Of a stretch of 64,000 nt of DNA, positions 1 through 64,000 are shown in pieces. The position numbers and the translations under genes are program-made. Location: positions 372,001 through 436,000 of the forward strand of contig DASYYH010000016.1 in NCBI GenBank assembly GCA_035934015.1. The letters are read 5' to 3'. This stretch comes from Candidatus Acidiferrales bacterium. Lineage in GTDB: Bacteria; Acidobacteriota; Terriglobia; Acidiferrales; UBA7541. Under the pieces are notes generated by a model. The model ran no database searches. It was not told the DNA's origin and saw only the letters and a program-made list of their open reading frames with translations. Position 1 is the first letter of the stretch. Every line of letters starts with the position of its first letter.

Positions 1-1540
1 TCCCTGCCGTTTCACCTTTTTCTTCTTTTAAGGGCTCATTTGCATTGACGGGTGAATCCGTGGCCGACCCCGAGGCATCTGCAGATGCCTCCACGAGAGG
101 CTCTTCAAAGTGCTGTGACTCTGAAGATATTTCTGCGCTGAGCTGTGCATCTGCTTCCGCTTCCGCTATGTTTTCGACAGCGCCTTCACCCTCCATCGGA
201 GTTTCGGCGCCAGGCGAAGTTTCCGCGAATTCGCCACTGGCCTCAACGGCCGCACCCTCCCCCGCGGGTTGCTGCGATTCGAGAGCCTGGAAATATTGTT
301 CGACCGAGACGCGAATCTTCTCGACCATCTTTTCGCCGATGCCGGGAATCTCCAGTAACTGCTCTGGAGTCATATCCGCAAGTTTCTCGATGGAAGTGAC
401 GCCGTGCGCTTCGAGCTTTTCGATGGTCTTCGGTCCGATACCCGCGAGTTCCACGAGAGGCGTGGAAGCGACCGTCATTTCGGCCATCTGAGCTTCGATT
501 TCACGGCGCTTCTCTTCTTCGCTCTTGATATCGATATTCCAGCCAATCAGCTTGCTGGCAAGGCGAACATTCTGGCCCTTTTTGCCAATCGCCAGGGAGA
601 GTTGTGTATCTTCGACGATGACTTCGAGCCGCTTCTCTTCAAGATCCGCGGCCTGAACACGAGTCACCTTCGCGGGACTGAGCGCCTTCTGCGCGAACGT
701 CAGAATGTCTTCGTTGTAAGGAATAATGTCGATCTTCTCGCCACGCAGCTCGCGAATGATCGACTGTACACGCATGCCTTTCATGCCCACGCAAGCGCCA
801 ACCGGATCGACATCCTTGTCGCGGCTCTCGACAGCAATCTTTGTGCGCTCGCCAGCCTCACGAGCCACGGCGCGAATCTGCACGGTACCGTCGTAAATCT
901 CAGGGACTTCCATTTCGAACAGCCGTTGCACCAATACAGGGTCAGCACGCGAAACGATCACCTGAGGACCCTTGGCCGCGCGTTCGACAGCGCGGATAGC
1001 AACGCGCAGGCGATCGCCAACGTTATAAGTTTCCAGCCGGGACTGCTCGCGCTTTGGGAGACGCGCTTCCGTGCGGCCCAAATCAACGATGACGTCAGGA
1101 CCATCGAGTCGTTTGACGATGCAGTTCACCAACTCGCCGACACGCGTGTGGAATTCGTTGTAAATCGTATCGCGTTCCGCCTCGCGTACTTTCTGCAAGA
1201 TGACCTGCTTGGCCGTTTGCGCTTGAATGCGGCCAAGAACATCGGTCGCACGGGCCTGAAGGATCTCGCCTCCCGCCTCAATGCCGGGCTGCAGCTTGTG
1301 AGCATCTGTGACGCTGATCTCGCGGACCGGATCTGTGACCTCTTCCACAACCTTGCGGACAGCATAGAGCTCGACGTTGCCGGTGTCGGAATTGAAGTTT
1401 GCTCTTAGATCCTCGTCGGTCTTATAAAATTTGCGCGCAGCGACAACAATAGCTTCTTCGATGGCCGCGACAATAACCTCGGGCTCGATATGCTTGTCCC
1501 GGCTGATTTGCTCGATTGTCTGGTAGAGCAAACTTGCCAT
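1..1540 (-). CDS. nusA: Transcription termination/antitermination factor NusA (3' end outside window)
   Basis: NusA binds RNA polymerase and nascent RNA and controls pausing, termination and antitermination. The reverse strand reads MASLLYQTIEQISRDK from an ATG at 1540, preceded by GGGAGAAG, and stays open for 513 codons to the window edge. In order I see the NusA N-terminal domain, an S1 domain (about residues 135-195), KH domains containing GACVGMKGMR and a second KH with LAIGKKGQNVRLAS, then a helix-hairpin-helix stretch (AGIGPKTIEKLE, EIPGIGEKMVEKI) and a Glu/Ala-rich acidic tail. The acidic C-terminal extension is longer than in Firmicutes NusA. It lies 13 bp after rimP, the usual rimP-nusA(-infB) operon order; infB would lie outside the window. 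Confidence 0.97.
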   Translation of the reverse strand, partial: MASLLYQTIEQISRDKHIEPEVIVAAIEEAIVVAARKFYKTDEDLRANFNSDTGNVELYAVRKVVEEVTDPVREISVTDAHKLQPGIEAGGEILQARATDVLGRIQAQTAKQVILQKVREAERDTIYNEFHTRVGELVNCIVKRLDGPDVIVDLGRTEARLPKREQSRLETYNVGDRLRVAIRAVERAAKGPQVIVSRADPVLVQRLFEMEVPEIYDGTVQIRAVAREAGERTKIAVESRDKDVDPVGACVGMKGMRVQSIIRELRGEKIDIIPYNEDILTFAQKALSPAKVTRVQAADLEEKRLEVIVEDTQLSLAIGKKGQNVRLASKLIGWNIDIKSEEEKRREIEAQMAEMTVASTPLVELAGIGPKTIEKLEAHGVTSIEKLADMTPEQLLEIPGIGEKMVEKIRVSVEQYFQALESQQPAGEGAAVEASGEFAETSPGAETPMEGEGAVENIAEAEADAQLSAEISSESQHFEEPLVEASADASGSATDSPVNANEPLKEEKGETAG

Positions 1541-1553
1541 GCGTCACTTCTCC

Positions 1554-2045
1554 CTAAAATTCGACAACTAAATGCGCGTTGCGAATGTTCGCAAAGGGCA
1601 GCGCGACAGTATGATCGCGAAGCAATAACTGAACCATGCCATCGGTGCAACCCGCCAATCGGCCTTCAAAGTACTTCGAATTCTCGACCGGGTCGTTCAA
1701 CCAAATGCGGGCCAAACGACCGGTGAAACGCTCGTAATCACCAAGCTTCACCAACTTGCGATCCAAGCCCGGCGAACTGACCTCCAGCACGTAGCTGGGG
1801 CCGGGCACCAATTCCTCGACATCGAGGATGACGCTTAACTGCTCACTGAGCGCTTCGCAATCCTTGTGGCTGACGCCTGATCCGATTCGCTGCTCCGGCG
1901 AGGGCGGCCTGTCGATATAAACCCTTAGCAGACGCTGCTTTCCGACTTTCCATTCAATGTCAACAATTTCAACGCCCACGGAGCGCGCAACGCGCTCGGC
2001 AGCTTCGCGAATCCTGTCGATGTCTATCGACACCTGAAAACCCAC
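1554..2045 (-). CDS. rimP: Ribosome maturation factor RimP
   Basis: This 163-residue protein acts in 30S subunit maturation. It begins MGFQVSIDIDRIREAAERVA and contains the family hallmarks: GVEIVDIEW near the N-terminus, RVYIDRP, the DCEALSEQLSVILD helix, and YVLEVSSPGLDRKL, the most conserved RimP segment. The C-terminal SH3-like domain follows (GRLARIWL ... FEGRLAG). Length is typical (150-170). It is the first gene of a rimP-nusA operon; a hairpin with a T-run on the coding strand lies just upstream and separates it from skp. Confidence 0.96.
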   Translation of the reverse strand: MGFQVSIDIDRIREAAERVARSVGVEIVDIEWKVGKQRLLRVYIDRPPSPEQRIGSGVSHKDCEALSEQLSVILDVEELVPGPSYVLEVSSPGLDRKLVKLGDYERFTGRLARIWLNDPVENSKYFEGRLAGCTDGMVQLLLRDHTVALPFANIRNAHLVVEF

Positions 2046-2104
2046 CGCTAACCAGCGGCGCTGAGATCCCCCAAAAACGCGCCTGACTGATTTTCGCTAC
2101 CAAC

Positions 2105-2128
2105 AAAAAAGTGGGCTCGCGCCCACTT
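2105..2128 (-). terminator. Rho-independent terminator upstream of rimP
   Basis: A perfect 8-bp inverted repeat (AAGTGGGC / GCCCACTT, loop TCGC) at 2109-2128 is followed on the minus strand by a run of six T residues (2105-2110). It lies between skp and rimP, is oriented to stop minus-strand transcripts, and is a second hairpin behind the one at 2214-2252. Confidence 0.75.
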
Positions 2129-2213
2129 GACCTTTCGTCCCGCTTCCAACAACTTCAAGTATAGACGGAGGTACTGGCAAACGCAAGCGCGCAATCAGAC
2201 ATGAAAATCAGGC

Positions 2214-2252
2214 AAAAAACCACCCGGCCACTGTTCTCGCATGGCCGGGTGG
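2214..2252 (-). terminator. Rho-independent terminator of skp
   Basis: An 11-bp perfect stem (CCACCCGGCCA at 2220-2230 with TGGCCGGGTGG at 2242-2252) is followed on the minus strand by six T residues at 2214-2219. It starts about 25 bp past the skp stop codon, as expected for an intrinsic terminator. Confidence 0.85.
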
Positions 2253-2276
2253 CGGAGAAAACTTACACAGAGACCA

Positions 2277-2879
2277 CTAATGAGACGGCTTGGAAGGTGC
2301 CGGATGGGCGGCGGCCGCAGCAGGCTTCACCGGGTACGTCTGGTCATAGAGTTTAACGATCTGCTCGGTGATGTCTACCTGGTCGGCACGATAGATGACA
2401 GGGCTATTTTGCATGGAATCATCAATGACGACGCCGAAACCATTTTGCTTGGCGTAGGTCTCGACGACAGTCATCATCTTCTGGCCAATGGTGTTGACGG
2501 CATCCTGCTCGGCTTCGTTGCTGTCGTCGCTGAGCGCCTGCTGATCGCGCTGGCCGCGACGCTGCAGGTCACTGATTTGCCGGTTTAGCTTACCCTTCTC
2601 ATCTTCACTGAGAGTCGTAGCGCCGGCCTGCAGATGTTGCTGAAGATCCTGGATTTGCTTGCTCAAATTCGCCAAGGCCGTTTGCCGCGGGGAGAACTCA
2701 GCGCGAAGCTGCTGAGTTGCCTGCTTCCCTTCCGCAGTGCTCATGATCGCCTGCTGCAAGCTGATAATGGCAATCTTTCCCGGCGCTGCAGCGGACGCGC
2801 CGGAACCGGCCTGCGCCCATGCAGCGGGGAGAATCAGGAGAGCGGCGATTGCTGTTAAACTAGCTTTTCTAATCTTCAT
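2277..2879 (-). CDS. skp: OmpH/Skp-family periplasmic chaperone
   Basis: This 200-residue protein is probably a periplasmic holdase for unfolded outer-membrane proteins delivered to BamA. It has a signal peptide (MKIRKASLTAIAALLILPAAWA), then the OmpH N-terminal strand KIAIISLQQAIMSTAEGKQ, then a long Gln/Arg/Leu-rich coiled-coil arm (about residues 60-130) and a C-terminal segment with VVETYAKQNGFGVVIDDS, matching the usual 'YAKKNGYDLVLD' end of Skp. A Pro/Ala/His tail is extra. bamA lies upstream in the same direction, separated only by the large YVTN lipoprotein gene, which supports the role. A strong terminator follows. Confidence 0.88.
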   Translation of the reverse strand: MKIRKASLTAIAALLILPAAWAQAGSGASAAAPGKIAIISLQQAIMSTAEGKQATQQLRAEFSPRQTALANLSKQIQDLQQHLQAGATTLSEDEKGKLNRQISDLQRRGQRDQQALSDDSNEAEQDAVNTIGQKMMTVVETYAKQNGFGVVIDDSMQNSPVIYRADQVDITEQIVKLYDQTYPVKPAAAAAHPAPSKPSH

Positions 2880-3056
2880 ACTTGCTCCTCAATGAAAACC
2901 GAAACAATGATTATAGCGACCCGCCCTCGCCAGGGTCAATCGGAAACCGCCGTCACGTCGAAAAACCAAGGAATCAGCGCGCCAATGCGGACCCCCAAAT
3001 AGCTCTTTATAGAGATGCACGATAAAACCTTCCCGTTGGCCGCGCCCCGAGCCCTG

Positions 3057-6000
3057 CTAGCGCGGAAGCGGAACAAGCAGTAACCTTCCATTGGCCTGAT
3101 CAACAATGGCTGCCATATTGGTCAACGGATTGATGTCTACCCCAAATTCCGCTGAACCTTCAATCGGGAGCACCGCCTGCACATTCCCAGCAAGGATGGT
3201 CAATACAGAATTCGGATTTGTAGCCAGGAAATTGAACACAGAGATTGTGTTACTGGCACTGTTCACCGTGACTCCACTGCCGGTCTGGTAATTGTAAGCG
3301 ATCGCCGTCGGATTGATACCCGCACGCATCGGCGTGGAGACAAATGACCTAGGATCCACGACGTCTATATTGTTGTCCAGACTGTCGGCAAGGAGGAATG
3401 TGTCGGTGACTGGGTCGTACGTGACGCTCATCGGATTCTGAAAATTGCTTACTCGCCCAATTATGGAGCCGGCGTTCGTACCGAATAAACCGATCAGATC
3501 CAAAGTGCTGGGCAGACTGCTTCCCTGATTCGGCCCGCTCGTGGTCGTGACCGCCGCGATGTTATCGATTGGGTCTAGAGCCACCCCAAAAGGACGCTGA
3601 TCTACCTGCACGTTGCCGATACCTTGGTTGACGGCGGAGGAATTCGCACTGACCTTGAACAAGGTGACGCTGTTTGAATTCGTGTTCGTAACTAATGCTG
3701 TGGCGGTGTCCTGTTGAATTCCCACACCGGCGGGCTCGCTTCCCGTGGGGACGGTAGCTACTACGTCATCGTTGACGTAGTCAAAAACCGTCGCGTTGTC
3801 GACGCCATAGTTGGCTACGATGCCCAGCCCGAGGCGCGGTAGGACGGCAACACCTTCAGGACAATTGCCTACGGTAAAAGTCTCCGTAACGGCCAGCGTA
3901 TTGAGATTTACTACAGAAACCATGCCTGGACCTAGGCATGTTCCGGCCTGCGTCAACTGGCCCTGGCTGCTGACAATGGCTTCGTTGAGGTCGGAGTCAA
4001 CGGCCACCCCTATCGGATTCAGTCCGACGGCGATTGCTCCGATCGCCGTGAAATTCTCTTCGTTTGAAGTCGTCCCTCCAGAATTCATCACGTCCATTGC
4101 AAACCGCCGAGGCGATCCCAACATGCTCCCTGGAATCGTAGCGACTGCCTGGCGCCCGTTCGCAGAAATCGTTGTGGGGACGGGCACTCCATCCAGGCGT
4201 ACCTGCGCACCGGAGTTGAATCCATAGCCATTGAGTGTAACCGTCAGGGATCCCGAGGAAGGCGCTGTGTAGGTATAGTTCGGACTAACCTGAGTGATCT
4301 GTGGAGAGTAAATCGGGCCAAGAGGAAAAATCGTAACGCCACTTACACCAGCGATGACGGCAATATTCTTGCCTTGATCGATGGCTATAGCCGTAGGGGT
4401 GTTTCCTAGACTTACGGCATTGCCTATCGGCTGATCCAGGGTCATGTCATAGGGGAGCGCAGTACCGGCGCTAGGATTGAGGATAACTGCCATGTTCGTC
4501 AGAGAATTAACTGCCACTGCTGTATTGCCCTGAGAAGCGGAGGCCGAACTGGTCGTTTGATCAACGAGACTGAAAAGGCTCAAGTTCGGAAGGTTCGGAT
4601 CTGTGAAAATCACCTGATCCGTTACTGTGTTTATGGCAATGCCTTGGTCGCTTGTTGACAAAGTGAGAGATGCAACGGGAATCGGCAAACGCGCAACTTG
4701 CGTAGCTGTCGCGGATGTACCCAAATCAACTATAGCAATTGAACCGATCCCCCCAGGCGTTACAACTGCCCAATTCAATTGCGGCTCTATCGCAACCTGC
4801 GGACTCGGGCCAGTGCTAACAGGAGGTGTATTTGCCCCGGGGGCGGTCGCGCAATTGTTCGGCGTGTTGGGATTGGAACCGCCAACCACGCAAACCAGTG
4901 ATGCTGCTCCGCCAGAGAGATCAACGACAGTGCCGATGTTCGTGTCAGAGTAGGCGATGAATGCGCGATGAGTGATTGGATTGACGCCGACAGAAAAGGG
5001 CAAAGGAACCGGGGTTGACCCGGTTGGGTTACCAGGCAATGCAAAAGTTGAGACCGTCTGATTGACCAGATTCACGATGGAAAGCGTGCTATCGGCACTG
5101 TTGACCACGACGGCCAAATGCAGAATGTCGTCGACAGCGACGCCCGTGGGGGTATTCCCCACATTCAGCGTGCCTACGACAGAGGGGGGACTCGCATCCA
5201 GATTCAGGAGCGAAACGCTTCCCGGATTGCCGCTCGTCCCTTGACTTACGACCACCGCCACCCCGAGCGCCGAATCGATCGCGACTGCAACAGGAGACGG
5301 CCCCGCCGCAATCGGCGCCCCCACGCTTGACGGGATATCCGCCGCCGATGGAGTAATAGCGAAGTTTGTGGAAACAATTGAAGGCAGACCTTGCTGTTGA
5401 GCGTCGCTGCTTTGAAGCAACAAGGGGAGCAGGCCAGGCGTCGAGAACGGAACACCGGAAAGTGAAACACCCAACTGACGCGGATTGGTAAGCGTCACCG
5501 GAACAGACTGGACGCCCGGAATAGATGCTGTAACCGAAGGCGAAAAATATCCGCCATTAATCGCGAGTGTGCCTGAATTGGTGCTGGCCGAAAAACCAAT
5601 AGGGCTGGAGGCAATCGCAGCCGGACGCACAGGCTGTACATTCAGAAAAACCGGCGGTGCGGTATCCCCATTTTGACGTTCGACGGTGATCGGCAGCGCC
5701 GCAGGAGTCGTGAAAAAGCCGGATGGAATCGTAGCGCGAAGCGCCACGCCGCTCACAAACGTGGTGGGCACGGATGTGCCATTTACCAAGACCTGGCTTG
5801 TTGAGAAGAAGTCGCTGCCAAGGAGATATATGTCTTCTTGGACTGACCCTTCATCGGCAACGCTTGGCTCCAAGGGAGCTGTAGTCGTGGTAAAAGTCGG
5901 GTCGTTGGCTGTGACAACAGTGATTGCTGCCCTGGCGGCTTGGGTCGTGTCAGCTGCGGAAGTAGCTGCCACGTTAGACGTCTGACCTGAACTAGGAGCT

Positions 6001-6641
6001 GTGAAGCACGCGACGCTAGTTCCGGGTGGCAACTGAGGTTGATTTGGAACAATCGGCATCGGGGCGGAACATTGTGTTGGTGTGACGGTTCCAATTTGAG
6101 AGTTGCCGCTGGCGATCCCATTGACCGACCAAGTGACACTGGTGTTAGACGACCCTGTCACCGTAGCGTCAATTTGAAACTGTTCGCTGGTCCCGATCGT
6201 AGCGGTCGCTGGCGTGACAGTCACTCGGATTCCAGAATCCAATGTGATGTTTACAATGGCAAATACTTCGGTATCGGCTTGCGAGACGGCGACAATACTG
6301 ACACTCGAAGCGTTGGGAAGTTTGGCCGGCGCGGTATACAGACCGTTGGTGAGAATCGTGCCCAACGCAGCACTTCCACCAGCATTACCGCAGCCGCTCG
6401 GCATCGTAATATTGGGGGCGGTAGAAGCTCCTGTGGCCTCACTCGCGGGTGCGACATTGCAGACATACCACGTTACAAGAGTATTCGCATTCCCCGCCAC
6501 GCTTGCGCTGAAGGATTGAGAGCCCGCCAAGATTACGGTTGCGGCGGTAGGCGTGATCGAGACGGTAATCGTCTGGTTTGTGCCACAGCCAGCCATCGCC
6601 GCGGCCACAATCAAGATTGTTCCCAGCTTACTCAATCTCAT
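3057..6641 (-). CDS. Large secreted lipoprotein with Ig-like, IPT/TIG and YVTN/NHL propeller repeats
   Basis: This 1194-residue protein starts with a lipoprotein signal (MRLSKLGTILIVAAAMAGCG, Cys at residue 19). Residues about 25-240 contain repeated bacterial Ig-like segments (ITVSITPTAATV..., VTVTPATATIGTSEQF). An IPT/TIG-like domain follows (LGSDFFSTSQVLVNGTSVPTTF), and another is near residue 800 (LNGYGFNSGAQVRLDGVPV). Many YVTN/NHL-type propeller blades follow the pattern GxxPxgVAVD...xAVVxNxxxxTvsvvdL. Such proteins are common and abundant at the acidobacterial cell surface; the ligand is unknown. It lies between bamA and skp, but nothing links it to barrel assembly. Low-complexity Thr/Ser/Ala/Gly/Val composition fits an exported protein. 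Confidence 0.85.
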   Translation of the reverse strand: MRLSKLGTILIVAAAMAGCGTNQTITVSITPTAATVILAGSQSFSASVAGNANTLVTWYVCNVAPASEATGASTAPNITMPSGCGNAGGSAALGTILTNGLYTAPAKLPNASSVSIVAVSQADTEVFAIVNITLDSGIRVTVTPATATIGTSEQFQIDATVTGSSNTSVTWSVNGIASGNSQIGTVTPTQCSAPMPIVPNQPQLPPGTSVACFTAPSSGQTSNVAATSAADTTQAARAAITVVTANDPTFTTTTAPLEPSVADEGSVQEDIYLLGSDFFSTSQVLVNGTSVPTTFVSGVALRATIPSGFFTTPAALPITVERQNGDTAPPVFLNVQPVRPAAIASSPIGFSASTNSGTLAINGGYFSPSVTASIPGVQSVPVTLTNPRQLGVSLSGVPFSTPGLLPLLLQSSDAQQQGLPSIVSTNFAITPSAADIPSSVGAPIAAGPSPVAVAIDSALGVAVVVSQGTSGNPGSVSLLNLDASPPSVVGTLNVGNTPTGVAVDDILHLAVVVNSADSTLSIVNLVNQTVSTFALPGNPTGSTPVPLPFSVGVNPITHRAFIAYSDTNIGTVVDLSGGAASLVCVVGGSNPNTPNNCATAPGANTPPVSTGPSPQVAIEPQLNWAVVTPGGIGSIAIVDLGTSATATQVARLPIPVASLTLSTSDQGIAINTVTDQVIFTDPNLPNLSLFSLVDQTTSSASASQGNTAVAVNSLTNMAVILNPSAGTALPYDMTLDQPIGNAVSLGNTPTAIAIDQGKNIAVIAGVSGVTIFPLGPIYSPQITQVSPNYTYTAPSSGSLTVTLNGYGFNSGAQVRLDGVPVPTTISANGRQAVATIPGSMLGSPRRFAMDVMNSGGTTSNEENFTAIGAIAVGLNPIGVAVDSDLNEAIVSSQGQLTQAGTCLGPGMVSVVNLNTLAVTETFTVGNCPEGVAVLPRLGLGIVANYGVDNATVFDYVNDDVVATVPTGSEPAGVGIQQDTATALVTNTNSNSVTLFKVSANSSAVNQGIGNVQVDQRPFGVALDPIDNIAAVTTTSGPNQGSSLPSTLDLIGLFGTNAGSIIGRVSNFQNPMSVTYDPVTDTFLLADSLDNNIDVVDPRSFVSTPMRAGINPTAIAYNYQTGSGVTVNSASNTISVFNFLATNPNSVLTILAGNVQAVLPIEGSAEFGVDINPLTNMAAIVDQANGRLLLVPLPR

Positions 6642-6728
6642 CCAAGCGCCTCCCCCAATAATTGCTCAGTTATTCGATACCGTATATCTCCTGCGTCGCA
6701 CACCATCACAAATGCCGAGGCTATGTCA

Positions 6729-9623
6729 TCAGAATGTGCGACCCACCGTGAATCGGAATGTGCCATGGGGCTCGACGAGGCCCGTGGGAAATCTCTGAAC
6801 CTGCTGGTCCAGCAACTGATCCAGAACAGGGACGATCTGCGATTGCAGAACGCCCGGCGGCAAGCCAGCCATCTGCGACGGGCTGATGTAATACGCGCCG
6901 CGCGGCCCTTCTATCGTTTGATTCAGTCGCAAAGCATTGAACGCATAGTAAAAGCGAAATGGAGCATGGATAATGGGTAAGAAGACAACAAATTCGATTC
7001 CCGAGGATGTCCGCGGTTGGAAATTTGTTCCCGGCACAATCGTCAATCGCTGAGATACGACCGCGTTCGGGAAAAGAGGATTCGGAAACTCCGAGTTCAG
7101 CTGCTGTTCTGACGTAGGATCGACTTGCAACTGGCTGGGACGCAGGATGCCATCCAAACCTGCATCCGTGAATAGATTCATGCTGACAGGTCCGGCGATA
7201 GGTATCCGATATTCGAAGTTGAAAACGCCTTCGACGTCACCACCGGGCCGCGTGGCGAAGTATTGAAGCATGGGAATGCTGACTTGCTTGGCTACGGGTG
7301 CACCGGTTGGGCCCAATTGCGTTGGATCAATGTAAGTAACCGTCTGGTTGATGGCAGCAGGAATGTAAGTCCACGGCGAGATATTGAAAAACTCAAAACC
7401 GCGAATGTCATCCTCACCACCCAAATAGAAGCGGTTGAAAGGCGGAACGACCTTGCCATTAAAGCCAGTAATCCATCCCGCCATGAATCTGATACCGATG
7501 ACATTTCGCTTGTGATACGACGGGTGGAAGTACTCCATCTGAAACGAATTGGAAATCGAATCAACATTCCCCTGAAGAGGACCGCCCGTAAATCCCACAG
7601 AATACGAAAAACTCTTTCCACTCGTGGGATTCATCGAGCTATTCACAGTGTTATATGTGATTGAGGGCGTGAGTGTGCTGGAAACGATTCCGGCCAACTG
7701 TGACGGGCCTGCGAGGCTGCTGTACTGCAAGGATTCGAACAACAACTGCGAGGCTTGGCTGAATGTACTTATGCTGCTCTTCGTCCAACCATAATTGATG
7801 CCGATGCGCGTAAAGGCAAAGCGGTGCATCGGATAGCTGGCAAACAATGTGAAGCCTTTGCTGTTTTGGCTGTAATCTTGCGCCAGTGCGGGATTGATGG
7901 CGACGGACTGGCCGACCAAGATGGATAGCTCTCTTTCCTGGTTAAAATTGAATTTATTCGAGAAGATTGTGAAACCGGTGGAAATCGGGCGGTCAAAAAG
8001 ATAAGGCTCTGTGAAGCCAAATAGCAAGCTGCTTTCGATGCTGCCGAAACTGCTCGAAAAAGTTAGCGTTTCGCCTAATCCGAGAAAGTTGTTGGTCTGA
8101 TAAGCCAATCCCAGAAATGTGCCCGCCAAGCCGCTGACACCTCCGTTGAAGCTGATGGATTGCTTGCCCTTTTCGTGAACCTTCAGGGTGATGTCGACGG
8201 TTCCCGCTTTTTCGTCACGTTTCAGGTCCGCGTTTTCTTTCTTGATCTCGTCGAAATAGCCCAGTTGATTCAAGCGAAGAATACTCATCTCCCAGAGACG
8301 GTCATTGAACAAACTGCCTTCATCGAGCAGGATTTCGCGGCGAATGACTTTATCACGAGTGGTGGTGTTTCCTTGAAATTCGATACGGCGGACGTAAAAC
8401 TGTTTTTCTTGGTCGAAATCCAGCGTCAGATTGATTGTCTTGGTGGCGGGGTCCTCGTCGAAGCTAGGGGTCGCGGTAAAATCAATATATCCAAAGTCGC
8501 CGTAAAGCTTGGTGTATTCGTCGATCGCTTTGCGAATCTTTGAAACGTCAAAAACCTGGCCCTTCTTGACAGGGAAAATGGTTTCCAGGAATTCCGGCTT
8601 GAAATAAAGATTCTCGTCGGGGTTTGCACTGCGGATGACGAGGCGGCCCATCCGGTACTGCGCGCCTTCTTCAATTGGGATAGTAATATCCGTGCGAATA
8701 CTTCGATGGTGACCTACGAGAGGCAATCCATCCAAACCCAGACCATTATGTTCTGTCCTGACCGTCTTGAGGATCGGGTCCTTGATGACCACACGAAAAT
8801 ATCCGTGGTCGCGATACAAACCATCGATGCCGACACCCATGTCCTCGTCGAGCTTATCTTTGTCATAAGTCTTGCCAAACACATTGATGGTGGCAAACCC
8901 CAGTGGAATTCCCATAGGTCGTGAGTGGCGCATGGAGCGAATAATCCGGTTGGCCGAAAACACATGATTTCCGGTAATTTCGATGTGGCCGACTTTTACT
9001 TTTGGCCCCTCGTCGATATTGAAAGTGAGGCTTACGGAATTTGTCGCGGGAATTTTCTCGTATACGGGCTTCACCGTGGCGAACATGTGCCCGTGTTCGG
9101 CCAGCAATTCCTGGATGACGACCTCCGCGCGCTTGACTTTGGTTGGATCAAAACGGCTCTCAACCGTAAGGTCCACCTTGCGGTCCTTGTACGCATCCAA
9201 AATGTCGGATTCTGAGATCGATTTATTTCCCTTGTAGGTGATATTGCGAATGGTGGGCCGCTCGGTGACGTAAAACACAATCACACGACCAAGGGGATTT
9301 TTCGGGTCATTTTCGACTTCAACGCGGATGTCCTCAAAGAATTGCGAGTTCCATAACGCGCGGAAGTCCCGGCGAATAGCATCCGGGTTATAAGGGTCGC
9401 CCACACGGGAAAAAATCCTGGCCATCAGCGTTTCCCGCTGGATACGCAGGTTGCCGACGAAATCAATGCGCGTGATTACAAGCTGCTGCTGAGGATTGTT
9501 CGCATTCGATTCCTGTGCGTGAGCAATAGACGGGCAGAAAACAAGGAAATATCCGCACACCAACAGAGCGAGCGGTGCGAATTGCAGACAGGATTTTCTC
9601 CTTGCAGCTTGACTCAAAGTCAA
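6729..9623 (-). CDS. bamA: Outer membrane protein assembly factor BamA
   Basis: BamA inserts beta-barrel proteins into the outer membrane. The 964-residue product has an export signal (APLALLVCGYFLVFCPSIAHA) and several POTRA domains, beginning with ITRIDFVGNLRIQRETLMARI and including ITYKGNKSISESDILDA, VGHIEITGNHVFSANRIIRSM and RRIEFQGNTTTRDKVIRREI. The 16-strand barrel follows from about residue 500, with the conserved FYLGGEDDIRGF motif near residue 725 (the RGF loop) and a final strand ending in FTVGRTF with a terminal Phe. It is longer than E. coli BamA (810) because of barrel loops and a POTRA insertion. The start used is a TTG at 9623; the start is the least certain part. Confidence 0.95.
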   Translation of the reverse strand: MTLSQAARRKSCLQFAPLALLVCGYFLVFCPSIAHAQESNANNPQQQLVITRIDFVGNLRIQRETLMARIFSRVGDPYNPDAIRRDFRALWNSQFFEDIRVEVENDPKNPLGRVIVFYVTERPTIRNITYKGNKSISESDILDAYKDRKVDLTVESRFDPTKVKRAEVVIQELLAEHGHMFATVKPVYEKIPATNSVSLTFNIDEGPKVKVGHIEITGNHVFSANRIIRSMRHSRPMGIPLGFATINVFGKTYDKDKLDEDMGVGIDGLYRDHGYFRVVIKDPILKTVRTEHNGLGLDGLPLVGHHRSIRTDITIPIEEGAQYRMGRLVIRSANPDENLYFKPEFLETIFPVKKGQVFDVSKIRKAIDEYTKLYGDFGYIDFTATPSFDEDPATKTINLTLDFDQEKQFYVRRIEFQGNTTTRDKVIRREILLDEGSLFNDRLWEMSILRLNQLGYFDEIKKENADLKRDEKAGTVDITLKVHEKGKQSISFNGGVSGLAGTFLGLAYQTNNFLGLGETLTFSSSFGSIESSLLFGFTEPYLFDRPISTGFTIFSNKFNFNQERELSILVGQSVAINPALAQDYSQNSKGFTLFASYPMHRFAFTRIGINYGWTKSSISTFSQASQLLFESLQYSSLAGPSQLAGIVSSTLTPSITYNTVNSSMNPTSGKSFSYSVGFTGGPLQGNVDSISNSFQMEYFHPSYHKRNVIGIRFMAGWITGFNGKVVPPFNRFYLGGEDDIRGFEFFNISPWTYIPAAINQTVTYIDPTQLGPTGAPVAKQVSIPMLQYFATRPGGDVEGVFNFEYRIPIAGPVSMNLFTDAGLDGILRPSQLQVDPTSEQQLNSEFPNPLFPNAVVSQRLTIVPGTNFQPRTSSGIEFVVFLPIIHAPFRFYYAFNALRLNQTIEGPRGAYYISPSQMAGLPPGVLQSQIVPVLDQLLDQQVQRFPTGLVEPHGTFRFTVGRTF

Positions 9624-9700
9624 GACCGCGCTCCGCCATACAATGTTTCGTACTCCCCCGCCAGACCGACCCCTCAGCTGGCTTGCGCGTGTAGGATTCC

Positions 9701-12127
9701 CTAGTTGGCCACTGGGGTTGCTTCGACGACCGGACGGAAGCCCAAACCATCACCCGTGAGATAAATCTCCATGATGGCCGGGCGTTGAAGCCCGCCTTGA
9801 ATCAGCGCCTCCGAAAGCGGATCCTCGACATACTTCTGAAGAGCCCGCCGGAGCGGACGCGCACCATAGTTACGATCAGTGCAAGTCTTTTCCAAAATCC
9901 ACTGCCGCGCTTCCGGTGTCATTTGAATCTGCACTTGACGGTGGACGAGCGTATCGTTGATTTGGTTTACGAGCAAGTCAATGATGCGCAGCAAATCGTC
10001 GTCGGTCAGCGCGTTGAACAAGATCACTTCATCCAATCGATTCAAAAATTCGGGATTGAAAACTCTCTTGACCTCATTCATCACCAGGTCATCGAGACTC
10101 TTCGCGTGCGCATCGCCTTCCGCAGAAGCAAAACCAAGCGTGACTTGCTTCTGAAGAACGCGCGCGCCAATGTTGGAAGTCAATATCAGAATCGTGTTGC
10201 GGAAATCAACCGTATTCCCGAGGCCATCGGTCAACTGCCCGTCTTCGAAAACTTGCAAAAGAATATTGAAAACGTCGGGATGCGCTTTTTCGATTTCATC
10301 AAGGAGAATGATCGAATAGGGCGTGCGGCGAACGCGTTCGGTCAATTGCCCGCCCTCTTCGTATCCCACATATCCCGGAGGTGCGCCAATCAGCTTGGAT
10401 ACGGAATGTTTCTCCATATATTCGGACATATCGAAACGCACGAGCGATTTTTCGCTGCCAAACAGGAATTCAGCGAGGCGGCGCGCAACTTCCGTCTTGC
10501 CAACGCCAGTCGGGCCAAGGAACAGGAAGCAGCCGACAGGACGGCCTGGCGCTTTGAGGCCGGCACGGCTGCGGCGAATGGCGCGTGCGAGAGCGGTGAT
10601 CGCCTTGTCTTGGCTGATGATGCGCTTGTGCAGTTCTTCTTCGATGCGCAGGAGCTTTTGCTGCTCGTCCTCTTTGATGGCGGTCACGGCAACGCCTGTC
10701 CAACGCGCCACGACTTCTTCGACGTCATCACGCGTGACTGTGCCCGTGGAGGAGTCGTCAATCTTTAGTTTTTCGCGGAGGGACCGGAGATTTTCCTTTT
10801 CCTTGCGCTCTTCTTCAGAATAAAAGCGGGCCTTTTCGAATTCGTGATTGGCGATGGCAGTTTCCATGCGATGAGTGATGAATTTCACGCGCTTCTGCGC
10901 TTCGGACACTTCCTCGGGCAGCATGGCCTGGCGGAGCTTGACGCGGGCGCCGGCTTCATCGATCAAATCGATGGCCTTATCGGGGAGGAACCGGTCCGGG
11001 ATGTAGCGATTCGAAAGATATACGGCATATTGAATTGCTTCGTCGGTGTAAGTCACAGCGTGAAATTTTTCGTAGCGGTCGCGAACGCCCTGGAGGACGC
11101 GAATGGCCTCTTCTTCGTTCGGAGCCCCCACCTTCACCGCCTGAAAGCGCCGTTCCAGAGAACGGTCCTTCTCGACGGACTTGCGGTATTCACCCGGAGT
11201 CGTCGCACCAATACACTGAATTTCCCCGCGGCTCAATGCGGGCTTCAGGATGTTGGCGGCATCGAGAGATCCTTCCGCCGAGCCTGCGCCAACAAGTGTA
11301 TGAAGCTCGTCAATGAAGACGATCGCGTTCTGATTCTCCATCAGCTCCTTCATGATGGTCTTGAGGCGTTCTTCAAACTGGCCGCGATACTTCGTGCCGG
11401 CAACAATCAAGGAGAGATCGAGGGATAGGATGCGTTTGTCAGCGAGAAATGGCGGAACGTCACCGTCCGCGATGCGCTGGGCCAAGCCTTCTACGATAGC
11501 GGTTTTGCCCACGCCGGGCTCGCCGATCAGAACAGGATTGTTTTTCGTCCGGCGGCAAAGAATCTGAATGGCGCGCTCAAGCTCGCGATCACGCCCAACC
11601 AGCGGATCGAGCTGACCATCCATGGCCGCCTGCGTCAAATCGCGGCTGAATTCCGCGAGTAAAGAAGTTTCCTTCGGACGATTAACAGGCACTTTTTCCC
11701 CCGCACTGCGCGTCATTTCTTCGCGCACCCCGGAAAGGCGCAAGCCACGTTCTTGCAAAATCTCCGCGCCGAAGGATTTCTCCTCGCGCAGAATGCCCAG
11801 AAGAAGATGTTCGGTACCGACATGTTTGTGATTGAGACGTTCCGCTTCTTCCGCCGCGTAATTCAAAATGCGGCGGCATTCCTGGCTTAAGGGAACTTCA
11901 ACAGAAGTGGAAATGCGCTCGCGCACCGTGATGCGCGACTCGATTTCCTTGCGAATGGACTCGATGGAACCATGAGTGCGCAGAAAGCGATTGGCCAGCG
12001 CCTTATCCTCGCGCAGCAGCCCCAGAAGGAGATGCTCCGTCTCAATATAGGGACTGCCGTACTGACTCGCCTCGTAGCGTGCAAAGAAAATCACGCGCCG
12101 CGCCTTTTCTGTATAGCGTTCAAACAC
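9701..12127 (-). CDS. clpC: ATP-dependent Clp protease ATP-binding subunit ClpC
   Basis: This AAA+ unfoldase feeds substrates to ClpP. The 808-residue product begins [20 protein letters not shown] and has two Clp_N repeats (about 1-140), AAA-1 with Walker A GEPGVGKT at 202-209 and Walker B VFIDELH, a middle UVR-type coiled segment ([18 protein letters not shown]), AAA-2 with Walker A GPTGVGKT, Walker [14 protein letters not shown], and a ClpB-D2 small domain at the C-terminus. The Clp_N plus UVR architecture and length distinguish ClpC from ClpA or ClpB. It is 3 bp from the upstream ABC ATPase gene, so probably cotranscribed. No mcsA, mcsB or ctsR neighbours are seen. Confidence 0.95.
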
Positions 12128-12130
12128 GGG

Positions 12131-12943
12131 TCACCCGAGCCCTTCCGAGGCCGAAGAAATCCCCGACGCGACGCGCCCCGAAGGGCGACGCGCGAAATTT
12201 CCATCGCCTTGCTTCAACAAACCATGCTCCAAGCTCAACACGCGGTCGGCGCGTTCCGCAAGGGATAAATTATGAGTCGCAAGAACTGAAGTCAGATGAT
12301 GAGACCGATGCAGGCGTTGCAGGAGACCGAAAATCGACTCCGTGTTCGCCTCGTCCAAATCGCCGGTCGGCTCATCCGCAAGCAACACCCGCGGGCGAGT
12401 TATCAGAGCTCTGGCAATCGCCGCGCGTTGTTGCTCACCGCCTGAAAGTTCGCTGGCGCGATGTCCAGCACGGTCGCCCAGTCCCACCTCAGAAAGCCAC
12501 TCTTGCGCAGTCTGCAGTGCAGCCCGTCCCGCCACACCCCGTATCAGGAGCGGCATCGCGACGTTTTCGGCCGCGGTGAAATCAGTCAAAAGCTGATGTC
12601 GCTGCCAGACAAACCCTACAGCAGAACTGCGGAAATTTTCCAGATCACGCTCCCCAAGCGTCTCCAGCAAATTTCCGTCGAAGTATACTGTACCGTTTGT
12701 CGGCGTGTCTAGAGCAGCCAACAGATGAAGCAGCGTGCTTTTGCCCGAACCGGACGGGCCGACGAGGGCGACCATTTCGCCGCTCGAAATGGAGAGGCTG
12801 ACTCCGTCGAGGGCCGTCACTTCCCCGCTGCCAGAGCGAAATACCTTTCGCAAGCCTTCCACGCGAAGCAGCGCCTTTTGCTCCCCGTGCCCGATTTCTA
12901 GTACGCCTTGCCTCGTCATCGTACTTGTCGCTTCGCTCGTCAT
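12131..12943 (-). CDS. ABC transporter ATP-binding protein, LolD/MacB type
   Basis: This 270-residue ATPase has Walker A GPSGSGKST, Q-loop FVWQRHQLL, signature LSGGEQQRAAIARAL, Walker B VLLADEPTGDLD and the switch His (LATHNLSL). The DEPTGDLD motif and overall form match the LolD/MacB/FtsE class, which works with permeases carrying an extracytoplasmic loop. The likely partner is the LolC/E-like permease at 13291-14517 on the same strand, making a lipoprotein-release or similar mechanotransmission transporter. It is separated from that gene by 347 bp, unusual for LolCD, and is followed after 3 bp by clpC. Two start candidates exist: the ATG used here and an internal ATG at TMTRQGVLEIG. Confidence 0.85.
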   Translation of the reverse strand: MTSEATSTMTRQGVLEIGHGEQKALLRVEGLRKVFRSGSGEVTALDGVSLSISSGEMVALVGPSGSGKSTLLHLLAALDTPTNGTVYFDGNLLETLGERDLENFRSSAVGFVWQRHQLLTDFTAAENVAMPLLIRGVAGRAALQTAQEWLSEVGLGDRAGHRASELSGGEQQRAAIARALITRPRVLLADEPTGDLDEANTESIFGLLQRLHRSHHLTSVLATHNLSLAERADRVLSLEHGLLKQGDGNFARRPSGRVASGISSASEGLG

Positions 12944-13290
12944 GACAGCAAGCTCTGCAATCTCCTGTTCAATTCCTGGGCCGAAACCTACTCCGTTTAT
13001 CGCTTTAGTTTCTATCTCTTATCGGCTGTCGATTCCTATCTCTCAGTCGTGGCTCCAAGTTCTTGCACATTTTGTGTGCAAAAGTTCCGTTATGCCTCTC
13101 GAACCACTCATGATGACCCAATTCGCTACACTTCCAATTGTAGCATGTTGCGTTTCTTCTCTGCTGTCCATGAGGTTCCGAATTCGCCACCGATGACGAG
13201 TACTTCCGTCATGGAACTCTAACGCCACCTGCACTCATTAAGATGCGCGTAAGCAGGTCGCGGGATAAGTGTCGAGTTAAATTTTCGTTG
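12944..13290 (-). promoter_or_regulatory. 347-bp gap between permease and ATPase genes, with an inverted repeat
   Basis: No convincing gene is seen here. The clearest structure is a perfect 7-5-7 inverted repeat, TTGCACA-TTTTG-TGTGCAA, at 13063-13081, about 120 bp upstream of the ATPase start. It has the size of a dimeric-repressor operator and could lie in the promoter region of the ATPase-clpC unit. Short open frames in the gap show no ribosome binding site or recognisable family. Confidence 0.35.
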
Positions 13291-14517
13291 TTATTCTGAA
13301 CGCAGAATTTCTACGGGAAGGGTTCGCGCCGCAGCACCGGCGGGGTAAATCGTTGCAACAGTGGCGATGATCAATGCGGCGGCAGCGATCCAGACGGCAT
13401 CCCAGGCATTCGAGTGAAACGGAACATAGGGAATCGAGTAAATCTCAGGATTGAGGGGCACAAGTTCCCATCGATTCGCAATCCACGAAAGGGAATATCC
13501 AATGGCAAGGCCCGCGGCCGTTCCCGCAACACCAACCAGAAAGCCCTGCAGCACGAAAATGTTGCGGACTTGGACACGACGCGCGCCAAGGGTCATGAGG
13601 ACCGCAATGTCGCGGACCTTCTCCGTAACTGTCATCGCGAGGACAACGAGAATATTGAGGCCGGCTACGAACGTGATCAATCCGATGAATATTGCAGTGA
13701 CAAGTTTCTCGAGGCTCATGGCACGAAAGAGAGCCTGATTTTCTTCCATCCATGTCGTTACGTGGTAGTCGGGACCGGCTTCGCCCGAGAGAGTGTCAGC
13801 GATTTTTCCAGCGTCGTCGAGATTATTGACGCGGACTTCCAATATGTTCACGACGTCACCGATTCCGGCCAGCGACTGAGCTTGCGAGAGCGTGATGAAG
13901 GCCCAGTTGGCGTCATAGTCGTAGAAGCCCGAACTGTAAATTCCCGTTACGCGGAAGCGGCGGGAATTCGGCTGCAATCCAAAGGGAGTAAGGCTCCCTT
14001 GCGGTGTGAGCGCGGTAACGTAGTCACCCAGCTTGATTCGCAATGTGTCAGCGAGAATACGACCGATCAGGATGCCGGGAATGCCGTAGGAATCGGGCGT
14101 GAAATTATCATTCCCTGAGATCACGTGATCGAGGGCTGAATCCCAGGTCTTTTCGAGCGGAACGTCAATGCCTTTGAGCACCACACCTTGCGCTCCGCTG
14201 CCTGCCGAAAGAAGAACCTGGTTATAAACCGCCGGGGTGATTTTGGCGACACCGGGAGTGGAGGCCAGACGAGCCATCAATTCCCGGTAGCCTCGGATGC
14301 TGTCTGTACCGTTCGGTTTGATATTGATATGCGCAGTTACGCCTAGCAAACGATCACGAATCGCGCGACGCGATCCGGTATTCATCGCAAGCGCAATCAC
14401 GAGCGTGGCGACGCCGGCGGCAACGCCAACGACAGAGAGGAACGTCACGAGTCGCAAGACAGGCGGCTTGTACTGCGACCGCAGGTAGCGCCGCGCGACC
14501 ATCCATTCAAAACTCAT
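13291..14517 (-). CDS. Lipoprotein-releasing ABC transporter permease, LolC/LolE type
   Basis: This 408-residue permease starts MSFEWMVARRYLRSQ, close to the canonical LolC/E start. A first transmembrane helix (about 24-45, VVGVAAGVATLVIALAM) is followed by a large periplasmic MacB_PCD domain (about 50-265) with GIDVPLEKTWDSALDHVISG, then the FtsX permease domain with helices near 275-300, 325-350 and 370-395 (GLITFVAGLNILVVLAMTV, VLMTLGARRVQVRNIFVLQG). The motif LGARRxxVRxIFxLQG is the conserved coupling helix that contacts the ATPase. Its ATG overlaps the lysS stop (ATGA), so it is translationally coupled to lysS. Acidobacteria often have a single LolC/E-like permease that may act as a homodimer. 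Confidence 0.9.
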   Translation of the reverse strand: MSFEWMVARRYLRSQYKPPVLRLVTFLSVVGVAAGVATLVIALAMNTGSRRAIRDRLLGVTAHINIKPNGTDSIRGYRELMARLASTPGVAKITPAVYNQVLLSAGSGAQGVVLKGIDVPLEKTWDSALDHVISGNDNFTPDSYGIPGILIGRILADTLRIKLGDYVTALTPQGSLTPFGLQPNSRRFRVTGIYSSGFYDYDANWAFITLSQAQSLAGIGDVVNILEVRVNNLDDAGKIADTLSGEAGPDYHVTTWMEENQALFRAMSLEKLVTAIFIGLITFVAGLNILVVLAMTVTEKVRDIAVLMTLGARRVQVRNIFVLQGFLVGVAGTAAGLAIGYSLSWIANRWELVPLNPEIYSIPYVPFHSNAWDAVWIAAAALIIATVATIYPAGAAARTLPVEILRSE

Positions 14518-16106
14518 GGGTTTGTCTCGCCCGTGGTTGCCGCGGCAGCGGCGGCATCCGTCTCAGCGTCCTTCTGCGGGCGAAGCGTCGGAAAGAGAAT
14601 CACTTCACGAATCGAATGGGAGTCCGTCAAGAGCATGACCAAGCGATCGATGCCGATCCCTTCCCCAGCCGTCGGTGGCATGCCATGGGCCAGCGCGCGG
14701 ATGTAATCCCAATCAATTTCTTTTGGCATTTCCGCGCCGCCAGACTCGACTTGCGCGCGGAAACGGCGTTCCTGGTCGATGGGATCGTTCAGCTCGGAGA
14801 AGCCATTGGCCAACTCCATGCCATTAATGAACAGTTCGAAGCGCTCCGTGACCGAGGGATCGTCTCTCTTACATTTCGAGAGCGGAGAAATCTCCGTAGG
14901 GAAATCGCAGATAAATGTGGGCTGAATGAGATGCGCTTCGGCGACAGCTTCGAAAAGTGCGCCAGTCAATTCGCCGGCTGATGACTTCTCAATACCCTCC
15001 AGAAGATCGATCCCTTTCGCGCGCGCAAAAGCGTTATAACGTTCAGCAACGGCACGCGGGCCGTCCGACCTCGTAAGTTCTCCCATATCTGGCGCGCGCC
15101 CAGCGTCGGAGGGCCAGAATTTGCCGATGGCTTGGCGCATGGACATGGACTCGAAATGGGCAAAATCGATTTCATGTTCGCCATATTTCACTTTCGTATC
15201 TCCGCAGATGGACTTCACGACTCCCGTAAAGAGTTCCCCCGTAAGCTTGATGAGGTCGCGGTAGTCGCTATAGGCCTCGTAGAACTCCAGCATTGTGAAT
15301 TCCGGTGTGTGAATCGCATCCACTCCCTCGTTCCGGAAGTTGCGATTAATTTCGTAAACGCGATCGAACCCGCCGACGACAAGCCTCTTGAGATAAAGCT
15401 CCGGCGCGATACGCATATAGAAATCGACATCAAACGCGTTGTGGTGAGTGATGAATGGCCGCGCTGTAGCCCCCCCAAGAATCGGATGCATCATTGGCGT
15501 TTCGACTTCCAAGTAACCGCGCCCATCGAAGAAATCACGGATATAGCGGATGATCTGGGCGCGGCGCAAAAATACATGCCGAGCGCGCTCGTTGGCGATC
15601 AGGTCCAGATACCGACGGCGATAGCGCATCTCGACGTCCGCGAGGCCGTGCCACTTCTCAGGAAGTGGTAAAAGAGACTTGGTGAGCAAAGTTAACTGCT
15701 CAACCCAAAGAGTCAGCTCGTTTGTTTTCGTACGAAAAAGATGTCCTGAAACTCCAATAACGTCGCCCATATCAAGAAGTTGAAAGAGTTGGTAAGTTTT
15801 CTCGCCAACAACGTCGAGCTTGACATAAATCTGCAGCCGCTGGCCCTGCCCTTGGATGTGCGCGAAACCAGCCTTGCCATGCAGGCGAATCGTTATGATG
15901 CGCCCAGCGATGGTTGCTTGAATATTCGAAGCCTTTAGGTCATCCGCGGTGAGCTGGCTATATTTTTCAATAACTTCCGCGGGCGTCTGCTCCCATTGGA
16001 ACTTGTGTGGATAAGGATCGAGGCCGAGGGCAATGATTTCTTGGAGCTTTTTGCGCCGTTGAAGAAGCTGGTCGCGTGGCTCAAATTGCAATGGTTCGGA
16101 TTCCAA
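14514..16106 (-). CDS. lysS: Lysine--tRNA ligase, class II
   Basis: This enzyme charges tRNA-Lys. The N-terminal OB-fold anticodon-binding domain (AGRIITIRLHGKAGFAHIQGQ) precedes the class II core, with motif 1 around FFDGRGYLEVETPMMHPILGGA, motif 2 RNFRNEGVDAIHTPEFTMLE, and motif 3 GEGIGIDRLVMLL. I place the start at a TTG at 16106 (product begins MESEPLQFEPRDQLLQRRKK) because AAAGGA lies 7 nt upstream and this matches the usual LysS N-terminus; the frame is open further upstream but that part looks non-coding. Length is 530 residues including an Ala/Thr-rich C-terminal tail. The stop overlaps the permease start by 4 bp. Confidence 0.96.
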   Translation of the reverse strand: MESEPLQFEPRDQLLQRRKKLQEIIALGLDPYPHKFQWEQTPAEVIEKYSQLTADDLKASNIQATIAGRIITIRLHGKAGFAHIQGQGQRLQIYVKLDVVGEKTYQLFQLLDMGDVIGVSGHLFRTKTNELTLWVEQLTLLTKSLLPLPEKWHGLADVEMRYRRRYLDLIANERARHVFLRRAQIIRYIRDFFDGRGYLEVETPMMHPILGGATARPFITHHNAFDVDFYMRIAPELYLKRLVVGGFDRVYEINRNFRNEGVDAIHTPEFTMLEFYEAYSDYRDLIKLTGELFTGVVKSICGDTKVKYGEHEIDFAHFESMSMRQAIGKFWPSDAGRAPDMGELTRSDGPRAVAERYNAFARAKGIDLLEGIEKSSAGELTGALFEAVAEAHLIQPTFICDFPTEISPLSKCKRDDPSVTERFELFINGMELANGFSELNDPIDQERRFRAQVESGGAEMPKEIDWDYIRALAHGMPPTAGEGIGIDRLVMLLTDSHSIREVILFPTLRPQKDAETDAAAAAATTGETNP

Positions 16107-16215
16107 GCAAAATCCTTTCGGAGGTCCATGGGCAGTATAGCGGTGGCATTCTCTCAGCGTCAAGAAAGGGCCGCATTTCCTTGGGTAATAATATAATGCG
16201 GACAGGTGCGGGGTC

Positions 16216-16923
16216 ATGCATCTTCGGGCAAAAAGGCAAACATCGCAGGCCTACCGTAGTGTCCAGGAGGACTGGATTGCCCGGCTCCCAAAAGAGAAGT
16301 CCGGCGCATTTTCCAGGATCGTGCGTAATTGGGAGGCCGACTATGCGATGCTCTCGATTGCCCTGAACGAAGCCCTGGAGCATCGTTCCCGAGGCGCACT
16401 CGGATGTGCTCGAGCTGAAGTTGAAATTGCCGGTGCAGTGGTCGACAAGCTGGCCAGGCCGCTGGTGAGTGCATGTAGAACGCTCGCGAGCCACGGAAGG
16501 CGATTGGCGGAAGTTCCGCCGGTCGCGCCGCTGGATCCGGAGTTTTATGCCGGGGAAATCGCCAAGCAAAATGCCGTATGGAATCAAATGCTTCACCGTG
16601 TGCTCTTTGCGAGCCGATCACGGTATTTGCACAAACTCCGGGCGCTGGAGTTGACCCTGAGTGTCTCGGCCGATCAGTTCGCTGAAATCGCCGAAGGGCT
16701 GGCCTCCGGTGTGGAAGAGCAACCGGGACAATCATGGGCAGCTCTAGATAAGTTGCACTACGACTTGAATACTTGCCTGCGAGAGATGATCGTGGTTCTG
16801 AAATCTTTCCTTCGAGCCCTTCCGGAGTCACGCCTCGAGTCCTTTCAAAACGAAATGGATGTTTGCGCGGTGGAAGGGCGAATGCGGCCCCCCTCGCGTC
16901 TGCCAGCGCGTGTTTCAATCTAG
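16216..16923 (+). CDS. Conserved-looking helical protein of unknown function
   Basis: This 235-residue protein is not recognised. It is predicted mostly alpha-helical, soluble, without signal peptide or transmembrane segment (MHLRAKRQTSQAYRSVQEDW...), and rich in Ala, Leu, Arg and Glu. The start ATG is preceded by AGGTGCGGGG. It is divergent from lysS (110 bp away) and upstream of an ECF sigma module on the same strand, separated by about 140-180 bp with no evident link. Long antisense frames exist in the same place, but their composition (Arg/Pro/His-rich) is that of shadow frames, so I favour the plus-strand reading. Confidence 0.65.
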   Translation: MHLRAKRQTSQAYRSVQEDWIARLPKEKSGAFSRIVRNWEADYAMLSIALNEALEHRSRGALGCARAEVEIAGAVVDKLARPLVSACRTLASHGRRLAEVPPVAPLDPEFYAGEIAKQNAVWNQMLHRVLFASRSRYLHKLRALELTLSVSADQFAEIAEGLASGVEEQPGQSWAALDKLHYDLNTCLREMIVVLKSFLRALPESRLESFQNEMDVCAVEGRMRPPSRLPARVSI

Positions 16924-17100
16924 ACGCGCGGCCAAATTCCTAAGACAATGGATTGGCGAGTAGGCCTTCCCCAGTCAGGGGGTGGGCTGCCGCAAAGGCT
17001 CAGGCGCAAGCATTGCCAACCGATGCTTCCCTGGAATACTTAAGGACAACTTCTGGAGTGGGCGGTGCATCGGAACATCAGGTGCGCCGCGACGGGAATC

Positions 17101-17745
17101 GTGGCCCGAACGAGGCGAATCGAAAACGGCGAATTGCCAGAAGCGGATGCGATCCGGCTGGCACAACAGGGTGACGCGGCAGCATTCGAGCGGATCTACC
17201 AGCTCCACAATCGCCGGGTTTACTCTTTATGCTTGCGGATGGTCGGAAACACGGCAGAGGCCGAGGATTTAACACAAGAAGCGTTTCTGCAACTGTTCCG
17301 CAAAATCAGCACGTTTCGAGGAGAGTCGGCGTTTTCCACGTGGCTTCACCGGCTCGCCGTTAATGTTGTATTGATGCGGTTGAGGAAGAAAACCGGCTCC
17401 GAAACTTCGCTCGAAGAAGTCACTCAGCCGGATGAGGAAGGCGGGGGACCGCGAAGGGATTTTGGCGCACCGGATCTGGGGCTGAGTGGATCGATCGACC
17501 GGGTGAATCTGAAACGCGCGGTGGATCAGTTGCCGGCGGGTTACAAAGCAGTATTTGTGCTGCATGATGTACAGGGTTATGAGCACAATGAAATTGCAGA
17601 GATCATGGGCTGCTCGATTGGGAACTCGAAATCTCAATTGCACAAGGCCCGGATGCGTCTCCGAGATCTTCTCCATGAAGCGGAAAGAAATAAGGCCCGG
17701 GAAGAGCGTCAGGCTTTCAAGCGTGATGCGGCGGGCGAGGATTGA
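17101..17745 (+). CDS. RNA polymerase sigma factor, ECF subfamily
   Basis: This alternative sigma factor carries region 2 ([63 protein letters not shown], read across the domain) and region 4 ([50 protein letters not shown]). The linker contains an acidic, Gly-rich stretch. I use the GTG at 17101 (product [16 protein letters not shown]); the frame also has an ATG at 17065. The stop is only 5 bp from the ATG of a zinc-finger anti-sigma gene and the next gene is a DUF4097 protein, so this is a sigma/anti-sigma/effector operon, probably responding to envelope conditions. A second, independent module of the same kind points towards it from 25641. Confidence 0.93.
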
Positions 17746-17750
17746 ATGTC

Positions 17751-18404
17751 ATGGCATCTATGAATTGTGAAGAGTTTTGGGGATTGACGGAAGATTGGAT
17801 CGAAGGGAACCGCCACCCAGCGGCGGTGGCACATGTATCTGCCTGCGGCCGATGCCGCAGCCTGGTTGCAGATCTCGAATTGATCCGTAATGCCAGCGCG
17901 GATCTGGCTCTTGATGAAGAGCCCCCCGCACACCTCTGGCGATCCATCAAGTTCCAATTGGAAAAAGAAGGCCTAATTCGTGAGCGCCAGGCACATTGGT
18001 GGGAGGGATTAGGTTCGTTTGGGGTGCTGCGGCCAGTCTTCGCGAGTGCGTATTTGGCGGTGATTATTGCTGGCGCTATGTTCTTGGGAATCCCAGCCAA
18101 TACGAATCGATCTGCTGGAAACCATGAGGCATGGCTGAATCGCACTCAGACAGCAATGGCTCCTTTGGCGACAGAGCTTTCGGAGCAACCGAGTGTCGGG
18201 ATAACGACTTCGAATCCTGCGAGAGCCGATGACGTGACAACTGTGTTGAATCGAAACCTAGCAATTGTTGACAAGATGATTTCAATGTGTGAAAAGAGCG
18301 TTCGTGAGGATCCGCAAAACGAAATGACTCGCGATTATTTGTACACTGCCTATCAGCAAAAAGCGGATCTGTTGGCCACGATGGCGGAGAGCGAGGGACG
18401 GTAA
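17751..18404 (+). CDS. Membrane-anchored zinc-finger anti-sigma factor
   Basis: The N-terminus has the ZAS zinc-binding pattern H-x3-C-x2-C (HVSACGRC, about residues 25-32), typical of zf-HC2 anti-sigma factors that bind a cognate ECF sigma. A single transmembrane helix follows (about 92-110, VFASAYLAVIIAGAMFLGI), then a periplasmic part of about 100 residues with a long helix (VLNRNLAIVDKMISMCEKS). ATG at 17751 follows GAGG at about 10 nt; an in-frame ATG at 17760 is an alternative. The periplasmic tail resembles other acidobacterial anti-sigma factors that carry no sensor domain of known type. It overlaps the downstream DUF4097 gene by 1 bp (TAATG). Confidence 0.88.
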   Translation: MASMNCEEFWGLTEDWIEGNRHPAAVAHVSACGRCRSLVADLELIRNASADLALDEEPPAHLWRSIKFQLEKEGLIRERQAHWWEGLGSFGVLRPVFASAYLAVIIAGAMFLGIPANTNRSAGNHEAWLNRTQTAMAPLATELSEQPSVGITTSNPARADDVTTVLNRNLAIVDKMISMCEKSVREDPQNEMTRDYLYTAYQQKADLLATMAESEGR

Positions 18405-19288
18405 TGGAAACTTCCTGGATGGCAAAGGCGCACTTCACGTCGACGTGGCGCGCGGCGAGCACTTGCGCGGCGTTTCTTCTGGTCGGAGCCATATCTCCAG
18501 CCTACGCACACCACATGGACAAACAATTTAGCGTCCAGGTTCACCCGCTAATCACTCTGCATAATCCCAGTGGCCATGTGACCATTTCATCGTGGGACAA
18601 AGCGGAAGTCGTAGTGGCGGCCGATCATAACAGTGACAAGGTGGAAGTGGACGCGGAACAATTTGGAAATCGCATCGACATCATGACTCACCAGCTTGCC
18701 GAGGATATCGGCCCGGATGAACTTCAAGCGAACTATGTCATTACCGTTCCCGAAGATTCCGAACTTCAGATTCACAATGATTCAGGAACCGTAGAAGTCT
18801 CCAAGGTCCTCGGCGATATGAACGTGGAGACCGTCGCGGCGGGGATCAATGCGGAAGACATCGGCGGCTACTTTGTAGTTCAAACCGTTGGGGGCATGTT
18901 TGAGTGCATGCGCTGCACTGGACGTCTCGAGGTACGCTCGATCAGTGGAGATTTGAAGCTCATTGACGATCACAGTTCCAGCATTTTTGCCCAGACTTCG
19001 ACAGGCGATATCCTTCTCGATGGTGATTTCCTGCCTAACGGCAGCTATCGGCTGAAGAACTACAGCGGCAAAATCAATGTGCGCTTCTCGCCTGGGGATT
19101 CTTTTGACGTCAGCGCGACATCCTTGCACGGTACCGTAAACAACGAGGCAAAGCTGAACCCTCCTTCTCATCCCCATCAACGCGTCCCGCGCTACTCGCG
19201 CAGCCTGTTTGGCAGTATCAATCAAGGCCGCGCCAAGCTGGAACTGTCGTCGTTCGATGGTACAATTAATATTCAAAAGCGTGAGTGA
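18404..19288 (+). CDS. Secreted DUF4097-type beta-repeat protein
   Basis: This 294-residue exported protein has a long N-region signal (WRAASTCAAFLLVGAISPAYA) and then short beta-strand repeats of the DUF4097 (putative adhesin) type: VHPLITLHNPSGHVTISSW, LQIHNDSGTVEVSKVLGDMNVETV, LEVRSISGDLKLIDDHSSSIFAQTSTGDI, YRLKNYSGKINVRF. These repeats form a right-handed beta-helix-like sheet in related families. Function is unknown, but linkage to ECF sigma/anti-sigma pairs is recurrent. One Cys pair (ECMRC) may form a disulfide or bind metal. The gene is translationally coupled to the anti-sigma gene and its end overlaps the proposed aroK start. Confidence 0.82.
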   Translation: METSWMAKAHFTSTWRAASTCAAFLLVGAISPAYAHHMDKQFSVQVHPLITLHNPSGHVTISSWDKAEVVVAADHNSDKVEVDAEQFGNRIDIMTHQLAEDIGPDELQANYVITVPEDSELQIHNDSGTVEVSKVLGDMNVETVAAGINAEDIGGYFVVQTVGGMFECMRCTGRLEVRSISGDLKLIDDHSSSIFAQTSTGDILLDGDFLPNGSYRLKNYSGKINVRFSPGDSFDVSATSLHGTVNNEAKLNPPSHPHQRVPRYSRSLFGSINQGRAKLELSSFDGTINIQKRE

Positions 19289-19877
19289 CGCATCCAATTC
19301 CACCAATCAGTTCTCACCAAGTAACGCACACTCGACAGGAACTCGGCCCAATCGCCGCTTGATTGCCCTGACTGGTTTTATGGGCTGCGGGAAGTCCACT
19401 GTAGCGCGGCTGCTTGCACGTCAGATCGGCTGGCTCCACATCGACCTTGATAAGCGTATCGTCGAGCGAACCAACCTTTCCATTCCCGCCATTTTTACGA
19501 ACCTTGGCGAGCCGACCTTTCGTGAAATTGAGCACGAAGAACTAACGCGCATCCTGGGAGAGGCAAAAGAAAGTGGCCGGCCAACCATTGTTTCGCTCGG
19601 GGGAGGAACGCTGGTGCAGCCACAAAATCTCGAAGTGCTGCACCAGTCCGGTTGCGCGACAGTGTGGCTGAATTGTCCCGTGGAAGAGCTTCTGCGGCGC
19701 TGCTCGCACATTACCGACCGGCCTCTTTTTCGCGACGAAGCCAGTTTTCGAGAGCTCTACACCCAGCGATTGCAGTTTTACCAAAAGGCGGAGTACTCCG
19801 TAGAAAGTGCCGTGGAACCCTTGCGCGTGGTGCAGAATATTATCGCACTCGGCATTCTGGAAGGGGTTCCTGCATGA
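19281..19877 (+). CDS. aroK: Shikimate kinase
   Basis: The enzyme phosphorylates shikimate at O3 in the chorismate pathway. Walker A is GFMGCGKST (residues 32-40 from the GTG start at 19281), the Mg/shikimate-binding DLDKRI follows, and FREIEHEEL, GGGTL (shikimate-binding glycines) and the RPLFRDEASFRELYTQR lid region with its Arg are all in place. The product is 198 residues; the first 25 or so are a poorly conserved Ser/Asn-rich leader. The GTG overlaps the preceding stop by 8 bp; the alternative ATG at 19257 lies deeper in the preceding gene. It sits inside a sigma-module operon, which looks like coincidental operon capture. Confidence 0.94.
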   Translation: MSDASNSTNQFSPSNAHSTGTRPNRRLIALTGFMGCGKSTVARLLARQIGWLHIDLDKRIVERTNLSIPAIFTNLGEPTFREIEHEELTRILGEAKESGRPTIVSLGGGTLVQPQNLEVLHQSGCATVWLNCPVEELLRRCSHITDRPLFRDEASFRELYTQRLQFYQKAEYSVESAVEPLRVVQNIIALGILEGVPA

Positions 19878-20617
19878 TTTGCACGCCCAGGGTTGTTCGG
19901 CGAGTTTGCGGCCTGCTGGCCGCGGGATTCTTACTTTGCACCAACGCGGCGCGGGTTCCTGCCGCGGAAGGCGTGAAAAAACACTTTGCTCTAATTGCCG
20001 ACGGCGGAGTGTTTCGTGCCGAAAAGGGAAAATTTCGCGACATGGTGGATGGAAAGCAAGTTGGTTCAGAGCAATATGAAATCTCTTCCGATGGGGGAGA
20101 GTGGGTGGCCCGCGGCGAGGCCGAAGTGAAATCCGCGAAAGGGCCCTCGACGCACATCACCTCCCTGCTTCGGTTGACCCCCGACGGCTCGCCCATTCAT
20201 TACGAGTGGACAACCACGACGGGAGACAGGAAGGCAACTTCCTCAATTGATTTTTCAAATGGTACAGCGTCGATTCAGCTCGTGGTGAATGGAGGAAAGC
20301 CGTTCACACAGCAGTTTCTCTTTAAGACTCCGATTGTGATCATTCTCGACGATAATATGTATCACCAATACGCAATCTTAGCGCGAATCTACGATTGGAA
20401 TAAGAAGGGGCAACAAACCTTCCCTGTACTTATTCCGCAGGAAATGACCCCGGGTACAATCGTTGTGCAAGCCGAAGATCCCGAAGATGTGGACGGAAAA
20501 AGCATGCAGCGCCTGCGCGTGCACACGACGGACTTGGATCTGACTCTTTATCTGGACAAAGACCGCCTGTATCGGATCACTGTGCCGAGCTCTGATGCGG
20601 AGATTGATCGAGAGTAG
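19874..20617 (+). CDS. Secreted protein of unknown function
   Basis: This 247-residue protein has a signal peptide (VVRRVCGLLAAGFLLCTNAARVPAAEG) followed by a soluble beta-rich region. Features are DGGVFRAEKGKFRDMVDGKQVGSEQYEIS, TSLLRLTPDGSPIHYEWTTT and a C-terminal segment LYLDKDRLYRITVPSSDAEIDRE, reminiscent of periplasmic proteins that carry a lipocalin-like or DUF6134-like sheet; I cannot assign a family. The ATG overlaps the aroK stop (ATGA), so the gene is translated as part of the aroK operon. It ends 73 bp from the convergent PDZ gene, and the gap shows no strong hairpin. Confidence 0.7.
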   Translation: MICTPRVVRRVCGLLAAGFLLCTNAARVPAAEGVKKHFALIADGGVFRAEKGKFRDMVDGKQVGSEQYEISSDGGEWVARGEAEVKSAKGPSTHITSLLRLTPDGSPIHYEWTTTTGDRKATSSIDFSNGTASIQLVVNGGKPFTQQFLFKTPIVIILDDNMYHQYAILARIYDWNKKGQQTFPVLIPQEMTPGTIVVQAEDPEDVDGKSMQRLRVHTTDLDLTLYLDKDRLYRITVPSSDAEIDRE

Positions 20618-20690
20618 AAAGGGTTCTGCCCGAAAAAATCCGCACAAAACGGAGCCTTTTGTCCAACCACAGAAATTGAAAAAAGCGCGT

Positions 20691-21803
20691 CTAAAGCGCA
20701 GCACTGCGAGTCGCAGCAGGCCGCACAGTAGGCGGTTCGATCGATACGGTCACTGATTTCTCTGCGCCTTGCCGAACGATCTTCAGCGATACATTTTTTT
20801 GATCGCGCTTCTTGCGAAGCTGGTCGCGGAGATCACTGACAGTTTTTACGGGTGCGTCATCGACATGCGTGATCACATCTCCGGCTTCCAAACCTGCTTT
20901 GGCTGCTGGAGTCCCGGGAGTAACAGAGCGAATTAACACCCCGGAATCACCGGGAACGCGAAAGTAGTTGCCAAGCTGCCCGTTGACGTCTTCCGCCTCG
21001 ATGCCGAGGACAGGAGTCATACCCGGGAACATTTCAGGCATTTCAAAATGAAAATTGAGCATGCGTGGTGGAAGAACCTCACGCAATCGCGTCTCGGCGT
21101 TATCGGATAGATTTCCCACTTGAATCGATAACTTTGCCTCACGCCCATCACGCATTACGGTGACGCCCACCGCGCGCCCGGGAGGCGTTTCGCGCACTAG
21201 GCGCCGAAACTGGACCGTGCCTTCCACTTTCGTCCCTTCGTACTGCAAAATCACGTCATTCGGCTGCAGACCAGCTTTTGCCGCGGGACCGTTGGGCAGA
21301 ACCTGGGACACCAGAACCCCAGTGGCTTCGGGCAGTTTGAATTCCTTTGCCTGGTCCGCAGACACCTCGCCGATTTCGATGCCGAGCCAGCCTGTATCTT
21401 CAGCGGAATTCAGTGCGAAAAGTTGTTGCGCTTGCTCCGCGGAGGTTCGCGCCTGTTGCGCGATTCCAGACTCATTTGCTTCGAGTCTGGCGGTAAGAGC
21501 CTCCAATTCCTCGCGATTCATCCCATTCTCCGCCATTTTTGCCGCCACCTCCGACTGAAGATGCTGCACCATATCTTCGAGGTCTTTGCTCTTAATCTTG
21601 AGTTTTCCCTGGAGGTCTTGCAGATCGCGCTGCAATCGTTCCGTGCCGATAGCAACGCTCGGACAACTCGGGATGGATTCGCTATTCGAAGACGTTTGTG
21701 CCGCTGGGGTCGTTGGACGAGACTGTGAACGGGCCCTTGCAGCTGCCAGACCAACCGCAAATATCCCGAGAGCCATATATCCTAGGTACGTTGAAACGCG
21801 CAT
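20691..21803 (-). CDS. Periplasmic protein with coiled coil and two PDZ domains
   Basis: The 370-residue product starts with a signal or anchor segment (YLGYMALGIFAVGLAAARA), then a coiled coil of about 80 residues (LQRDLQDLQGKLKIKSKDLEDMVQHLQSEV ...), then two PDZ domains: about 145-230 (GWLGIEIGEVSADQAKEF ... GPAAKAGLQPNDVILQYEG) and about 265-350 (PVLGIEAEDVNGQLGNYF ... TPAAKAGLEAGDVITHVDD). No trypsin-like Ser-protease domain or catalytic triad is present, so it is not DegP itself. It is the last gene of the sigma/anti-sigma/DUF4097 operon running left from 25641, suggesting envelope protein quality control or scaffolding. Confidence 0.82.
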   Translation of the reverse strand: MRVSTYLGYMALGIFAVGLAAARARSQSRPTTPAAQTSSNSESIPSCPSVAIGTERLQRDLQDLQGKLKIKSKDLEDMVQHLQSEVAAKMAENGMNREELEALTARLEANESGIAQQARTSAEQAQQLFALNSAEDTGWLGIEIGEVSADQAKEFKLPEATGVLVSQVLPNGPAAKAGLQPNDVILQYEGTKVEGTVQFRRLVRETPPGRAVGVTVMRDGREAKLSIQVGNLSDNAETRLREVLPPRMLNFHFEMPEMFPGMTPVLGIEAEDVNGQLGNYFRVPGDSGVLIRSVTPGTPAAKAGLEAGDVITHVDDAPVKTVSDLRDQLRKKRDQKNVSLKIVRQGAEKSVTVSIEPPTVRPAATRSAAL

Positions 21804-21838
21804 AATTGTTCTCCGTCGCAGAAGATTTTCAGACCGTG

Positions 21839-22621
21839 TTAGACGATGGGCCTTCCTTGCACAAGCCGAATTCCACCATTTACTGTGCGCATCGAAATTT
21901 CGCCGCCGCCAGTCCCCAACTGACCTCGAAACACTGTTGAACTGTATGCCCCGAGAGTACGCAGCGGAAAGTCGGACCGAAAATCACCATTGCGGTTGAC
22001 CACGGCGATTTCTGCCGCGGCATCGATCGGAACGGAAAGCACGATCGAGCCGTTGACCGTTGAGAGCTCCATCGGATCGCCTTGCGGAAGGGATCTCAAT
22101 TGCAGCCGCACATCTCCGTTCGTCGTGCGTGCACTGAACCGGCCGTCGCTATCGACCACTTCCACGCTGCCGTTGATCGAATTCAGCACTCCCGCTCCCG
22201 AAACACCCCGTACATTCACATCGCCATTTACAGTTTCGAGTGCGGCCAATTGGATTCTGTAGGGAACGCGAATGTGATACTCCACCGTCACTTCGACTCC
22301 GCTTCCTCGCGGATATCGAGTACCTACAGTTACGCTGTCGCCATCCGTTTCTACATCGATTTGCACGCGCTGCAAATCCTGCGGATCATGTAACGCGGTC
22401 TTGATCGCGCGAACTTCCACTTGATTGCGGTCCCAGCCATCGACTTGCACGGTACCGTTCGTATTCGACAGCGCGAACACTCCGCCAGCGGGCAAGGGAT
22501 AGGTTTGGTCAAAAATCTCTGTTGAGGCGAAGGTTGGCAGAGCGGCGAAAGCGAAAAATAGCAAGAATACGGAGAGAAAATAACTGTCTGCGAGTACTCT
22601 ACAGGCAACTGACCTCCTCAT
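21839..22621 (-). CDS. Secreted DUF4097-type beta-repeat protein
   Basis: This 260-residue exported protein has an N-terminal hydrophobic signal (YFLSVFLLFFAFAALPTFA). Short beta repeats of DUF4097 type follow: GGVFALSNTNGTVQVDGWDRNQVEV, IQLAALETVNGDVNVRGVSGAGVLNSINGSVEVVDSDGRFSARTTNGDVRL, MELSTVNGSIVLSVP and ISMRTVNGGIRLV. The repeating NG[DS]V/I turn every 18-22 residues points to a beta-solenoid. It lies between the larger DUF4097 gene (25 bp away) and the PDZ gene and is part of the leftward ECF operon. Compared with the protein at 18404-19288 it keeps the same WDRNQVEV-like strand, so the two modules carry related effectors. Confidence 0.8.
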   Translation of the reverse strand: MRRSVACRVLADSYFLSVFLLFFAFAALPTFASTEIFDQTYPLPAGGVFALSNTNGTVQVDGWDRNQVEVRAIKTALHDPQDLQRVQIDVETDGDSVTVGTRYPRGSGVEVTVEYHIRVPYRIQLAALETVNGDVNVRGVSGAGVLNSINGSVEVVDSDGRFSARTTNGDVRLQLRSLPQGDPMELSTVNGSIVLSVPIDAAAEIAVVNRNGDFRSDFPLRTLGAYSSTVFRGQLGTGGGEISMRTVNGGIRLVQGRPIV

Positions 22622-22646
22622 CCCCTTTCTCCTTTCCTTTCGCGTG

Positions 22647-23960
22647 TCATGGCTGATCCGGTGGCAATGCTTTTTTCAGGTCACTCAAATTCATTTCCAG
22701 CTGTTTGCGTAGTTTTTCCATTTGCTGATTTAAGAGGTCTATCTGTTGCTTCTCGCGCTGTTCATCATTCAGAATCAGTCGAATATTGCCAGATACCGTG
22801 CGCAGCACGAGCCTGGGCCCTCCCCCGTTCAATGGCCCTTCCGCGCGCACCACCTGGCTGCCTTCATCGGGCTCTCCGTAAGTCATATGCAAAGGAAACG
22901 CGGGATCGACAATCACGCGATGATCGCCACCGAGCTCAACCAAAGCGTCGATCGTGATGGGCAGTTCCTTCGGAAGATAGACGACGATGTCGCCTTCGCC
23001 AGCCTCAAGACTGCACAGGGTGCTCAACTTTGCATCGGGGCCAAACCAGGCCGTAATGCCACCAGAACCTGTCGAGGCGCGCACCGCGCTCTCAATTTGC
23101 ATCAGCGAAACATTCCCCGCGCCTGTCTCAAGCTCCGTCGGCCCCGACGCGTGCACAACGCGAATTCCTCCTCCGCCGGTCCGCGCGTGGATCACGCCTG
23201 AAGCATCGCCAACCTCGATGTCCCCACCCCCAGTGCTTACAATCAATCCCGAGCCAGCATGCTCGAGATAAATATTTCCGCCGCCGGTATCGAGTCTTCC
23301 CGCGCCGGTGATCGACGCGACACGAATGTGCCCGCCGCCCGTGCGCAAGATGGCAGTGCCGTTCACGGATCCCACACTGACGTCGCCGCCACCAGTCTGG
23401 GCGGTCAAGTTTCCTGATGCACTCTTAACGATGATGCTGCCGCCGTCGGTGATGAGCCGCGCTGGACCGATCTGCCCAGTGGAAATGTCGCCGCCATCCG
23501 TTGCCGCAAGAACCTGTCCTTCAATATCGCCAATGCGAATACCGCCGCCATTCGTGGAAATATCTAGATCGTACTTTCGGGGAACGGCAACTTCGAAGGT
23601 TACCCAGAGGTGTTGCCCCCAGTGAAGATGCGGCGAGCGGCCAATCAGAAGCACGCCGTCAGGCGTATTGCGTGCAGCTACGGCGAATGCATCGAGAATT
23701 CTTTGTGCGTCCAGGTCACTCGAATCCGTCTCCAAGTGAATGCGATAGTTGACGTTGGGCGAATCTTGCGTGGTGATATGCACATCACCTTCATCGGTCA
23801 TCAGATGCAAGCGCATTCCCAGGCTTGTAGAAAATTGACCCGTCTTATCCGCCGTGAGACGTCCTGAGTCATTCGCCTGCGCAGGAGGCGCACACAGCAG
23901 CGCTGAAGCAACCACCGCGACTGCAAAGAATAAGTATTCTCTGTGCTGACGCGATCTCAT
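22647..23960 (-). CDS. Secreted beta-solenoid DUF4097-type protein with C-terminal coiled coil
   Basis: The 437-residue product has a signal peptide (YLFFAVAVVASALLCAPPAQA). Residues about 140-320 hold at least eight consecutive repeats of 18-20 residues built around T[GD]GG[GDS]I/V turns (ATDGGDISTG, ITDGGSIIVKS, QTGGGDVSVGS, RTGGGHIRVAS, DTGGGNIYLEH, STGGGDIEVGD, RTGGGGIRVVH, ETGAGNVSL). The regular spacing indicates a beta-helix. The final 45 residues form a coiled coil (EKQQIDLLNQQMEKLRKQLEM). The start codon directly abuts the stop of the anti-sigma gene (TAAATG), so the two are coupled. Function is unknown; a structural or surface-sensing role in the ECF circuit is inferred. Confidence 0.8.
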   Translation of the reverse strand: MRSRQHREYLFFAVAVVASALLCAPPAQANDSGRLTADKTGQFSTSLGMRLHLMTDEGDVHITTQDSPNVNYRIHLETDSSDLDAQRILDAFAVAARNTPDGVLLIGRSPHLHWGQHLWVTFEVAVPRKYDLDISTNGGGIRIGDIEGQVLAATDGGDISTGQIGPARLITDGGSIIVKSASGNLTAQTGGGDVSVGSVNGTAILRTGGGHIRVASITGAGRLDTGGGNIYLEHAGSGLIVSTGGGDIEVGDASGVIHARTGGGGIRVVHASGPTELETGAGNVSLMQIESAVRASTGSGGITAWFGPDAKLSTLCSLEAGEGDIVVYLPKELPITIDALVELGGDHRVIVDPAFPLHMTYGEPDEGSQVVRAEGPLNGGGPRLVLRTVSGNIRLILNDEQREKQQIDLLNQQMEKLRKQLEMNLSDLKKALPPDQP

Positions 23961-24980
23961 TTAGTTTTGCCCCGGAGTCGCTTGCTGTATGGCCGCGGCG
24001 CTCTGCAAGCGTATATAAACATTTGAATCGCCTTGCGAAAGGTCGCGCAGAACCTTGATTGCCTCTGGGTCCGACTTCAGCGCGCCACGCTCAGACAATG
24101 TCCGCAAAGAATTGACGGCTTCAACGCGTACGCCGATATTCGCATCCTTTACCACTGCATCGAGCATGGTTTGAATCGAGGCCGGATTCGGCGGCGCATC
24201 AGTCAGCGCCTCGAGAGCCTTTAGCCGTACGGCTGGATTGTTGTCAACGCGCTCGACCTGGCAAAGCGCCTGCTCGACTTCGGCATCGCTGGCGCGCGCC
24301 TTCAGCAAGTCCACAGCATTGATGCGCACATCTGGGCCAAAGCGGCGGCCGTTGCGCAGAACATACAACAACACTTGCTTCACTTCTTTGTCATCCACTG
24401 TGCCCTGCACAACCATTGGCTTCTGCGTCGTGATCTGTACCTCGATTCGCGGCGGCAGATTGCCTTCGGCAGGAACCCAGCTGATGCCGGAAACGTTGGA
24501 ATTCTGCAGCTCCTGACTGTCCAGTCCCATTGAGTTCAGTGTCGCAACCCGTGGCGTACCGGAGGCTGGCGATACTCCCTGAAAATGGCGCGGCGCATAC
24601 ATGCCAACGGAAAATCCAATTAAAATCAGAGCTGCAGCGCTGGCGGCAGGATGCAGCGCCAGCCAGTGCGCAGGAAAAATCGCCTCGGCCCAGCGAGCAA
24701 AAATGCTGCGATGATCCATTTCGTCGAGAGTGTCTTCGAGACGATTGCGGCAGCTCGCCAATAATGCAGCCGATGGTTCCGGGCGTTGGTGCGGGGTCAA
24801 AGCGGCCAGCATACGCCGCTCCGCTTCCAGCGCCATCATGCACGGATGGCAGTGATCGAGATGCTCCTCAAAGGAATTTCGCTCCGCCCCTTCGAGTTCG
24901 TCAATGGCGTAAAGTATCAGTTGCGTTTCAAATTCCGGGCATGCTTGCGCGCCGGAGGTTGGAAGAGAGTCTTGCTGCAT
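23961..24980 (-). CDS. Zinc-finger anti-sigma factor fused to HEAT-like repeats
   Basis: This 339-residue protein has an N-terminal ZAS domain with H-x3-C-x2-C (HLDHCHPC, about 41-48), a transmembrane helix near residue 115-135 (HPAASAAALILIGFSVGMYA), and a periplasmic region of about 200 residues. The last 130 residues look like HEAT repeats (VKQVLLYVLRNGRRFGPDVRINAVDLL, AVRLKALEALTDAP, IGVRVEAVNSLRTLSERG, VYIRLQSAAAIQQATPGQN), each with the helix-turn-helix pattern and conserved VR.xA/L. HEAT repeats usually bind proteins or peptides, so they could sense envelope ligands. The ECF sigma gene is 16 bp upstream and two DUF4097 genes follow. Confidence 0.85.
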   Translation of the reverse strand: MQQDSLPTSGAQACPEFETQLILYAIDELEGAERNSFEEHLDHCHPCMMALEAERRMLAALTPHQRPEPSAALLASCRNRLEDTLDEMDHRSIFARWAEAIFPAHWLALHPAASAAALILIGFSVGMYAPRHFQGVSPASGTPRVATLNSMGLDSQELQNSNVSGISWVPAEGNLPPRIEVQITTQKPMVVQGTVDDKEVKQVLLYVLRNGRRFGPDVRINAVDLLKARASDAEVEQALCQVERVDNNPAVRLKALEALTDAPPNPASIQTMLDAVVKDANIGVRVEAVNSLRTLSERGALKSDPEAIKVLRDLSQGDSNVYIRLQSAAAIQQATPGQN

Positions 24981-24996
24981 AAAATACGCTCCTTGC

Positions 24997-25641
24997 TTAT
25001 CTCATGCCGCCCAGGCTGGCGCGCAATTTGCGCGTCGCCCTGAACAGCGAATTCTTTACCGTCTCTTCGGTCGTGCCAAGCATGTTGCCAATCACACGCA
25101 GCCGAAGTCCCTCGTAATGCTTCAATTCAAAAACCATGCGCTCGCGCGGCGATAATTCCTTGAGCGCCGCCGCAATATGTTGGCCGAGCTCCTGCCCCAG
25201 CAGATGGCGCTCCGGATTGGCCGCCGCCCGATGCTCCATTTGCTGCTCGAAGAAATCCGGCGCTGTGCCGTCGCTCTCTGCGGCTTCGGGCGCTTGCTCT
25301 TCCCGCCGCGTGGTCTTGCGCCGCAAATGGTCGAGGCACACATTCGTCGCAATCCGGTAAATCCAAGTGTAAAAGCTGCACTCGAACCGGAACCGACTGA
25401 GATTCCGGTAAGCGCGAAGAAACACTTCCTGGTAAATGTCGCGTGCGTCTTCGTTGCCGCGAACCAAACTGTAAGCCAGGCGAAGAACCTCGCGATCGTA
25501 CCGGCGGACGAGTTCCTCAAAAGCCGGCCGGTTGCCGGCTTGAGCCTGACGGACCAGGACCTGTTCGTCCGTTTTTTGCACCGCTCGCTGTCTTGCCGCT
25601 CCTTCGAGCGCCACAACCATCCCCGTCGAATTCATAGCCAT
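24997..25641 (-). CDS. RNA polymerase sigma factor, ECF subfamily
   Basis: This 214-residue ECF sigma has region 2 (AFEELVRRYDREVLRLAYSLVRGNEDARDIYQEVFLRAYRNLSRFR..FYTWIYRIATNVCLDHLRRKT, read across the domain) and region 4 (LKELSPRERMVFELKHYEGLRLRVIGNMLGTTEETVKNSLFRATRKLRASL). It is more similar in layout to RpoE-like factors than the sigma at 17101 and has a different linker (EEQAPEAAESDGTAPDFFEQQ). It heads a five-gene leftward operon: sigma, HEAT-type anti-sigma, two DUF4097 proteins, PDZ protein. The start is uncertain, since ATGs at codons 1, 3 and 8 are all possible. Confidence 0.92.
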   Translation of the reverse strand: MAMNSTGMVVALEGAARQRAVQKTDEQVLVRQAQAGNRPAFEELVRRYDREVLRLAYSLVRGNEDARDIYQEVFLRAYRNLSRFRFECSFYTWIYRIATNVCLDHLRRKTTRREEQAPEAAESDGTAPDFFEQQMEHRAAANPERHLLGQELGQHIAAALKELSPRERMVFELKHYEGLRLRVIGNMLGTTEETVKNSLFRATRKLRASLGGMR

Positions 25642-25783
25642 AGCCGAGGGCGACTTGCCTGTCGTAGGGCCCGGCCGTCATACTCGTTTCTTGGCGAGTC
25701 AGCTGACTTGGCCACTTTGTCGTCCCTACACCCAATTGGACGGCGGTTATCGCTTTAGGTGAGCACAAATGTGGCCTGCGACG

Positions 25784-26014
25784 CTAGCGCGAAATACGCT
25801 CTCCTAAACGGATCAGGCCGTAAACGACCACACAAATGATGAAATCCAGACCGGTGCCCAAGTCAATTTTGTAGGTCTGATGGCGCAGGTCCATAGGGAG
25901 ATAAGCGAAAAGCGAAAGAAAATAAATAGCGTTGCCGATAACAATCGCCGCCAAGTATTCAAGCCATCGCCGCAGTTCGGTTCCCAGGAATCGCGCCATT
26001 TTCTTTGTTCGCAA
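25784..26014 (-). CDS. Small membrane protein of unknown function
   Basis: This 76-residue protein has two hydrophobic stretches, LEYLAAIVIGNAIYFLSLFAYL (about 18-40) and GLDFIICVVVYGLIRL (about 54-70), with positively charged ends (MRTKKMARFLGTELRR and GERISR). Composition and charge asymmetry suggest a real two-helix inner-membrane protein. No family is recognised. An internal ATG (MARFLGTELRR) is an alternative start. It is transcribed away from recG. Confidence 0.55.
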   Translation of the reverse strand: MRTKKMARFLGTELRRWLEYLAAIVIGNAIYFLSLFAYLPMDLRHQTYKIDLGTGLDFIICVVVYGLIRLGERISR

Positions 26015-26152
26015 TCATCCTGCAATATGCTTTGCAATTAATGAATATAGGACGGGCGAAGCTCCTAGTAAAATATTATGCGATACAGAAGGCCGATACA
26101 CTCTGGCGATGTGAGAATCCAGGAACGCACTAAATTTGCCCTCGGCGCACGA

Positions 26153-28261
26153 ATGACCTTTGACCTCAAAACGGCGGTCACAAATCTGAAGGGTTTGGGG
26201 CCGCAGCGAACTGCAATACTCGCCGAGCGCGGTATCACCACAGTTGGCGACCTGCTTTCCTATTTGCCGTTTCGCTATGAAGACCGCATTCGTTTCACGC
26301 CCATCGTCGAGCTCATCCCGGGACAAATCGCAACAGTCAAGGCAGAAGTCGACAGCGGAAGTTTGGTTCGCTTCGCGCGCCGCCGCAATGCGATGTTTTA
26401 TCTGCGCGTGAAAGATGCGAGCAGCAGTCTGACCGCGCGTTTTTTCCACGGGACATATCTCGAAGGAAGGCTAAAGCCAGGCCAAACCCTTGTACTTCAT
26501 GGCAAAGTCACCGTTGATCCCAACCGGCCCATGCGGATGGAAATGATTAATCCCGAGTTCGAGCTCCTCCACGTTGGGGATGGTCCCGCAGATTCAACGG
26601 AAGTGGGGCGCATTGTGCCCATATACGAAGCCATCGGCCCTATCACTTCGCGCATGCTGCGCCGCATCATCTATCGCATCCTGCAGGATTTTCCCGATGA
26701 GATCCCCGATCCTCTCCCTCCTGAAATGCTGCGCCGCTACGGCTTCCCTTCCCGCCGCGAAGCTCTTCCCTCAATTCATTTCCCACCGCACGATTCGGAC
26801 ATCAATGCGCTGAATGAATTCCGCAGCCCGGCCCAAGCGCGAATGATCTTCGAAGAGTTTTTCCTGTATCAACTTGGATTAGCGATTCGCCGCCAGCGAG
26901 AGCAGCGACAGCCCGGCTTTCCGATGCTCGTTCGCGAAGAACAAGTCCGCGAAGCCCTGAAGCGCATATTGCCATTCAAACCGACCAGTGCGCAGAAGCG
27001 CGTGCTTTCGGAGATTGCAGCGGACCTCGAAAAACCCAGACCAATGAACCGGCTCCTCGAAGGAGATGTTGGGAGCGGAAAAACCATCGTCGCACTCGAA
27101 GCGGCCACAATCGTGATCGAAAACGGATATCAAGTAGCATTGATGGCACCGACAGAAATTTTGGCCGTTCAGCACTTCTTGTCTGCACGCCGCGCCTTCG
27201 CACCAGCAGGTTATTCTGTTGAGCTGCTTGTTAGCGGAATGAAGCCGAGCAAGAAATCTGAAGCGCTGAAACGCATCACATCCGGAAAAGCGCAATTTAT
27301 TGTCGGTACGCATGCGTTGATTGAAAACGCTGTGCAGTTTGCAAAACTGGGCCTGGCTATCATTGATGAGCAGCATCGCTTTGGTGTGCTACAACGCAAA
27401 CGGCTCGCGGATAAGGGTGCAGCACCGCATACACTCGTAATGACCGCTACGCCCATCCCGCGGACTCTGGCACTAACAATCTACGGAGATCTCGATTTAT
27501 CGATTATTGATGAAATGCCGCCCGGACGCACACCCATCGCGACAAGATGGAGTCCGCAGGAGCAGCTCGCGGGCGTCTGGGAATTCGTGGGACGGGAGGT
27601 GGCTGCGGGGCGCCAAGCATACATCATCTACCCCGTTGTCGAAGAATCGCAGCAGGAACTGAAAGCGGCGACAGCAGAATATGAACGGCTTTCACGAGGT
27701 GTATTTTCAAAGTGGAAGGTCGGCTTGCTTCATGGCCGGCTCCGGAGTGACGAAAAGGATGATGTCATGCACAGGTTTCGCCGTGGAGAGCTGCAAATTC
27801 TCGTTGCAACGACGGTCGTGGAGGTCGGCGTGGACGTGCGCAACGCTACAGTGATGGTGATCGAGCATGCCGATCGCTTTGGCCTCGCACAACTGCATCA
27901 GCTTCGTGGGCGCATCGGACGCGGCGCAGCGAAATCTTATTGCATTCTTGTCGCGCCGAAGAACGCCGTCGATGATGCGCGGCAGCGGCTGGAAACGATG
28001 GTTACCACGAACGACGGCTTCCAGATTGCTGAACAGGATTTGAAGCTGCGCGGTCCCGGGCAGTTTTTTGGTACTCGCCAACATGGCGACATCGGCTTTC
28101 ATGTCGCTCATCCTCTGCGCGACCATAAGCTGCTCGACTTGGCGCGTGGCGAGGCTTTCGCTCTGGTCGAGTCTTCTTCGCGCTCCGCGGAACTGGAACG
28201 GCTCAAACAGTATCTCGGCCCCTCGTGGGAAAAACGGTTTCTGCTGGCATCGGTGGGATAA
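26153..28261 (+). CDS. recG: ATP-dependent DNA helicase RecG
   Basis: RecG remodels stalled forks and recombination intermediates. The product has a wedge/OB domain (ITTVGDLLSYLPFRYEDRIRF near the N-terminus), helicase motif I GDVGSGKT, motif II DEQH (AIIDEQHRFGV), motif III TATPIPRTL, motif V TTVVEVGVDV and motif VI QLRGRIGRG, plus the RecG C-terminal region (EQDLKLRGPGQFFGTRQHG). I start at ATG 26153 (MTFDLKTAVTNLKGLGPQR), giving 702 residues; the frame is open upstream to 26078 with a GTG at 26111. The stop is 3 bp from rsmD. Confidence 0.96.
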   Translation: MTFDLKTAVTNLKGLGPQRTAILAERGITTVGDLLSYLPFRYEDRIRFTPIVELIPGQIATVKAEVDSGSLVRFARRRNAMFYLRVKDASSSLTARFFHGTYLEGRLKPGQTLVLHGKVTVDPNRPMRMEMINPEFELLHVGDGPADSTEVGRIVPIYEAIGPITSRMLRRIIYRILQDFPDEIPDPLPPEMLRRYGFPSRREALPSIHFPPHDSDINALNEFRSPAQARMIFEEFFLYQLGLAIRRQREQRQPGFPMLVREEQVREALKRILPFKPTSAQKRVLSEIAADLEKPRPMNRLLEGDVGSGKTIVALEAATIVIENGYQVALMAPTEILAVQHFLSARRAFAPAGYSVELLVSGMKPSKKSEALKRITSGKAQFIVGTHALIENAVQFAKLGLAIIDEQHRFGVLQRKRLADKGAAPHTLVMTATPIPRTLALTIYGDLDLSIIDEMPPGRTPIATRWSPQEQLAGVWEFVGREVAAGRQAYIIYPVVEESQQELKAATAEYERLSRGVFSKWKVGLLHGRLRSDEKDDVMHRFRRGELQILVATTVVEVGVDVRNATVMVIEHADRFGLAQLHQLRGRIGRGAAKSYCILVAPKNAVDDARQRLETMVTTNDGFQIAEQDLKLRGPGQFFGTRQHGDIGFHVAHPLRDHKLLDLARGEAFALVESSSRSAELERLKQYLGPSWEKRFLLASVG

Positions 28262-28264
28262 GAA

Positions 28265-28825
28265 ATGCGCGTCATTGCCGGCAAATTCAAAAGCCGCAGA
28301 TTGCACCCACCGCGCGGGATAGCGCTGCGGCCCACGAGCGATCGCTTGCGCGAAACGCTATTTAACATCCTGGGGCCAACCGTGGAAGGCTCGCTCTTCG
28401 TCGATGTCTTCGCTGGGACTGGAGCTGTAGGTATCGAAGCCATCAGTCGTGGCGCCGAGCAGGTGATTTTCATCGAAAAAAATACAAGTGCAGCGGAATT
28501 GATTCGCGAAAATCTGAAATCGCTGCGAATCGTCGGAGGGGTTGCGGTGCTTCCTTTCGAAGTCATTCGAGGGCTAAAGCAACTGGCAGCTCAGAGGATT
28601 CTCGCAGACCTCATATTCCTTGACCCGCCCTATGCGCAGCCTGCGGATTATCTTCACGTGCTGGAGTTCATCTCCGAGTCACATCTCCTCGCGCCCGGCG
28701 GACTTCTTATCGCCGAGCATGCGCGCAAGATGGAGCTGCCAGAAAAGCTAGAAAAATTAGAACGCTCGCGCCTCGTTGAACAGGGTGATTCTGCTTTGAG
28801 TTTCTACCACATGACGGTTGGATGA
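28265..28825 (+). CDS. rsmD: 16S rRNA (guanine(966)-N(2))-methyltransferase RsmD
   Basis: This 186-residue SAM-dependent enzyme methylates G966 of 16S rRNA. It has the conserved start MRVIAGKFKSRRLHPPRG, the RPTSDRLRETLFNILG segment, motif I VDVFAGTGAVGIEAISRGA, and the catalytic LDPPYAQP (D-P-P-Y). It follows recG by 3 bp. Its last codons overlap by 22 bp the 3' end of a convergent small membrane-protein gene. Confidence 0.95.
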   Translation: MRVIAGKFKSRRLHPPRGIALRPTSDRLRETLFNILGPTVEGSLFVDVFAGTGAVGIEAISRGAEQVIFIEKNTSAAELIRENLKSLRIVGGVAVLPFEVIRGLKQLAAQRILADLIFLDPPYAQPADYLHVLEFISESHLLAPGGLLIAEHARKMELPEKLEKLERSRLVEQGDSALSFYHMTVG

Positions 28826-29046
28826 ATTCCAGTCAAGCTAAAAATATGGGCCTGATCTTTTTGGCCAAAACGAATCTCCTTTTCGTCCGAATACGTCAAT
28901 ATCCGCAAGCAAGAATACGCAACTGCTTCTGAAATGATCCAAAGCGAAAATCCTAGCAGTGAGAGGAGTCGCGGTGTAAGAAGGAATGCAAGGATTGCAA
29001 CGACCATCACAAATTTCACGATCCCGAGAAGAATCTTCCTCGTCAT
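28804..29046 (-). CDS. Small membrane protein of unknown function
   Basis: This 80-residue frame encodes two closely spaced hydrophobic helices (ILLGIVKFVMVVAILAFLL, LLGFSLWIISEAVAYSCLRIL) and a polar C-terminal tail with KEIRFGQKDQAHIF. It converges on rsmD and overlaps it by 22 bp. The membrane-protein-like composition is unlike a random antisense frame, but no family is recognised and the ribosome binding site is weak. Confidence 0.45.
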   Translation of the reverse strand: MTRKILLGIVKFVMVVAILAFLLTPRLLSLLGFSLWIISEAVAYSCLRILTYSDEKEIRFGQKDQAHIFSLTGIHPTVMW

Positions 29047-29101
29047 TGCGAAACTCTCCCCAGTCTAGTAAGTGCTGACGACCACCGCGTCTCTCTAATC
29101 T

Positions 29102-30235
29102 TTACGTAGAGAGAATATTAATCAGCCTAGCAACGTCTTGTTCGGTGTTGTAAATGTGAGGTGAAACGCGCAGCGCATTTTCACGCAAGCTGACGACTAC
29201 ATGCGCCGCCTGCAATTTTGCGAAGAGATCTCGCGTTCGTTCCAGCCGCCGCGCAGCCAAACAAACGTAAGACCCACGCCTCTCCTCGGCATTCGGACTC
29301 GTCAGAACGCATGTGTCGCGCGGCAGGCGCTCGATAAGTTGTGCCACCAGGCGCTGGTTGTGTTCCGCGATCTTCTGCGCTCCGATTCTCTCGATGAGTT
29401 CAAGCGATGCCTGCATCGCAGACAGGTTCGTGAAACTTGCTGTCTCTGGCGCATCCCATCGTCGCACTCCTTCTGTCGGCTTCACATTGTCGAGCGGAAG
29501 CGAATGGAAATTCCGCGCGCCCTCAATGGCCATCCAGTAAAAGGGCGCCGGCTGGAGTTTTTTCATCGCTTCACGGCGCGCCCAAAAAAAACCGGTTCCA
29601 TAGGGGCTGAGCAGCCACTTGTAGCCAGAGCTGACTGCAAAATCCGCGCCCAACTCGGGTAAATTCAACGGAATCGCGCAAGCACATTGGCTCAAGTCAA
29701 GCAGCAGTGCCACTCCCGCTTTCCGGCAAGCTTCGGCGAGCGGCGCGACATCAATTCGCGAACCATTGTCAAAGCGCACCAGGCTTACGGACACCATGCG
29801 CGTTCGCGGGGTGAACTGTTCGATATAGTCCGCGGCGCCGAGAAAACGCTCGCGCGGAGCAATCACTCGGACGCGAGCGCGTCTGGCGTGCTCAAGCGGC
29901 ATAAAAGTCGAAAAATGCGCCGGGAACTCACCCTGTCCGATCAGCACTTCATCATCTGGCTTCCAGTCGAAGTTTGCCGCGACTGCCGCCATGCCGTTGC
30001 TGGCCCCTGTCGTAATTGCGAACTCTTCCGGTTCGCCGCCGAGCAGTTTTGCCAGCAAATTCCGCACGCGATCCGGCAAATCGAAATACGCACCATCCGG
30101 TATGCGGTGTGGCAGCTTCTTCCATTCCAGCGAAAGCTGTGCCGCGCGCGCGGAAACGAGAGGCAAAGGCCCTTGTCCCGCGCAGTTCAGGTACGTCACT
30201 CCATCAAACTCAGCAAATTCCGAGCGATAGTCCAA
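29102..30235 (-). CDS. PLP-dependent aminotransferase, class V
   Basis: This 377-residue fold-type I enzyme resembles cysteine desulfurase/isopenicillin-epimerase-like class V aminotransferases. Visible features are the N-terminal YLNCAGQGPLPLVSARA, the phosphate-binding TTGASNGMAAVAANF, LLDLSQCACAIP (the aspartate/His-Gln region that stacks on the PLP ring), and the Schiff-base lysine in SSGYKWLLSPYGTGFFW. The cysteine loop of true NifS/IscS is not evident, so sulfur transfer is not implied; substrate unknown. The start is a TTG at 30235 with GGGAGA upstream. Confidence 0.87.
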   Translation of the reverse strand: MDYRSEFAEFDGVTYLNCAGQGPLPLVSARAAQLSLEWKKLPHRIPDGAYFDLPDRVRNLLAKLLGGEPEEFAITTGASNGMAAVAANFDWKPDDEVLIGQGEFPAHFSTFMPLEHARRARVRVIAPRERFLGAADYIEQFTPRTRMVSVSLVRFDNGSRIDVAPLAEACRKAGVALLLDLSQCACAIPLNLPELGADFAVSSGYKWLLSPYGTGFFWARREAMKKLQPAPFYWMAIEGARNFHSLPLDNVKPTEGVRRWDAPETASFTNLSAMQASLELIERIGAQKIAEHNQRLVAQLIERLPRDTCVLTSPNAEERRGSYVCLAARRLERTRDLFAKLQAAHVVVSLRENALRVSPHIYNTEQDVARLINILST

Positions 30236-30269
30236 TTGGTCTCCCGAAGCGTCGCCGCGCTCAATGCTT

Positions 30270-30956
30270 CTAAAAATGTCCTCGCAATTCTCGGAAACTC
30301 GCGACCAGAATCAGTTTGCCAGCCCCGCTCTCTAATTCCGAATGCTCAAGCACCCAGGTGGCATGGTGCGGAATGAAAACGGCGTTCAGCCCTGCGCGCA
30401 GCGCGGGATTGATATCGCTGCGCGGGCTATTGCCCACCATCCAGCCATTCGATTTCACGATCTTGAATTGATGCACCACTTGCTCATACGTCGCATGATC
30501 CTTTTCCGAGACGATTTCAACAGCATCAAAGTACCGTGCTAGCCCCGAGCGTTCGACTTTTGCCGCTTGCTCCGCCGCTTCGCCCTTCGTCAAAAGAATA
30601 AGGCGATGACGCCCACTCAGATAAGCAAGCGTCTCCGGAACACCATCGAGGATTTGCGGGGGCGTGCGTTCAAGCTCGGCGGCCATTTTTTCGATTTCCT
30701 GGACGAATTCCCTGCGCGCCATGCCGCCGGCGAGTTTGAAATACGTGTCTTCCAGTGAACGGCGAAAACTCTTCACGCCATACCCATGCTGCAAAATATT
30801 GCGGCGCTCGGTCTCGTTGAGAATGCGCCGGCAATATTCGGCGCTAAAACCCAAATGAGCCAGGCCAGAAAGAAAACGGCCGATCGTTTGCTCGAAGAAG
30901 ATGTTGTTCTCCCAGAGCGTGTCGTCCGCGTCGATTAAAATTGTTTGCCGACCCAT
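30270..30956 (-). CDS. HAD-superfamily hydrolase
   Basis: This 228-residue phosphatase-like protein begins MGRQTILIDADDTLWENNIF, containing HAD motif I DxDDT (nucleophile Asp9, acid Asp11). An alpha-helical cap follows; motif II is in LILLTKGEA (Thr), the lysine of motif III in KIVKSNGWMVGNSPRSDINPAL, which also provides the motif IV acidic residue (D). The start at ATG 30956 directly precedes motif I as in the family; the longer open frame upstream overlaps another gene. The exact substrate is unknown; phosphoglycolate-type and 5'-nucleotidase-like HADs look similar. Confidence 0.88.
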   Translation of the reverse strand: MGRQTILIDADDTLWENNIFFEQTIGRFLSGLAHLGFSAEYCRRILNETERRNILQHGYGVKSFRRSLEDTYFKLAGGMARREFVQEIEKMAAELERTPPQILDGVPETLAYLSGRHRLILLTKGEAAEQAAKVERSGLARYFDAVEIVSEKDHATYEQVVHQFKIVKSNGWMVGNSPRSDINPALRAGLNAVFIPHHATWVLEHSELESGAGKLILVASFRELRGHF

Positions 30957-31074
30957 TTTCGAATTCTTTCGCTCAAACTGTCCGCTTCTCGAAAGCTGTT
31001 CGCGTCCGCCGAACGTCACGCCGTTCGCAAGCAAGCACAGATTGGCTATTCTAATTTGAATCTTGTGCCCAAGT

Positions 31075-31302
31075 TCAGGATGCTTTGCGCACGCCGGCAG
31101 CAAGCTGTTCCAGAATCCCCTTCGCAAGCGTCTGCATTTCGCCGAATTGCGTCAGGTACTCTTGAAAATCTCGATTGAGCTCCAGCGCCTTGGAAGCATC
31201 CAGTCTCGTGCGCAGGATCATATCGCGCAGGTGAACCGGGTGAGGCAGAATTGCGTCGTCACGCAACTCTTCGAGCGCCGTCTCCGCGTTGTAATGATAC
31301 AT
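31075..31302 (-). CDS. Small helical protein of unknown function
   Basis: This 75-residue protein has an excellent ribosome binding site (AGGAGGGGAT just before ATG), which argues that it is a real gene. It begins MYHYNAETALEELRDDAILP and is predicted entirely helical and soluble (LDASKALELNRDFQEYLTQFGEMQTLAKGILEQL). No family is recognised. It lies between a PilZ gene and a HAD gene on the same strand, 43 bp from the PilZ stop, and may be cotranscribed with them. Confidence 0.65.
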   Translation of the reverse strand: MYHYNAETALEELRDDAILPHPVHLRDMILRTRLDASKALELNRDFQEYLTQFGEMQTLAKGILEQLAAGVRKAS

Positions 31303-31345
31303 ATCCCCTCCTTTGGCAGGAATATTCTAACCTGACGGAGGGCAA

Positions 31346-31675
31346 TCAAGCAGCGGCAGGGAGGAATTCGTAGCGGTCAATTTGCGCCGCGACTCCGCGT
31401 CCATCTTCGCGTTCTTCAACGCGAACGATATTGCCAAAACAGCGAATCCGCACATCGCCTGCGAGAGTAATTTGTTGAGGAAGTGTCAAGACCAGTTCCA
31501 CGCTCGTGCCTTGCTCCACAGGCGTATCCATCAGGAAATAAACACCGCGGAAACTGACGTCGCGTGTATGGGCCGTCTTTTCCTCGGTGTCGCTGTTATT
31601 GGCAAATCGAACCTGCAGGGGAAGCGACATCGTGAAGCGACGGGCGGTTCGGCGGTCCGTTGACTCAGAAGCCAT
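31346..31675 (-). CDS. PilZ-domain protein (possible c-di-GMP receptor)
   Basis: This 109-residue single-domain protein has the PilZ signature: RRTARRFTMSLPLQVRF (the RxxxR c-di-GMP-binding arginines) and TRDVSFRGVYFLMD, which matches the D/NxSxxG motif. The remaining strands (VELVLTLP, RIRCFGNIVRVEER, GVAAQIDRYEFL) complete the beta barrel. PilZ domains bind cyclic di-GMP and regulate partners in motility, exopolysaccharide or transcription; no partner is evident here. The small gene downstream at 31075-31302 lies 43 bp away. Confidence 0.88.
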   Translation of the reverse strand: MASESTDRRTARRFTMSLPLQVRFANNSDTEEKTAHTRDVSFRGVYFLMDTPVEQGTSVELVLTLPQQITLAGDVRIRCFGNIVRVEEREDGRGVAAQIDRYEFLPAAA

Positions 31676-31833
31676 GATTTCTCCCCCGAAAAGTTGTCCC
31701 GAATTGTCCTTACCCTAGCACCATGGGCATGTACGCGCAATTATTTTCCCTCGCATTCGCATGGGAATTCCAAGTGGCAGTACTATCCGCGATTTGGCGA
31801 AAATTCGCCAATCCGTTACACTGGCCAATTCGC

Positions 31834-32490
31834 ATGGCGGAATCGTTTCACAGAACTTTCTTTTTGAGAGGCCCGGCCGGACGCATCGAAGCAATGCTCT
31901 GGACGGCCGCCATCGCCGATCCGCGCCGCGTTGCTGTCGTCTGCCATCCGCATCCTCTTTTTGGCGGCACGATGCACAATAAGGTCGTCTTCCAGATTGC
32001 GAAATCCCTTCACGCACTCAACGTTCCCGTCCTGCGCTTCAATTTTCGAGGCGCAGGACTGAGCGAAGGCGCTCACGATAAAGGCCACGGCGAAACTGGG
32101 GACGTTCGCGCGGCTCTGGATTATCTTGCGAACGAATTCCCGGAAAAACCAATCCTTCTGGCCGGTTTTAGCTTTGGTTCGTACGTTGGGTTGCGCGTCG
32201 GTTGTGAGGATCCTCGCGTCACGGAGCTCGTCGGCGCTGGAATTCCTGTGAATGACTCGGATCTGTCATATCTGGCACAATGCGCCAAGCCGAAACTCTT
32301 CTTGCAAAGCGCTCACGATCAATTCGGGTCACGCGAGCGCACTGAGGCGCTATTTGCCACGCTGACCGAACCAAAGAATCTCGTTTTCATTGACGCACCG
32401 GACCATTTTTTCGCGGGCAGGTTACCTCAGATGGGCGCGGAACTGGAGAAATGGCTTAAGGGCCGGGATTCCTTCGATTCGCGACGGTGA
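31834..32490 (+). CDS. Alpha/beta hydrolase
   Basis: This 218-residue hydrolase has the nucleophile elbow GFSFGS (GxSxG, Ser nucleophile), the oxyanion region VVCHPHPLFGGTMHNKVV, and likely catalytic Asp (AHDQFGS) and His (DAPDHFF) near the end. It belongs to the COG2945-like dienelactone-hydrolase/esterase group by the HPHPxxGG motif. The start is ATG 31834 (MAESFHRTFFLRGPAG); the frame is open further upstream but reads into the promoter region. It converges on the aldo/keto reductase gene 8 bp away. The physiological ester is unknown. Confidence 0.85.
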   Translation: MAESFHRTFFLRGPAGRIEAMLWTAAIADPRRVAVVCHPHPLFGGTMHNKVVFQIAKSLHALNVPVLRFNFRGAGLSEGAHDKGHGETGDVRAALDYLANEFPEKPILLAGFSFGSYVGLRVGCEDPRVTELVGAGIPVNDSDLSYLAQCAKPKLFLQSAHDQFGSRERTEALFATLTEPKNLVFIDAPDHFFAGRLPQMGAELEKWLKGRDSFDSRR

Positions 32491-32498
32491 AATTGGAG

Positions 32499-33632
32499 TT
32501 AGCGCGCCGCAGCGAACATTCTCCGAAACTGCTCCTGCGGCACTGGCGGAATGCCAGCTATCTTCAAATTCGCGCGAACGTGATCCAGTCGTTTCATCCC
32601 CACGAGCCCGGCTGTAATTCCTGGTGCGGAACGCACGAATTGCAACGCGCAATCCAGATCGTTGCGCAGCCCCAGCGTTGCGTGAATGACCTCAGAAACT
32701 TTGCCTGCAAGATGGGTCTGCAGCAGTGAGGCACTTGCAATCAGCGCGACACCCAGCTCGCGCGCGGCTTGCACCATCGAAAGCGTTTTGCCACCGACAT
32801 TCTGATTGGGCCGCATCAACGCTTCCGGCATCGCTAAGTTGAATGGTAACTGCACAAAGCGGAAATGGTGGTCGTTGCCTCCCGCTTGCCGCGCAATCCC
32901 TGCCATCTGCTCCAAGGACAGATAATCCTGTGAGCGAGGGTCATTCCGAAAAGCGTTCCATGTCGCGATGCCATACGCACGAATTTTCCCCGCGGCAGCC
33001 GCGGCTTCAAAAGTCTGAAATGCAGCCAGTATGCGCCTATTGAATTCATCGCGAGGAACCTCGCCGAGCTGCGTTTCCGGATTGTGCAAATAGAAAATGT
33101 CGATGCAAGAGACGCCCATATTGCGCTGGCTGCGCTCCAATTGACTCTCCAGATAGCGGGGTGTCATGCAGTGACACCCTGCTGCGATATCTTCGACGGC
33201 AAAAATGCCCCTCGAAATAAATTCGCGATAAAAGTAATCATTAGCGTCTGCTGGCATGTCGCCATCGGGTGTCAAGAAGCCGGCCTTCGTGCATAGGATC
33301 AACTCTTCTCGCGCGAAATCACGGGAAAAAAGCGCGGCGAGCGCAGCGCCCACCGAACGTTCGCTGCGCTGCAACCGATAATTTATCGCCGAGTCGATCA
33401 GATTGACGCCTCCCCTGACAGCGGCGCGAATGGCCTCCGTATAAGCGTTGTCCGTGGCAGCATCCGGTTCACCCAAATATGTTCCGATACCAATCGAGGA
33501 AACCAACAGGCCATGACGTTCGCGAAAATGCCCAGGAGCTGTGCGCCCTTCAAATCGAGCCGCGAACTTTCGAGATCCTTCGAAAGTGGCGAAGCCGGGT
33601 TTGAGCGTGGAAGGAGAGGTCATTTTGTGCAA
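32499..33632 (-). CDS. Aldo/keto reductase
   Basis: This 377-residue protein is an NADPH-dependent oxidoreductase of the AKR fold. The catalytic region is visible as NLIDSAINYRLQRSERSVGAAL (Asp and Tyr of the tetrad) and LILCTKAGFLTP (Lys), and DIFYLHNPETQLGE gives the next conserved strand. The His usually found after the fifth strand corresponds to the LHNPE segment. It is longer than the 320-residue average because of a leader and an insertion between strands. A lysine/arginine pattern for NADPH is in the C-terminal VGMKRLDHVRANL. Substrate unknown. Confidence 0.88.
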   Translation of the reverse strand: MHKMTSPSTLKPGFATFEGSRKFAARFEGRTAPGHFRERHGLLVSSIGIGTYLGEPDAATDNAYTEAIRAAVRGGVNLIDSAINYRLQRSERSVGAALAALFSRDFAREELILCTKAGFLTPDGDMPADANDYFYREFISRGIFAVEDIAAGCHCMTPRYLESQLERSQRNMGVSCIDIFYLHNPETQLGEVPRDEFNRRILAAFQTFEAAAAAGKIRAYGIATWNAFRNDPRSQDYLSLEQMAGIARQAGGNDHHFRFVQLPFNLAMPEALMRPNQNVGGKTLSMVQAARELGVALIASASLLQTHLAGKVSEVIHATLGLRNDLDCALQFVRSAPGITAGLVGMKRLDHVRANLKIAGIPPVPQEQFRRMFAAAR

Positions 33633-33670
33633 GCAGCCAATGTCAATCGGCCAAACGGGCGCTGAGTATA

Positions 33671-35074
33671 TCAGACCTGCTTCGAGGTCACGCGCGAGTT
33701 CTTTGCCAGCTGCACTGGCTGGACCTCCAGGGCGCGGCTCGTCATGTTGCCTGGCGGCTCCCCGCCCGCCGTTGCTTGCGCTAGAATCAACTCTCGCGCT
33801 TCAACTCGCAGTTGCGGCAATTTCCGCGAAAACAAGAAGGCGCCCGCCAGTGCACCGAGCCCGCCAAGGGCAACCGTCCACTGCGCGCCGATACGATCCG
33901 CTATCGCTCCCGCAAGAAACGAGCCCACCGGAGCCATGCCCATGAACATCATCGAATACACGGCCATGGTGCGGCCGCGTAGCCGGTTCGGGACCATTGC
34001 CTGAATCAGCGTGTTCGACGACGCCATCTGCACCATCATCGAAAACCCGGCTGGAACCAGCAAAACGATCGAAACAATACGCCAATGCGAAAACGAAAAG
34101 AGTATCAGCGCCAATCCGAATCCCGCGCACGAGTTCGCTACCCAATGACTAAGCCCTTTGAGTCCGGTTCTCGATGCCAGCACCAGCGCTCCGGTCAGTG
34201 CACCGATTCCAGTCGCGCCCATCAGTTCGCCCAGCGTCTGAGCATTTCCGTGGAGAATTTTCGCAGCGAACACAGGCATCAAAACCGAATAGGGCATGGC
34301 CACCAGACTCACGAGACCCAAAAGAAGCAGTAGTGCCCAAATTGGCGCCGTACGATGCACAAACCGAAACCCTTCCGCGATGTGGTCGATCGCCGAGGTC
34401 AGGTGTTCCTCAATGGTCTTTGGCTCCATGCGCATCATCAGCAGACCCGCAATCACAGCGATGTAACTCACCGAATTTGCAAAAAAGCACCAGCCCTCTC
34501 CGATGTAAGCCACTAGAACACCCGCGATCGCGGGACCAATTACGCGCGCTCCGTTGAACATCGACGAATTCAAAGCAATCGCGTTCATCAAATCTTCCCG
34601 GCCAACCATCTCGACGAGAAATGCCTGCCTCGTGGGAATATCAAACGCATTGACCACACCCATCAGCGCCGCCAGGGCCGCCACTTCCCAGACCTTGACG
34701 CGTCCGCTCAGCGTCAACGCCGCAAGAATCCCAGCGAGAATCATCGAGGCCGTTTGCGTCGCAACCACGACTTTGCGCCGATCGAACCGGTCAGCAACCA
34801 TTCCACCGAGCGGCGCGAGTAAGAACACAGGAATTTGCCCGGCGAAAGCCACCGTGCCCAGCATTAGCGACGAACCGGTCAACCTGTAGACGAGCCACGC
34901 TTCGGCGATTGTGTCCATCCATGTGCCGATGAGCGAGATGAGTTGACCACCGAAGAAGAGCTGGAAATTGCGGTAGCGCAGCGCACGAAACATCACTGCA
35001 CCGCGGGAAGGACGGCGTCCTCCGCCGTTCCCGATGGCGCCTTCTGTTACAACTGATGGACCGTCCTCAGGCAT
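33671..35074 (-). CDS. MFS transporter, enterobactin-exporter-like (MFS_3)
   Basis: This 467-residue transporter begins with a short soluble leader (MPEDGPSVVTEGAIGNGGG) and then the typical N-terminal MFRALRYRNFQLFFGGQLISLIGTWMDTIAEAWLVYRLTGSS, which resembles EntS and other MFS_3 exporters. About 12 hydrophobic helices follow, with the motif GGMVADRFDRRKVVV between helices 2 and 3. I start at the ATG at 35074, 8 bp from the upstream gene's stop; an in-frame ATG nearer the first helix (MFRALRY) is also possible. MFS_3 proteins export siderophores or small hydrophobic compounds; no siderophore cluster is nearby. Confidence 0.87.
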   Translation of the reverse strand: MPEDGPSVVTEGAIGNGGGRRPSRGAVMFRALRYRNFQLFFGGQLISLIGTWMDTIAEAWLVYRLTGSSLMLGTVAFAGQIPVFLLAPLGGMVADRFDRRKVVVATQTASMILAGILAALTLSGRVKVWEVAALAALMGVVNAFDIPTRQAFLVEMVGREDLMNAIALNSSMFNGARVIGPAIAGVLVAYIGEGWCFFANSVSYIAVIAGLLMMRMEPKTIEEHLTSAIDHIAEGFRFVHRTAPIWALLLLLGLVSLVAMPYSVLMPVFAAKILHGNAQTLGELMGATGIGALTGALVLASRTGLKGLSHWVANSCAGFGLALILFSFSHWRIVSIVLLVPAGFSMMVQMASSNTLIQAMVPNRLRGRTMAVYSMMFMGMAPVGSFLAGAIADRIGAQWTVALGGLGALAGAFLFSRKLPQLRVEARELILAQATAGGEPPGNMTSRALEVQPVQLAKNSRVTSKQV

Positions 35075-35082
35075 TTCCTCTT

Positions 35083-36276
35083 CTATGCAGACTCTTCTGC
35101 GGCCAGCACGCGAGCGCACGCGCGGAGGATTTTTCGATAGGGCCACTCCGCGTCACGAAACAGAATTTCGCCAGCTCGCGGCTTGGAATAGAACCAGCGT
35201 GCCAGAAGTGAGAGGTGTTCTTCGCGCTCAGTTGCGGATTCCGCATTGCGTTCAGCAATTTTACCCTGACCGCCGTCGTCGTGCGCAACCTTCTCCGACT
35301 CCAATTTCTTGAAGTGCTGCCGGATGATTTCCTCCACGGAACGCGGCTCGCTCGAAAGATCGCCGAAACAAAAAAATAATGGCTCAGCAATAAGACCGTT
35401 CAATACTGTGAAAATGCCGACTGTTTGCTCCTGCGCGGCGCGCTGCAATACCACGGCGTTCACCGCATCGATTCGCCGCACGACTTCCGGCAGCCCGCGC
35501 AGCACATCGGTAACTTTCTCCAGTTTTTTGTGCAACCCGGCCGCCCGTTCGAAGTCCATCGCTTCGCTCGCAGCCTCCCGTTCGTGTTCGATCCCACCCA
35601 CTAGAGAGGAGCCTTGCGATTCCAGTGTCTCCACCGCGCGACGCACCTCCGCGTCATATTCTTCCTTCGTGCAACCTGCAAAACACGGAGCCAGGCACAT
35701 TTTCATCTCGGAATAGATGCATCCAGGAAAATGCGGGTCGCAGCGGATTTTGATCTGGCAGCGCCGAACCTTGAATAAATCCAAAAAATGATTCGCAAAC
35801 GATTCCGCGGCCCTACGCGAAGAGAACGGTCCAAAATAATATCCGCCGTCGTCCAAAATTCTCCGTGTGACGTAGCAACGCGGATAAGAATTTCGCAGAT
35901 TCACTTTCAATAGTGCTGGGGGGCGTAAATGCAAAAAGCTCCGATAGCGTGCGCGGAAATTGGCGCGCGCATGTTCGTACAGAGCCAACGCTTGCTCGAA
36001 TCGTGAACCCGTCACGCGATAACGAAACGCCTTAGCCACTTCGCGCAAACTGAGGCGTTTCGTCGCGGTATCCGGCTGGCGAAGCAGCCTCTCGGCCGCA
36101 CGGCGCAAATCGGCAGTGCGTGCCAGATAGGGCTTCGCCTTCGTTCCCTCTCCAATCGAACGATTTTCGATCAGAAAGATTCCAGAATGGGACGGAATCG
36201 CAGAAAAAAATTGCTCCTCGCGGGCGGGATCAAATTCGAGTTTTGCGTCGAACGCCAGCACAGAGCAAGGATACAC
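35083..36276 (-). CDS. Stand-alone UvrC-like protein with degenerate GIY-YIG site
   Basis: This 397-residue protein matches the N-terminal half of UvrC: a GIY-YIG-like region (residues about 30-75), the Cys-rich middle segment GYYFGPFSSRRAAESFANHFLDLFKVRRC..KIRCDPHFPGCIYSEMKMCLAPC, and a UvrB-binding UVR motif (EAMDFERAAGLHKKLEKVT). The UvrC endonuclease (RNase H-like) and helix-hairpin-helix domains are absent. In the GIY-YIG region the first triad reads GIF and the second reads YLA (PYLARTADLRR), so the catalytic Tyr and the conserved Gly are changed; activity is doubtful. It resembles Cho but with a degraded nuclease site. The start used is a GTG at 36276. Confidence 0.82.
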   Translation of the reverse strand: MYPCSVLAFDAKLEFDPAREEQFFSAIPSHSGIFLIENRSIGEGTKAKPYLARTADLRRAAERLLRQPDTATKRLSLREVAKAFRYRVTGSRFEQALALYEHARANFRARYRSFLHLRPPALLKVNLRNSYPRCYVTRRILDDGGYYFGPFSSRRAAESFANHFLDLFKVRRCQIKIRCDPHFPGCIYSEMKMCLAPCFAGCTKEEYDAEVRRAVETLESQGSSLVGGIEHEREAASEAMDFERAAGLHKKLEKVTDVLRGLPEVVRRIDAVNAVVLQRAAQEQTVGIFTVLNGLIAEPLFFCFGDLSSEPRSVEEIIRQHFKKLESEKVAHDDGGQGKIAERNAESATEREEHLSLLARWFYSKPRAGEILFRDAEWPYRKILRACARVLAAEESA

Positions 36277-36325
36277 GAACTCAAGCGGCCGAGAATTGTT
36301 CAGTTCGAGTCTCTAGGGAAGGTGG

Positions 36326-37471
36326 CTAATACGATTTCAAGACCCACGCGGCAATCACCAGGCGCTGGATTTCGCTCGTGCCCTCATAAATTTCCGTGAT
36401 GCGTGCGTCGCGATAGGAGCGTTCGACCGGATACTCACGGCTATAGCCGTTGCCGCCATGAATCTGAATCGCCCTGTGTGCCACGCGCGTGGCCATCTCC
36501 GAAGCGAAAAGTTTCGCGATGGCAGCTTCCATCGAAAATCGGGAGTCGCTGTCTTGTTTCCAGGCAGCTTTGCGCACGAGCAACCGCGCGGCATCAATTT
36601 CTGTAGCCATGTCAGCGAGCATGAACTGAATCGCCTGGAACCCAGATATGGCGTGGCCGAAAGCCTGTCTCTCCTGCGCGTAGGCCAGGGCGGCTTCAAA
36701 CGCTCCCTGCGCGATTCCCGTGGCCTGTGCAGCGATCCCGATGCGGCCGCCATCGAGCGTCGAGAGCGCCACCCTGTAGCCTTCGCCTTCCTCGCCAATG
36801 CGATTCGCCGCCGGCACTTCGCAATCCGTAAAGGAAAGCTCGCAACACGCTGTCGCGTTGATGCCCAGTTTTTTTTCTTCCTTGCCCACCGCGAACCCCG
36901 GCGTCCCTTTTTCAATCACGAGCGCGGTGATCCCCTTTTCGCCCCTCTCTGGGTGTGTATTTGTGTAGACAATCGCAGCGTCCGCTGCCCCGCCATTAGT
37001 GATCCAAGCCTTTGTCCCGTTGACGACATACTTGTCGCCCTTCAGAGTCGCCTTCGTGCGAAGCGCAGCAGCATTCGATCCCGCGTGCGGCTCGGTCAAC
37101 GCATAGCAACCGATTTTTTCTCCCCGCGCATACGGCATCAGCAATCGTATCTTCTGCTCCTCAGTTCCAAACCGGTAAATCGGATCGCAATAGAGCGAAT
37201 TCTGTACAGAGAGAATCACTCCCGTGGAAGCGCAGACACGCGAGATTTCCTCAATGACGATGCTGTAGCTGAGATGATCCATTCCCGCGCCGCCGTATTG
37301 CTCGGGAAACGCAACTGCCGTCAGTCCAAGCTCTGCCGCTTTGCGAAACGTCTCACGCGGGAAATGCCCCGTTTCGTCCAGATCTCTCGCCAGAGGCTTC
37401 ACTTCCGATTCTGCAAAGTCATGCACAGTTCGTTGCAGCAGTTTCTGCTCTTCCGTAAGCCCTAGATCCAA
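36326..37471 (-). CDS. Acyl-CoA dehydrogenase
   Basis: This 381-residue FAD enzyme oxidises acyl-CoA to trans-2-enoyl-CoA. Features are the N-terminal helical domain (MDLGLTEEQKLLQRTVHDFA), the FAD signature CYALTEPHAGSNAAALRTKA, the beta domain with YVVNGTKAWITNG, and the C-terminal domain with GFQAIQFMLADMATEI and the catalytic-base region YEGTSEIQRLVIA (Glu in the short/branched-chain position). The start is a TTG at 37471 with AAAGGGGG upstream. It is most like short-chain/butyryl-CoA dehydrogenases. No beta-oxidation or electron-transfer flavoprotein genes are adjacent. Confidence 0.92.
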   Translation of the reverse strand: MDLGLTEEQKLLQRTVHDFAESEVKPLARDLDETGHFPRETFRKAAELGLTAVAFPEQYGGAGMDHLSYSIVIEEISRVCASTGVILSVQNSLYCDPIYRFGTEEQKIRLLMPYARGEKIGCYALTEPHAGSNAAALRTKATLKGDKYVVNGTKAWITNGGAADAAIVYTNTHPERGEKGITALVIEKGTPGFAVGKEEKKLGINATACCELSFTDCEVPAANRIGEEGEGYRVALSTLDGGRIGIAAQATGIAQGAFEAALAYAQERQAFGHAISGFQAIQFMLADMATEIDAARLLVRKAAWKQDSDSRFSMEAAIAKLFASEMATRVAHRAIQIHGGNGYSREYPVERSYRDARITEIYEGTSEIQRLVIAAWVLKSY

Positions 37472-37521
37472 TTTCTCGCCCCCTTTGGTTTCATTTCCAA
37501 AGCAAATAAAACGCTCGTGCG

Positions 37522-38004
37522 TTAGACATTCAACGCGCCGTGCAACTTTTCATACGTCAGCGAAAGGTCCTCCGGCTCAAGCCTCGTTTCGCCGATTGTG
37601 GACATGAAATTCGCATCACCGACCCATCTTGGCACGATATGCAAATGCAGATGCCCTACCACTCCTGCGCCCGCACAACGTCCAAGATTCATCCCCAAAT
37701 TGTAGCCCTGCGGATGATAGATGTTTGAAAGGATGCGCTCCGTTTTCTGCGCCATGCGCATCATTTCGGCAAGCGCTTCGGAATCGCACTCGGCAAGGTC
37801 CGCGACGTGCGCATATGGCACGACCATTACGTGCCCAGTTGTATAGGGATAGCGATTCAAAATGACGAAACAAAGTTTGCCACGAAAAACGATTTGGCTC
37901 TTCGCGTCATCCTTCAGCGCGAGTGCCTCGCAGAAGATGCATCGTTCATCCTTGTTGCTTTCAGCGATGTAGCGATAGCGCCACGGAGTCCAGAGGAAAT
38001 CCAT
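37522..38004 (-). CDS. HIT-family nucleotide hydrolase/transferase
   Basis: This 160-residue protein has the histidine triad HLHLHIVPRW and upstream GHVMVVPYAHVADLAE. An N-terminal CIFCEALA gives two Cys that, with the other Cys/His, could bind zinc as in GalT/AP4A phosphorylase-like HIT proteins. It starts MDFLWTPWRYRYI, as in the branch annotated as AP4A phosphorylase-like. It lies 14 bp from the HU gene and in line with it and with rpsA. Confidence 0.92.
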   Translation of the reverse strand: MDFLWTPWRYRYIAESNKDERCIFCEALALKDDAKSQIVFRGKLCFVILNRYPYTTGHVMVVPYAHVADLAECDSEALAEMMRMAQKTERILSNIYHPQGYNLGMNLGRCAGAGVVGHLHLHIVPRWVGDANFMSTIGETRLEPEDLSLTYEKLHGALNV

Positions 38005-38018
38005 CCCAATCGGCTGCC

Positions 38019-38384
38019 TTAGCCCTGTGCGGTAGGTTCGGACGCTGCGGCAGGTGCTGTGGTTTTCTGGCTATTTACGAAGTCTTTCAATTCCTTACTT
38101 GGCTTGAAAAATGGAATTCTCTTCGGAGGAACCTCCACCTTCGCGCCGGTCTTTGGATTGCGCCCGACGCGCCCGCGCCGTTCGCGCGAGCGGAAACTGC
38201 CGAAGCCGCGAATTTCGATTTTGTCGTTCTTTTGCAGCGCTTCAATAATGCTTTCAAACACGGTTTCCACAACCGTTTCCGATTCTTTGCGCGGCAGCTC
38301 CGTGACGCGAATCACTTCCTCAATCAGATCCGCCTTCGTTACTGTGCGCTCACTCGTTTCCGGCTTACCCGCAGCGCTTGCCAT
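38019..38384 (-). CDS. HU/IHF-family DNA-binding protein
   Basis: This 121-residue protein is a bacterial histone-like factor. The core is TKADLIEEVIRVTELPRKESETVVETVFESIIEALQKNDKIEIRGFGSFRSRERRGRVGRNPKTGAKVEVPPKRIPFFKPSKELK when read across the domain, with the DNA-intercalating loop RNPKTGAKVEVPPKR. The N-terminal 15 and C-terminal 20 residues are Ala/Thr/Pro-rich extensions. The start is ATG 38384 (MASAAGKPETSERT), with AGGAGG upstream at an 11-nt distance; ATG/TTG codons just further upstream are alternatives. Placement behind rpsA fits the common rpsA-ihfB order. Confidence 0.92.
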   Translation of the reverse strand: MASAAGKPETSERTVTKADLIEEVIRVTELPRKESETVVETVFESIIEALQKNDKIEIRGFGSFRSRERRGRVGRNPKTGAKVEVPPKRIPFFKPSKELKDFVNSQKTTAPAAASEPTAQG

Positions 38385-38477
38385 GGGCTGACCGCCCTCC
38401 TCTTGCATCAAGTTCCAATTTGGATCACGGACTGGGTTGTCGTTTCAACCCTAAGCGTCTCGGCCCCTATGGCCATC

Positions 38478-38514
38478 GGCGCATTTGGTGGCCCTTCCAT
38501 ATCACCAATGCGCC
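38478..38514. repeat. Stem-loop in the rpsA-HU gap
   Basis: A 12-13 bp imperfect inverted repeat (GGCGCATTTGGTG at 38478-38490 with CACCAATGCGCC at 38503-38514, one bulged base) lies between rpsA and the HU gene. There is no T-run, so it may be an attenuator, an RNA-processing site or a factor-dependent terminator. Confidence 0.35.
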
Positions 38515-38568
38515 TAGGACGCAAACGTAAATCTTTTTGTATTGAGCGCAACCGTGCCGAAACTCTTT

Positions 38569-40557
38569 TTAGTTCGCCTGGCGCTTGGCAAGAATCGCAT
38601 CTCCGATTGTTGCCGTCGGCGAACTCTTGGACGACCGGAAAACTTCAATTTCCTTGCGTTCTACCTGCTTCTGCGCTGCCCGATAGCTCAGGCTGATTTT
38701 GCGCTGCTCCATGTCCAACCGGATAATCTTGAAGTCGTATTCCTGGCCTTGCACAAGCGTAGATGCTGGCTTCCCTATCTTCCTCTTGGCGCGATCGCCG
38801 GCATTGCCTTTCGGACGGCGTTCCTCAATCTCGGAAATATGGCACAATCCCTCGATTCCTTCTGCCAACTCAACGAACGAACCGAAGTCCGCGTTGCGAA
38901 CGACTTTCCCTTTTATCACGTCGTTCAATTTGTGCCCGGCAAACCAGTTGGCCCAAATGTCGTTAAGTTGCTTGATTCCCAAGGACAATCTCCGGTGCTC
39001 CGCGTCGATTTTCAGCACTTTCGCCTGCACCGTGTCGCCTTTCTTCAATTTTTCGCTTGGGTGCTTGGCGCGCTCGGTCCAGCTGAAATCGCTGATATGA
39101 ATCAACCCCTCGATTCCCTCCTCGAGTTCCACAAACGCACCAAATTCCGTCAGGTTTCGCACGCGTCCGGTCACGATTGAACCCACTGCATACCTCTCGG
39201 CAATACCCGCCCATGGATCGGGAGTCACTTGCTTCAGACCCAAGGAGATGCGTCGCTGCTCTGGTTTCACTTCCAGTACAGCCACTTCCACCTCGTCGCC
39301 TTCCTTCACCAGCTTCGATGGGTGCTTCAGACGTTTCGACCAACTCATCTCGCTGACGTGAACCAGTCCCTCAACACCGGGTTCGATCTGCACAAATGCC
39401 CCATAATCGGCCACGCCCACGATGCGACCTCGCAGTCGCGTGCCCATCGGGAAGCGCTCCGGCACAGTTGCCCATGGATCAGGGAGTAATTGCTTGCGCC
39501 CCAACGAAATTCGCATCTTCTCTTTGTCAAACCGGAGAATCTGGACTTCGATTTCCTGCCCCTGTGAAACCGCTTCATTCGGATGGGCGATCCGTCCCCA
39601 CACCAAATCACTGATATGCAGCAAACCGTCCAGCCCGCCGAGATCCACAAACACGCCGTACGGCGTGATGTTCTTGACCTTGCCCGCGACGACAGCGCCT
39701 TCATTCAGCGATGCTGCAAGCTCCTCGCGCTGTTTCTTCTGTTCTTCTTCCAGCACCGCGCGTCGGCTGACGACAACGTTGCCGCGCTTGCGGTTCAATT
39801 TCAGCACGCGGCATTCGATTTCCTTGTCCTTCCATGTTTCCAGATCGTGCGTAGGACGAGTATCCAGTTGAGAAGCAGGCAAGAACGCTCGCACGCCGAT
39901 GTCGACCACTAAACCGCCCTTGATTCGGTCGACGATCTTGCCCTTCAGACTCAAGCCTTCGCGATGCGACTTCTCGATTTGCTCCCAAACGCGTCGCCGG
40001 TGCGCCCGCGTATGCGAAAGAATCGCATAGCCTTCCTTTTGCTCATGCGTCCGCTCGACCTCGATTGTGTCCCCGACCTGAAACGGAATCCCGCCGGTCT
40101 CGACAAATTCCTGCGCCAGAACAATCCCTTCCAACTTTGCGCCAACATCCACCACAACGCCGAGATCATTGATAGCAATCACGTGTCCCTCGAAAATCTC
40201 GCCACTGCTCGGAGCCGTGGAAGGCGTCGCATATTGCTCGATGAGCTGCTCCATCGGCTGTTCATTTACCTTGGAGGCTTCACCGGGCGCTTGCTCCTCC
40301 ACTTGGCCGGAGATCTCTTTCGCGGATTCTCCGGCACCATCATGCTCCTGAGCGTTGGAAATTTCCTCGGGGCTTGAAGAAATACGAGAAACCGACTCTA
40401 GGCCCGGCTCCGGGGTTTCGAGGTTTGCAACAGGAGATTGCTCAATGGCTGGCCTTGGAGTTGCTCCGGAACGACTTTGCGTGTGGGTCGGCTCCTCGAC
40501 CGTAGCAGCTTGCGCGGTGGAACCTTCCATATTCGAGCCTTCAAACTCGGGCGACAT
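38569..40557 (-). CDS. rpsA: 30S ribosomal protein S1
   Basis: S1 recruits mRNA to the 30S subunit. The 662-residue product has an unusual N-terminal acidic, Ser/Thr/Pro/Glu-rich leader (about residues 1-120), then six S1 repeats: GEIFEGHVIAINDLGVVVDV, SLKGKIVDRIKGGLVVDIG, GAVVAGKVKNITPYGVFVDL, GTRLRGRIVGVADYGAFVQI, GSIVTGRVRNLTEFGAFVEL and NDVIKGKVVRNADFGSFVEL. Repeats 3-6 contain the canonical GLxHxSD/E and ISLGxKQ motifs. Total length exceeds E. coli S1 (557) because of the leader. Two start ATGs at 40557 and 40530 are each preceded by a plausible ribosome binding site. Confidence 0.96.
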   Translation of the reverse strand: MSPEFEGSNMEGSTAQAATVEEPTHTQSRSGATPRPAIEQSPVANLETPEPGLESVSRISSSPEEISNAQEHDGAGESAKEISGQVEEQAPGEASKVNEQPMEQLIEQYATPSTAPSSGEIFEGHVIAINDLGVVVDVGAKLEGIVLAQEFVETGGIPFQVGDTIEVERTHEQKEGYAILSHTRAHRRRVWEQIEKSHREGLSLKGKIVDRIKGGLVVDIGVRAFLPASQLDTRPTHDLETWKDKEIECRVLKLNRKRGNVVVSRRAVLEEEQKKQREELAASLNEGAVVAGKVKNITPYGVFVDLGGLDGLLHISDLVWGRIAHPNEAVSQGQEIEVQILRFDKEKMRISLGRKQLLPDPWATVPERFPMGTRLRGRIVGVADYGAFVQIEPGVEGLVHVSEMSWSKRLKHPSKLVKEGDEVEVAVLEVKPEQRRISLGLKQVTPDPWAGIAERYAVGSIVTGRVRNLTEFGAFVELEEGIEGLIHISDFSWTERAKHPSEKLKKGDTVQAKVLKIDAEHRRLSLGIKQLNDIWANWFAGHKLNDVIKGKVVRNADFGSFVELAEGIEGLCHISEIEERRPKGNAGDRAKRKIGKPASTLVQGQEYDFKIIRLDMEQRKISLSYRAAQKQVERKEIEVFRSSKSSPTATIGDAILAKRQAN

Positions 40558-40748
40558 TCCTGCGGCCTTTCAGAGGAACTTACCCTGCTCACCGAGTAAA
40601 TCCTCGGAGACCCCACCCCGTGGGCGAGAGTTATAGAGGGGACGCAGCGACCGTTAACGCGCTGTATCGTCAAAATGATACGTGCCTGGCATGAGCGTTG
40701 TCAACCTTCCTGGGTGGTGGTTCCGGATAGAAGCCTTGGCCCCGCAAG

Positions 40749-41408
40749 CTACGGAGTGTCAGGGCTTTCGTTGAGTTCCCGCACGAGGTATACGATTCCG
40801 GCAGCGACCGCTGTGGCTCCAAAGAGAAAGACAATTAGTCTTCGTTTGCTGCGGGCAGATTTTATCTGTTTATCAGCCTGTCTAGGCGCATTGTCCGTGA
40901 TTTCAACTCCATAGGTCTTGCCGGCAGCAAGGAGATAGGTCTCGCCATCGAGTTCAAGCTGCAATGTACCAGTAAAGCTGGCTACTTCGAGTTCGTTTTC
41001 ACTGAGTACAGTAACTCTCGCATGAGTGGCGGCTGGCGTTTGTGGCCGGATGGTGACGTCCAAGGCCCGTATTGCAATCGGACTTGCGCCAGATGAAGAA
41101 AACCCCGCCGTTCCCGAAGCAAGTGTCGCCATCACGCCTGCTCCATTACTGGCGAGAGTCACGCCGCTCGATGGAAGAAGATAAATCTGATTCGCCGCAA
41201 ATTGCAGGCGCACGGACCCACCAGAATCGGTGACTAGGGAGTCTCCAGGGAACAGATTTGTTCCGCTTGCAGCCGCCAGACCATCAAGCTGCGTGCTTTG
41301 CGCCACCAGGACGAATCCAACAGAGTGATTCGGGGCTGCCAAAGCAGGAAGGTTTGCCAGCAAAGCCGCCAGCAGCAAAGCTACAGCATTGCGGCAGAAA
41401 GGTCGCAC
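40749..41408 (-). CDS. FecR-domain-like exported protein
   Basis: The frame is open from 41435, but GTG at 41408 is preceded by GGAG at 6 nt and begins right at the signal peptide (RPFCRNAVALLLAALLANLPALA). The mature region has the FecR-like pattern LDGLAAASGTNLFPGDSLVTD...SVRLQFAANQIYLLPSSGV, then GETYLLAAGKTYGVEI, and ends with a C-terminal transmembrane helix (LIVFLFGATAVAAGIVYLV). FecR domains usually sense extracellular signals or bind surface polymers; here no FecI or TonB partner is near. The gap to the upstream outer-membrane gene holds a small stem-loop (41484-41505). Confidence 0.7.
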   Translation of the reverse strand: MRPFCRNAVALLLAALLANLPALAAPNHSVGFVLVAQSTQLDGLAAASGTNLFPGDSLVTDSGGSVRLQFAANQIYLLPSSGVTLASNGAGVMATLASGTAGFSSSGASPIAIRALDVTIRPQTPAATHARVTVLSENELEVASFTGTLQLELDGETYLLAAGKTYGVEITDNAPRQADKQIKSARSKRRLIVFLFGATAVAAGIVYLVRELNESPDTP

Positions 41409-41483
41409 GGACACCTCCAAGAGGCTCCTCACCAAATATGAACCGGTCGTCTCAAAGGGTCAATTCATGCAGGTGAATCGTGT

Positions 41484-41505
41484 GCTGGAAAATGAACCTT
41501 CCAGC
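41484..41505. repeat. Stem-loop upstream of the FecR-like gene
   Basis: A 7-bp perfect stem (GCTGGAA / TTCCAGC) with an 8-nt loop lies between the outer-membrane gene stop (41582) and the FecR-like start. There is no T-run. It could be a weak terminator or leader hairpin. Confidence 0.25.
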
Positions 41506-41581
41506 CGAGAGAGCCTTGGAAACGTCAGTGCGTGCCGTGTTTCAACTAGACCGGTCCTCATTGTTGGAAGCATTGTGCAGA

Positions 41582-42574
41582 TCAATGGACGTAGTTGATT
41601 GCGATGGCAGGGGTAATCGAAGGGTTTATGTTATGGCCAAGCTCGATGATACGCGTGCCGATGAGCACGCCCAGATTATGTTTCCAGTTGTATTCAATTG
41701 CGGGAGCAAAGATAAACTCCTCGTTGGACCCCGAGTTAATTTGTACGCTTGATGGATTCTGCAGTCCGGAGGGATTGAGCGAGTCGTAGCCCGCAACGCT
41801 GGTATTGCCCTCGAAGTGGTATTCGATGTCCAGCGCCGCCACCCATCTTTTGGTCACACTATATTCCCCGGCCAAATCAGCGTAGGCGGTTTGACCCGGC
41901 TGGGCGTTTCCGCGAAACCCTGCGTCCGTTCCATAGACACTGACGCCTTGCACGCTTGCATGGTTGGAAAATGCATCCGATATGTTGAACCGCATACGCA
42001 GAATCCGCCCGTTCGGCAGCCAGAAAAACGTTTGCGAATAAAGTGCGAGCGCAGTTGTATACGATCCGCTGCCGAATCCATCGCTCGGGCGGCTACCAAG
42101 CTGGTCGTAACGACCGGTCGGAATCGTCTCTTGAAAGTTGATCGCGGTCATCGGGCGCCAACTGCCCTCATGAAATTGCGTGAGTCCATATTGAACGACT
42201 AAGCCCATATCCCCGAGTTCGACTGTCGAGCTGTTTGTGCCGCCGCTAACCACTTCGTAGTCCACGGTCGGAATCATACCGATGGTTAACTTATTTCGGA
42301 GCCCGTAGAGTATGTACGACAGTGACCCAAAGGTATTCGACCCTGAAGTGGAAACATCGTAAAAGTACGGCTCGACTAGAAAATGTCCTGTCGGGAGCGT
42401 CGCCGCCGAGGGAGCGAGCATAGGCCCGGTCCACCATGCATCGTCCATCGATTGATGGTCCACATGCAAAACCGGAGAAGAAGAAATTGATGTCGTCTCT
42501 TGCGCGTTTGCCTGTCCAGCAGCCAAGAACAAACCAGCCGCCAATGCCGGCACGGCAAAAAATCGACTGATCAT
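41582..42574 (-). CDS. Outer-membrane transporter-like beta-barrel protein
   Basis: This 330-residue exported protein has a signal peptide (MISRFFAVPALAAGLFLAAGQANAQ) and a beta-rich body: WTGPMLAPSAATLPTGHFLVEPYFYDVS, LTIGMIPTVDYEVVSGG, AINFQETIPTGRYDQLG, and a C-terminal EEFIFAPAIEYNWKHNLGVLIGTRIIELGHN. The pattern is that of the phenol-degradation MetA-like/transporter outer-membrane proteins, which import or anchor small aromatic or hydrophobic compounds. The start (ATG 42574) directly follows the stop of the truncated gene at 42576, so the two are joined after a deletion. It is the distal gene of the operon that begins at 45005. Confidence 0.75.
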   Translation of the reverse strand: MISRFFAVPALAAGLFLAAGQANAQETTSISSSPVLHVDHQSMDDAWWTGPMLAPSAATLPTGHFLVEPYFYDVSTSGSNTFGSLSYILYGLRNKLTIGMIPTVDYEVVSGGTNSSTVELGDMGLVVQYGLTQFHEGSWRPMTAINFQETIPTGRYDQLGSRPSDGFGSGSYTTALALYSQTFFWLPNGRILRMRFNISDAFSNHASVQGVSVYGTDAGFRGNAQPGQTAYADLAGEYSVTKRWVAALDIEYHFEGNTSVAGYDSLNPSGLQNPSSVQINSGSNEEFIFAPAIEYNWKHNLGVLIGTRIIELGHNINPSITPAIAINYVH

Positions 42575-42575
42575 G

Positions 42576-42794
42576 TTAAAGGCGGCAATGTCCAAATGGG
42601 GTATGCGCCAACCGCCTTATATGACTCTTCCACGTGCCGATCGCGAAATCGAAATCGTGCTGCCCATCTTGCTCGGTGCTGATGGGCTGTGCGACTGTCG
42701 GCGAGGCGGCTTGTCGAAATGCCTGAAAGGAATGGAAGAGATAGCTAAGCGCGTACAATAGAAAATAAGTCCCGCAACGTCGAAGCGAGTTCAT
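42576..42794 (-). pseudogene. Truncated copy of the secreted GTWK domain gene
   Basis: The 72-codon frame starts ATG at 42794, overlapping the upstream stop (ATGA), and begins with a signal-like segment (CGTYFLLYALSYLFHSFQAF), then DGQHDFDFAIGTWKSHIRRLAH, clearly homologous to the neighbours. After about 10 more residues the homology stops abruptly and a TAA follows, so at least 120 residues of the domain are missing. The stop is one base before the start of the outer-membrane gene. This is most simply a deletion scar; a deliberately short protein is possible but less likely. Confidence 0.7.
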
Positions 42795-43939
42795 CGTTTT
42801 TCTCGTGTGAGCGTTGCGACAAAGTTCGGCTCCCAGGTCTTACCTCCGTCATCCGAAAAAGCCTCCTCGAAATGATATGAGGTCGGGGTGATGTCCGACC
42901 ACACGGTTCGCGCCAAGACCGCTCGGCCATTCACTGTTTCCTGATCGTAAAACTCTCCGCGACCGTCCTTGAACCCGCCGATTGTGGGCACGTTCACTGT
43001 GCCATCGGCGCTGTTGGCTACATTCAGGCTCCACTGATGGGATTGCGGATTATAGAGACGCAGGGAGAGAAATTCGATGTGCCCGGTTGGGCCATCGGCT
43101 TCGACTTCCGCCAGATTCGCGCGGCCGCCCCAGATCTTGTGAACCACGTCCGTGCCGTCGTATTTGATCCAAGTATGAGACCCCATCAAAGGATGCACGA
43201 GATGCTGGATGTGAACCTTCCATGTGCCAAAATCAAAATCGAAATCATGCTGTCCATCCCGCTCCGTACCGGATTCTTGGGCTTTGGCTTGCTGCGTACT
43301 TGAATCCGTTGGAGCCGCTGGCGACACCCATCCCCATGGCTCAGGTTCGCCCATCAGTTTTTCTTGGACGGTAAGGTTCGTTATCCAAGTATTACCTCCG
43401 TCCTCCGAATATGACTGTTCAAAATGATTCGAATTCGTAGTGATGTCTGAGACGCTGATTCGAAGAGGAGTGATTTTGTTATCATAATATGGCTCCTGGT
43501 CGACAAACGCAGCGTCCCCGTTCGTTTTCTTGAACTCGCCGAACATGGGGTTCAAGGTACCGCCAGCGCTGGTGGCCACGTTGAAACTCCATTGATGGGA
43601 TTGGGGACTGTAGAGACGCAGAGACAAAATTTCGAGATGCCCCGCTGGGCCATTGGACTCGATTTCTCCCATATTGGCGCGGCCGCCCCAAATTTTGCGA
43701 ATCACATCCGTACCGTTGTATTCAACCCAAGTATGGGAGTCATGCAGGAGGCGCGACTGATGGGTTTTCCAAGTACCAATACTGAAATCAAAATCGTGCT
43801 GCCCGTCGTGCTCCGCGGTGACTGAGGCTGGCTTTGCCGGCCGAGTCTTCTCGCTTGTCATTCCAATGGTTAATCCCGCGATCATCAACGCCGCAACAGC
43901 CACGCTTCGTCGCATCTTCACATTCTGGACATACTTCAT
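42791..43939 (-). CDS. Secreted protein with two copies of the GTWK domain
   Basis: This 382-residue exported protein has a signal anchor (VAVAALMIAGLTIGMTSE) and two homologous domains. Domain 1 runs from HDGQHDFDFSIGTWKTHQSRLL (about residue 46) and domain 2 from RDGQHDFDFDFGTWKVHIQHLVHPL (about 230). Both contain the WGGRANxxExxxGPxGHxExLSLRLYxPQSHQWSxNVAxS core and end with DDGG.TW or DGGNTW. No family is recognised. The ATG at 43939 overlaps the previous stop (ATGA) and its stop overlaps the next start, so it sits in a tightly coupled operon. The domains look like a duplicated beta-sandwich; ligand unknown. Confidence 0.78.
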   Translation of the reverse strand: MKYVQNVKMRRSVAVAALMIAGLTIGMTSEKTRPAKPASVTAEHDGQHDFDFSIGTWKTHQSRLLHDSHTWVEYNGTDVIRKIWGGRANMGEIESNGPAGHLEILSLRLYSPQSHQWSFNVATSAGGTLNPMFGEFKKTNGDAAFVDQEPYYDNKITPLRISVSDITTNSNHFEQSYSEDGGNTWITNLTVQEKLMGEPEPWGWVSPAAPTDSSTQQAKAQESGTERDGQHDFDFDFGTWKVHIQHLVHPLMGSHTWIKYDGTDVVHKIWGGRANLAEVEADGPTGHIEFLSLRLYNPQSHQWSLNVANSADGTVNVPTIGGFKDGRGEFYDQETVNGRAVLARTVWSDITPTSYHFEEAFSDDGGKTWEPNFVATLTREKR

Positions 43940-45005
43940 TGCTGGACTTTCGTTTGATCCGTAATCCAATTCGTTCCCCATGTCTTCCCGCCATCGTTTG
44001 AAAACGCCTGCTCAAAATGCATGGTCTTCGGCCACCAAATAAATCGAACGTAGACATACTTGCCGTTCACCGTATCCGTCCCATAAAACTCGCCTGTGTC
44101 GCCCTTGAATTCGCCAATCTGTGGAACGAAGATCTTGCCATTGTTACTGTTGGCCCAGTAGAGGCTCCATTGCTGCGTCTGCGGGTTGTAGGTACGCAAC
44201 GTCAAGCCCTCGATGCGTCCCGCCGCACCGCTGGCTTCGAATATCTCCAGTTGGCCGCGCCCACCCCAAATCCTTCGAGTCACGGAATCGGCGTAGAAAT
44301 CAGCCCATTGGTGCGAGCCCGTGAGTGGGTGGTCCAATTCCTTCAGGTGCAACTTCCACGTTCCAAGCTCGAAGTCGAATTGGTGTTCTGGCGCGCTAGC
44401 GTTCAACGGCGGCGCTGCGGAGTCCGCCGCGCCCGCGGAAGTGCGCGTCAACTCTGCGATAAAATTCGGCTGCCACGTCGCACCGCCGTCCCTCGTAGCG
44501 AAATTTCATATCGGTGCGAGTCCTTCTGGATGTCCGACCAGACACCTCGCACAAGAACAGTTCGCCCGCCGTCATCATCCTGCGCAAAGAACTCTCCTCG
44601 ACCATCCTTGAACTCGCCGACCATGGGAGCGTTCAGAATCCCGTCTTTGCTATTGGCATAGCTTTCGCTCCACTGATGTGCCTGAGGGTTATAGAGAAAC
44701 AAGGTAAGGCCTTCCCAGTGTCCCGTAGGGCCGTCCGCCTCGATCTGTTCCAACTCGCCGCGACCATTCCAAATCGGCTCCACTACCACTGTTCCGTTCT
44801 GCTCGATCCAGGTATCGGCGCCGCTCTCCGATCGCACGAGCCGTTTGATGCGCGTCCTCCACGTACCCACATTGAAGTCAAAGTCGTCCTGCCCATCATG
44901 CGCAGGCATGCTGGAGGCTCGTGTCGCGCAGAGAATCAATGACAAAGCAAGCGCGCCGAGGCTAACTACGCGCCAATACCAACCGTATTTGAATTCGACT
45001 TTCAT
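43936..45005 (-). pseudogene. Two-domain GTWK secreted-protein gene, frameshifted
   Basis: The gene begins at ATG 45005 (GAGGACGA upstream) with a signal (VVSLGALALSLILCATRASSM) and domain 1 (HDGQDDFDFNVGTWRTRIKRLVRS). At about 44490-44492 the reading frame breaks: the upstream frame runs HRYEISLR and then ends 14 codons later, whereas the -1 shifted frame continues as DGGATWQPNFIAELTR and into domain 2 (PEHQFDFELGTWKLHLKELDHPLTG) through to the stop at 43936. All other copies read S-D-DGG-x-TW here, so a single G is missing from a GGGG run. Either this is an inactivated gene or a sequence error. The downstream gene overlaps its stop by ATGA. Confidence 0.8.
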
Positions 45006-45092
45006 TCGTCCTCTTTCAAGAGTGTCGTGCAAACGGGCCCGAATGCTCCTGCGCTCTGCCGTCTTCTCTCGGACTTCATTCTCCAAATTCGC

Positions 45093-45153
45093 ATCATCAG
45101 TGATAAAGTGGGTTATGACAATGACCACTTTTGCCAATCTGGTATGACCACTT
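45093..45153. promoter_or_regulatory. Divergent promoter with 10-bp direct repeats, probable MocR operator
   Basis: Two exact copies of ATGACCACTT lie at 45121-45130 and 45144-45153, 23 bp apart start to start (about two helical turns), between the divergent operon and the MocR gene. For the leftward operon a -35-like TTGTCA (45116-45121, minus strand) is 17 bp from GATGAT (45093-45098). The first direct repeat begins at the last base of this -35. Direct repeats are the known binding mode of GabR/PdxR-like MocR regulators. Confidence 0.55.
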
Positions 45154-45163
45154 GCGTTTGTCC

Positions 45164-46669
45164 ATGAAACGACTTCCCGCCAGCTTTCTTCCGCCGATCT
45201 CGCTCGACCGCGGTAAGGAATATCCGATCTACCGCCAGTTGTACGATTGGTTCCAGCGGGCCATAGCCAATGGCCAACTCCGCCCCGGCCAACGCGTACC
45301 ATCCACCCGTGCACTTGCCGCAGAGCTGGGCGTTTCGCGAATTCCTGTTCTGAATGCGTTTGGACAGCTCCATGCGGAAGGCTACCTAGAGACATTCGCC
45401 GGCGCTGGAACTTGCGTTGCCAGTTCGATCCCTCAAGAAACAATTGGGCCGGCTCCGCGCAAGTCAGCGGGAAAGATAAGCCACTCGCCACAGAGAAAAG
45501 GAACGCGCAATATCTCCCAAGCCAACCGAGCAGTGAAATCAACCGCAGACCAGGCATGGTTGAAACTCTCCGGTGCCTTTCGAATGCACTTGCCTGCCCT
45601 CGACCACTTTCCAATGGAAATTTGGTCTCGTCTCGTAGCGCGAAACATTCGAAAAGGGAAAAAGAGTCTTATGGCCTACGGCGATGCGCTGGGCTACGCG
45701 CCGTTCCGCGAAGCTATCGCTGAGTATCTCGGCACAGTTCGCGCTGTGCGCTGCGATCCTTCGCAAGTGATGGTCACAACCGGATCCCAGCAGGGTCTGC
45801 AAATCTCTGCGAGCATCTTGTTGAATCCGGGAGATCCTGTGTGGATGGAAGAACCGGGATATCCAGGTGCTCATCAAGCGTTCGGAACCGTCGGCGCTCG
45901 CTTGATTCCTGTCTCCGTCGATGACGAAGGTCTGATTGTTGAAGAAGCCGTTCGCCGCTGCTCAAGAGCGCGGGCGGTTTACATCACTCCCTCGCATCAG
46001 TACCCGATGGGCATGACCATGAGCGCCGCACGCCGCATGCAGTTGCTCAATTGGGCGTCGCGGGTGGGCGCCTGGATCATTGAAGACGATTATGACAGCG
46101 AATATCGCTTCGGTATCCGCCCAATTGGCTCGCTCCAGGGTCTGGATTCGGATGCGCGAGTCATCTATGTGGGAACTTTCAGCAAAGTTATGTTTCCCGC
46201 ACTACGTTTGGGCTACGTGGTCGTTCCGCCGGATTTGGTGCACGCATTCTCGGTCCTTCGTGAAGCGACGGACATTTTTTCTTCCACTCTTTATCAAGCC
46301 GTGATGACCGATTTCATCAAAGAGAGCCACTTTGCCCGTCACGTTCGCAGGATGCGCAATCTTTACGCGGAGCGATGCAGCATGCTTGGGCAGTCACTCC
46401 GCACACAAATGGGAGCAATGATGGAAGTCATTAGCGCAGACGCGGGAATGCATCTGGTGGGCTTACTTCCTCCTAATTTTCACGACGTGGCGGTTTCGCA
46501 AAGGGCGGCCAAGAGCGGCATCTCCGCGATGCCTCTATCGAATTGCTATCTCAAGCGTCCATCGCCTCCCGGTCTTGTTCTCGGCTACGGCTCGACGCAC
46601 GTCGCGCAGATTCCAGATACAGTTCAAACTCTTTCCAGAATTATTCGTACGTTTGAGGGTGCATCCTGA
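45164..46669 (+). CDS. MocR/PdxR-type transcriptional regulator (GntR HTH fused to aminotransferase)
   Basis: The protein has an N-terminal GntR winged helix-turn-helix (ISLDRGKEYPIYRQLYDWFQ, ...PSTRALAAELGVSRIPVLNAFGQLHAEGYLETFAGAGT) and a C-terminal fold-type I aminotransferase-like domain of about 370 residues, with the PLP-lysine motif YVGTFSKVMFPALRLGYVV and AWIIEDDYDSEYRF (the PLP-pyridine Asp). Start: ATG 45164 (MKRLPASFLPP), 501 residues. MocR proteins typically regulate an adjacent divergent gene in response to an amino compound or PLP; the divergent operon of GTWK-domain genes is the obvious target. Confidence 0.92.
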   Translation: MKRLPASFLPPISLDRGKEYPIYRQLYDWFQRAIANGQLRPGQRVPSTRALAAELGVSRIPVLNAFGQLHAEGYLETFAGAGTCVASSIPQETIGPAPRKSAGKISHSPQRKGTRNISQANRAVKSTADQAWLKLSGAFRMHLPALDHFPMEIWSRLVARNIRKGKKSLMAYGDALGYAPFREAIAEYLGTVRAVRCDPSQVMVTTGSQQGLQISASILLNPGDPVWMEEPGYPGAHQAFGTVGARLIPVSVDDEGLIVEEAVRRCSRARAVYITPSHQYPMGMTMSAARRMQLLNWASRVGAWIIEDDYDSEYRFGIRPIGSLQGLDSDARVIYVGTFSKVMFPALRLGYVVVPPDLVHAFSVLREATDIFSSTLYQAVMTDFIKESHFARHVRRMRNLYAERCSMLGQSLRTQMGAMMEVISADAGMHLVGLLPPNFHDVAVSQRAAKSGISAMPLSNCYLKRPSPPGLVLGYGSTHVAQIPDTVQTLSRIIRTFEGAS

Positions 46670-46741
46670 TGCGACTTTAGAGTCCGCGAGGCCCTGCGTC
46701 CAAACCTGTTACTTTACCATGCAGCTCGTGGGGGAAATTCT

Positions 46742-47077
46742 TCAGTTGCGAGTCAGTGCTGCGGCTTCATCCTCGACAATATCCAAGACTGAATCGAGCC
46801 GCACCATTTTAAGGAGTTGAGAGACGCGTTTCGTTGGCGCGAAGAAGGTGCAGTTCCCGCCACACTTCTTCATCTGGCTGTACACGCGAACGAGCGAGCC
46901 GATACCGGAGCTATCCATCTCGGGCACAGAGGCGAGGTTAATAGCCATGCGGCGGACTCCGCCGTCGATCAACTCCTGCACTTGCTGGCGGAACGCTTGC
47001 TCGCTCTCGCCGAGCTTGAGCGCACCGGCGAGATCAACAATGGTAATCGGCCCTGCTTTACGAATCGAGACGGTCAA
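46742..47077 (-). CDS. STAS-domain anti-sigma factor antagonist
   Basis: This protein has a single STAS domain: ITIVDLAGALKLGESEQAFRQQVQELIDGGVRRMAINLASVPEMDSSGIGSLVRVYSQMKKCGG, read across the domain, with the phosphorylatable Ser in MDSSGIG. STAS antagonists bind HPK/serine-kinase anti-sigma factors (SpoIIAA/RsbV type). No anti-sigma kinase is in the window. I use a TTG at 47077 (TVSIRKAGPITIVDL) because GGGGG lies 6 bp upstream; an ATG at 47125 gives a longer leader. It diverges from the GAF-HlyD gene (195 bp apart) and may share a regulatory region with it. Confidence 0.82.
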   Translation of the reverse strand: MTVSIRKAGPITIVDLAGALKLGESEQAFRQQVQELIDGGVRRMAINLASVPEMDSSGIGSLVRVYSQMKKCGGNCTFFAPTKRVSQLLKMVRLDSVLDIVEDEAAALTRN

Positions 47078-47271
47078 GCAGCCCCCACGCGGTAGAAAGG
47101 TACCCGAACTTGTCCTTCCAAGCAAGAGACGGATGGACTGACAGGCTTAATGGCAACTCTCCTTGACTCCCAACATGGCTTTTGCTAGGTTTCTACCGAT
47201 TCTAAGCTCGATTTTCCTCCAATCTGCAATGCTGAGAATAAAGCACGTCCGCATCTCTCCGGGAGAGTGCC

Positions 47272-49731
47272 GTGGAACCTTCTTCCCACTTGCTTGACCT
47301 CGCGACTATTTTCTATGCCTGCCGTGACACAGAAACACTGCTGAAAACCCTTGCGGGGCGTTTAGGGACTTCCCTTGATGCGCGGGCCGTCATAGTGTGG
47401 ATCGCCGCCTGGGACAACGAGGGCGATGATGAATCGGAAACCGAAACAATTTCCGCAAAACTCCAAGCAGCTTGGTTCGCTTCTGGGGAGCGTTTCGAGC
47501 CGGTTGCCAATATGGTTTCGGAAGGCGTACTCGTGCAGGTGCTCGAAAGTGGTGAACCGCTGGAATTCTCTTCGAAATCTGAAGACGAAGACATCTTGGC
47601 GCACTTGGCCGAATCGTCGCGCGAGCGCGTGGAGGCGGAGCTTTACTGTCCATTGCCGGGACCACAGCGTTCAGCCGGAGTCGTCGAGATTCTCAATCCG
47701 CGACGCGGCAGATTCACGCCCGACGAACTGCAGTATGTGCGAGAAGTGAGCCGCCTCGCAGGGCTCGCACTGGAAAATTGCCAGGACCGCGAACGACAAG
47801 TCCATGAGCATCTTACAACGGTCGAGCGTCTGACGGCGTTGTACGACATCAGCCGCATCTTTAATTCCACGCTTGAAATGGAAGAGTTGTTGCCCGTCAT
47901 CACCGAGAAAATTCGTGACCTGTTGAATGCCTCCGCCTGCAACCTCTGGCTCGTAGATGCGGAGACGAACAGTCTTCACGCCATGCAGCAAGCCGGTGAG
48001 GACCCAACTCTGGGCGAAGGAGCACAGTGCGCGATCGGGGAAGGGGTGGTCGGCAAAGCGGCACAATTAGGTCAGCCAGTACTTGTGGAAGCTGCTTCTG
48101 AAGATGAAATGCTGGCAGAGCGGCGCAAGAATGAGACGGAAGACTTCCACTTGGAGTCGGTCATATGCTCGCCACTTCTCAAGGGCGAAGAAGTGATGGG
48201 CGCTATCGAAGTGGTCAACCGCATCGGCGGCGGTGCATTCTCGGAAGAAGATCTCTATTTTCTTTCCAACATTAGTGAGCAGGCTGCGATCGCGATAAGT
48301 AACGCCAAGCTGCTCGACGCTGAGCGTAAAGTGAGCGTTCTCGACGCGCTGCTGGGCATCAGCCGTGAGATTACCTCCACGCTGGATCTCGATCATGTGC
48401 TGCGCACGGTCGTGCAGCAGGCCTCCACGATCATCCCATTTGATCGCGGTGTGATCGGCCTTTTCGATCGCGATCGTTTCCTGCTGGGTGCGGTTTCCGG
48501 GGAAACCGAAGTACCGAAGACACTAGAAATGGACCAATTTAAGGGAGTCTTAGAATGGGCCGCGCGACAGGAAAGCGCTGTTTCCGTCGACCGCGATGAT
48601 GATGGCTGGCGATTGGATCCGCCGGAAGCCAAAGAATCAGTAGCTGCGTTCTTGGAGAATCATGGATATGCGGGTTTTTATGCGCTGCCATTGCGAGACG
48701 ATCAGGGAGCGATTGGAGCAATCGGACTGCTTAGCCAGCAGGCTGATTTTCTCGATGATGACGAACGGGAGACGCTGGCGATTCTCGGCAATCAGACGGC
48801 TGTAGCTATTCGAAACGCCCAGCTCTACCAACAAGTGCCGCTTGCCGGCTTCCTGAAACCATGGGCCGAACGCAAAGAAAAACTCTTTGCCGCGATGCCC
48901 AAAGCTCGCTGGATCGCATGGGCTTGGCGTGGTGCGATTGCTGCTGCGCTGCTTTTCATCATTCCGATGCCCATGCGCATAGGCGCAAATGCAACCGTGG
49001 TGCCGGCGGCCAGGCGCGTCGTCGCTGCCGAAGCTGGCGGGATCGTGGACCGCGTGATGGTCCATGAAGGCAGTAAGGTCAAGGCCGGAGAGTTGCTCGC
49101 GGCGCTCGATTCGAGCGCCGACCAGCTAAAGCTGGTGCAGGCGCAAACCGCACTCGCGAACGCCCAGCGCGCACTGGCGGATGCCGAATTTCGCGGAGAT
49201 CCTTCTGCGGCTGGGCAAGCACACATCGAAGTGCAGCTGCATCAGGCGGAAGTCCAGTTCGAACGCACGCGCGTGAGCGAAGCCATGCTCCTCGCGCCCA
49301 TATCCGGCATAGTGGTCACGCCCAAGGTAGAGCAGAAGGTGGGTGCGATGCTGAAGCCGGGAGATGCTTTCTGCGAACTGGTGGATCCAAGTGAGATGGC
49401 CGTCGAAATGAGCGTTCGCGAAACGGACATGCCGTTGCTGCGTGACGGGATCCCTGTGCAAATCAAGTTGAATGCGCTGCCGCTGGAAACACTTCGCGGT
49501 ACCGTGGATCGTCTCGGTGCCGTAACACGTTCGGAAAATGGTGAGCAATTTTTCGTAGTTCGAGCCGACTTCGCCAATTCTGGGTTGGCCGCGCGCGACG
49601 GCATGGTAGGCAGCGCAAAGATCCTTGCCGCAGGTGGATGGTTTTCCTCTGGATGGTTTCCATTGGGATATGTGATTTTTCGTGCGCCCTTCCGCTGGGC
49701 TTGGGAGTCAGTCTGGTCATGGCTACCGTGA
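47272..49731 (+). CDS. Fusion of three GAF domains with a HlyD-type membrane-fusion protein
   Basis: This 819-residue protein begins at a GTG (GGGAGAG upstream). Residues about 1-175, 190-350 and 360-530 each look like GAF domains (e.g. TEKIRDLLNASACNLWLVD; VICSPLLKGEEVMGAIEVVN; RGVIGLFDRDRFLLGAV). A single transmembrane helix follows (about 553-572, WRGAIAAALLFIIPMPMRIG), then a barrel-sandwich hybrid/HlyD domain (VVAAEAGGIVDRVMVHEGSKVKAGELLAAL) to the end. So cytoplasmic GAF domains are linked to a periplasmic adaptor; ligand binding could gate export. It is 19 bp from the next HlyD gene, in a three-gene operon. Confidence 0.85.
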   Translation: MEPSSHLLDLATIFYACRDTETLLKTLAGRLGTSLDARAVIVWIAAWDNEGDDESETETISAKLQAAWFASGERFEPVANMVSEGVLVQVLESGEPLEFSSKSEDEDILAHLAESSRERVEAELYCPLPGPQRSAGVVEILNPRRGRFTPDELQYVREVSRLAGLALENCQDRERQVHEHLTTVERLTALYDISRIFNSTLEMEELLPVITEKIRDLLNASACNLWLVDAETNSLHAMQQAGEDPTLGEGAQCAIGEGVVGKAAQLGQPVLVEAASEDEMLAERRKNETEDFHLESVICSPLLKGEEVMGAIEVVNRIGGGAFSEEDLYFLSNISEQAAIAISNAKLLDAERKVSVLDALLGISREITSTLDLDHVLRTVVQQASTIIPFDRGVIGLFDRDRFLLGAVSGETEVPKTLEMDQFKGVLEWAARQESAVSVDRDDDGWRLDPPEAKESVAAFLENHGYAGFYALPLRDDQGAIGAIGLLSQQADFLDDDERETLAILGNQTAVAIRNAQLYQQVPLAGFLKPWAERKEKLFAAMPKARWIAWAWRGAIAAALLFIIPMPMRIGANATVVPAARRVVAAEAGGIVDRVMVHEGSKVKAGELLAALDSSADQLKLVQAQTALANAQRALADAEFRGDPSAAGQAHIEVQLHQAEVQFERTRVSEAMLLAPISGIVVTPKVEQKVGAMLKPGDAFCELVDPSEMAVEMSVRETDMPLLRDGIPVQIKLNALPLETLRGTVDRLGAVTRSENGEQFFVVRADFANSGLAARDGMVGSAKILAAGGWFSSGWFPLGYVIFRAPFRWAWESVWSWLP

Positions 49732-49750
49732 TGCCTTGGGAGGAGACAAC

Positions 49751-50662
49751 ATGAGGCGTGCTATTTTCATTTGTGGCATGGTGCTCGCGCTTGGCGGCAC
49801 GGTAGGCTGCTCGAATCCAATTGCCGCATCGAGTCCCCCGGCGAATTCAGAAACGGCGGCAACCACTCCTCGCGCTCCGGCAGCGGAGACGCCCAAGCCG
49901 CTCAGCCTGCTAAGCATTCTTTCCGTCGAAAAGGCGGTTGACGTAACAGCGCAACGCGGTGGTGTGGTCCTCGCGACGGAAAAGGACGAGGGCAGCGTCG
50001 TTCGCACCGGAGACGAGATGGGACGGCTCGATGACAGCACCCTGCAGGCCGAGTTGCAAAAAGCCGAGTCCGATTTGCTAGTCTCACAGAATAATGTGAA
50101 ATACAAAGAGGCTGAAGAGCAGGCGAAAAATGCGCAATTACAGCGCCAGCAACTCTTGCGAGCCAGCGGTCTGAGCAGCGAAGCAGACCTTGAAGAGGCC
50201 GAGTTTGAAGCGAAGGGTGCGGCCTATGATCTCGACAGCTGGCGGCAGGCGGTCAAGAGTAATCAGGCGCAAATTCACGAGCTCCAAATCGAAATTGCCA
50301 AGACGCATATCAGCGCGCCCTTTTCAGGAGTTGTCGTCCACCGTTATATTCGTCAGGGCGAACAGGTAAACAAGAACGACAAATGTTTCCGCGTTAGCCA
50401 GTTAGCGCCCCTCCAAGTGGAATTTCAGGTGCCGGAAACCGGCGGTGTCCTTCCGCAGCCTGGTTTGGCTTTTTCTCTTCGATTGTCTGCTGGCTCCGAA
50501 CAACTCTATACCGCAAGAGTGCTCCGCGTAAGTCCCACGATCGATCCGGCGAGCGACAGCTATGACGTTGTGGGTCGCTTGACTGGCGGCAATCTGGACG
50601 GGCTGCGGCCGGGAATGTCCGTCGAGGTTTTGTGGCCTGTTAGCTCTAGGCTGGGCCGGTAG
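49751..50662 (+). CDS. HlyD-family periplasmic adaptor lipoprotein
   Basis: This 303-residue protein has a lipoprotein-type signal (MRRAIFICGMVLALGGTVGCS; Cys at residue 20), a Pro/Ala linker, then a barrel-sandwich hybrid domain (VDVTAQRGGVVLATEKDEGSVVRTGDEMGRLD), an alpha-helical hairpin (LQAELQKAESDLLVSQNNVKYKEAEEQAKNAQLQRQQ), and the closing strand (TAPFSGVVV-like ISAPFSGVVVHRYIRQGEQVNKND). The start ATG is preceded by GGAGGAG. It sits between two other HlyD-domain genes, so the unit would have three adaptors; no RND or ABC permease or TolC-like gene is in the window. Confidence 0.88.
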   Translation: MRRAIFICGMVLALGGTVGCSNPIAASSPPANSETAATTPRAPAAETPKPLSLLSILSVEKAVDVTAQRGGVVLATEKDEGSVVRTGDEMGRLDDSTLQAELQKAESDLLVSQNNVKYKEAEEQAKNAQLQRQQLLRASGLSSEADLEEAEFEAKGAAYDLDSWRQAVKSNQAQIHELQIEIAKTHISAPFSGVVVHRYIRQGEQVNKNDKCFRVSQLAPLQVEFQVPETGGVLPQPGLAFSLRLSAGSEQLYTARVLRVSPTIDPASDSYDVVGRLTGGNLDGLRPGMSVEVLWPVSSRLGR

Positions 50663-50668
50663 CCGGCC

Positions 50669-52813
50669 ATGCGCTTTGGCCCATCGGGACTGCGAGCCTC
50701 GCGAGTGCTGGCCAAAGGGCTGCACCGTCCGAAAGTTCGCTCCGATATCCGCGTAAGCCGACAAAATGTCGCCGGTGAAATCAGTTATGTGATCAAAATC
50801 AGCGAAACGGCAAGCTATAACCGCTACGGCAGCTATGAATTTGAGTTGTTGCAAGCCTTTGATGGCACGCGTACAGCAGCCGAAGCTGCCGAATACATGA
50901 ATGAACGCTACCCTGACACACCTATTGACGAAGCCACGATCTTGGATTTTTTGGAAGGCATCCCGCCCGATATGTGGGAGCGAACCGTCGGCGAGAAGAA
51001 TCTCGCTATCTTGGAGCGCCTTCGCGACGAACGCAAGAGTCGCCTCGATCAGTCCAACCTCCTTTACATAACCTTTAAGGCTTGGGATCCCGACAAGGTT
51101 CTCTCGCGCCTCGACCCGGTTCTCAGCTGGATGTACACGCGGGGTTTCATATACTTCTCGGTGGGATTGTTTTTGCTCATGCTCTGGCTTCTGTCAGGAG
51201 ACTGGAGTCGTATTGCGCATGATACCAAGGAACTCTGGAACTTCTCCGATAAGTCCGCTTATTACCTGTGGGTTTTTTGGTTGCTCATGCTGGTTATCGG
51301 GGGCATTCACGAATTCGGGCATGGGCTCACGTGCAAACATTATGGCGGCGAAGTCCATCAGATGGGATTCATGCTGATTTACCTTACGCCTGCATTTTTC
51401 ACCGACACGACCGACGTATTGATGATGGACCGCGTGGCCCCGCGCCAGTGGACTATCTTCGCGGGAATTTGGGTGGAGTTGTTGCTGTGCAGCATTTCCG
51501 CTGTAATCTGGCACTTCACACTTCCCGGCTCCACGGTCAATGGCCTGGCTTACATGATGATGCTGCTCTGTGGAATTCAGGGCACTCTGTTGAATCTCAA
51601 TCCTCTGATCAAAGCGGACGGCTACTACGCTCTCTGCCAGTACCTGCAAATCGACAATCTGCGCGAGGACTCCTTTGAATTCCTGCAAGCCTGGCTTCTC
51701 CAAAACGCTCTCCGCCGTCAGGTGGAACTCCCGGCCGCAAGCCGGCGGCAAAGAAAAATCTTCCTGACCTACTCTCTCACGGCGCTCGTTTACAGCATCA
51801 CGCTGATTACCGTGGTGCTCTTGTGGTTGAAGAATGTATGCATCAACAAGTTTGGTGCCTGGGGTTACGTCATTTTCGCCGCGGCAATTTATTTCTTTGC
51901 CCATCGGAAAATCCGGAAGCTGGCGACAAAGCTCCCCTCTTGGTGGGTAAAGGCAAAGGAGGGTTATATGGCCTGGAAACTGACGCGAAGGCAAACCGTT
52001 GGTATGGCAGTGGCCGTCGTACTGCTGACCGTGCCACCTATTCCGTCGAGGATTTCCGTGCCCTGTATCCTTGAGCCCAGCGGTCAAGCTGAGGCGCGCG
52101 CCGCAGTCTCAGGCGTTGTCCAGCAAGTGCTCGTGCGGCAAGGAGAACAAGTGCAGCAAGGGCAGGTGCTCGCGGTCTTGGAAAATCCTTTGCTGGCCTC
52201 AGCCGTGGCTGTAGACACGCAACAACTCGCCCTCGAACAGAGCCGGCTCCGCTCGGCAGAAGGGGCCGCCAATGCAGACGCGGCAGCGACGGCCAGTCGC
52301 GAAGTAACTCGGCTTGAAAAATACATGGAGATTGCCCAGCGAGAATACGCACAGCTCCAAGTCCGCGCACCGATCGCCGCGACCGTCACCACGCCCGAGC
52401 TTGCTGAAACGGTAGGAGAATATCTACCCGAAGGGGAGACTTTCTGTCATCTTTCTTCTCGCACGGAAATGCGTGTGCGCATCCTGGTGCACGATTGGGC
52501 GGCTGACGATGTGCGGCCCGGCGCGCGTTTGTTGCTGAAGGTCTCTTCTTACCCATTGAGAACTTATTCTGGCCGGGTGGATCGAATCATGCCGGCCATG
52601 GCTTCCGACCGCCCCGTCGGAGATCCTACAGCGCTCACCCGCTATGGTCAGGAGCTGGCCAACTATATGGCCGTGATCGCTGATTTACCGAATCCGGATG
52701 GCTCGCTCCGCGAAGGAATGACCGGAACAGTTAAAATCTACAGCCCTGCGCGCTCGATTGTCTGGCAGGTGGGCCGTGGCACATGGCGGTGGCTTAGGTC
52801 CCAGTTTTGGTGA
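50669..52813 (+). CDS. PqqD-like / M50 zinc metalloprotease / HlyD fusion (putative peptide export and processing protein)
   Basis: This 714-residue polytopic protein starts with a PqqD-like domain (about residues 35-100, YEFELLQAFDGTRTAAEAAEYMNERYP). A transmembrane bundle follows, with M50 motifs HEFGH at about 214-218 and NPLIKADGYY at about 311-320 (the third zinc ligand Asp), the arrangement of site-2-protease-like 'peptide zinc metalloproteases'. After more helices a HlyD adaptor domain is fused at about 470-690 (SGVVQQVLVRQGEQVQQGQVLAVLENP). M50-HlyD proteins occur next to peptide or bacteriocin biosynthesis genes such as B. subtilis yydH. The gene starts 6 bp after the adaptor lipoprotein and converges on the 44-residue peptide gene. 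Confidence 0.86.
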   Translation: MRFGPSGLRASRVLAKGLHRPKVRSDIRVSRQNVAGEISYVIKISETASYNRYGSYEFELLQAFDGTRTAAEAAEYMNERYPDTPIDEATILDFLEGIPPDMWERTVGEKNLAILERLRDERKSRLDQSNLLYITFKAWDPDKVLSRLDPVLSWMYTRGFIYFSVGLFLLMLWLLSGDWSRIAHDTKELWNFSDKSAYYLWVFWLLMLVIGGIHEFGHGLTCKHYGGEVHQMGFMLIYLTPAFFTDTTDVLMMDRVAPRQWTIFAGIWVELLLCSISAVIWHFTLPGSTVNGLAYMMMLLCGIQGTLLNLNPLIKADGYYALCQYLQIDNLREDSFEFLQAWLLQNALRRQVELPAASRRQRKIFLTYSLTALVYSITLITVVLLWLKNVCINKFGAWGYVIFAAAIYFFAHRKIRKLATKLPSWWVKAKEGYMAWKLTRRQTVGMAVAVVLLTVPPIPSRISVPCILEPSGQAEARAAVSGVVQQVLVRQGEQVQQGQVLAVLENPLLASAVAVDTQQLALEQSRLRSAEGAANADAAATASREVTRLEKYMEIAQREYAQLQVRAPIAATVTTPELAETVGEYLPEGETFCHLSSRTEMRVRILVHDWAADDVRPGARLLLKVSSYPLRTYSGRVDRIMPAMASDRPVGDPTALTRYGQELANYMAVIADLPNPDGSLREGMTGTVKIYSPARSIVWQVGRGTWRWLRSQFW

Positions 52814-52903
52814 GATCTGTCTATCACCGCGCTGGCCGCCAAGACTGCCATAGCTTAGAAACGTTTGATTGCTAAAGGTGTTTCGGGAGGACAGAAACTG
52901 CCA

Positions 52904-52929
52904 GGGCTGCTGCACCGCCGCAGCAGCCC
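52904..52929. terminator. Stem-loop between the convergent export and peptide genes
   Basis: A 10-bp perfect stem (GGGCTGCTGC / GCAGCAGCCC, loop ACCGCC) lies in the 185-bp gap between the M50 gene stop (52813) and the peptide stop (52999). It is GC-rich and could act as a bidirectional terminator, although there is no clean T-run on either strand. Nothing else is seen in this gap. Confidence 0.45.
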
Positions 52930-52998
52930 CTCAACGACTCGACTGTGGCACGTTCATGAAACCATTTGCGAGCCGCCAAAAACGACGCGGCACAGCAT

Positions 52999-53133
52999 TT
53001 AGAAGGTGCTGGGACCCCGTCGCAACGTGTTCATCTGCTTGAGCGTCTTGAACGATTTCAGAGACTTGAGTGGCTTGAGCGTCTTCACTTTTCCCAGAGC
53101 CTTACCCTTGTTCGCCGTCTTCTTGGTAGCCAT
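52999..53133 (-). CDS. 44-residue lysine-rich triplet-repeat peptide, candidate exported peptide or precursor
   Basis: The product begins MATKKTANKGKALGKV and contains consecutive triplets TLK, PLK, SLK, SFK, TLK, with less perfect QMN and TLR, then ends GPSTF. It has 11 Lys and 2 Arg and no Asp or Glu. The start ATG is preceded by GGGGAGGAAGTTAACA, a very strong ribosome binding site. At DNA level the region has a 9-bp period (CTTGAGCGT-like units). No cleavage signal or known RiPP leader is recognised. It converges on the PqqD-M50-HlyD operon and is next to a sigma-54 activator gene. Alternative: a small basic nucleoid or regulatory protein. No homology is assigned. Confidence 0.7.
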   Translation of the reverse strand: MATKKTANKGKALGKVKTLKPLKSLKSFKTLKQMNTLRRGPSTF

Positions 53134-53188
53134 TGTTAACTTCCTCCCCTTCAGATTTGCGCCCCCGTGGGCGGACACTACGAAAATA

Positions 53189-53204
53189 TGCAATCCGATG
53201 CCCA
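53189..53204 (-). promoter_or_regulatory. Sigma-54-type (-24/-12) promoter for the 44-residue peptide gene
   Basis: On the minus strand the sequence TGGGCATCGGATTGCA has GG and GC separated by exactly 10 bp, with a perfect TTGCA at -12; the -24 region is TGGGCA where consensus is TGGCAC. It lies 56 bp upstream of the peptide ATG at 53133, a distance compatible with sigma-54 promoters. The neighbouring gene encodes a sigma-54 activator. Confidence 0.55.
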
Positions 53205-53241
53205 AAAAAACGAACCGCCTCCCATCGTGAGTTCCCGCAGA

Positions 53242-53259
53242 ATCCTAACGGTTTAGGAT
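53242..53259. promoter_or_regulatory. Inverted repeat near the sigma-54 promoter, possible activator or repressor site
   Basis: A perfect 7-bp inverted repeat ATCCTAA-CGGT-TTAGGAT lies about 40 bp upstream of the -24 element of the peptide promoter and 95 bp beyond the stop of the sigma-54 activator gene. It is the right size for a dimeric factor, but sigma-54 enhancer sites usually lie about 100 bp away, so the link is loose. Confidence 0.35.
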
Positions 53260-53353
53260 GGTCCAGTACTGCCGTCGCGTTCTCGCTGGAAGTGTGGAAT
53301 TGTTGAAATTATCAACATCGGTTGAGTTTTTCATCAACCTCATGCGCTGCCTC

Positions 53354-54742
53354 TCACAAATTGAACTTGCGACGCAGGTAATTCATTCGATTTCGATCCA
53401 CGCCCAGAAGTTTGGCGGCAGCGGCCATGTCCCGAGATGCCTGACGCACCGCTGTTTCCACCAGCTCTCGCTCATACGCCTGTAACTCCTTATCTAGCTC
53501 GATTCCGGAAGCCGGGAAGTGCGTTCGTCCTCGCCCGTTTACTGCAAGCGCGGCGCTAACCTCGCCGGGGAGGTCTCCTAATCCGATGGTCTCGGTTTCG
53601 CACATGAGCACAACGCGCTGGATGACATTTTCGAGCTCTCGCACGTTGCCAGGCCAGGGGTATTTCTTAAGTGCAGCCAGGGCCTCTTCGGAGACCCGCT
53701 TGGGGGAAAACTGGTTCGCTGCGCAGTAGACCTGCACAAAATAATCAGCAAGCAGGGAAATGTCTTCAACGCGCTCGCGTAGGGGAGGCAGGAATATAGG
53801 TACGACGTGGATGCGGTAATAAAGGTCCTGGCGAAATCGCTCCTGATGCACCATCTCTTCCAAGTTCTCATTGGTAGCGGTGATCAGCCGGAAATCGACC
53901 TTGATGGGCTTCTTTCCGCCAAGCCGCAACACTGCATGGTCCTCAAGTACGCGCAGCAGCTTGGTTTGCAGCGATGGAGAGAGAGTGGCAATTTCGTCGA
54001 GAAAAAGGGAACCCTTGTCAGCCATCTCAATACGGCCTTCTTTTGTGGCCACGGCTCCAGTGAACGCCCCCCTCTCATAGCCGAACAGCTCAGCCTCCAT
54101 CAGCGTTTCTGGCAGCGCCGCGCAGTTTACGGAAATAAACGACCGTGAACGGCGTGGACTATTTTCATGGATCGATCGCGCAGCGAGTTCTTTGCCGGTC
54201 CCACTTTCGCCGCGAATAATCACTGTCGAAGAGGATCGGGCCACGCGGCGAATCGTCTCGAAGACGTGCCGCATGGCATCGGTGGTGCCGAGCAGGTCCC
54301 CCAAACCGTGCTTTCTGCGAATTTCGTCCCGCAGGATGCGGTTCTCTCGTTGGATGCGGAGTTTTTCGATTCCCCGCGCTACTAGGACACGAAGCACGTC
54401 CGTGTCCAGCGGTTTGAGAAAATAGTCATAAGCCCCGGCGTCGATCACCTTCAGTGCCGTGGATTTCTTTTCTTCCGAACTTAGAACGATGACTAACGTA
54501 TCGACCTCGCTGCCATCGAGGCGCGACAGTAGCTCCAGGCACTCACTCGAGCTGCCTGAGGGAATCGGCAGTCCCAAAAGGAGAACATCCAATTCGGCCT
54601 CCTGGAGCAACCGATATGCGTCTTTGTAGTTTTCCCCGTCGTAGATGTCGAAATCGCCGCTTAGTGAAGCGTGGATACGCGAACGCAGGCCGTCATCATC
54701 ATCGACGACCGCAATGCGTGGCCTCGTTCCCTTAGAGCTCAT
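53354..54742 (-). CDS. Sigma-54-dependent response regulator (NtrC family) with a degenerate receiver domain
   Basis: The 462-residue product has a receiver domain, an AAA+ domain with Walker A GESGTGKE, the GAFTGA loop (ERGAFTGAVATKEG) that contacts sigma-54, and a C-terminal HTH of the Fis type (AAAAKLLGVDRNRMNYLRRKF). The receiver keeps the acidic pocket (VVDDDDGLR, Asp14-Asp17), the Ser (VLSS) and Lys (FLKPLD) positions, but the expected phospho-acceptor Asp at about residue 57 reads Gly in DVLLLGLPIPS. It resembles the PEP-CTERM-type PrsR family by its DAGAYDYFLKPLDTDVL segment. The likely target is the peptide promoter at 53189-53204. No histidine kinase is nearby. Confidence 0.9.
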   Translation of the reverse strand: MSSKGTRPRIAVVDDDDGLRSRIHASLSGDFDIYDGENYKDAYRLLQEAELDVLLLGLPIPSGSSSECLELLSRLDGSEVDTLVIVLSSEEKKSTALKVIDAGAYDYFLKPLDTDVLRVLVARGIEKLRIQRENRILRDEIRRKHGLGDLLGTTDAMRHVFETIRRVARSSSTVIIRGESGTGKELAARSIHENSPRRSRSFISVNCAALPETLMEAELFGYERGAFTGAVATKEGRIEMADKGSLFLDEIATLSPSLQTKLLRVLEDHAVLRLGGKKPIKVDFRLITATNENLEEMVHQERFRQDLYYRIHVVPIFLPPLRERVEDISLLADYFVQVYCAANQFSPKRVSEEALAALKKYPWPGNVRELENVIQRVVLMCETETIGLGDLPGEVSAALAVNGRGRTHFPASGIELDKELQAYERELVETAVRQASRDMAAAAKLLGVDRNRMNYLRRKFNL

Positions 54743-55118
54743 TTTATTCAGGTGTGTCTTGATTACTCTTCGCGGCCTGCAGGGCCCGTATGGTTTCGAG
54801 ATTCTAGAGTGTGACTTCGCCAGTGTCAATGTCGACGGATCCCGAAGTCACGATGCGCAGGGACCGACCTTTTGCTCTGCTGCTGTCGTTGGGACTCCGA
54901 TTGGACTGCTTAGGATAGGCTCGATACGGGCCCGCCGCAGTTCACGGCATTCTATGATTAGTTTCTAGGAATTGAATGGCTCCAATGTGATGCAAGATAC
55001 ATTTTATAGTGACGGGCATCACATTCGAAATCTAAGTGACTTCGTAATATCGCATTGGTTGTCGAGATTCTGGTTAGTCATCGCTTCCCATTAATGCAAT
55101 TAAATTTGGAGGAACCCA
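54743..55118. promoter_or_regulatory. Regulatory gap upstream of the cupredoxin genes
   Basis: This gap of about 380 bp contains no convincing gene. The clearest element is a perfect 10-bp inverted repeat, AATGTGATGC at 54984-54993 and GCATCACATT at 55016-55025, with a 22-bp spacer that includes a TATAGT-like box at 55005-55010. The half-sites TGTGAT/ATCACA resemble CRP/FNR half-sites, but the spacer is too long for the standard palindrome. A second TGGCAC occurs near 55136, without a matching -12 element. Confidence 0.4.
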
Positions 55119-55280
55119 GTGAGTTCCCGAAGATGTGGCACAATAAATTCGCGCTCATTCCTATGTCCTCCAACAACTTTTTTAACTCAGTTCTTGCACA
55201 AGCTCCATTGCATTGATAAACCATGGGTAGCGGTCATGAGCCGGGAAGAAATTCTCGCGACGAGCGTCGAAAATTGCTAA
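55119..55280 (+). CDS. Possible 53-residue small protein or leader peptide
   Basis: A GTG at 55119 is preceded by TTTGGAGGAACCCA, a strong ribosome binding site, and the frame stays open for 53 codons with four Cys (residues 6, 16, 33 and 53), ending in TAA at 55278-55280. The TAA overlaps an ATG at 55280, giving a TAATG junction with one possible start of the cupredoxin gene. No family is recognised. It could be a leader peptide that couples translation, or chance. Low confidence. Confidence 0.3.
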   Translation: MSSRRCGTINSRSFLCPPTTFLTQFLHKLHCIDKPWVAVMSREEILATSVENC

Positions 55281-55294
55281 TGAAAGGAAACAGG

Positions 55295-56080
55295 ATGATT
55301 ATTAGAAGACAGCAGTCAATTCTCGCATTTTGCGGGATTTTAGCAATCATCGTTTTCATGCAAGCTGGGCTTGCAAGTTTAGAAGCCTATGGCGCAACCC
55401 CAAAAGAAACTTCCAATCCCCCGGCTGGTTTGTACCAAGCGGGTTACTCAGTGCAGGCGGTCCAGAACGGGGGAACGATATCCGGCAAGATTCTTTATCA
55501 GGGCAAACCAATCAGGCCAAAGAAGATCGCCGTGACACAGGACAATAGTGTATGCGGAAATGCGAAGGAAATTTATCCGGCCGAAATCGAGGACGGTGGA
55601 GTTGTGGACGCCGTCGTGTGGATAGATGGCATTGATCACGGTAAGGACTTTGCTTATCCGCCGGCCGTGATCGACCAGAAGGGCTGCATGTTCATGCCTC
55701 CCATCCTCATTATGAAACCGGGGGACCTGAAGGTGCAAAACAGCGATTCGGCATCTCACAACGTGCACATCTACGCTGAAAACAACCGCAGTTTCAACCA
55801 GGTAATGCCAGCGGGTTCGCCAGCGCTTGAGATTCCGCTTGGTCGGCCCGACCGCGCCGTCGTGCGTTGCGATGTCCATCCATGGATGAAGGGTTATGTC
55901 ATCGTGGCTGCCAACGCGTATTACGTCCTCAGCGGCAAAGGAGGCGCCTTTACGCTCACCGATGTGCCTCCGGGAACCTACCATCTGAAGGTCTGGCAAG
56001 AAGATCTGGGCACAAAAGATGTTTCAGTAACCGTGCAAAGCGGACAGACGGCAACCGTCAACGTCACGCTTGGTAAGTAA
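55295..56080 (+). CDS. Secreted cupredoxin-like/carboxypeptidase-regulatory-like protein
   Basis: The product starts MIIRRQQSILAFCGILAIIVFM (signal anchor, about 22 residues) and has a type-1-copper-like site: SHNVHIYAEN (His ligands) and VVRCDVHPWMKGYV, where Cys, His and Met sit as C-x2-H-x2-M. A beta-sandwich segment with IPLGRPD and a C-terminal TLTDVPPGTYHLKVWQEDLG (carboxypeptidase-regulatory-like) follows. The start at 55295 has AAAGGA at 6 nt; ATG 55280 is an alternative. It is followed by a CXXCH outer-membrane protein and a second cupredoxin-like gene, so it probably carries electrons or copper in the periplasm. Confidence 0.75.
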   Translation: MIIRRQQSILAFCGILAIIVFMQAGLASLEAYGATPKETSNPPAGLYQAGYSVQAVQNGGTISGKILYQGKPIRPKKIAVTQDNSVCGNAKEIYPAEIEDGGVVDAVVWIDGIDHGKDFAYPPAVIDQKGCMFMPPILIMKPGDLKVQNSDSASHNVHIYAENNRSFNQVMPAGSPALEIPLGRPDRAVVRCDVHPWMKGYVIVAANAYYVLSGKGGAFTLTDVPPGTYHLKVWQEDLGTKDVSVTVQSGQTATVNVTLGK

Positions 56081-56131
56081 TATCGGAACAGCGGATAGTT
56101 TCTTTCATTTCAAATCAGCGAGGCTGGCAAT

Positions 56132-57502
56132 ATGAAACCTCTGGAAAAAAGGAATAGCTCCATTTTCATCCTCGCGATGGCGGGCACGGTGTTGTTGATC
56201 CTGCTCGCCATCACACCCAGAAACGCGAGAGCCGTCCCAAGCTTTGCACGCCAAACCGGTTTGGCGTGCAGTTCGTGCCATACAAATCCCCCTGAACTCA
56301 CTCCTCTGGGCCGGACCTTCAAGCTGAATGGTTATACGATGACGGGCATAAAGGTTATTACGTCGCCGCCAGAAAAAGAAAAGTCCGGTTTGCAGCTCCT
56401 TTCTTATCTCCCTTTGGCGGCTATGTTTGAAGTCTCCAGCACGGGCACAAAAACTGCGCAGCCCGGAACTCAGAACTGGAGTTTTTCAATCCCTCAGGAC
56501 GTTTCTCTGTTTCTCTCTGGGGAGTATGCCAGCCACCTTGGTGGTTTTGTCCAGGCGACATATAACTCACAAAAAGATCATTTCAGCTGGGACAACACGG
56601 ACATTCGCTACGCGCGCAACCGCCTCGTAAAAGGCAAGACGCTCGTATATGGAGTCATGCTCAACAATAATCCGACGGTCGAGGACTTGTGGAACGATAC
56701 GCCCGCTTGGGGTTTCCCATGGATTCAATCTGCATCCGCGCCATCCCCCATCACAGCCGCGGTGGTTGACGGTTCACTCGCTCAGGACGTCGCCGGCCTC
56801 GGGGGCTACGCGATGTGGAATGACCATCTCTACGGCGCGGCCACCATTTATCGTTCGTCCCATCTTGGTCAACCCCTCCCCAACAATGGGGTGGGATTCC
56901 CCTACAACATTCAGGGAGTTGCTCCCTATTGGCGCGCTGCTTGGCAACAGACCATGGGGAATAGCTATCTCGAGTTCGGCACCTATGGAATGCACATGGA
57001 CTCGATTCCGCAAGGTGTAACTGGCCCCGAAAACCACTACACAGATTTTGCCGCGGACGCGCAATTCGAGCGCGTCCTGCCACAATTCGCAAACAATTTG
57101 GTTACGCTGCATGCAACTTATATTCACGAAAAATCTACCTTGAATGCGGATTTCGCGGATGGAAATGCCTCATTGCTTGCCCATGACCTGAACACATTCC
57201 GGGTCAACGGCGTCTACCACTTCGGCTACCGCTATGCGCCGGGGGTCGCTTACTTTGTAACGACAGGCACGAAGGACCCCCTCGAATTTCCGCAAGGGGC
57301 ACTCACAGGAAGCCTAACCGGCAGTCCCAAGACCCAAGGCTTCGTGCTGAATCTCTCGTATTGGCCGGTCCAGAATGTCCAGCTTGGGCTGCAATACACG
57401 GGCTATACGCAATTCAATGGCGCCGGCACAAATTATGACGGCTCAGGGCGAAATGCTAGCGACAACAACTCGCTTTACATGTTGCTACGTATGCTTTTCT
57501 AG
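56132..57502 (+). CDS. c-type-haem outer-membrane beta-barrel protein
   Basis: This 456-residue protein has a signal anchor (ILAMAGTVLLILLAITPRNARA) and then FARQTGLACSSCHTNPPELTPLGRTFKLNGY, one CXXCH haem-binding motif close to the N-terminus. The remaining 370 residues are beta-rich with aromatic and Thr/Asn content and end in NSLYMLLRMLF, with a terminal Phe as expected for a barrel. It lies between two cupredoxin-like genes on the same strand (51 bp and 109 bp gaps), so an electron-transfer or metal-handling outer-membrane unit is inferred. The haem motif plus barrel is seen in porin-cytochrome-like proteins; no multihaem partner is nearby. Confidence 0.72.
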   Translation: MKPLEKRNSSIFILAMAGTVLLILLAITPRNARAVPSFARQTGLACSSCHTNPPELTPLGRTFKLNGYTMTGIKVITSPPEKEKSGLQLLSYLPLAAMFEVSSTGTKTAQPGTQNWSFSIPQDVSLFLSGEYASHLGGFVQATYNSQKDHFSWDNTDIRYARNRLVKGKTLVYGVMLNNNPTVEDLWNDTPAWGFPWIQSASAPSPITAAVVDGSLAQDVAGLGGYAMWNDHLYGAATIYRSSHLGQPLPNNGVGFPYNIQGVAPYWRAAWQQTMGNSYLEFGTYGMHMDSIPQGVTGPENHYTDFAADAQFERVLPQFANNLVTLHATYIHEKSTLNADFADGNASLLAHDLNTFRVNGVYHFGYRYAPGVAYFVTTGTKDPLEFPQGALTGSLTGSPKTQGFVLNLSYWPVQNVQLGLQYTGYTQFNGAGTNYDGSGRNASDNNSLYMLLRMLF

Positions 57503-57611
57503 CGACAAAGGGTTCAAATTCGCCTGCGGCTTGTTTGCCAAGAAGACCCAATCACCGCGGGACACTTAGAAAGTGTGCCCGCCAGGAAATGTAGAAAGGC
57601 AGGTTGACATC

Positions 57612-58394
57612 GTGACTCAAGACACAACAAACCAGCGGCTGGATTCGCGATTTCGCATGCTCTCCATCATCGTTGCAGTAACGATACTCCTGATCGCCAT
57701 GAACACCTTCGCACACTCGCCGAGGGGAAAAGCGGCCCAATCCAGCACTCAGGAAACGGGAAGCATCTCTGGAAAAATCCTGTTCCAGGGAGAGCGGCCA
57801 AAGCTCGAAATCATCAAGATGTCAAATGACCCCATTTGCGAATCCGAGCAGAAAGGGCAGGTCTACGCACAGGATGGCGAAGTGAACGAAAACGGAACTT
57901 TGCCCAATGCATTCGTTTACATCAAGGATGGTTTCGGCACGCGCAAGTTTACTCCGCCCGTCAATTCCGTAGATCTTACGCAGAGCGGTTGCATGTATCA
58001 ACCGCACGTTGTCGGCATTATGGCGGGACAGCCGCTTCAGGTGCTCACACTCGACCCCACGACGCATAATATTCACGTGACGGCGAAAACCAACCGCTCG
58101 TGGAATGTTTCCCAGCAGCCGGGCTCTCCCTCCGTGATTCGTCGGTTTACTGACCCAGAAGTCATGATCCCTGTGCACTGCAACGTCCATCCATGGATGA
58201 AAGCGTATATCGGTGTAATGGAAAACCCGTTTTTTGAGGTTACAGGCAAAGACGGCACTTTCGACCTGAAAAATATACCGCCGGGTGAATATACACTGGC
58301 GGTATGGACTGCGACCTTCGGAACACAGGAAAAGCGGGTGGTCGTCCGTGCTGCGCTGACTTCTACAGCCGACTTCACTTTTGGACAGCAATGA
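57612..58394 (+). CDS. Secreted cupredoxin-like/carboxypeptidase-regulatory-like protein
   Basis: This 260-residue exported protein starts at GTG 57612 (TQDTTNQRLDSRFRMLS), with AGG upstream and an N-terminal signal (MLSIIVAVTILLIAMNTF). It is paralogous to the protein at 55295: TTHNIHVTAKTNRSWN (His ligands) and VMIPVHCNVHPWMKAYIGV (Cys-x2-His-x2-Met), plus DLKNIPPGEYTLAVWTATFGTQ near the end. Its Cu-site spacing is conserved with the other copy. Two paralogues around a haem barrel protein suggest a small operon with duplicated electron carriers. Confidence 0.72.
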   Translation: MTQDTTNQRLDSRFRMLSIIVAVTILLIAMNTFAHSPRGKAAQSSTQETGSISGKILFQGERPKLEIIKMSNDPICESEQKGQVYAQDGEVNENGTLPNAFVYIKDGFGTRKFTPPVNSVDLTQSGCMYQPHVVGIMAGQPLQVLTLDPTTHNIHVTAKTNRSWNVSQQPGSPSVIRRFTDPEVMIPVHCNVHPWMKAYIGVMENPFFEVTGKDGTFDLKNIPPGEYTLAVWTATFGTQEKRVVVRAALTSTADFTFGQQ

Positions 58395-58496
58395 TGAGAA
58401 TTCATGAATCCTGTAGATCAATTATTCCGGTGGCGCTCAGGACTGATCGGCCCTGCTTTTTTGCCAACCCTAGGGGAGTTTTCGCCTGTTTGCATT

Positions 58497-58530
58497 CCAA
58501 GGGAATCGCGGCGCGACTCGATTCCCTTGG
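58497..58530. terminator. Strong stem-loop between the second cupredoxin gene and tRNA-Pro
   Basis: A 12-bp perfect inverted repeat, CCAAGGGAATCG (58497-58508) with CGATTCCCTTGG (58519-58530), 10-nt loop, lies between the plus-strand cupredoxin-like gene and the minus-strand tRNA. It has no T-run but is stable enough to act as a bidirectional barrier. Nothing else is seen in the 211-bp gap. Confidence 0.45.
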
Positions 58531-58605
58531 CGAACCCATTGGGTGCCCCCTCCACGAGAGCACGATGCCGGGCTTTTCGTAAGTGTCTGATGGCAAGAAG
58601 AAAAG

Positions 58606-58683
58606 TGGTCGGGGCGAGTGGATTTGAACCACCGACCTCCTGGTCCCGAACCAGGCGCTCTAGCCAGGCTGAGCCACGCCCCG
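58606..58683 (-). tRNA. tRNA-Pro (anticodon CGG)
   Basis: The minus strand reads a complete cloverleaf: acceptor CGGGGCG with CGCCCCG, D-arm GCTC..GAGC, anticodon stem CCTGG/CCAGG around the loop TTCGGGA (anticodon CGG), variable AGGTC, T-arm GGTGG-TTCAAAT-CCACT and discriminator A followed by an encoded CCA (58606-58608). The length is 78 nt including CCA. The sequence after the 3' end begins CTTTTCTTCTT, a weak terminator. Confidence 0.95.
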
Positions 58684-58749
58684 ACAAACTACGAATCACA
58701 ACTGCAAGACAGTTTACCGTGCATCACGGCCAGCCGCAACGCCCGCCAA

Positions 58750-59934
58750 TTACTTGCTAAACAGGATCGTGATCGTGTCCTGGTCGTGGTTAGCGACCAC
58801 GACCTCATCCTTCCCGCTGCCGTCCAACTTCCCAACCGCGAGGCCGCCCCATCCCGTCGCCACGTCACGGTTGAAAACTCGAAACTCGCCATCCTTTGTC
58901 CCCATAAAGAAAAACAACCTGTCGTTTTGCGCGCACAACACTACCATGTCGTGCAATCCGTTTCCTCGGAGGTCGCCTATCGCAATCCGACTGGGGCCTT
59001 TGCAACCAGCCAGCGAAAAAGGTGAGCCCGGCATAGTCGCAAGGCGACCCTTCCCGTCGCCCAGCAGAACGGTGATGCCAAGCCTGTTAGGGTCGCGAAT
59101 ATCACGCTCATACGGAATGACTGCCACGTCGGGATTTCCATCCCCGTTTGCGTCTCCGACGCTAAAAGACCACGGAGTGTCCCCTGCCAGAAATGGAGAG
59201 CCGGGCGCTTTGCGAAATCCTCCCTTGCCGTCACCCAAGAGCAAACCGACAACACCTCCATCTTGATTCACCGTCACTATGTCGAGGTGCCCATCTTTGT
59301 TGAAATCCGCAGCGCGCACGCCCGAGTCCGTGTGCAAATCGGCAGAAAAGAACTTCCCCGGAAGAATCAAGTTGCCCTTGCCATCCGTTGGTATGAGCAG
59401 GATTTCGCGATTGCCCCAGCTGTCCGTCACCACCGCTGGCTTGCCATCGCCCATGAAATCTCCGACGGCCACGCCGTGCGGATGCGGATACGACTTCGTA
59501 GCAAACGGCGAGTGCGCCGCAGGCTTGAATCTCCCTGTGCCGTCTCCCAGCAAGATTGTGATGTACGGCGTTTGCGTATTTGCGATCACCAGATCCGGAT
59601 TACCATCGCCTTTCATATCTGCCACGGCGATGTCGTTGGGATTTGGATTGCACGGGAAAGGAGAGCCCGGCGCTGGTTTGAAATGCCCTTGACCATCTCC
59701 CAACAAAACGCTCACCGTGCCTTCATACTCGTTCGCGACAATCAGGTCCGGGTTGCCATCACTATTCACGTCGCCGATCGCAATGAATCCCGGTCCTTTG
59801 CCGACTGGGATCACGACCTGCCGGAAATCGAGTGAAGTTGATTCAACCCTGCCGCCAGCGGCAGCGCACCATGTCACCGCGCCCAAAGCCACGATCACGA
59901 ATACAGGCACTGTCCGTTTGCGTACGGTATGCAT
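58750..59934 (-). CDS. Secreted FG-GAP/VCBS seven-bladed propeller protein
   Basis: This 394-residue protein has an N-terminal signal (VPVFVIVALGAVTWCAAAGG). Seven calcium-binding-like repeats follow: GDVNSDGNPD, ADMKGDGNPD, GDFMGDGKPA, ADFNKDGHLD, GDANGDGNPD, GDLRGNGLHD and GKLDGSGKDE, spaced by about 50 residues, each with the D-x-D/N-x-D/N-G pattern of FG-GAP repeats. Seven such repeats fit a complete seven-bladed beta-propeller. Function unknown; such proteins bind calcium and often carbohydrates or partner proteins outside the cell. Confidence 0.88.
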   Translation of the reverse strand: MHTVRKRTVPVFVIVALGAVTWCAAAGGRVESTSLDFRQVVIPVGKGPGFIAIGDVNSDGNPDLIVANEYEGTVSVLLGDGQGHFKPAPGSPFPCNPNPNDIAVADMKGDGNPDLVIANTQTPYITILLGDGTGRFKPAAHSPFATKSYPHPHGVAVGDFMGDGKPAVVTDSWGNREILLIPTDGKGNLILPGKFFSADLHTDSGVRAADFNKDGHLDIVTVNQDGGVVGLLLGDGKGGFRKAPGSPFLAGDTPWSFSVGDANGDGNPDVAVIPYERDIRDPNRLGITVLLGDGKGRLATMPGSPFSLAGCKGPSRIAIGDLRGNGLHDMVVLCAQNDRLFFFMGTKDGEFRVFNRDVATGWGGLAVGKLDGSGKDEVVVANHDQDTITILFSK

Positions 59935-59955
59935 CCTCAGCCCCTCCGCTCGCCG

Positions 59956-60849
59956 TCAGGGCGCACTCTTGCCGCGAAAGATCTTCCGGGGCCGGCCGCG
60001 CGGTGCCCGCTGACACTTCGAGCAAAAATAACTGCTTCGTCCCGCGACGATAATTCGCCGGATCATCGTCCCGCACCGCGCGCATTTTTTCCCCTCGCGC
60101 TGGTAAACATTATGCCGGAGCTGAAATTCTCCCGGCTCGCCTTCCGCATTGACATAATCCGAAATGGACGACCCGCCGAGTCGCACCGCCGCGCGCAGCA
60201 CTCTCTGCATCGCACCACGCAGGCGTATCATTTCTTCGCGGTTCAATTCCGCCCCGATGCGCGTCGGATGAATTCGCGCGCGCCATAGACTCTCGTCGGT
60301 ATAGATATTCCCCATCCCGCGCAAAACGCTTTGGTCCAGCAGCAGAGCCTTGATACGCGCCCGTCGCGCTCCAATCCGCGCTCGAAAATCCTTTTCGCTC
60401 ACCGTCAGGGCGTCGATTCCCAGAGGCCCGAGAATTTTCTTGCTGCCTTCTTCGTTCGACAAAACCATCCGCCCAAATCGGCGCGCGTCCGTGTAGCGCA
60501 GTTCCGTCCGATTGTCGAGCGCGAACCACACATGCGTGTGCGCCGCTGCCGGCATCGTCTCCGGCCGTACGGTTAACTGCCCGGTCATCCCCAGATGAAC
60601 AATCAGGTTGAAGCGCTTCGCACCAGTACGCTTCTCCGCCTTCGCCGAACCATCCTTTTCAAGCTCCAAAACCAGAAATTTCCCATGGCGCCGCACGGAA
60701 GCGATTTTGCATCCCGGCGCGTTTTCTTCGAGCGCCACAGGGTCGTCGATAAAATCCGTCTTGCCGAGGCGCACCTCGGTGATTCCGCGGCCCGGGAGCA
60801 GCATCTGCAATCCGCGCACGACTGTCTCGACTTCCGGCAATTCCGGCAA
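59956..60849 (-). CDS. mutM: Formamidopyrimidine-DNA glycosylase (Fpg/MutM)
   Basis: This 297-residue enzyme removes oxidised purines. It has the N-terminal catalytic MPELPEVETVVRGL (Pro2, Glu3), the catalytic Lys region RRHGKFLVLEL, the H2TH segment ALLLDQSVLRGMGNIYTDESLWRA, and the C-terminal zinc finger CARCGTMIRRIIVAGRSSYFCSKCQ (four Cys). An extra 17 residues (APRGRPRKIFRGKSAP) follow the finger, and a Lys-rich insertion (EKDGSAKAEKRTGAKRF) follows strand 4. Length is slightly above the usual 270. Confidence 0.95.
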   Translation of the reverse strand: MPELPEVETVVRGLQMLLPGRGITEVRLGKTDFIDDPVALEENAPGCKIASVRRHGKFLVLELEKDGSAKAEKRTGAKRFNLIVHLGMTGQLTVRPETMPAAAHTHVWFALDNRTELRYTDARRFGRMVLSNEEGSKKILGPLGIDALTVSEKDFRARIGARRARIKALLLDQSVLRGMGNIYTDESLWRARIHPTRIGAELNREEMIRLRGAMQRVLRAAVRLGGSSISDYVNAEGEPGEFQLRHNVYQREGKKCARCGTMIRRIIVAGRSSYFCSKCQRAPRGRPRKIFRGKSAP

Positions 60850-60879
60850 AGATTCCTCTCGACGAAAAGTCCTTCCCGC

Positions 60880-61725
60880 TCAATCCGGCAGGATCGCAAA
60901 CACGCGCACCGGTCCGCCAGAACCGCCTTCGAGCTTGATCGGTGCGGCAATCACGAATGCGCCGGTGGCCGGCAACTCGTCCAGGTTCGCGATATTTTCG
61001 ATATGAAATAATCCCGCGGGCAACGTCGTGCGATGTACCTCAAAATTTGGCGAGGGCCCGTAATCGATACTCAGCGTGTCGATGCACAATCCATTCACAC
61101 GCCGCGCGATCAAGTATTTCGCCGCAGCCACGGAATATCCAGGAAAGTGCATCACTCCCTTCGCGTCCATGTTCCGATAGCGGGTTTGATCCGGCCAGCG
61201 CGAGCCCCACCCTGTCCGTAGCATAACAATCGCGCGGGCAGGAATTTCCCCATGCTGCGCTTCCCACGCTTGAATATCCGCAACACTCAAACGATAATCC
61301 GCATCCTTCTCGACTTTTGCGCGCACGTCGATCACTTCTGCGGGACCAAAAAACCGCTGAATCGGAATCTGATCCAGCGTCTCTTTCCCCGGCGGAAAAT
61401 GCGCTGGCGCATCCATATGCGTTCCATAATGTTCGAGCATCGTGAATTTGCGGATAAAATAACCATCTTTTGCCGGCGTCGCTGTAACAACGGCCGTAAA
61501 TGGGTGATCATCTCCTGGCCATGCTGGCGAATGATCGTTGATTGCGTACGTCATGTCGATGATGCGCGTCTTCCCTGTCGAAATCCCAGCCAGTTCCGGG
61601 CAAATTGACGCACTGGACTTCGCCCTGGACTGCGCCGATACGCTTCTTCCCGAGGGCACGCTCAACACAACCGCCAGCCCCATGGTCCCTGCAAGAACGA
61701 ACCCGCTCAAAATCATTTTTTTCAT
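60880..61725 (-). CDS. Secreted cyclase-family metal hydrolase
   Basis: This 281-residue protein starts MKKMILSGFVLAGTMGLAVVL (signal) and contains the cyclase-family motif HYGTHMDAPAHF (HxGTHxDxPxH, metal ligands). Other conserved segments are KTRIIDMTYAINDHSPAWPGDDHPF, DVRAKVE, IVMLRTGWGSRW and GLCIDTLSIDYG. The family includes kynurenine formamidase and related bacterial hydrolases that use zinc or manganese on cyclic or formyl-amide substrates. A clear signal peptide implies periplasmic action, unlike cytoplasmic kynurenine formamidase, so the substrate is open. Confidence 0.87.
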   Translation of the reverse strand: MKKMILSGFVLAGTMGLAVVLSVPSGRSVSAQSRAKSSASICPELAGISTGKTRIIDMTYAINDHSPAWPGDDHPFTAVVTATPAKDGYFIRKFTMLEHYGTHMDAPAHFPPGKETLDQIPIQRFFGPAEVIDVRAKVEKDADYRLSVADIQAWEAQHGEIPARAIVMLRTGWGSRWPDQTRYRNMDAKGVMHFPGYSVAAAKYLIARRVNGLCIDTLSIDYGPSPNFEVHRTTLPAGLFHIENIANLDELPATGAFVIAAPIKLEGGSGGPVRVFAILPD

Positions 61726-61834
61726 GGCGTACCTCGTTTGCCTCATGAGAAAGCTCCAACTCCGCCCGCGAAACCGCCGGCCGCTATCTTAAATCCATTT
61801 TCGGTTTTGTAAAACGAATGGGGTCCGTTCGCGG

Positions 61835-62305
61835 CTAAGGCAGCGGAATGCCCGGCGCGGCGACGATTCCCGCCAAGCGCAGGATTTCCGAATATTCTTC
61901 CTCCTGCAGAGGCGAAATCGTCATGCGAGGATTTTTCAGGAATTTCACTTTCCGCAGCGCGCGATTTTCGCGCAATTCTTCGAGTGACACCTGGCGCGGC
62001 AGCCGTTCGAGCGCTCGCAAATCGATCACCAGATGCTTCGGCGTCGGATCATGTGGATCCGGATACGGATCGCGCGTCACTTCGGCGATGGCGTAAAGGG
62101 CATACTCCGGCTTACCGTGGTAGCAGAGCGCGCGGTCGCCGCGCCGCATCTGCTTCATTTGCCGCAGCGCATCGGGCTTGCTGCCCGCGTGCCGCCACAT
62201 TTCCTTGCCCTTTACGAACAAGGTATCCCAGTGGTAGACGCGTGGATCAACCGCCAGCAACCATTGGTGAGGTCGCGCGACGGTACGAGTAACAGAACGA
62301 GTCAT
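61835..62305 (-). CDS. EVE-domain protein
   Basis: This 156-residue protein matches the EVE/PUA-like family (MTRSVTRTVARPHQWLLAVDPRVYHWDTLFVKG...). Typical features are the W-x5-P start, MRRGDRALCYHGKPEYALYAIAEVT (aromatic cage and ligand pocket) and KHLVIDLRALERLPRQVSLEELREN. EVE domains bind modified bases (m5C, m6A and similar) and occur in restriction and toxin systems, but single-domain EVE proteins of unknown role are common. Neighbours give no clue. Confidence 0.88.
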   Translation of the reverse strand: MTRSVTRTVARPHQWLLAVDPRVYHWDTLFVKGKEMWRHAGSKPDALRQMKQMRRGDRALCYHGKPEYALYAIAEVTRDPYPDPHDPTPKHLVIDLRALERLPRQVSLEELRENRALRKVKFLKNPRMTISPLQEEEYSEILRLAGIVAAPGIPLP

Positions 62306-62388
62306 GGCCCCTCGGCAACCGGCGAACTATACATGGAAGCGTAAAAGAAACAACAAGAAATGTGGTTATTTGTATTGGCAGGGATCGT

Positions 62389-62694
62389 CTATCCCACGTC
62401 CACAAAGACCTCGTCGCCGCGTATCTCAACCTTATAGCACGCAACGCTCTGCGATGGGTCCTGAGTCAGCGTGCCGGTCGTTACGTCGTAGGTCCAGCCA
62501 TGCCATGGGCAGCTAACCGTCTCTCCCGTAAGTTGACCTTCCCCAATTGGCCCACCCTGATGCAAACATATCCCATTGATTGCAAAGAAGTTATCTCCTA
62601 CACGCGCCAGCGCTAGGGTTGTATCTCCCAACTGCAATTCCCGGATTTCTCCCGCCGGAATTTCATCTTTCTTGGCTGCCCTTTGAAACGCCAT
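62389..62694 (-). CDS. Rieske-type 2Fe-2S ferredoxin
   Basis: This 101-residue single-domain Rieske protein has the cluster ligands C-x-H and C-x2-H: INGICLHQGGPIGEG and VSCPWHGWTYD. N-terminal strand pattern is MAFQRAAKKDEIPAGEIREL, typical of small non-membrane Rieske proteins (NirD-like or BphF-like). The start is ATG 62694; the frame also opens at 62712. It may be a soluble electron carrier for an oxygenase; none is near. Confidence 0.9.
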   Translation of the reverse strand: MAFQRAAKKDEIPAGEIRELQLGDTTLALARVGDNFFAINGICLHQGGPIGEGQLTGETVSCPWHGWTYDVTTGTLTQDPSQSVACYKVEIRGDEVFVDVG

Positions 62695-62838
62695 CCCGCG
62701 CCTCTCACCCAATCAAAATTGGTTTAGTCCACAAGTCCTAATCGTGCCTCAAAACTCTGGCGCGACCACAGAGTATAGTCATACCCCACTGTCAAATCAA
62801 AAAGAATCTGCAAGTTACGGTTACTTAGGACCCGCACC

Positions 62839-63540
62839 TCAGGCAGGTTTCGAGCCATGGACCAGCAGCGCGCCCTCGCGCCGGAAGGCTTCAAGCTCCT
62901 TCGCGTCGCGGAACCATCGGCCCGTGTAAACTTCCGGCGTCGGCGTGGGATCGACGATCCGCCGGTGCGCGACTCTCGCAAATCCCGCACTCCGAAATAG
63001 CTTTGCCCATTCATCGCCCGAAAGAAGGTGCGTCGGAATCTGCAGCAGCTTTGCCCACTGATGGCAATACGGATTGTCGCGATAATAATTGATCAAAATC
63101 CACGCCGACCCGCGCGGCTTCAGCACGCGAAAAATTTCCCGAATCCCCGCCGCGGGATCAGGCCAGTAATAGGAAGACTCGACCGAAACCACTCTGTCAA
63201 AGGCGCTGTCTTCTCGCGGAATCGCGTCCACGCTGCTCATCATGAATTCTGCGTTGCCGACCTTGGCGGTCGTCGTCGCGCGCCGCGCCCGTTCCACCAT
63301 TTCGTTCGAAACGTCAATCCCTAGAACTCGCCCTCGCGGCACGCGCGTCGCCAGCTCGCGCACCAGCCATCCGCCGCCGCATCCCACATCGAGCACCGTT
63401 TCATCGCGCGCAAACTGCATCATCGCCAGCATCGGCTCGACAATCGGGCGATGCTCTTTTTCCATGCTCTCGCCCTTGCCTTCGCCTGCCCAGCGATTGA
63501 ATTCTTCGCGCAGATTCTCATTCGCAGCCACTTGTGGCAT
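62839..63540 (-). CDS. Class I SAM-dependent methyltransferase
   Basis: This 233-residue protein has the SAM-binding motif I VLDVGCGGGWLVRELA, motif II region GIDVSNEMVERARR, and a methyltransferase-11 core (FDRVVSVESSYYWPDPAAGIREIFRVLKPRG). It is a general type 11 methyltransferase; its substrate is unknown. Its N-terminal leader contains NLREEFNRWAGEGKGESMEKEHRP, which fits an extra helix before the SAM domain. Confidence 0.9.
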   Translation of the reverse strand: MPQVAANENLREEFNRWAGEGKGESMEKEHRPIVEPMLAMMQFARDETVLDVGCGGGWLVRELATRVPRGRVLGIDVSNEMVERARRATTTAKVGNAEFMMSSVDAIPREDSAFDRVVSVESSYYWPDPAAGIREIFRVLKPRGSAWILINYYRDNPYCHQWAKLLQIPTHLLSGDEWAKLFRSAGFARVAHRRIVDPTPTPEVYTGRWFRDAKELEAFRREGALLVHGSKPA

Positions 63541-63629
63541 CGCTCGAATAGCCCTCCGTTTTTATCTTGTTTCTTGCCGATTCGCGGACCACGAGCGCAA
63601 CGATTGGATGTGCGTCGCGAATTGGATTT

Positions 63630-63899
63630 CTAAACCGGTCTGCCGCACGATGCGCAGAAGTGCCCCCCCACCGCGCTCAGCGTTCCGCATCCATTGCAGT
63701 ATCGCGCCGGTCCGGCAACAACCATCACCGGCATGCGCGGCCCCGCCGTGCACGCCCAGAAGAGCGCCACCACCCAGCCGACAATCGTCCAGCCCAAGAA
63801 AAAATTCACCAGAAAAATGCCCGCCGCGTTGTGCTTATTGTGGCCGATGATCGACGGCAGAAAATACATCAATATCGCCAACGATAAGAAGATCATCAC
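63630..63899 (-). CDS. Small membrane protein resembling superinfection immunity proteins, with a C-terminal zinc ribbon
   Basis: This 89-residue protein has two hydrophobic helices (about 2-18, MIFLSLAILMYFLPSIIG; about 26-50, GIFLVNFFLGWTIVGWVVALFWA) with the pattern FLPSIIG..NKHN..IFLVNFFLGWTxxGWxxALxWA, close to superinfection immunity proteins (T4 Imm-like family). The last 25 residues hold a possible zinc ribbon, C-x2-C...C-x2-C (YCNGCGTLSAVGGHFCASCG). The fusion is common in bacterial genomes, and an antiphage role is not shown. The remaining 101 bp to the window edge show no feature. Confidence 0.68.
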   Translation of the reverse strand: MMIFLSLAILMYFLPSIIGHNKHNAAGIFLVNFFLGWTIVGWVVALFWACTAGPRMPVMVVAGPARYCNGCGTLSAVGGHFCASCGRPV

Positions 63900-64000
63900 C
63901 GCGCCTCCATGACTGCGCTCCGGCTCGCTTCAGTAGCCTCTGCCTAAAGGTACGCCCCGAAACCAGGAAATGTTCCCGCGCGAATTGCCCGTGCTTCCTA

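Follow-up and report, generated by a model that had tools for sequence, protein, structure and literature searches.

A three-GAF HlyD protein heads a conserved M50 protease cassette beside candidate peptide substrates in an Acidiferrales bacterium

A protein with three GAF domains, a single transmembrane helix and an HlyD unit heads a conserved cassette in “the window,” which is the whole stretch of 64,000 nucleotides from Candidatus Acidiferrales bacterium analyzed here. This GAF3-HlyD protein may be the sensory adaptor of a SecA-less, protease-centered module for peptide processing and export, a reading that was given a probability of about 50%. Its partner is an intramembrane protease with an HlyD domain of its own and not a classic pump, and short peptides encoded beside the cassette are the likely substrate of the GAF-HlyD/M50-HlyD module. 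The protein under study comprises the following features, with the scores of the single GAF domains taken from the search of the host genome.

47272..49731, plus strand: GAF-GAF-GAF-TM-HlyD protein, 819 aa, the feature studied
47326..47772, plus strand: GAF domain 1 (2.0e-11, above cut-off), least conserved, mean identity of 25% to relatives
47878..48297, plus strand: GAF domain 2 (3.0e-18, above cut-off)
48385..48810, plus strand: GAF domain 3 (2.5e-12, above cut-off)
48904..48960, plus strand: single transmembrane helix, residues 545-563 (AlphaFold2 model, hydropathy)
48964..49626, plus strand: HlyD/MacA-like periplasmic adaptor with a short alpha-hairpin, residues 565-785 (Pfam, AlphaFold2, structure matches)
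49663..49722, plus strand: conserved Trp-rich C-terminal helix, residues 798-817

The frame runs uninterrupted from a GTG start at 47272 to the stop at 49731. Compared to Pfam, GAF was matched in three separate stretches with an E value of 9e-43, HlyD_D23 with 2.4e-18 and HlyD_3 with 3.4e-13, all above the curated cut-offs. In the AlphaFold2 model (mean pLDDT 87.9, pTM 0.48), GAF folds were formed by about residues 20-170, 203-350 and 372-517, and long linker helices by residues 150-197 and 325-369; a helix at 545-563 preceded the HlyD unit at 565-785 with its short hairpin. In Foldseek and VIA-align comparisons, the N-terminal half resembled the GAF structures of PDE2A, PtsP, DosS and Lcd1, and the C-terminal half resembled MacA/MexA. 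Single GAF chains were matched with a VIA Z of up to 20.8 (3ci6_A, rmsd 2.8, 157 residues), and GAF domain 2 with single-GAF structures of the PtsP and PDE type. The HlyD unit, a membrane fusion protein by its Pfam matches and by its fold, superposes on MacA with a Z of 18.9 (rmsd 4.5, 245 residues); unlike MacA/MexA, the window protein carries three cytoplasmic GAFs at its N terminus and has no adjoining cognate pump. Three GAFs and an HlyD in one polypeptide, as proposed in the preliminary description, were thus confirmed by domain search, model and structure matches, and an absence of the GAF fold from residues 1-530, which would have spoken against it, did not occur. An alignment from the GAFs through HlyD in one stop-free frame was obtained in 26 of 101 genomes, the own genome included; a further case in genome G037 was broken by the contig end, and only the GAFs were aligned in G006. 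Because the single frame recurs in this way, the fusion is no accident of assembly.

Hydropathy reached the level of a transmembrane helix only at residues 548-572, which, together with the AlphaFold2 model, supports the single helix between GAFs and HlyD that had been described before. In 32 of 39 relatives, more Lys and Arg residues were present in the 20 residues before this helix than in the 20 residues after it (mean 4.5 vs 2.4). This excess favors a cytoplasmic position of the GAFs, as had been assumed, and a topology with the GAFs outside the cytoplasm was not seen. NKFDE is the strict motif of cyclic-nucleotide-binding GAFs. None of the three GAFs contained it in any of the 39 relatives of the alignment, so that a cyclic-nucleotide reading is unsupported; a relaxed form was present in GAF2 of 20 and GAF1 of 2 of these relatives. 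The alignment contained no prominent GAF ligand motif.

The cassette and its divergent neighbor are composed of these further features.

46742..47125, minus strand: STAS-domain protein, divergent neighbor, conserved in some of the loci
49751..50662, plus strand: second HlyD adaptor, 303 aa, with an N-terminal Cys lipobox-like signal (Pfam HlyD_D23, 2.5e-17)
50669..52813, plus strand: PqqD-like + M50 intramembrane protease + HlyD protein, 714 aa
50750..50959, plus strand: PqqD-like N-terminal domain of the M50 protein, residues 28-97 (AlphaFold2 secondary structure), a candidate tag-binding domain
51308..51322, plus strand: HExxH zinc motif, residues 214-218, with H214, E215 and H218 invariant in 54/54
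51593..51625, plus strand: NxNPLxKxDGY motif, residues 309-319, with N311, P312, L313, D317, G318 and Y319 invariant in 54/54

A comparison of gene neighborhoods, suggested by the preliminary description, placed GAF3-HlyD at the head of a conserved order of GAF3-HlyD, lipoprotein-HlyD and PqqD-like-M50-HlyD, adjoining a sigma-54 activator. The cassette with M50-HlyD is kept in Acidobacteriota, Planctomycetota, Verrucomicrobiota, Bdellovibrionota and Magnetococcales, and its flanking genes are variable in the Acidobacteriota loci. Clustering of the neighbors in 30 loci yielded no conserved family besides the cassette, the activator and STAS. The lipobox-like pattern was present in 16 of the 26 members of the second-HlyD family as called, several others having misplaced starts.

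The M50 part belongs to the M50/S2P proteases, as indicated by the invariant HExxH and NPDG-type motifs in a transmembrane core. Pfam M50 (E up to 0.1) matched all 54 family members, the window protein with a result under the gathering score, and Pfam PqqD matched 17 of the 54, the window protein not being among them. The list of structure matches of the whole model was taken up by the HlyD part; in direct VIA comparisons, the model aligned with RseP (Z 10.9, rmsd 4.0, 163 residues) and SpoIVFB (Z 10.4, rmsd 4.0, 136 residues). Among NCBIfam models, those scoring best with the M50 part were the proteases of daptides (daptide_HExxH, E 1.8e-54) and of YydH/LiaK epipeptides (LiaK, E 1.1e-11), which missed the equivalog cut-offs with 185.3 vs 300 and 44.8 vs 225 bits; these models matched 54 and 53 of the 54 family members, respectively. 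HExxH and a small peptide nearby are common to these RiPP systems and the window. Unlike the daptide and epipeptide proteases, the window M50 is fused to HlyD and has no ABC exporter and, in the window, no known tailoring enzyme. Of the parts of a RiPP pathway, leader-like peptides and a PqqD-like domain were observed in the family, and no modifying enzyme in the window cassette.

Classical type I secretion uses an ABC transporter with a membrane fusion protein, and this combination was not present at the window locus. No ABC transporter appeared among the neighbors scanned with Pfam, and neither ABC, RND nor a secondary SecA was found in the locus as an energy source. The host genome yielded a single SecA_DEAD match, so that a secondary SecA was not found there either. 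One SecA_DEAD each was present in the Acidobacteriota genomes G312 and G328-G333, and a second copy, in a frame of 628-827 aa, in G313, G322, G325 and G326. TolC-family proteins were absent from the window cassette; eight are encoded in the host genome, and they adjoin the module in loci L091 and L103.

Kamneva, Poudel and Ward (2015; PMC4452313) described a secondary SecA_DEAD/type I secretion-like module of GAF+HlyD, a weak Peptidase_M50+HlyD and HlyD/biotin_lipoyl, sometimes with OEP nearby and without an ABC transporter, and proposed the GAF protein to be regulatory or sensory. The same three proteins are encoded together in the window. What defines the 2015 module is a secondary SecA_DEAD gene, which the window version lacks, and the term “Acidobacter” does not occur in the main text of the paper. 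The architecture called unusual in the preliminary description is indeed so among GAF proteins; it is neither unique, occurring in several phyla, nor new in view of the 2015 paper. The module was thus already known, and the candidate substrate is new here: the sections of PMC4452313 on the module give no known substrate and name no tag, PqqD-like domain or sigma-54-controlled peptide, all of which are proposed here.

The candidate substrate genes are located between the M50-HlyD gene and the activator gene, with these features in the window.

52999..53133, minus strand: gene of a 44-aa Lys-rich peptide, candidate substrate or precursor
53189..53204, minus strand: sigma-54-like −24/−12 site (GG-N10-GC); the peptide start follows about 55 nt downstream
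53302..53338, minus strand: pair of inverted GTTGA-N-TCAAC sites where the activator may bind
53354..54829, minus strand: sigma-54 activator with a receiver domain, Gly at the position of the usual phosphorylated Asp

One to four short genes for mostly very basic peptides occupy this gap. Peptide open reading frames were present in 23 of 24 gaps of one locus set and 35 of 37 of another, these sets sharing genomes. The gaps, 26 kb in total, contained 36 basic Lys-rich frames on the strand of the activator and 2 on the opposite strand, compared to 6 in 553 kb elsewhere. The N termini are conserved and the tails hypervariable, often as tandem repeats; in all six peptide pairs compared, codon position 3 was the most variable. 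The list of peptide starts used for promoters and pI values comprised 46 genes from 36 loci, assigned by inspection of the gap frames and leaving out those judged unrelated, for instance, a 151-aa SET protein and short leaderless frames; the pI exceeded 10 in 44 of the 46. The genome-wide leader search covered types other than that of the window peptide, whose leader is short and low in complexity. It gave matches in 19 of 299 genomes of the class; each of these 19 belongs to the 66 genomes with M50-HlyD, and 18 of 20 leader matches were within about 420 nt of the M50-HlyD gene. The Terriglobales-type leader had no match in the host genome. A hydrophobic segment for an intramembrane protease was not found in the peptides, and loci L048 and L076 had no recognizable peptide. 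Beyond the first loci, Lys-rich short frames near M50-HlyD appeared in L137 only, with unconvincing matches. A SET-domain gene lies among the peptide genes in three relatives.

Sigma-54 sites were located 40 to 80 nt from the peptide starts in 35 of the 46 cases, compared to 1.0% in shuffled sequences and 0.9% at random places; the window site, with a score of 16.5, is weaker than those of most relatives. The inverted GTTGA sites upstream of the peptides are limited to part of the Acidiferrales loci and absent from Terriglobales loci except for a weak case in L120, and hence no general property of the loci. Since the usual Asp of the activator is replaced in the window and several relatives, and kept in others, control by phosphorylation is doubtful. 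Before the cassette itself, a sigma-54 promoter was found in 2 of 38 upstream regions vs 8.7% of random places. Co-regulation of peptides and cassette is therefore not obvious, and a common sigma-54 control of both was rejected.

The computed results are the domain folds, the intact protease motifs, the conserved cassette, the peptide genes with their sigma-54 promoters and the N-terminal tag that neighboring proteins carry in other phyla; from these we infer peptide binding, cleavage, export and sensing, as well as an energy source. The events would be arranged as follows. The sigma-54 activator would turn on one or more of the short, mostly very basic peptide genes, and the PqqD-like N-terminal domain of M50-HlyD may bind the conserved N-terminal part of the product. 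The M50 intramembrane zinc protease would then act at the membrane and cut either the peptide itself or its tag. The HlyD domains of GAF-HlyD, the lipoprotein HlyD and M50-HlyD may form a periplasmic conduit leading to a TolC-family outer-membrane channel encoded elsewhere. The three cytoplasmic GAFs could sense either a small molecule or a redox state and, via the linker helices and the transmembrane helix, determine the state or assembly of the conduit; a putative gating of export by GAF ligand binding is plausible. If true, this would add an export route that is centered on a protease and contains its own cytoplasmic sensor, together with a family of repeat peptides that are hypervariable.

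In other phyla, short or giant proteins tagged with “LExRIAP” at the N terminus are encoded next to the module. Within a locus set of at least 79 loci kept from the contig scan, all 17 six-frame matches to the tag were in the M50 neighborhood and near the start of an open reading frame. Some tagged proteins contain extracellular-type domains, and they occur in the place of the peptide or in the same genomes. The tag is absent from the window peptide and had no match in the host genome. LEPR-XLL is an N-terminal motif of giant proteins, named as a domain in large proteins, and LExRIAP appears to be similar to it in place and form. The NCBIfam model of LEPR-XLL did not match the 17 tagged proteins at E values up to 0.1. 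No published mention of these substrates or of the tag was found in a literature search of mostly openly available papers. Tentatively, these data may point to a distinct Gram-negative secretion route, in which a short N-terminal tag other than a signal peptide directs substrates to a PqqD-like/M50/HlyD machine whose adaptor senses through its GAFs; a dedicated SecA ATPase may or may not take part. Lys-rich leaders in Acidobacteriota and LExRIAP elsewhere would be the tags, and the substrates could be as small as peptides of 25 residues and as large as extracellular proteins of 2000 residues. With the peptide genes, their sigma-54 promoters and the tag, candidate substrates can be named, some of them in the isolates Granulicella and Edaphobacter, and this opens the function of the module to experiment.

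Interpretation of the GAFs as sensors needs to consider that they may no longer sense but form an oligomerization scaffold, keeping six or more adaptors in register in a constitutive module. This appears unlikely. It would agree with the missing ligand motif and strict NKFDE, with a cassette outside sigma-54 control, and with GAFs that vary in conservation (mean identity to the window protein of 25% for GAF1) and number, fewer being recognizable in Planctomycetota and Verrucomicrobiota and none found in L135. However, GAF2 and GAF3 are better conserved, at 41% and 42%, the linker helices are also conserved, and several distinct GAFs across phyla are more than a bare scaffold needs. It is far less probable still that GAF-HlyD is an ordinary efflux adaptor of an unlinked ABC or RND pump, with unrelated neighbors. 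The MacA/MexA-like HlyD unit and matches below cut-off to an NCBIfam RND adaptor model would fit, but the M50-HlyD cassette is kept across five groups while the flanking genes vary in Acidobacteriota; with no pump gene conserved next to the cassette, the efflux interpretation was abandoned.

The sensory-adaptor reading also depends on the peptides being substrates. Alternatively, they could belong to the activator's regulon and act in the cytoplasm as regulators or bind nucleic acids, with the module exporting something else. Their basic character and their location on the activator strand are compatible with this, as is L093, where the peptides adjoin the activator although it is located 7 kb from the M50 gene. 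This is rather improbable: conserved leaders with hypervariable tandem-repeat tails resemble substrates, the leader-bearing genomes are a subset of those with M50-HlyD, and LExRIAP-tagged proteins, some of an extracellular type, take the same place or share the genomes in other phyla.

The preliminary description had claimed that three GAF sensors and an export adaptor are joined in one polypeptide by a single transmembrane helix. The observation was confirmed, and the protein belongs to a cassette with the following neighbors:

47272–49731, + strand, GAF-GAF-GAF-TM-HlyD protein (GAF3-HlyD), single frame, 819 residues
49751–50662, lipoprotein-type HlyD adaptor directly downstream of GAF3-HlyD
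50669–52813, PqqD-like N-terminal domain, M50 protease core and HlyD unit (M50-HlyD), 714 aa
52999–53133, strand of the activator, lysine-rich peptide ORF of 44 residues between M50-HlyD and the activator
53354–54829, − strand, sigma-54 activator

Pfam assigned GAF (E 9e-43, in three stretches) and HlyD_D23 (2.4e-18), both above the cut-offs, and a profile scan of the host genome gave three separate GAF matches within the frame, each above its cut-off. The AlphaFold2 model, built on an alignment of 39 proteins (mean pLDDT 87.9, pTM 0.48), is confident for the individual domains but not for their mutual placement. As judged by Foldseek and VIA-align, its N-terminal half matches GAF structures (single-GAF chains with Z about 20; for example 3ci6_A, Z 20.8, rmsd 2.8, 157 residues), and its C-terminal half resembles MacA (9qgy_G: Z 18.9, rmsd 4.5, 245 residues). 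One transmembrane helix is predicted, at residues 545–563, and the side of it toward the GAF domains carries most of the positive charges in 32 of 39 proteins, so that a cytoplasmic location of these domains is most likely.

Both the fused protein and its module were already described by Kamneva, Poudel and Ward (2015, PMC4452313), whose module is defined by a secondary SecA_DEAD gene. Four planctomycete or Magnetococcales genomes contained a second, shorter SecA_DEAD match. Because the host genome has a single match, as has each of the seven Acidobacteriota genomes searched, the locus was filed as a SecA-less relative and not as that module. This work contributes the PqqD-like domain, the LExRIAP tag and the candidate substrates with their promoters, and the interest lies more in the candidate substrates to which the fusion led than in the fusion itself.

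GAF through HlyD aligned in one frame in 26 of 101 relatives' genomes, the host's included, and 66 of the 299 class genomes contained M50-HlyD (E ≤1e-30). A profile scan of named genomes gave at least 79 M50-HlyD loci (L numbers); those listed include Acidobacteriota, Planctomycetota, Verrucomicrobiota, Bdellovibrionota/Oligoflexia and Magnetococcales, according to record titles. Our own HMMs found GAF and HlyD in one frame at 52 of the 79 listed. Pfam (E ≤0.01) was then applied to ten more HlyD proteins with N-terminal extensions, a set that partly overlaps with the 52: nine contained GAF, adding L118, L133 and L140, and that of L135 did not. Several of the listed loci without GAF-HlyD are interrupted by contig ends; it was not found in the examined stretches of, for instance, L109, L113, L122, L131 and L132. 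Clustering of the neighbors of 30 Acidobacteriota loci showed that, besides the cassette, the activator (in 26 loci) and a STAS gene (in 10) are widely shared, with no common ABC, RND or tailoring enzyme. In the window, the STAS gene is divergent and upstream of the cassette, and the activator is downstream on the opposite strand. Elsewhere in the window, at 42791–45614 (−), a DFDFxxGTWK-like unit is repeated in three adjacent frames, apparently tandem paralogues.

In 54 aligned M50-HlyD relatives, H214, E215 and H218 (HExxH) and N311, P312, L313, D317, G318 and Y319 are invariant. The NCBIfam daptide protease model matched 54 and the YydH/LiaK epipeptide protease model 53 of these 54; the window protein scores below the cut-offs of both. 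For its model core, the alignment with RseP has Z 10.9 (rmsd 4.0 over 163 residues) and that with SpoIVFB has Z 10.4 (rmsd 4.0 over 136 residues). Pfam PqqD was found in 17 of the 54 family members and gave no match in the window's own protein.

The gap between M50-HlyD and the activator contained one to four peptide ORFs in 23 of 24 close relatives, the window included (none in L048), and likewise in 35 of 37 gaps of a second set (none in L076), with the two sets overlapping in genomes. At L093 (Acidobacteriota), two peptide ORFs adjoin the displaced activator, about 7 kb from M50-HlyD; directly downstream of M50-HlyD are a LuxR-type response regulator (12206–12952, −) and an adjoining kinase-like frame. 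The N termini form two main classes, MAKKxxKKGKKLxxxKxL-like in Acidiferrales (profile A6) and MxIQKKSLISxLxTTKKA in Terriglobales (profile A5), followed by highly variable tails, often of perfect short repeats such as LSGGKG, GGALSK, LQRGT or LGK. The third codon position was the most variable in 6/6 compared pairs. A fixed rule (ATG/GTG, SD-like site, 20–200 aa, K ≥10% and ≥R, pI >10) was passed by 36 ORFs on the activator strand of the gaps (26 kb in all), by 2 on the other strand and by 6 in 553 kb outside the gaps; of 35 loci, 26 complied, and the nine failing have mostly Arg-rich or less basic repeats. The Terriglobales leader (E ≤0.01) occurred in 19 of 299 class genomes, all within the 66 with M50-HlyD, a count that is not a probability because the genomes are related. 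Eighteen of its 20 matches were within about 420 nt of M50-HlyD; the other two are in genome G275 (contig C8, 239352–239936) on a contig without a listed M50-HlyD match, and two M50-HlyD places are on other parts of that genome.

A −24/−12 score of ≥17.5 was reached 40–80 nt before the start of 35 of 46 peptide genes; the control rates were 1.0% for dinucleotide-shuffled sequences and 0.9% for random places. The site of the window's peptide gene is suggestive only, because its score of 16.5 is also reached by 2.8–3.5% of controls. Paired GTTGA/TCAAC inverted sites are further upstream in part of the Acidiferrales loci, including the window. No such −24/−12 promoter was evident for the cassette (2 of 38 upstream regions versus 8.7% at random). 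The activator's receiver reads LLLGLPIPSG, with Gly in place of the usually phosphorylated Asp; the relatives differ among themselves, several having also lost this Asp and others keeping it.

PqqD domains bind leaders, and M50 proteases of daptides and epipeptides trim peptides at the membrane. By analogy, the leader may be bound by the PqqD-like domain and the peptide trimmed by M50 at the membrane. The HlyD units of the protease, the lipoprotein and the GAF chain would be three adaptors that could together form one ring connected to a TolC-type channel. Within the cassette, the only recognizable cytoplasmic sensor is the GAF chain with its one-helix anchor, and we infer that the ligand state of its GAF domains would alter the adaptor ring. 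The interpretation in the preliminary description is partly supported.

In some relatives, two other small genes accompany the peptides. Among the lysine-rich peptide genes of three relatives is one for a SET-domain protein of 151 aa (Pfam SET, E 1.3e-19); SET is the fold of protein lysine methyltransferases, and this protein could modify the peptides. A further small ORF, about 47 aa long and containing a DTCGxC motif, is conserved between M50-HlyD and the peptides in four genomes; its L075 copy had no Pfam match.

L066:12256–12711, L045:13409–13861, L069:7539–7991, all −, SET-domain protein
L074:12326–12466, L062:4412–4552, L047:13060–13197, L075:12615–12704, all −, DTCGxC ORF

A six-frame search of the 79 listed loci for LE.RIAP, the tag of the module's neighboring proteins in other phyla, gave 17 matches in 11 loci, all in the M50 neighborhood and 9–62 residues from the first possible ORF start; this count is descriptive because the motif was first spotted in some of the same loci. 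The tag is on short peptides, mostly with repeats, in L109, L113, L131, L132 and L143, and on proteins of 771–2079 residues in L091, L102, L103, L105 and L122; the L126 frame is interrupted by a contig end. The LExRIAP profile (A7) matched in 15 of 26 module-bearing genomes (E ≤0.01). Of 30 matches listed, 13 were outside the first loci, all near an ORF start and seven from one planctomycete. Several of nine such proteins scanned had VCBS, tandem-95, SBBP, choice-of-anchor or pectate-lyase-like matches, as is usual for extracellular proteins, and some had none of these. In the window's class, A7 matched 14 of 299 genomes, 10 with M50-HlyD and four with weak matches and no M50-HlyD; at E ≤1e-3, 7/7 had M50-HlyD. 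Three tags of genome G198 and the only one of G096 are on contigs for which no M50 match is listed, and the window's genome had no A7 match. TolC-family genes adjoin the module in L091 and L103; L102 and L123 have ORFs that resemble them in size and place. In L082 (5739–6269, −) and L090 (9929–10504, −), the place of the peptides is occupied by a different, longer one (176–191 aa), whose 14-residue repeat includes RKAPL and in whose leader VEALEGRESPIS is similar to the LExRIAP tag.

Follow-up and report, generated by a model that had tools for sequence, protein, structure and literature searches.

A lysine-rich repeat peptide of Acidobacteriota as a probable substrate of an RRE-guided site-2 protease and export cassette

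Background

The daptide protease MpaP, an RRE-dependent intramembrane M50 peptidase, cleaves the leader from small peptides encoded alongside it (PMC10036551). EpeP, the M50 protease of epipeptide systems, is thought to carry out both the cleavage and the export of a small peptide (PMC10885120). In TMcin systems, the site-2-clan protease TmcP removes the leader of a secreted peptide (PMC13252029).

The locus studied here lies in a stretch of 64,000 nucleotides (the window) and pairs a gene for a 44-residue peptide with a protein in which, as in daptide MpaP/DapP, an RRE is fused N-terminally to a site-2 protease. Unlike MpaP/DapP, this protein also carries a HlyD arm. The peptide is not classed as a daptide because its leader is Lys-rich and lacks the ELExMEAP motif, it has no C-terminal Thr, and daptide decarboxylase, aminotransferase and methyltransferase genes do not recur in the cassette neighbourhoods. 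Rare relatives (L113, L154 and L160) do carry LExRIAP, which resembles the daptide leader motif ELExMEAP (PMC10036551). Likeness to EpeP/YydH-LiaK is seen in a match of the window M50 protein to NF058609 at 1.1e-11. However, the architecture of the cassette is Gram-negative, with HlyD adaptors, and no radical SAM epimerase gene recurs beside the cassette peptides. An epipeptide identity is likewise rejected, since the locus has no radical SAM gene.

Other comparisons also yield partial likeness. TMcin precursors are transmembrane, with a disulfide and an ABC exporter, whereas the listed cassette peptides have neither such a hydrophobic segment nor Cys. The C-terminal part of the window fusion folds like MacA and MexA. 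MacA-type adaptors pair with an encoded ABC or RND pump, but the HlyD arms of the window are fused to protease or GAF domains. The best NCBIfam match of the window regulator is PrsR, the PEP-CTERM-box response regulator (418.7 bits, cut-off 502.6), from which it differs by Gly in place of the phospho-acceptor Asp. Of the usual marks of a RiPP cluster, the locus has a small precursor with conserved leader and variable core beside processing genes, and a PqqD-like winged-helix RRE in the processing protein. No modification enzyme recurs in the locus neighbourhoods, and one could be encoded elsewhere in the genome.

A search of the open-licence literature found no description of the cassette, and the searched text of two papers on RREs mentions neither M50 nor HlyD. 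RRE-guided maturation by site-2 proteases is known. Its combination with the RRE-M50-HlyD and GAF-HlyD fusions, a sigma-54 regulon, private repeats and no modification enzymes is found nowhere in the open-licence literature searched, and the mode of export stands a real chance of being novel.

Results and discussion

Gene arrangement of the cassette

The peptide gene is convergent to the gene for the RRE-M50-HlyD fusion and adjoins the gene for a sigma-54 regulator on the same (-) strand. The initial annotation of the peptide missed this adjoining machine and the sigma-54 regulation, which are the context that gives the peptide meaning. The features of the cassette are as follows.

46742..47125, - strand: STAS-like protein, divergent from the GAF-HlyD gene (judged from sequence alone)
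47272..49731, + strand: fusion of three GAF domains, a membrane segment and HlyD, 819 aa
49751..50662, + strand: HlyD/RND-type periplasmic adaptor, predicted lipoprotein (lipobox LGGTVGC), start at an internal ATG
50669..52813, + strand: fusion of RRE (PqqD-like, aa ~18-108), site-2 protease (HEFGH 214-218, NPLIKADGY 311-319) and HlyD, 714 aa
52904..52929, no strand: hairpin GGGCTGCTG/CAGCAGCCC between the convergent M50 and peptide genes, read from the sequence and a possible bidirectional terminator
52999..53133, - strand: peptide ORF, 44-aa cationic precursor-like peptide with type A leader MATKKTANKGKALGKVKTL and tail
53140..53149, - strand: Shine-Dalgarno sequence GGGGAGGAAG, 6 nt from the ATG of the peptide gene
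53189..53205, - strand: sigma-54 type -24/-12 promoter TTGGGCATCGGATTGCA, with its -12 GC 57 nt before the peptide ATG, enriched family-wide
53354..54829, - strand: sigma-54 dependent response regulator, PrsR/NtrC-like, with a GAFTGA loop and Gly for the receiver acceptor Asp

Clustering of ORFs from 36 related and 57 more distant loci identifies the M50/GAF-HlyD, HlyD and sigma-54 regulator genes as conserved neighbours, the HlyD lipoprotein being found in 44 of the 57 second-tier loci. STAS-like proteins occur in a minority of cassettes and a kinase-like ATPase in 4 loci. Beyond these the neighbourhood clusters contain no conserved enzyme, and in particular no modification enzyme. Near the cassette there is no conserved ABC, MFS or TolC partner, which leaves the export motor unexplained, and no conserved receptor gene. 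In the 47272-49731 (+) protein, a cytosolic GAF sensor is apparently wired to a periplasmic HlyD export arm, an arrangement conserved across cassettes.

The peptide gene and its repeat

Translation of 52999-53133 (-) yields MATKKTANKGKALGKVKTLKPLKSLKSFKTLKQMNTLRRGPSTF, a peptide of 44 residues of which 13 are K/R and none D/E, just as initially annotated. Where at least five consecutive triplets had been claimed, the run of x-hydrophobic-basic triplets extends to six (KVK TLK PLK SLK SFK TLK). None of 200,000 residue shuffles reaches this length. The run is also unique in the window, the next-longest among 749 ORFs of at least 30 aa being 3. A 9-bp period previously noted in the DNA is real (lag-9 identity 0.63 versus 0.35 in codon shuffles) but imperfect. 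Because synonymous codons vary from unit to unit and Tandem Repeats Finder reports no array above threshold in the gene, the repeat looks like a protein pattern under selection rather than the result of fresh DNA slippage. Searched against Pfam, NCBIfam, PADLOC and the PDB sequences, the peptide falls into no named family, in agreement with the earlier view that none was known.

The Shine-Dalgarno sequence and the sigma-54-type site upstream support the ATG as the start of the peptide. An in-frame TTG at 53205, upstream of this ATG, overlaps the promoter. The frame is kept in close relatives. An orthologue from the same genus (G002, MATKKTLSKPKALGKTKTLKPVKTLERRALLRRTV) retains the leader and has a diverged tail with fewer triplets, and MQKKGIALKKGKKLSGAKTLKGVSSLRGVSTLRGINTLRSINTTRATKA is found at the same place in G014. 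Over the first 25 codons, the window gene and the G002 orthologue show 8 synonymous and 6 nonsynonymous differences. When repeat number is compared among homologues, the count of TLK-like units differs between relatives. By these signs the 44-aa ORF is judged to be a real gene.

Sigma-54 control

The gene is under putative sigma-54 control, having a -24/-12 element in front of it and, next to it, an activator that carries a GAFTGA loop. When the stretch 35-110 nt upstream of the ATG is scored, strong sigma-54 matches (score >= 21) are found for 48 of 58 peptide genes versus 3 of 657 controls, the remaining ORFs of these loci (Fisher p = 6e-61). Type A leaders are also found away from the cassette, with ten matches on several contigs of G009 and seven in G077. 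Most of these unlinked genes are preceded, at a distance of about 50-60 nt, by a sigma-54-like site of their own. This distribution suggests that one machine serves a dispersed substrate regulon.

The receiver of the regulator carries Gly at the phospho-acceptor position (DVLLLGLPIPSG). This residue is G, A or N rather than Asp in 20 of 52 homologues, so that control by phosphorylation is doubtful in this regulator clade.

Leaders and tails of the peptide family

In the cassettes of relatives, small Lys-rich ORFs, in some cases several paralogous copies, occupy the corresponding intergenic slot in the same orientation. Homologous leader peptides between the M50-HlyD gene and the sigma-54 regulator are present in two families of relatives and in dozens of named Acidobacteriota loci, and about 60 homologues of the peptide gene occupy this slot. 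A scan of a genome collection returned at least 556 relatives of the M50 protein, from which 80 loci, chosen by protease homology and mostly from metagenome assemblies, were kept. They belong mainly to Acidobacteriota, with a few from Gemmatimonadetes, Planctomycetota, Bdellovibrionota and Aminicenantes. The peptides form a large and apparently undescribed family of soil Acidobacteria, many members of which have repeats specific to their species.

Three leader types can be distinguished. Type A (consensus MAKxKxVKKGKKLGxVKPL) is found with close M50 relatives of the window protein. Its members have the Lys-rich leader in common and differ in their tails, some of the window's relatives using the repeats TLQRG, ASLQR and TALQR. 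Most of the more distant Acidobacteriota loci encode a type B peptide, MxIQKKSLIS...KKA, followed by a tandem repeat private to each lineage. These units include LGK (L077), MHK (L124), GLSGGK (L142), LAKSTN (L134), VAASK (L140), PAVAR (L116), KNQPLL (L146), VVGHSPK (L136), NTRA (L123) and NSPLS (L080). Mean identity among type B peptides is 0.59 in the leader versus 0.24 in the tail. Type C leaders are present in three loci (L109, L114 and L122), with repeats that are longer and more acidic.

Tails are significantly repetitive in 39 of the 48 peptides tested, with periods of 3 to 12. Cut at residue 20 and taken alone, the window tail falls short of significance (p = 0.085), since the cut removes some of its repeat and only exact residue matches are scored. 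The 26 type A tails that lack LQR/LQG units are related sequences and thus not independent tests; in them, hydrophobic residues tend to recur at lags 3 and 6 (z = 5.9 and 9.1, respectively) and are under-represented at lags 1, 2, 4, 7 and 8. On these sequences, the hydrophobic period of 3 is taken to be a trait of the subfamily, and Lys at every third residue to be specific to the window lineage. The x-hydrophobic-Lys pattern originally emphasized thus holds across the subfamily in its hydrophobic spacing but not in its strict Lys spacing, and the conserved part of the peptide is instead KKGKKLGxxKPL. In sister systems the repeat unit is mostly 4 to 12 residues long. In some type A peptides, 4-8 residues follow the motif, for example TVFLNR or IQWSPK. 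Basic residues mostly make up 15-25% of type A and type B tails, with few acidic residues. The type B tails of L078 and L080 depart from this composition, and type C tails, as in L114 and L122, range from neutral to slightly acidic.

No recognisable peptide was seen in the Planctomycetota and Bdellovibrionota branches, which are the deepest. Weak single P0001 matches in other genomes (E 0.07-0.8) are read as chance frames. The exception is G025, in which the weak match has a real type A peptide close by. Collagen-like, pentapeptide-repeat and other weak matches of the repeat tails are far below cut-offs and are dismissed as low-complexity resemblance. In the pentapeptide-repeat case, only LQR-type relatives match (20-22 bits against 260), and the window peptide does not.

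A few peptides are unusual. The tails of several unlinked type A peptides (L213, L219 and L224, near 3000, 3000 and 1900, respectively, together with L209 and L222) resemble pieces of T6SS Hcp, as if the leader had been grafted onto Hcp fragments. For L213 the likeness is to Pfam T6SS_HCP (E 0.06), and the remaining likenesses were noted by eye; ETLSLNFTKIEFKYKPQD is an example. Downstream of the M50 gene in L160 (Aminicenantes), there are four identical tandem copies of MAKKSTKKVVKLNVERLEKRIAPTRAAIAMG, whose LEKRIAP motif recalls the daptide leader ELExMEAP. L145 carries two tandem type A-like peptides at 18.3-18.7 kb (-), about 7 kb from the M50 gene and outside the usual slot.

The RRE-M50-HlyD fusion

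The protease domain has the signature of an M50 site-2 protease, with HExxH and a distal NPxxxxDG motif that fall on helices in the structural model. Among 49 M50 sequences, H214, E215, H218, N311, P312, D317 and G318 are invariant, and HExxH and the distal N-P-L-x-K-x-D-G-Y are nearly or fully so, x positions aside. Among specific NCBIfam models, those of the daptide and epipeptide metalloproteases come closest, both matched below cut-off (NF041824 at 185 bits against a cut-off of 300). The best specific match of the window protein is daptide_HExxH, at 1.8e-54.

An AlphaFold2 model of the full fusion (pLDDT 82) contains an N-terminal beta3-alpha3 domain. A Foldseek search with the full model gave only HlyD-type adaptors among the matches listed, and the domain was therefore modelled alone (pLDDT 88.8). 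The structures that resemble it most are leader-binding RREs: FusB1 (6jx3, Z 9.7), TbiB1 (5v1v, Z 9.3) and TigE (Z 9.0). These are followed by PqqD (Z 7.9) and then by ThcOx, TruD and related heterocyclases, MccB and PbtF. In the same range (Z 5.7-7.4) there are also a few winged-helix domains of methyltransferases and carbamoyltransferases. The top PDB matches of the N-terminal profile are PqqD. Pfam PqqD matches 31 of 45 M50-HlyD N-termini (best 3.6e-6), the window's own match being weak (0.21). The N-terminal domain is thus predicted to fold like a RiPP recognition element. The C-terminal part of the fusion matches MacA, MexA and AcrA.

Co-divergence and distribution

Co-occurrence was assessed in 201 relatives that had not been selected by protease, which makes this the sole co-occurrence test free of that bias. 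An M50-HlyD match is present in 15 of 17 genomes with a type A leader and in 13 of 13 with a type B leader, versus 60 of 201 overall. The two genomes that break the type A pattern, G021 and G109, have incomplete assemblies, and their matches are weak. In G102 the two leader types occur together, as do the two types of protease. In the M50 tree, type B forms one 100/100 clade and types A and C each lie within one clade, an arrangement of labels as tidy as which none was obtained in 200 shuffles. Leader type follows the protease tree, which is to say that the two have co-diverged.

At E <= 1e-60, the M50-HlyD protease is found in 47 of 297 sampled genomes of the phylum, and carriers include cultured Granulicella and Edaphobacter strains. 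What had been an orphan 44-mer becomes a member of a system whose protease is present in about one in six sampled genomes of the phylum.

Proposed mechanism

The peptide is probably a ribosomal precursor that a dedicated machine recognises, cleaves and exports, in the manner of MpaP or EpeP, and we hold this reading with some confidence. Transcription of the peptide gene would start at the sigma-54 promoter, recognised by its motif and by its family-wide enrichment, and would probably be driven by the activator, whose link to the promoter is suggested by adjacency. The PqqD/RRE domain of the fusion may then bind the Lys-rich leader of the KKGKKLGxxKPL type, as the RRE fold and the co-divergence of leader and protease imply. 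At the membrane, the M50 domain, with its complete active site, would cut the leader from the tail. Finally, the architecture of the cassette suggests that the fused HlyD arm, the lipoprotein HlyD and GAF-HlyD form a periplasmic conduit through which the cationic tail leaves the cell.

Given the lack of a conserved modification enzyme, the cell probably releases a cationic peptide with little or no modification, which would act extracellularly. A first guess is that the tail is antagonistic to the membranes of competitors, with signalling and matrix binding as rivals. The tail sequence changes rapidly, in many lineages through the expansion of a private repeat, whereas the leader, the promoter and the machine are retained. 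Several findings speak against a dedicated machine. Type A ends of 4-8 residues would give a very short product if the whole motif were removed, and some type A genes are far from any cassette. The match of the M50 protein to NF041824 is below cut-off, the lack of a conserved pump partner leaves the motor unexplained, most loci come from metagenome assemblies, and the deepest branches yielded no recognisable peptide.

A more specific version, offered tentatively and somewhat more apt to fail than to hold, is a hitherto undescribed class of peptide secretion in bacteria: an RRE-guided site-2 protease with a HlyD arm fused to it would recognise short unmodified peptides, cut them and translocate them with neither an ABC nor an RND pump. 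It would do so for a genome-wide sigma-54 regulon of leader-tagged peptides, the cargo of which is a private repeat in many lineages. The system as seen pairs RRE-guided proteolysis with a fused export arm and no modification enzyme. Through this pairing, the cassette makes testable the role suggested for EpeP, that site-2 proteases themselves export peptides. The lineage-private repeat tails amount to a natural library of short cationic sequences on one leader, and could serve as peptide export tags.

Alternative explanations

That the ORF is a chance, untranslated low-complexity frame might be suggested by its shortness and biased composition. It is contradicted by the conserved frame with its balance of synonymous and nonsynonymous differences, by the Shine-Dalgarno sequence and by the homologues filling the same slot, and with synteny, promoter and co-divergence all opposed it is rejected as next to impossible. 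The Lys/Ala/Gly-rich composition and the lack of acidic residues would also suit an intracellular nucleic-acid-binding protein, similar to a histone tail and unconnected with the export genes. Such a protein should not be linked to, and co-diverge with, an RRE-protease-exporter, nor have dedicated sigma-54 promoters and acidic type C members in the same slot. Synteny, promoter and co-divergence again lead to rejection, and we regard this function as very improbable.

The remaining alternatives concern what the tail does. Short peptides released by the machine, either repeat units or ends of 4-8 residues, might act as pheromone-like signals that carry information about kin; the response would be sensed by the regulator together with the GAF and STAS proteins. 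The processing logic would be the same as that of the dedicated machine. Very short tails after the conserved motif, the many dispersed copies each with a sigma-54 promoter and the fusion of sensory GAF domains to the exporter all agree with signalling, and tandem repeats could yield many copies of one short signal. However, a receptor gene is not conserved in the neighbourhood, the repeats share no uniform processing site (NSPLS has no K/R) and multi-repeat tails are large and strongly cationic, so signalling is thought unlikely. Alternatively, the tails could be polycations that bind anionic surface material such as exopolysaccharide, LPS or extracellular DNA, with selection acting on composition and not on sequence. 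The fully different sequences of type A and B tails, which mostly keep their basic fraction with few acidic residues, fit this idea, as does the resemblance of the regulator to PrsR, a PEP-CTERM/exopolysaccharide regulator. The neutral or slightly acidic type C tails, the off-composition tails of L078 and L080 and the shortest type A tails, which are too small, do not, and we would give polycation binding a low probability.

Other genes of the window

Two further arrangements lie outside the cassette. At 42791-45614 (-), consecutive ORFs consist of one repeated domain (HDFDFxxGTWKxHxxRLxHPLxGSHTW...), an apparent tandem expansion. At 55223-58394 (+), a protein with a CxxCH motif, possibly of the outer membrane (56132-57502), lies between two paralogues that look secreted and have a CDVHPWM/CNVHPWM motif.
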